In this document: piece after piece, positions 1 through 6,826 of the stretch
Numbering within the stretch: position 1 is the stretch's first letter
How the letters are laid out: the number at the start of each line of letters is the position of its first letter
Origin: an uncultured Subdoligranulum sp.
GTDB taxonomy: Bacteria > Bacillota_A > Clostridia > Oscillospirales > Ruminococcaceae
Length of the DNA: 6,826 bases
Reading direction: 5' to 3'
Assembly: GCF_937890665.1 (NCBI RefSeq)
Contig: NZ_CALADU010000128.1
Span: 1-6,826, forward strand
The notes under the pieces: generated by a model
Database searches by the model: none
The model's input: only the letters and a program-made list of their open reading frames with translations
What the model was told of the DNA's origin: nothing
Program-made: the position numbers and the translations under genes

Positions 1-164
1 TAGTTGCGGATCTTGCGCTTGAGGCAGACGTCCGTCACCAGACCATAGCCGGTCTCGGGATCGATGCGGGGCATGTTCCCGGCATCCGGGTCGCCGTTGG
101 GATTTCCGTTCATTACGTCGAAAAGAATAACGAAATCATAGCGATTCTTGATAGCTTCAGACAT
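1..164 (-). CDS. cas7: Cas7c (Csd2) Cascade backbone subunit, N-terminal fragment
   Basis: This is the start of Cas7, the subunit that polymerises along the crRNA and forms the backbone of the type I-C Cascade complex. Only 54 codons lie in the window; the gene runs off the left edge. The N-terminus shows the Csd2 hallmark: after a short charged lead comes the hydrophobic strand YDFVILFDV, then [15 protein letters not shown] and, further on, a TGYGLVTDV stretch and a basic LKRKIRN. These stretches match the family strongly from memory. The ATG is preceded by a perfect AGGAGG (175-180, minus strand) at ten-base spacing and begins two bases after the cas8c stop, so it is co-transcribed and probably co-translated with cas8c. 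Right truncation by the window edge is the only oddity. Confidence 0.97.
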
Positions 165-166
165 GG

Positions 167-535
167 TTACTGTTCCTCCTTCTTATTCTTGGCAGTATAA
201 CGGGCCTGGGTCTCGTGATAATAACCGATCTGGAAGGCGCTTTGCTCCGGCAGGCTCATGCGGGCGGGCAGGGTCTGGGTGATGCGGCCGTTGAGTTCGG
301 TGATCTTCTCGTTGTAATATTTGGCAAGGCCGCCGTCCAGCTTGCCCAGATGCTTTTGCGCCAGATTGATAAGCAGCGGGAACACCGTGGCCGGTGTGGC
401 GGACGCGGAGTTGAAATAACGGTCCTTGATGGTGGTGTTGATGCCGGGATTGGCGCTTTGCTGCAAACCTTCCAATACAGCAAACAACCGCCCCAACACA
501 TAGGGAAGATACGTGCTTTGTTCATTGAGTTGCAT
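167..535 (-). CDS. cas11c: Cas11c small subunit, internal translation product of cas8c
   Basis: Type I-C systems are known to produce the small subunit Cas11c from an internal start inside cas8c; two or more copies bridge the Cas7 backbone in Cascade and help bind non-target DNA. Here an uncommonly good ribosome binding site, AAGGAGG, lies inside the cas8c frame at 550-544 (minus strand), eight bases before an in-frame ATG at 535-533. The product would be 122 aa beginning [13 protein letters not shown], equal to cas8c residues 461-582, mostly predicted helical, which fits the size and fold expected for Cas11c. A second in-frame ATG two codons earlier (541-539) lies only two bases from the Shine-Dalgarno and is less likely. 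The coordinates and Shine-Dalgarno are read directly from sequence; the function is from family knowledge. Confidence 0.82.
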
Positions 536-1915
536 GGTCATGACCTCCTTGATCTGCGCGTTTTGGCTGTTGCGCAGATAGTATGCTTTGGTAATGGCAG
601 CCTGCCCGCGGGATACGTTATGCTCTGCGCGGATACGCAGGACAACGCCGTCCAGCAGCGTGGCGGGATAACGTGTGCCGTTCAGCACGCAAAGCAGCAG
701 ATCGCCAGCCAGACGAGGATTGGGCTCTGGCGGGCGTGCGCCGGGGGCGGGCTTGCGGACGGTTTCCTGTACCAGCCGCCAGATGGGGAGCGTGGCAAAC
801 TTGTCATAAGAGGGGCGGATGATCTCCAGCTCTTTATAATGTTTTGCCACATTGCGGGCCAGCGTGCCGAAGGTGTTTTGCCAGAAAAAGCGCACCGACA
901 GACGTGCCGCGTTGGGAGCCAGCCCGAGTACATAAAAGCGTGTGGCGGGATCCAGGCGATGCTCCTGCCAATCAACAGGTTCGCCTTTTGCCAGTGTGTG
1001 AAATACGTTCAGAATGTCTTTTTCCGTATAGGAATCGTTGAACAGCCCCGCAAGGAAGCAATCCTGGTAGGCGGTTTCGCCGCCGGACGCCCAGCAGAGG
1101 ATGGTGGTATCGCCCACCCGTTTTACATGATCCCGGTCGGCCAACAGGGCGTTGAGCGCCGTGGTATAGGCAAAGGCCGCATATTCACTGACGGGGGCGT
1201 TGGCGCCCTGCTCATGGTCGTAAGAGCAGAAGGACTGTGCATTGAAGGAAACCAGCGAAGCGCCGACGCTTTGCGCACCGGCGACCCCCTTGATGGCGGG
1301 GTGCAGACGGGCGAGTGGTCCCTGGCGGCCGGTGACCAAGCAGCGGACTGGCTCGGCATCCTGATCGCTGGATTCGTAGTGCTGTGTCCAAGCATTTGCA
1401 ATAACAGGGTCCTGTGTGACCGGCGCATTGTTATACCAGAATACCAGGTTGCCGCCTTTCAGCAGGTCCTCCCAGTCTTCCTGTAGAACAGGAAGGTCTG
1501 CGGCCTGCGTTGGGGCCCAGGTTTCAAAAAAGCGGAGGACAGCCCGTGCGGCGGGGGTGTCGGCGTCTTGCAGCAGTTCCCTGTGCAGTGTTTGGGCGGC
1601 GGCAAAACATTCGGCGGTTCGTGTTGGCTTGCCTTTGGCGTCCACGCCCAGCAGATAACTGCTGTTGTCGCACAGAAAGTTGGCGCGCGGACCCGAACTG
1701 CGTTTGACAGGGGAGGGGACCAGGAGGGACTGGGGGACCAAAACGGTCTTTTTGCCGCGAGGTTCTTCCTGCTGCAAATGAAGTAACTGCGTCAATTCTC
1801 CGTCCGCATTGAGCACCAGGCCGTAGCTTACACGTGCCTGGCTCCACCCGGGACGGTCGGCTTTGCCTTGGGCCAGCAGGTCCTCGTAACACTGTGTCAG
1901 TGCTTGCAGAATCAT
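167..1915 (-). CDS. cas8c: Cas8c (Csd1) large subunit of type I-C Cascade
   Basis: Cas8c is the large subunit of the I-C surveillance complex; in the family it recognises the PAM and stabilises target DNA strand separation. The 582-aa length is typical for Csd1. Family signatures are visible: VKRSSG at residues 70-75, directly followed by [14 protein letters not shown] (79-92) and a CF-x-AA pair near 103; a central DTTILCWA stretch; [13 protein letters not shown] before the C-terminal domain; and a helical C-terminal region with [19 protein letters not shown] and [16 protein letters not shown]. The start overlaps the cas5 stop as ATGA (1912-1915) and has a GAGGTG about five bases upstream, indicating translational coupling to cas5. 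The last 122 residues also appear to be made separately as Cas11c (see that entry). No frameshift or missing block is seen. Confidence 0.97.
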
Positions 1916-2556
1916 CGGAACACCTCACAATCCCGTGTGTCCAGCACCCCGTGTTCCAGTTTGGCCCGGAAATAGGTGGGTGTGATGTTTTGGTGGTCTG
2001 TGTAGTCGAAGTCGTACAGCATCAGACCCAAATCGCGGGTTTCCTCGATGGTGGGGATCGGTCCGCCCGGCCAGCGTTGGAAGGCGGCGGGAAATTCCCG
2101 GCAGCCGAAATAGGGGGCATGGAAACACTGCCCGCGTTCCATCCGGCGGGTAACGATGTCCTGGAACTTTCCGGGGTTGTCCGAGGGGGCGGCTTTGTCC
2201 GTCATCTCGAAATGGGCTTCGATCACATAGTGGACATCCTGCAACAGCAGCGAAGCCCGCTGGACGATCTCCTGCGAGGTGGCAAGAAACAGCGGCTGCC
2301 CGCCGCCCTGCGCAGCCTGCCGGGCGTTGCGGCTGGAAATTTTGCTGGCGACCTCGTTGCGGCGGACACTGACAAAGCGAATGGGGTTGAGAACATAAAT
2401 TTTGTCGATGTGCCAACGAAGACCGGGGTGGAAATAGACGGCCTCCACGATGCCCCGCGCCGCGGAGGGCGTGAGGACATCATAGGATACTCTTTCCACT
2501 TTTAGTTCCGGCCTCGAACAGAGGGCATAAGGCCCCCAGACTTCCAGTTGGATCAT
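1912..2556 (-). CDS. cas5c: Cas5c (Cas5d) crRNA-processing endonuclease and Cascade subunit
   Basis: In type I-C, which lacks Cas6, Cas5c cuts precursor crRNA at the base of the repeat hairpin and then stays bound to the 5' handle in Cascade. The 214-aa product begins with a RAMP-like strand (IQLEVWGPYALCSRPE) and continues with SYDVLTPSAARGIVEAVYF, KPI/NPIR-like and DVHYVIEAHFEMTD segments, then NPGKFQDIVTRRMERGQCFHAPYFGCREF, which is diagnostic of the family. By alignment from memory with Bacillus halodurans Cas5d, Tyr41 corresponds to catalytic Tyr46 and Lys130 to Lys116; the following position is Phe131 where that enzyme has His117. It is the first gene after its own promoter (2621-2650). 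A GGAG-type Shine-Dalgarno lies about ten bases before the ATG. The stop overlaps the cas8c start. Confidence 0.96.
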   Translation of the reverse strand: MIQLEVWGPYALCSRPELKVERVSYDVLTPSAARGIVEAVYFHPGLRWHIDKIYVLNPIRFVSVRRNEVASKISSRNARQAAQGGGQPLFLATSQEIVQRASLLLQDVHYVIEAHFEMTDKAAPSDNPGKFQDIVTRRMERGQCFHAPYFGCREFPAAFQRWPGGPIPTIEETRDLGLMLYDFDYTDHQNITPTYFRAKLEHGVLDTRDCEVFR

Positions 2557-2584
2557 AGGCGTTCCACTCCTTTCAATAACTTTT

Positions 2585-2602
2585 TTCTATTGAATATGTT
2601 TT
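2585..2602 (+). promoter_or_regulatory. Predicted Cascade/CreR target site with TTC PAM in the cas5 promoter
   Basis: The plus strand reads TTC (2585-2587) and then TATTGAATATGTTTT (2588-2602). The spacer-like part of the adjacent RNA begins TATTGTATATGGTTT (2815-2829). Thirteen of 15 positions are identical; the mismatches are at positions 6 and 12 only. After position 15 the two sequences are unrelated. TTC is the well-known PAM of type I-C, here on the correct side and directly abutting. Type I Cascades flip out every sixth base of the guide-target helix and tolerate mismatch there. A full-length footprint (about 2588-2624) would cover the predicted cas5 transcription start (about 2614) and touch its -10. 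The match is observed; binding and repression are inferred. Confidence 0.75.
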
Positions 2603-2628
2603 AAATATTCCTGTGAGATGATTATACT
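2600..2628 (+). promoter_or_regulatory. Possible weak plus-strand promoter overlapping the cas5 promoter
   Basis: TTTAAA (2600-2605) and TATACT (2623-2628) are separated by 17 bases on the plus strand. This would drive transcription towards the 24-codon ORF at 2707. The region is AT-rich, so this may be chance. Its -35 lies inside the predicted Cascade target. Confidence 0.25.
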
Positions 2629-2650
2629 GCTGCAAAGAGGGAAAAGTCAA
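2621..2650 (-). promoter_or_regulatory. Promoter of the cas5-cas8c-cas7 operon
   Basis: On the minus strand TTGACT (2650-2645) is followed after 18 bases by a perfect TATAAT (2626-2621). This is a strong sigma-A type promoter. Initiation is expected near A2614, giving a leader of about 58 bases before the cas5 ATG. It gives the Cascade genes an expression unit independent of cas3, and the predicted CreR target lies immediately downstream of the -10. Confidence 0.85.
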
Positions 2651-2706
2651 TCATGAATTTACAAAAAAATGCAAATCGACTGCTTTTTGGAGGGGTGCTG
2701 CATTTT

Positions 2707-2781
2707 ATGCCGGGATTTTGGGCGCTTTGTATAGAAGCAGATCCATTCGCACGTTGTATTTTCCCGGCAGGTTGGGTATAA
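2707..2781 (+). CDS. 24-aa mini-ORF between the cas5 and creR promoters (possible CreT-like element)
   Basis: The plus strand has an ATG at 2707 and a TAA at 2779-2781, encoding a 24-residue peptide beginning MPGFWALCIEAD, rich in aromatic and hydrophobic residues. A purine-rich GGAGGGG (2689-2695) lies 11-13 bases upstream, slightly far for a Shine-Dalgarno. The stop codon lies inside the -10 of the downstream creR promoter. In described CreTA modules a tiny toxin gene, creT, lies beside creR and is repressed by CreR-guided Cascade. The position fits, but there is no run of rare codons and no recognisable toxin sequence. It may be a chance ORF. Confidence 0.2.
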   Translation: MPGFWALCIEADPFARCIFPAGWV

Positions 2782-2782
2782 T
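2754..2782 (+). promoter_or_regulatory. Promoter of the crRNA-like RNA (creR)
   Basis: TTGTAT (2754-2759), 17 bases, then a perfect TATAAT (2777-2782) on the plus strand. The predicted start is G2789 or G2790, which coincides with the first base of the repeat-like element. The -35 is weak, while the -10 and spacing are ideal. It points opposite to all cas genes. Confidence 0.75.
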
Positions 2783-2789
2783 AAAAGCG

Positions 2790-2814
2790 GTCAGCGAAAG
2801 CTGTGGGTAGAAAA
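2790..2814 (+). repeat. Degenerate type I-C CRISPR-repeat-like element (pseudo-repeat of creR)
   Basis: The element reads GT, then CAGC-GAAA-GCTG (2792-2803), a perfect 4-bp stem closed by a GNRA tetraloop, then TGGGTAGAAAA (2804-2814). Known I-C repeats have GT, a 5-bp GC-rich stem with a longer loop, and an 11-nt 3' handle of the type TGGATTGAAAT, released when Cas5c cuts at the stem base. The handle here agrees at 8 of 11 positions. The stem has its own sequence and the element is about 7 nt shorter than a normal 32-nt repeat. Confidence 0.75.
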
Positions 2815-2851
2815 TATTGTATATGGTTTTCGGTTTTAGAATTGTGGCGGC
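2815..2851 (+). other. Spacer-like segment of creR
   Basis: These 37 bases lie between the repeat-like element and the terminator stem. The first 15 are the seed-proximal match to 2588-2602; the rest shows no relation to the target (4 of the next 22 positions agree). No other TTC-flanked match to the seed was noticed by eye in the window. Type I-C spacers are typically in the mid-30s of bases. Confidence 0.7.
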
Positions 2852-2880
2852 AAGGGTGCATCTTGTCGCCCTTTTCTTTT
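2852..2880 (+). terminator. Rho-independent terminator of creR
   Basis: AAGGGTG (2852-2858) pairs with CGCCCTT (2867-2873), including one T-G wobble, around an 8-base loop, followed by TTCTTTT (2874-2880). The U-tract is on the plus strand only, so this ends rightward transcription and not cas3 mRNA. The tail overlaps the cas3 stop codon (2879-2881). Confidence 0.75.
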
Positions 2881-5041
2881 ACTGAAAGATCCCTTTCCCG
2901 GTCTCTACGTTCAGGGACAGGCCGGTCTGGCGGTCATACAGCGAAAGATCGGTCAAAATGTAGCTGTCTGTATCGGCGGGTTCCGCGGCGCCGGCTGCCA
3001 GAAGTTTTTTCAGGTGTTCCGGGTAGATGTTGACGGCATACTGCCCCAGCTGGCGGTATAAGCTGCGGCTGACGTCCCCGGCGCGAAGGCGCTCCACCAA
3101 GGCCGCCCCCTCATCTACGGGCAAGTATACGGTGACCGTGGCAGTGTCGATCAGATGGAACATTTCCGCCACGGTAGCAAAGGGAAACATGCGCCCTTCA
3201 AAACCAGTACGGAAAGCGTCCAGAATTTGGTGCTGGTCCAGCGAAGCGTCTCCCTTTACGGCACGGTAAAAGGAAAAATAGCTTTCAATGGCTTCGGGCT
3301 GCGCGGGATCGGGGAAGGTATCCAGAACATGGCGGGCGGAATCCACATTGGGGCGGATCATGGCGGGCGTGCGCTGCCCCTCCAGACGGAAGATGGTAAC
3401 AATACTTTCAGCGACCGGGCGTTTTCCCTCCCGGTTGCAGCGCCCGCCTGTTTGCAGGATGGAATCCAACCCGGCTTCCTCCCGCCAGGCGGAGGGGAAG
3501 TCCACGTCGACGCCCGCTTCGATCAGGGAGGTGGAGACTACACGGCAGGGCAGACCTTGCAGCAGGCGGGAGCGGATCTCTTTCAAGAGCCGTTTGCGGT
3601 CAGCGGGGCAAAGCAGCGTGGTCAGGCAGTAACGGCCTTCCGGTTCCAGCATGGCATACAGCCGTTGGGCGGTGGCACGGCGGTTCACAACGCAGAGGGT
3701 CTGCGGCAGGCCGTTCAGGCGGGCGGCAAGCTCTGCTTCGGTCAATTCCCCGGCATTGCGCAGGGTGGTGCGGCGGAAAAAATCGTACAAGGCTTGGGTG
3801 CCCGGGCAGATCTCCTGCATGGTAAGGGCAGGCGCTAATTCGGCAAAGAGCGGTTGCAGCGCAGGTTGGGTGGCCGTACACAGGACCGCAGTGACGCCAT
3901 AATACTGCACCAACTGCCCAATAGCCGCCACGCAGGGGCGCAGATAACTGACAGGGAGCGTCTGTGCTTCGTCAAAAATAACGACACTGTCCGCGATGTT
4001 ATGCAATTTGCGGCAGCGGGAAGAACGATTGCCGTACAGAGATTCAAAAAACTGTACAGCAGTGGTGACGATGACAGGGGCGTCCCAGTTTTCGGTGGCC
4101 AGTGCTTTACGGTACAGCGCCGGGTCTACATCGCCTTCCGGGACAGAGTAATCGACACCGGCGTGATGTTCGATCACGTTTTCGTCTCCCAGAATTTTGC
4201 GGAACACATCGGCGGTCTGGTCAATGATGGATGTGTAGGGAATGACATAGATGATCCGCTTTTTCCCGCGTGCCGCCGCGTGTGCCAGCGCGAAAGCCAG
4301 GGAGGAAACCGTCTTGCCGCCGCCGGTAGGAACGGTCAGCGTATACAGGCCGGCGCGGCAGGAACCGCCGGTTTGCAGGCAGGTGCGCAAAATATCGCAG
4401 CGTTTGCGGTTCAGTTCGGTTTTGGCATCCCACCAGGGGGCAATGTACTGCTGCAACTTTTCTAATAGAAGGGCTGGGGGCTCGTAATTGCCGCGGGGTG
4501 CGGCGCTGCCTGCCATAAAGGTTTCGGTATCCAGATAGTCCGCGTCCACGAGACAGGAATACAGCATCCGAATATAAAAGGATTCGGACAAATTATCGAT
4601 GGGAATTTGCCGGGGATGAACGGCGGCAGGGATCTGGACTTCTTTGCGCCAGGCGGCTGCGTCTGGCAGATCCGTTTTCTTTAGCCGTCCAAACAATGTC
4701 CCTGCACCGGCGGCGTCAGTCTGTGCGCCCCCATCGGGCAGACCTCCGTGGTGACCAGCTATAACGAAGGCGGTCTCAAATTGCCGTAGATGAAAAAAGG
4801 CTTCCACCGCGCCAGCGGTGGCGTGATCGACTTTGGGGCCGCCGTGTAGCCGCTTTTGAAATTCGTGGCTGAATTTACCTATGTCATGCAGCATGCCGGA
4901 CTGGCGGCCCTGTTCGCGGCCGCCGAAAGGCGCTGCAAATTCTGCCGCTAAATCGGCGGTACCCTGTAGATGTTCCTTCACGCTTTGTGCGCGCAGGCCA
5001 TCTTCTGAAATGTGAGCGAGGAAAACATCGGGGTGTTCCAT
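2879..5041 (-). CDS. cas3: Cas3 nuclease-helicase, type I-C
   Basis: Cas3 is recruited to Cascade-bound targets, nicks the displaced strand and degrades DNA while translocating. With the ATG at 5041 the protein is 720 aa, normal for I-C. The N-terminal HD nuclease shows LHDIGKFSHEFQKR (His52-Asp53), DHATAGA (73-79), GHHGG (96-100) and LVDADYLDTE (about 164-173). The SF2 helicase shows Walker A TVPTGGGKT (236-244), the DEAQ box (357-360), a CTATQPAL motif III (388-395), SLIEAGVDVDFP and QTGGRCNREGKR (530-541) as motif VI. All key motifs are intact, so it looks active. A TTG two codons upstream is possible, but the GGAGG (5055-5051) is nine bases from the ATG and only three from the TTG, favouring the ATG. 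It has its own promoter and is separated from cas5 by 322 bp. Confidence 0.97.
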   Translation of the reverse strand: MEHPDVFLAHISEDGLRAQSVKEHLQGTADLAAEFAAPFGGREQGRQSGMLHDIGKFSHEFQKRLHGGPKVDHATAGAVEAFFHLRQFETAFVIAGHHGGLPDGGAQTDAAGAGTLFGRLKKTDLPDAAAWRKEVQIPAAVHPRQIPIDNLSESFYIRMLYSCLVDADYLDTETFMAGSAAPRGNYEPPALLLEKLQQYIAPWWDAKTELNRKRCDILRTCLQTGGSCRAGLYTLTVPTGGGKTVSSLAFALAHAAARGKKRIIYVIPYTSIIDQTADVFRKILGDENVIEHHAGVDYSVPEGDVDPALYRKALATENWDAPVIVTTAVQFFESLYGNRSSRCRKLHNIADSVVIFDEAQTLPVSYLRPCVAAIGQLVQYYGVTAVLCTATQPALQPLFAELAPALTMQEICPGTQALYDFFRRTTLRNAGELTEAELAARLNGLPQTLCVVNRRATAQRLYAMLEPEGRYCLTTLLCPADRKRLLKEIRSRLLQGLPCRVVSTSLIEAGVDVDFPSAWREEAGLDSILQTGGRCNREGKRPVAESIVTIFRLEGQRTPAMIRPNVDSARHVLDTFPDPAQPEAIESYFSFYRAVKGDASLDQHQILDAFRTGFEGRMFPFATVAEMFHLIDTATVTVYLPVDEGAALVERLRAGDVSRSLYRQLGQYAVNIYPEHLKKLLAAGAAEPADTDSYILTDLSLYDRQTGLSLNVETGKGIFQ

Positions 5042-5085
5042 GCTCAAAAACCTCCTTCACAGAGAACTGGTTTTCTTTTAGACCC

Positions 5086-5094
5086 AGTATAGCA
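5086..5094 (-). promoter_or_regulatory. Extended -10 promoter of cas3
   Basis: On the minus strand TGCTATACT (5094-5086) is an extended -10 (TGn plus a near-consensus hexamer). A -35 at the standard distance (TGATTA, 17 bases upstream) is poor, as is usual for extended -10 promoters. Initiation near 5079 would give a leader of about 38 bases to the cas3 ATG. Confidence 0.65.
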
Positions 5095-5110
5095 CAAAAG
5101 GTGTGCTATA
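5088..5110. repeat. Perfect 8-bp inverted repeat between divergent promoters
   Basis: TATAGCAC (5088-5095), a 7-base loop, and GTGCTATA (5103-5110) form a perfect dyad. Each arm includes part of an extended -10, one for each strand. It may be simply two facing promoters, a dimeric regulator's operator, or both. Confidence 0.6.
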
Positions 5111-5112
5111 AT
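5104..5112 (+). promoter_or_regulatory. Extended -10 promoter facing the recombinase unit
   Basis: TGCTATAAT (5104-5112) is a perfect extended -10 on the plus strand. No good -35 is present 16-18 bases upstream. Transcription would begin near 5119 and run through the mini-ORF and recombinase. Confidence 0.55.
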
Positions 5113-5307
5113 CAGGACTTCTGGCGGGAAAACGGGGAACGGGCCGATTTTTGTAGGAAACACCAAACAGAAAGAAGAATCATTGTACAAACAGGCGAAC
5201 TCCCGTGCAAAACAAAACGTCCTATAAAGAAAGCGCGGCGAAATATACAGCGCACGTCCCGCATAAGTATTGACCGGAGTGAAAGAGGAACGGGGGCGTA
5301 TGAGGGG

Positions 5308-5430
5308 ATGGATGCACCGACGGTCACGATTCGATTTGCAGAAGAAAAGGATGCCCCGACACTGGAAGCGTGCCTGGAACGGCTGGTCGCCAATCTGAGC
5401 GGGAATACGCCGGAGGACCCTGCCTTATGA
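5308..5430 (+). CDS. 40-aa hypothetical protein coupled to the recombinase (TnpW-like?)
   Basis: The product begins MDAPTVTIRFAEEKDAPTLE and ends NTPEDPAL. Its stop overlaps the recombinase ATG as ATGA (5427-5430), so translation is likely coupled. The pattern of a V-x-I-R-F strand, an acidic turn, then a helix with T-L-x-x-x-L-x-x-L loosely resembles the small TnpW-type proteins that lie just before large serine recombinases in Firmicute mobile elements; this comparison is from memory and weak. Its own ribosome binding site is poor: an AGAGGA at 5284-5289 is far from this ATG. The frame stays open leftwards without a better start, so the true start is uncertain. A remnant of an acetyltransferase N-terminus is another possibility. 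Confidence 0.45.
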   Translation: MDAPTVTIRFAEEKDAPTLEACLERLVANLSGNTPEDPAL

Positions 5431-6826
5431 AGCGCCCCGGCGGGCAGACAGCACAGGGAATGGCGGCGGCCATCTATCTGCGTCTGTCATCGGCGGACGG
5501 CCCGGCGGCGGAATCGGATTCTATCCAGAACCAGCGCGCCTTCCTGTGGGAGTGGGCGGGGCAGCACGGTTTTTCGATCCAACGGGAATTTGTGGACGAT
5601 GGCCATACAGGTACAGATTTTGAGCGTCCGGGGTTCCAGGCGTTGGAACACTGTCTGCTTGACGGCAGCGTCCGGTGTGTGATCGTCAAGGACCTTTCCC
5701 GTCTGGGGCGCAACTATGCCGAAACCGGGCGGTATCTGGAACAGATTTTTCCACGGCTGGGCGTCCGCTTTATCGCGGTCAACGATCAGTACGACTCGTC
5801 CGGGAATACCGACAGCGTGCAACAGATGGCGGTGTTCAAGAATGTATTCAGCGATCTTTACGCCGCTGATGCCAGCGCCAAGGTGCGGACTTCGCTGGGC
5901 ATCCTCAAACGGCAGGGAAAATTCCTGGGGCGGCAGGCTCCCTATGGGTACCGCATTGACCCGGCGGACAGATATCATCTGTTGCCGGATGAGGAAACAG
6001 CACCCACGGTACAGCGCATCTTTTCGCTGTTTCTGGGTGGGAATAGCCGTACCCGGATCGCCCATATGCTCAACAGCGAACAGATCCCGTCCCCGGCGGC
6101 CAGCAAGCAGATGAGGGACAGCAGCCGCCGCTTCACCGGCCTTTGGAATGCCGAGAGCATCCGGCGCATCCTGTCCCACCCGGTCTATCAGGGAGATATG
6201 GCCCAGCAGTTTACCCGGACCGTGAATTACAAGGTCCATCTGCGCCGCCGTGTCCGGCCCGAAGACTGGATCGTGGTACAGGGGACTCATGAACCGCTGG
6301 TGAGCCGCGAAGATTTTGCGCAGGCGCAGGCAATGTTGCAGGTGCGTACATACGCAGCCCACGGCCAGCCGCACCTGTTGACCGGCGTTGCCCGCTGCGC
6401 CGACTGCGGCAGTCCGCTGTACGCCAAAAAGCGGGGCGGCTACTGGTATCTGAACTGTTACGGTTACTATCGTGATCCTGCGGCCCGGCGGTGTACGTCC
6501 CACAGTATTCGGGAGGACGCGGTATTGCAGGCGGTGCAGGACAGCCTGCGCACGCTGGCACAGGGGCGGGTGGACCCGGCTGCAATGGCACGCCGATGTG
6601 CGGCCAGCCGGGGGAAAAGGCGGGACCTCGAAAACCTGCGCCGCAAACTGGAATGCAGGCAGGAAAACGCCCGCCGCACGCGCCTGTGCGCTTATAAAGA
6701 CAAGGCGGAGGGACGGCTCACGGCAGAGGAATTTGACTACATCACGCAGGAACTTCGGCGGGAGGAAACACGGAGCCAAAAGGAACTGGACCGCCTTTGC
6801 CGGGAAGCGGACCCGGTGGAACAGGA
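5427..6826 (+). CDS. Large serine recombinase (TnpX-like), C-terminus beyond window
   Basis: This is a site-specific recombinase of the large serine family, which integrates or excises mobile DNA by a serine-linked double-strand cut. It is open to the window's right edge (466 codons seen). The resolvase domain spans about residues 13-155, with AAIYLRLSS carrying the likely nucleophile Ser21, VDDGHTGTDFERPGF (56-70) and VKDLSRLGRNY (87-97). The recombinase domain follows: GRQAPYGYRID (168-178) through HEPLVSREDF (288-297). A zinc ribbon has Cys324, Cys327, Cys344 and Cys356, ending in CTSHSI. A charged helical, coiled-coil-like segment runs from about 395 to 460. GGAGGA (5412-5417) nine bases before the ATG and the ATGA overlap fix the start. 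It probably belongs to a mobile element; its partner ends are not visible. Confidence 0.95.
   Translation, partial: MKRPGGQTAQGMAAAIYLRLSSADGPAAESDSIQNQRAFLWEWAGQHGFSIQREFVDDGHTGTDFERPGFQALEHCLLDGSVRCVIVKDLSRLGRNYAETGRYLEQIFPRLGVRFIAVNDQYDSSGNTDSVQQMAVFKNVFSDLYAADASAKVRTSLGILKRQGKFLGRQAPYGYRIDPADRYHLLPDEETAPTVQRIFSLFLGGNSRTRIAHMLNSEQIPSPAASKQMRDSSRRFTGLWNAESIRRILSHPVYQGDMAQQFTRTVNYKVHLRRRVRPEDWIVVQGTHEPLVSREDFAQAQAMLQVRTYAAHGQPHLLTGVARCADCGSPLYAKKRGGYWYLNCYGYYRDPAARRCTSHSIREDAVLQAVQDSLRTLAQGRVDPAAMARRCAASRGKRRDLENLRRKLECRQENARRTRLCAYKDKAEGRLTAEEFDYITQELRREETRSQKELDRLCREADPVEQ

Follow-up and report, generated by a model that had tools for sequence, protein, structure and literature searches.

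CreR RNAs are crRNA-like products of cas loci with partial complementarity to a cas promoter, through which the Cas effector is expected to repress its own genes, and their usual form is a two-repeat mini-CRISPR. Shmakov and colleagues reportedly described, in 2023, conserved standalone repeats whose spacer is partially complementary to promoters of cas or cargo genes and which often form two-repeat mini-arrays. The natural single guide of Cas9, tracr-L, also steers an effector to its own promoter. In the available portions of the CreR literature, autorepression is named in types I-B, I-E and V-A (PMC13131331) and in type I and V-A broadly (PMC12737573), and a further source states no subtype (PMC12948488). 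Excerpts from reviews describe CreTA and CrePA, in which Cascade and a crRNA-like RNA repress a nearby toxin promoter by partial complementarity, and the accessible part of PMC10651486 describes Racrs as virus- or plasmid-borne repeat mimics built of a single repeat unit.

The window (the whole 6,826-nt stretch of DNA analysed here) carries a type I-C operon on its minus strand, and the 322-nt gap between cas3 and cas5c houses a solitary, plus-strand CRISPR-repeat-like element. Like CreR, this element has a guide that is partly complementary to a cas promoter region behind a PAM, and guide and target have stayed matched through evolution. Its presence, together with a terminator, the PAM and register of the match, and guide-target co-variation over related loci, makes it very probable that a CreR-like, cas-regulating RNA directs Cascade to autorepress cas5c-cas8c-cas7, as predicted here. 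The locus differs from the CreR cases named above in belonging to type I-C, in having one repeat and in replacing the second with a terminator hairpin, which in many relatives also shortens the guide. The two-repeat mini-CRISPR form, which we take as not defining, was not found in the window. The standalone repeats of Shmakov and colleagues share the lone repeat and promoter-matching spacer, but reportedly often have two repeats where the window has one. Tracr-L shares only the guidance of an effector to its own promoter, since it is an unrelated RNA serving the class 2 effector Cas9. Set beside CreTA and CrePA, the predicted promoter targeted in the window leads to cas5c; in the related loci L022, L030 and L041, a candidate defence pair lies between target and cas5c. 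Among the titles and abstract openings listed in our literature search, no paper on a type I-C case was seen. The single-repeat I-C form may thus be new relative to the subtypes named; an earlier listing of I-C in Liu 2023 or Shmakov 2023 is possible, and the latter may list such elements.

The cas genes of the window were identified with NCBIfam models. On the minus strand, cas3 (2879-5047) scored above the cut-off of the cas3 HD model and slightly below that of the helicase core, cas5c (1912-2556) matched TIGR01876 (E 3.2e-47), cas8c (167-1915) matched TIGR01863 (E 1.1e-136), and the start of cas7 (3-164), which continues beyond the window, matched TIGR02589 with E 7.1e-26 on 54 residues, below the full-length cut-off. 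A strong predicted promoter, TTGACT-18-TATAAT (2621-2650, minus strand; -10 at 2621-2626), has 11 of 12 consensus bases and leads directly to cas5c, the first gene of the predicted regulated operon, through a leader of about 57 nt. The repeat-like element lies between cas3 and cas5c, and cas3 is not under this promoter; the best reading of this arrangement is that autorepression would affect cas5c-cas8c-cas7 but not cas3. A large serine recombinase (5427-6824, plus strand), with Resolvase, Recombinase and zinc ribbon domains, is divergent from cas3, making a mobile element next to the operon possible.

The element itself, GTCAGCGAAAGCTGTGGGTAGAAAA (2790-2814, plus strand), was read directly from the sequence and compared with the array repeats of relatives. 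Its layout is that of an I-C repeat, with GTC first, then a stem in which CAGC (2792-2795) pairs with GCTG (2800-2803) around a GAAA loop, and last the 3' handle GTGGGTAGAAAA (2803-2814). Array repeats of relatives (for example GTCGCCCTCCGCACGGAGGGCGTGGATAGAAAT in the related locus L008) end mostly GTGGATAGAAAT/C or GTGGATTGAAAT/C, which supports the placement of the boundary between repeat and guide in the window. The handle of cognate repeats is thus present in the element, as judged by the repeats of relatives, the window's own array lying outside the window. Across the elements, 14 of 20 unique stems anchored on GT were fully paired (4/4). The mean was 3.3 of 4 pairs, against 2.19 when stem halves were re-paired at random (maximum 2.85 in 2000), a modest test in which the best GT position was taken per sequence, favouring pairing; a GT anchor was missing from 3 of 32 elements. 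For most single sequences an unanchored best-stem search told little, since shuffles often did equally well. Stem pairing that is kept while the letters change supports a function as RNA.

This RNA probably starts from its own promoter, for which we read a perfect -10 (TATAAT, 2777-2782) and a weak -35 (TTGTAT, 2754-2759, matching at 3 of 6 positions) on the plus strand, a pair that the promoter scan did not list. The predicted start at about 2789-2790 coincides with the first base of the repeat, and a TATAAT at similar spacing is visible in L001, L002 (the cultured relative Agathobaculum desmolans), L007, L014 and L015. The likely end is an intrinsic terminator (2846-2880, plus strand) with a 10-pair stem at 2846-2870 followed by a T-rich tail. 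It occupies the place of the second repeat, of which no instance follows the window guide (best second handle 6 of 9); across 24 elements, the search by handle reached at best 7 of 9 (L032 and L038). In L068, inspection by eye shows a second repeat-like stretch from 7141, after a spacer of about 21 nt, and mini-array and single-repeat forms both seem to occur in I-C. Computed hairpins begin 13-29 nt into the guide in 22 of 31 elements and at 0-11 or 42-44 nt in the other nine, RNAfold hairpin starts being erratic for some loci. In the window the hairpin lies about 30 nt into the guide, so that here the guide is nearly of spacer length and the match alone is short. The architecture is that of a single-repeat, terminator-capped guide. 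Folded alone, the window RNA (2789-2879, plus strand) forms no clean repeat hairpin: the repeat partly pairs with the guide (z -3.8 including the terminator), which may represent a competing fold able to tune loading. A search of 2500-2950 against Rfam gave nothing at the gathering score, and weak matches to L20_leader and Ocean-VII were taken as chance.

The guide, TATTGTATATGGTTT... (2815-2845, plus strand), matches the cas5c 5' leader through its first part (2815-2829). Its target site lies at 2588-2604 on the plus strand, of which TATTGAATATGTTTT (2588-2602) pairs with guide positions 1-15. Direct reading bore out the preliminary description in its account of this match: 13 of 15 positions are identical, the two mismatches fall at 6 and 12, TTC (2585-2587) immediately precedes the target, and similarity then falls off, with positions 16-20 all mismatched. 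TTC is the I-C PAM according to the sections seen of PMC8406640 and PMC10865793. Elsewhere in the window, no site behind TTC or TTT agrees at 9 or more of 13 core positions. Taken by itself, the window locus is suggestive only, as shuffled guides equal the observed TTC-anchored score at p ~0.002; it is the comparison across loci that makes the match secure.

That comparison drew on one genome per species with cas5c, in which at least 131 loci were confirmed; the best 80 were kept, giving 81 with the window. Elements upstream of cas5 were picked by the handle alone, within 600 nt upstream and read antisense to cas5, and L013 (a match inside cas3) and L028 (an array in the gap) were removed before counting. 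Such elements were present in 23 of the best 80 loci and in the window (24 in all), and 21 of these 24 have a TTC-flanked site in their own leader that agrees at 13-17 of 17 positions. The guides of L038 and L073 reach 12 of 17 and that of L036 10 of 17, below the 13-of-17 mark; these weak-target elements (at ~4508, ~3136 and ~9682, respectively, all upstream of cas5) were kept among the 24, and are either decayed or aimed outside the searched region. Swapping guides between loci of unlike guide gave agreement at 13 or more of 17 positions in 5 of 516 trials when TTC was required; dropping that requirement raised the count to 22 of 516.

A scan of both strands of the whole loci (1.12 Mb) added elements in L019, L022, L030, L041, L065, L068 and L078 and a second one in L049, for a total of 29 elements with a target in 28 of the 81 loci (best 80 plus window) and 27 unique guide-target pairs. 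For each of the 29 guides the matching site is flanked by TTC and stands upstream of a cas gene or an accessory gene. The guides fall into 15 sequence groups with a mean between-group identity of 5.9 of 17, and guide and target change together over all 15; independent divergence, which the preliminary description had named as speaking against its interpretation, was not seen in the 28 loci, and that interpretation is supported. In the window and its close relatives L001, L002, L005 and L007, for instance, the target tracks the guide through positions 7-11, where the guide reads ATATG, ATGTA or GTATA; position 6 is A in every target and T or G in the guide. The TTC, the register, the freedom of positions 6 and 12, and the end of similarity after about 17 nt all recur across related loci.

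Decoys further address the explanation that the element is a functionless array leftover, or a chance self-match in AT-rich DNA. Such an origin would accord with the p ~0.002 obtained from the single locus and with the divergence of the repeat-like part from array repeats, but decay would leave guide and target unmatched. At 12 of 13 core positions there were 27 or 28 distinct TTC matches (handle 9 or 8 of 9, respectively), and replacing TTC with seven other trinucleotides gave no match for six and one for ATC, an artefact from array sequence in L009; eight scrambled handles gave none in the whole-locus scan. With decoy PAMs and handles near zero, swapped guides rarely matching, co-variation in 15 guide groups and stem pairing kept, we rejected chance, and consider this explanation vanishingly improbable. 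By these criteria 53 of the 81 loci have no element, including the close relatives L004, L006 and L008-L012. They are mostly short-gapped, and L003, L045 and L066 have less than 170 nt upstream on the contig. L007, which does carry an element, ends at a contig edge after 22 nt of guide.

The distribution of mismatches bears on how the guide is used. The guide-target helix of type I complexes has each sixth base flipped out. Over 19 unique pairs, chosen by plain identity, no mismatch occurs at positions 1-5, 8-11, 13 or 15; mismatches number 10 at position 6, two at 7, 16 at 12 and one at 14, followed by four at 16, five at 17, 13 at 18 and 18 at 19. Clustered at 6, 12 and from 18 onward, these mismatches carry the signature of a type I effector. 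The wider scan disregarded positions 6 and 12 when finding its eight elements, and only the 19-pair profile is evidence that those positions are free. No mention of sixth-base flipping was found in the portion seen of an I-C structure paper (PMC7684278), and a term search of the I-C Cas3 structure paper PMC11417383 was likewise empty.

The position of the targets invites a different explanation, in which the element encodes an ordinary antisense small RNA that pairs with the cas5c mRNA leader and blocks translation or destabilizes the mRNA, Cascade playing no part. In the window, as in most loci, the guide runs antisense to the gene it precedes. The target, in the window and many relatives, is some 20-57 nt ahead of the ATG, either over the predicted start site or downstream of it. 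A consensus-only search listed promoter-like hexamer pairs in 23 of 24 cas5 leaders, all but that of L001. Relative to these, the targets in L047, L048, L063 and L064 border the predicted -35 on its upstream side and fall outside the expected transcript, and in L022, L030 and L032 the target has the other orientation and equals the sense of the mRNA. Target orientation and targets upstream of the promoter exclude simple antisense pairing as a general mechanism. Nor would RNA-RNA pairing be expected to favour a TTC beside the target or free positions at 6, 12 and 18, and the conserved repeat handle argues against a plain antisense RNA. On the strength of the PAM, the period-six mismatches, the target orientation and the untranscribed targets, we rejected an antisense RNA, which is very unlikely to account for these loci.

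Under Cascade-mediated autorepression, the location of the target also constrains where a block could occur. In the window it is some 28-48 nt upstream of the cas5 ATG, and the predicted start site precedes it by about 10-26 nt. A bound Cascade had been proposed to reach the -10 of the cas5c promoter; the match itself stays within the leader, and only a full protospacer of 34-35 nt would touch the edge of the -10, making a block after the start site as likely as promoter occlusion.

Across loci, the presence of an element follows the spacing of the genes. Where the cas3-cas5 gap is 215 nt or more, an element lies upstream of cas5 in 19 of 24 loci, against 1 of 52 with a shorter gap (76 measurable loci; the threshold was chosen after seeing the data and gaps were taken from mechanically called ORFs). 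The lone short-gap exception, L035, was mis-measured and really has a gap of about 276 nt; L025, L028, L036, L040 and L073 are long-gapped loci without a qualifying element. In the short-gap loci L065, L068 and L078 the element is instead upstream of cas3 (the cas3 start of L078 being inferred), with the targets of L065 and L068 about 355 and 510 nt before cas3 and only possibly near a promoter. Elements tend to be placed at a leading promoter of the effector genes. L049 carries two elements with different guides (7460/7541 and 9847/9976), one site upstream of cas3 and the other upstream of cas5.

Three loci contain a two-gene pair between cas3 and cas5c (L022, 8912-9987; L030, 1881-2994; L041, 4471-5562). 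The pair comprises a DUF3990 gene (PADLOC candidate PDC-M10A) and a partner that matches PDC-M10B in L022 and L041 and is similar in L030. In each, a repeat-like element and a TTC-flanked target lie upstream of the first gene of the pair, which suggests a Cascade-repressed candidate defence pair. L071 also has the pair, on a cut contig, and in L025 only the partner was matched.

The single repeat raises a further explanation, that the element acts as a Racr-like decoy: its lone-repeat RNA would occupy Cas5c or Cas7 and directly reduce Cascade activity, and the match to the promoter would be of secondary importance. Phage RNAs of this solitary-repeat type are inhibitors of CRISPR, among them one of type I-C (PMC10651486), and the element likewise has one repeat. 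It sits inside the cas operon, however, rather than being virus- or plasmid-encoded and separate from cas genes, and its guide is matched to a target. A decoy needs no guide, yet in 28 of the 81 loci the guide has stayed complementary to a site ahead of cas or accessory genes. Two exact patterns of the element had no match in viral contigs, where no cas5c was confirmed either; a plasmid search returned six records with 65.3-80.3% identity over 7-45% of the query, the annotated ones being cas5c. A decoy role therefore appears very improbable.

Returning to autorepression through a Cascade-bound guide, the proposed sequence of events would begin with transcription of the guide RNA from the plus-strand promoter and its loading into the system's own type I-C Cascade through Cas5c. 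This complex would bind the target in the cas5c leader as a short R-loop of about 15-17 bp and stop transcription shortly after the cas5c start site, and Cas3 would not be triggered because pairing stops at about 17 nt. By analogy with CreR, array crRNAs or anti-CRISPR proteins could draw Cascade off, relaxing the loop and increasing the supply of Cascade. According to PMC10865793, I-C Cascade represses even without Cas3, and with an engineered Neisseria lactamica I-C system in Escherichia coli an array lacking the second repeat was no less effective in repression than the complete one; its authors propose that capping might be important for Cas3 and not for stable binding. These observations on N. 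lactamica make a single-repeat guide plausible for I-C.

A broader reading, which we offer tentatively as possible rather than probable, is that in Clostridia and their relatives I-C systems employ a guide of a distinct kind, single-repeat and terminator-capped, that would span about three Cas7 steps (15-17 nt) and form a binding-only Cascade unable to license Cas3. It would be a portable module, placed before cas5, before cas3, before both (L049) or before a candidate defence pair (L022, L030 and L041), so that loss of Cascade, for example through an anti-CRISPR, would lead to more Cascade or to a backup defence.

The natural guide-target pairs amount to a map, made by selection, of the guide positions needed for binding without cutting. 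As drawn from the 19 pairs, positions 1-5, 8-11 and 13-15 are kept, apart from a single change at 14; positions 6 and 12 vary freely, and the match gives out near 17. For tools that repress genes, a single-repeat guide ended by a terminator is also a simple design. Among CRISPR subtypes, I-C is a common one; if autorepression of this kind is true, I-C systems set the level of their own effector with a guide RNA built into the locus, and could in this way respond to anti-CRISPRs.
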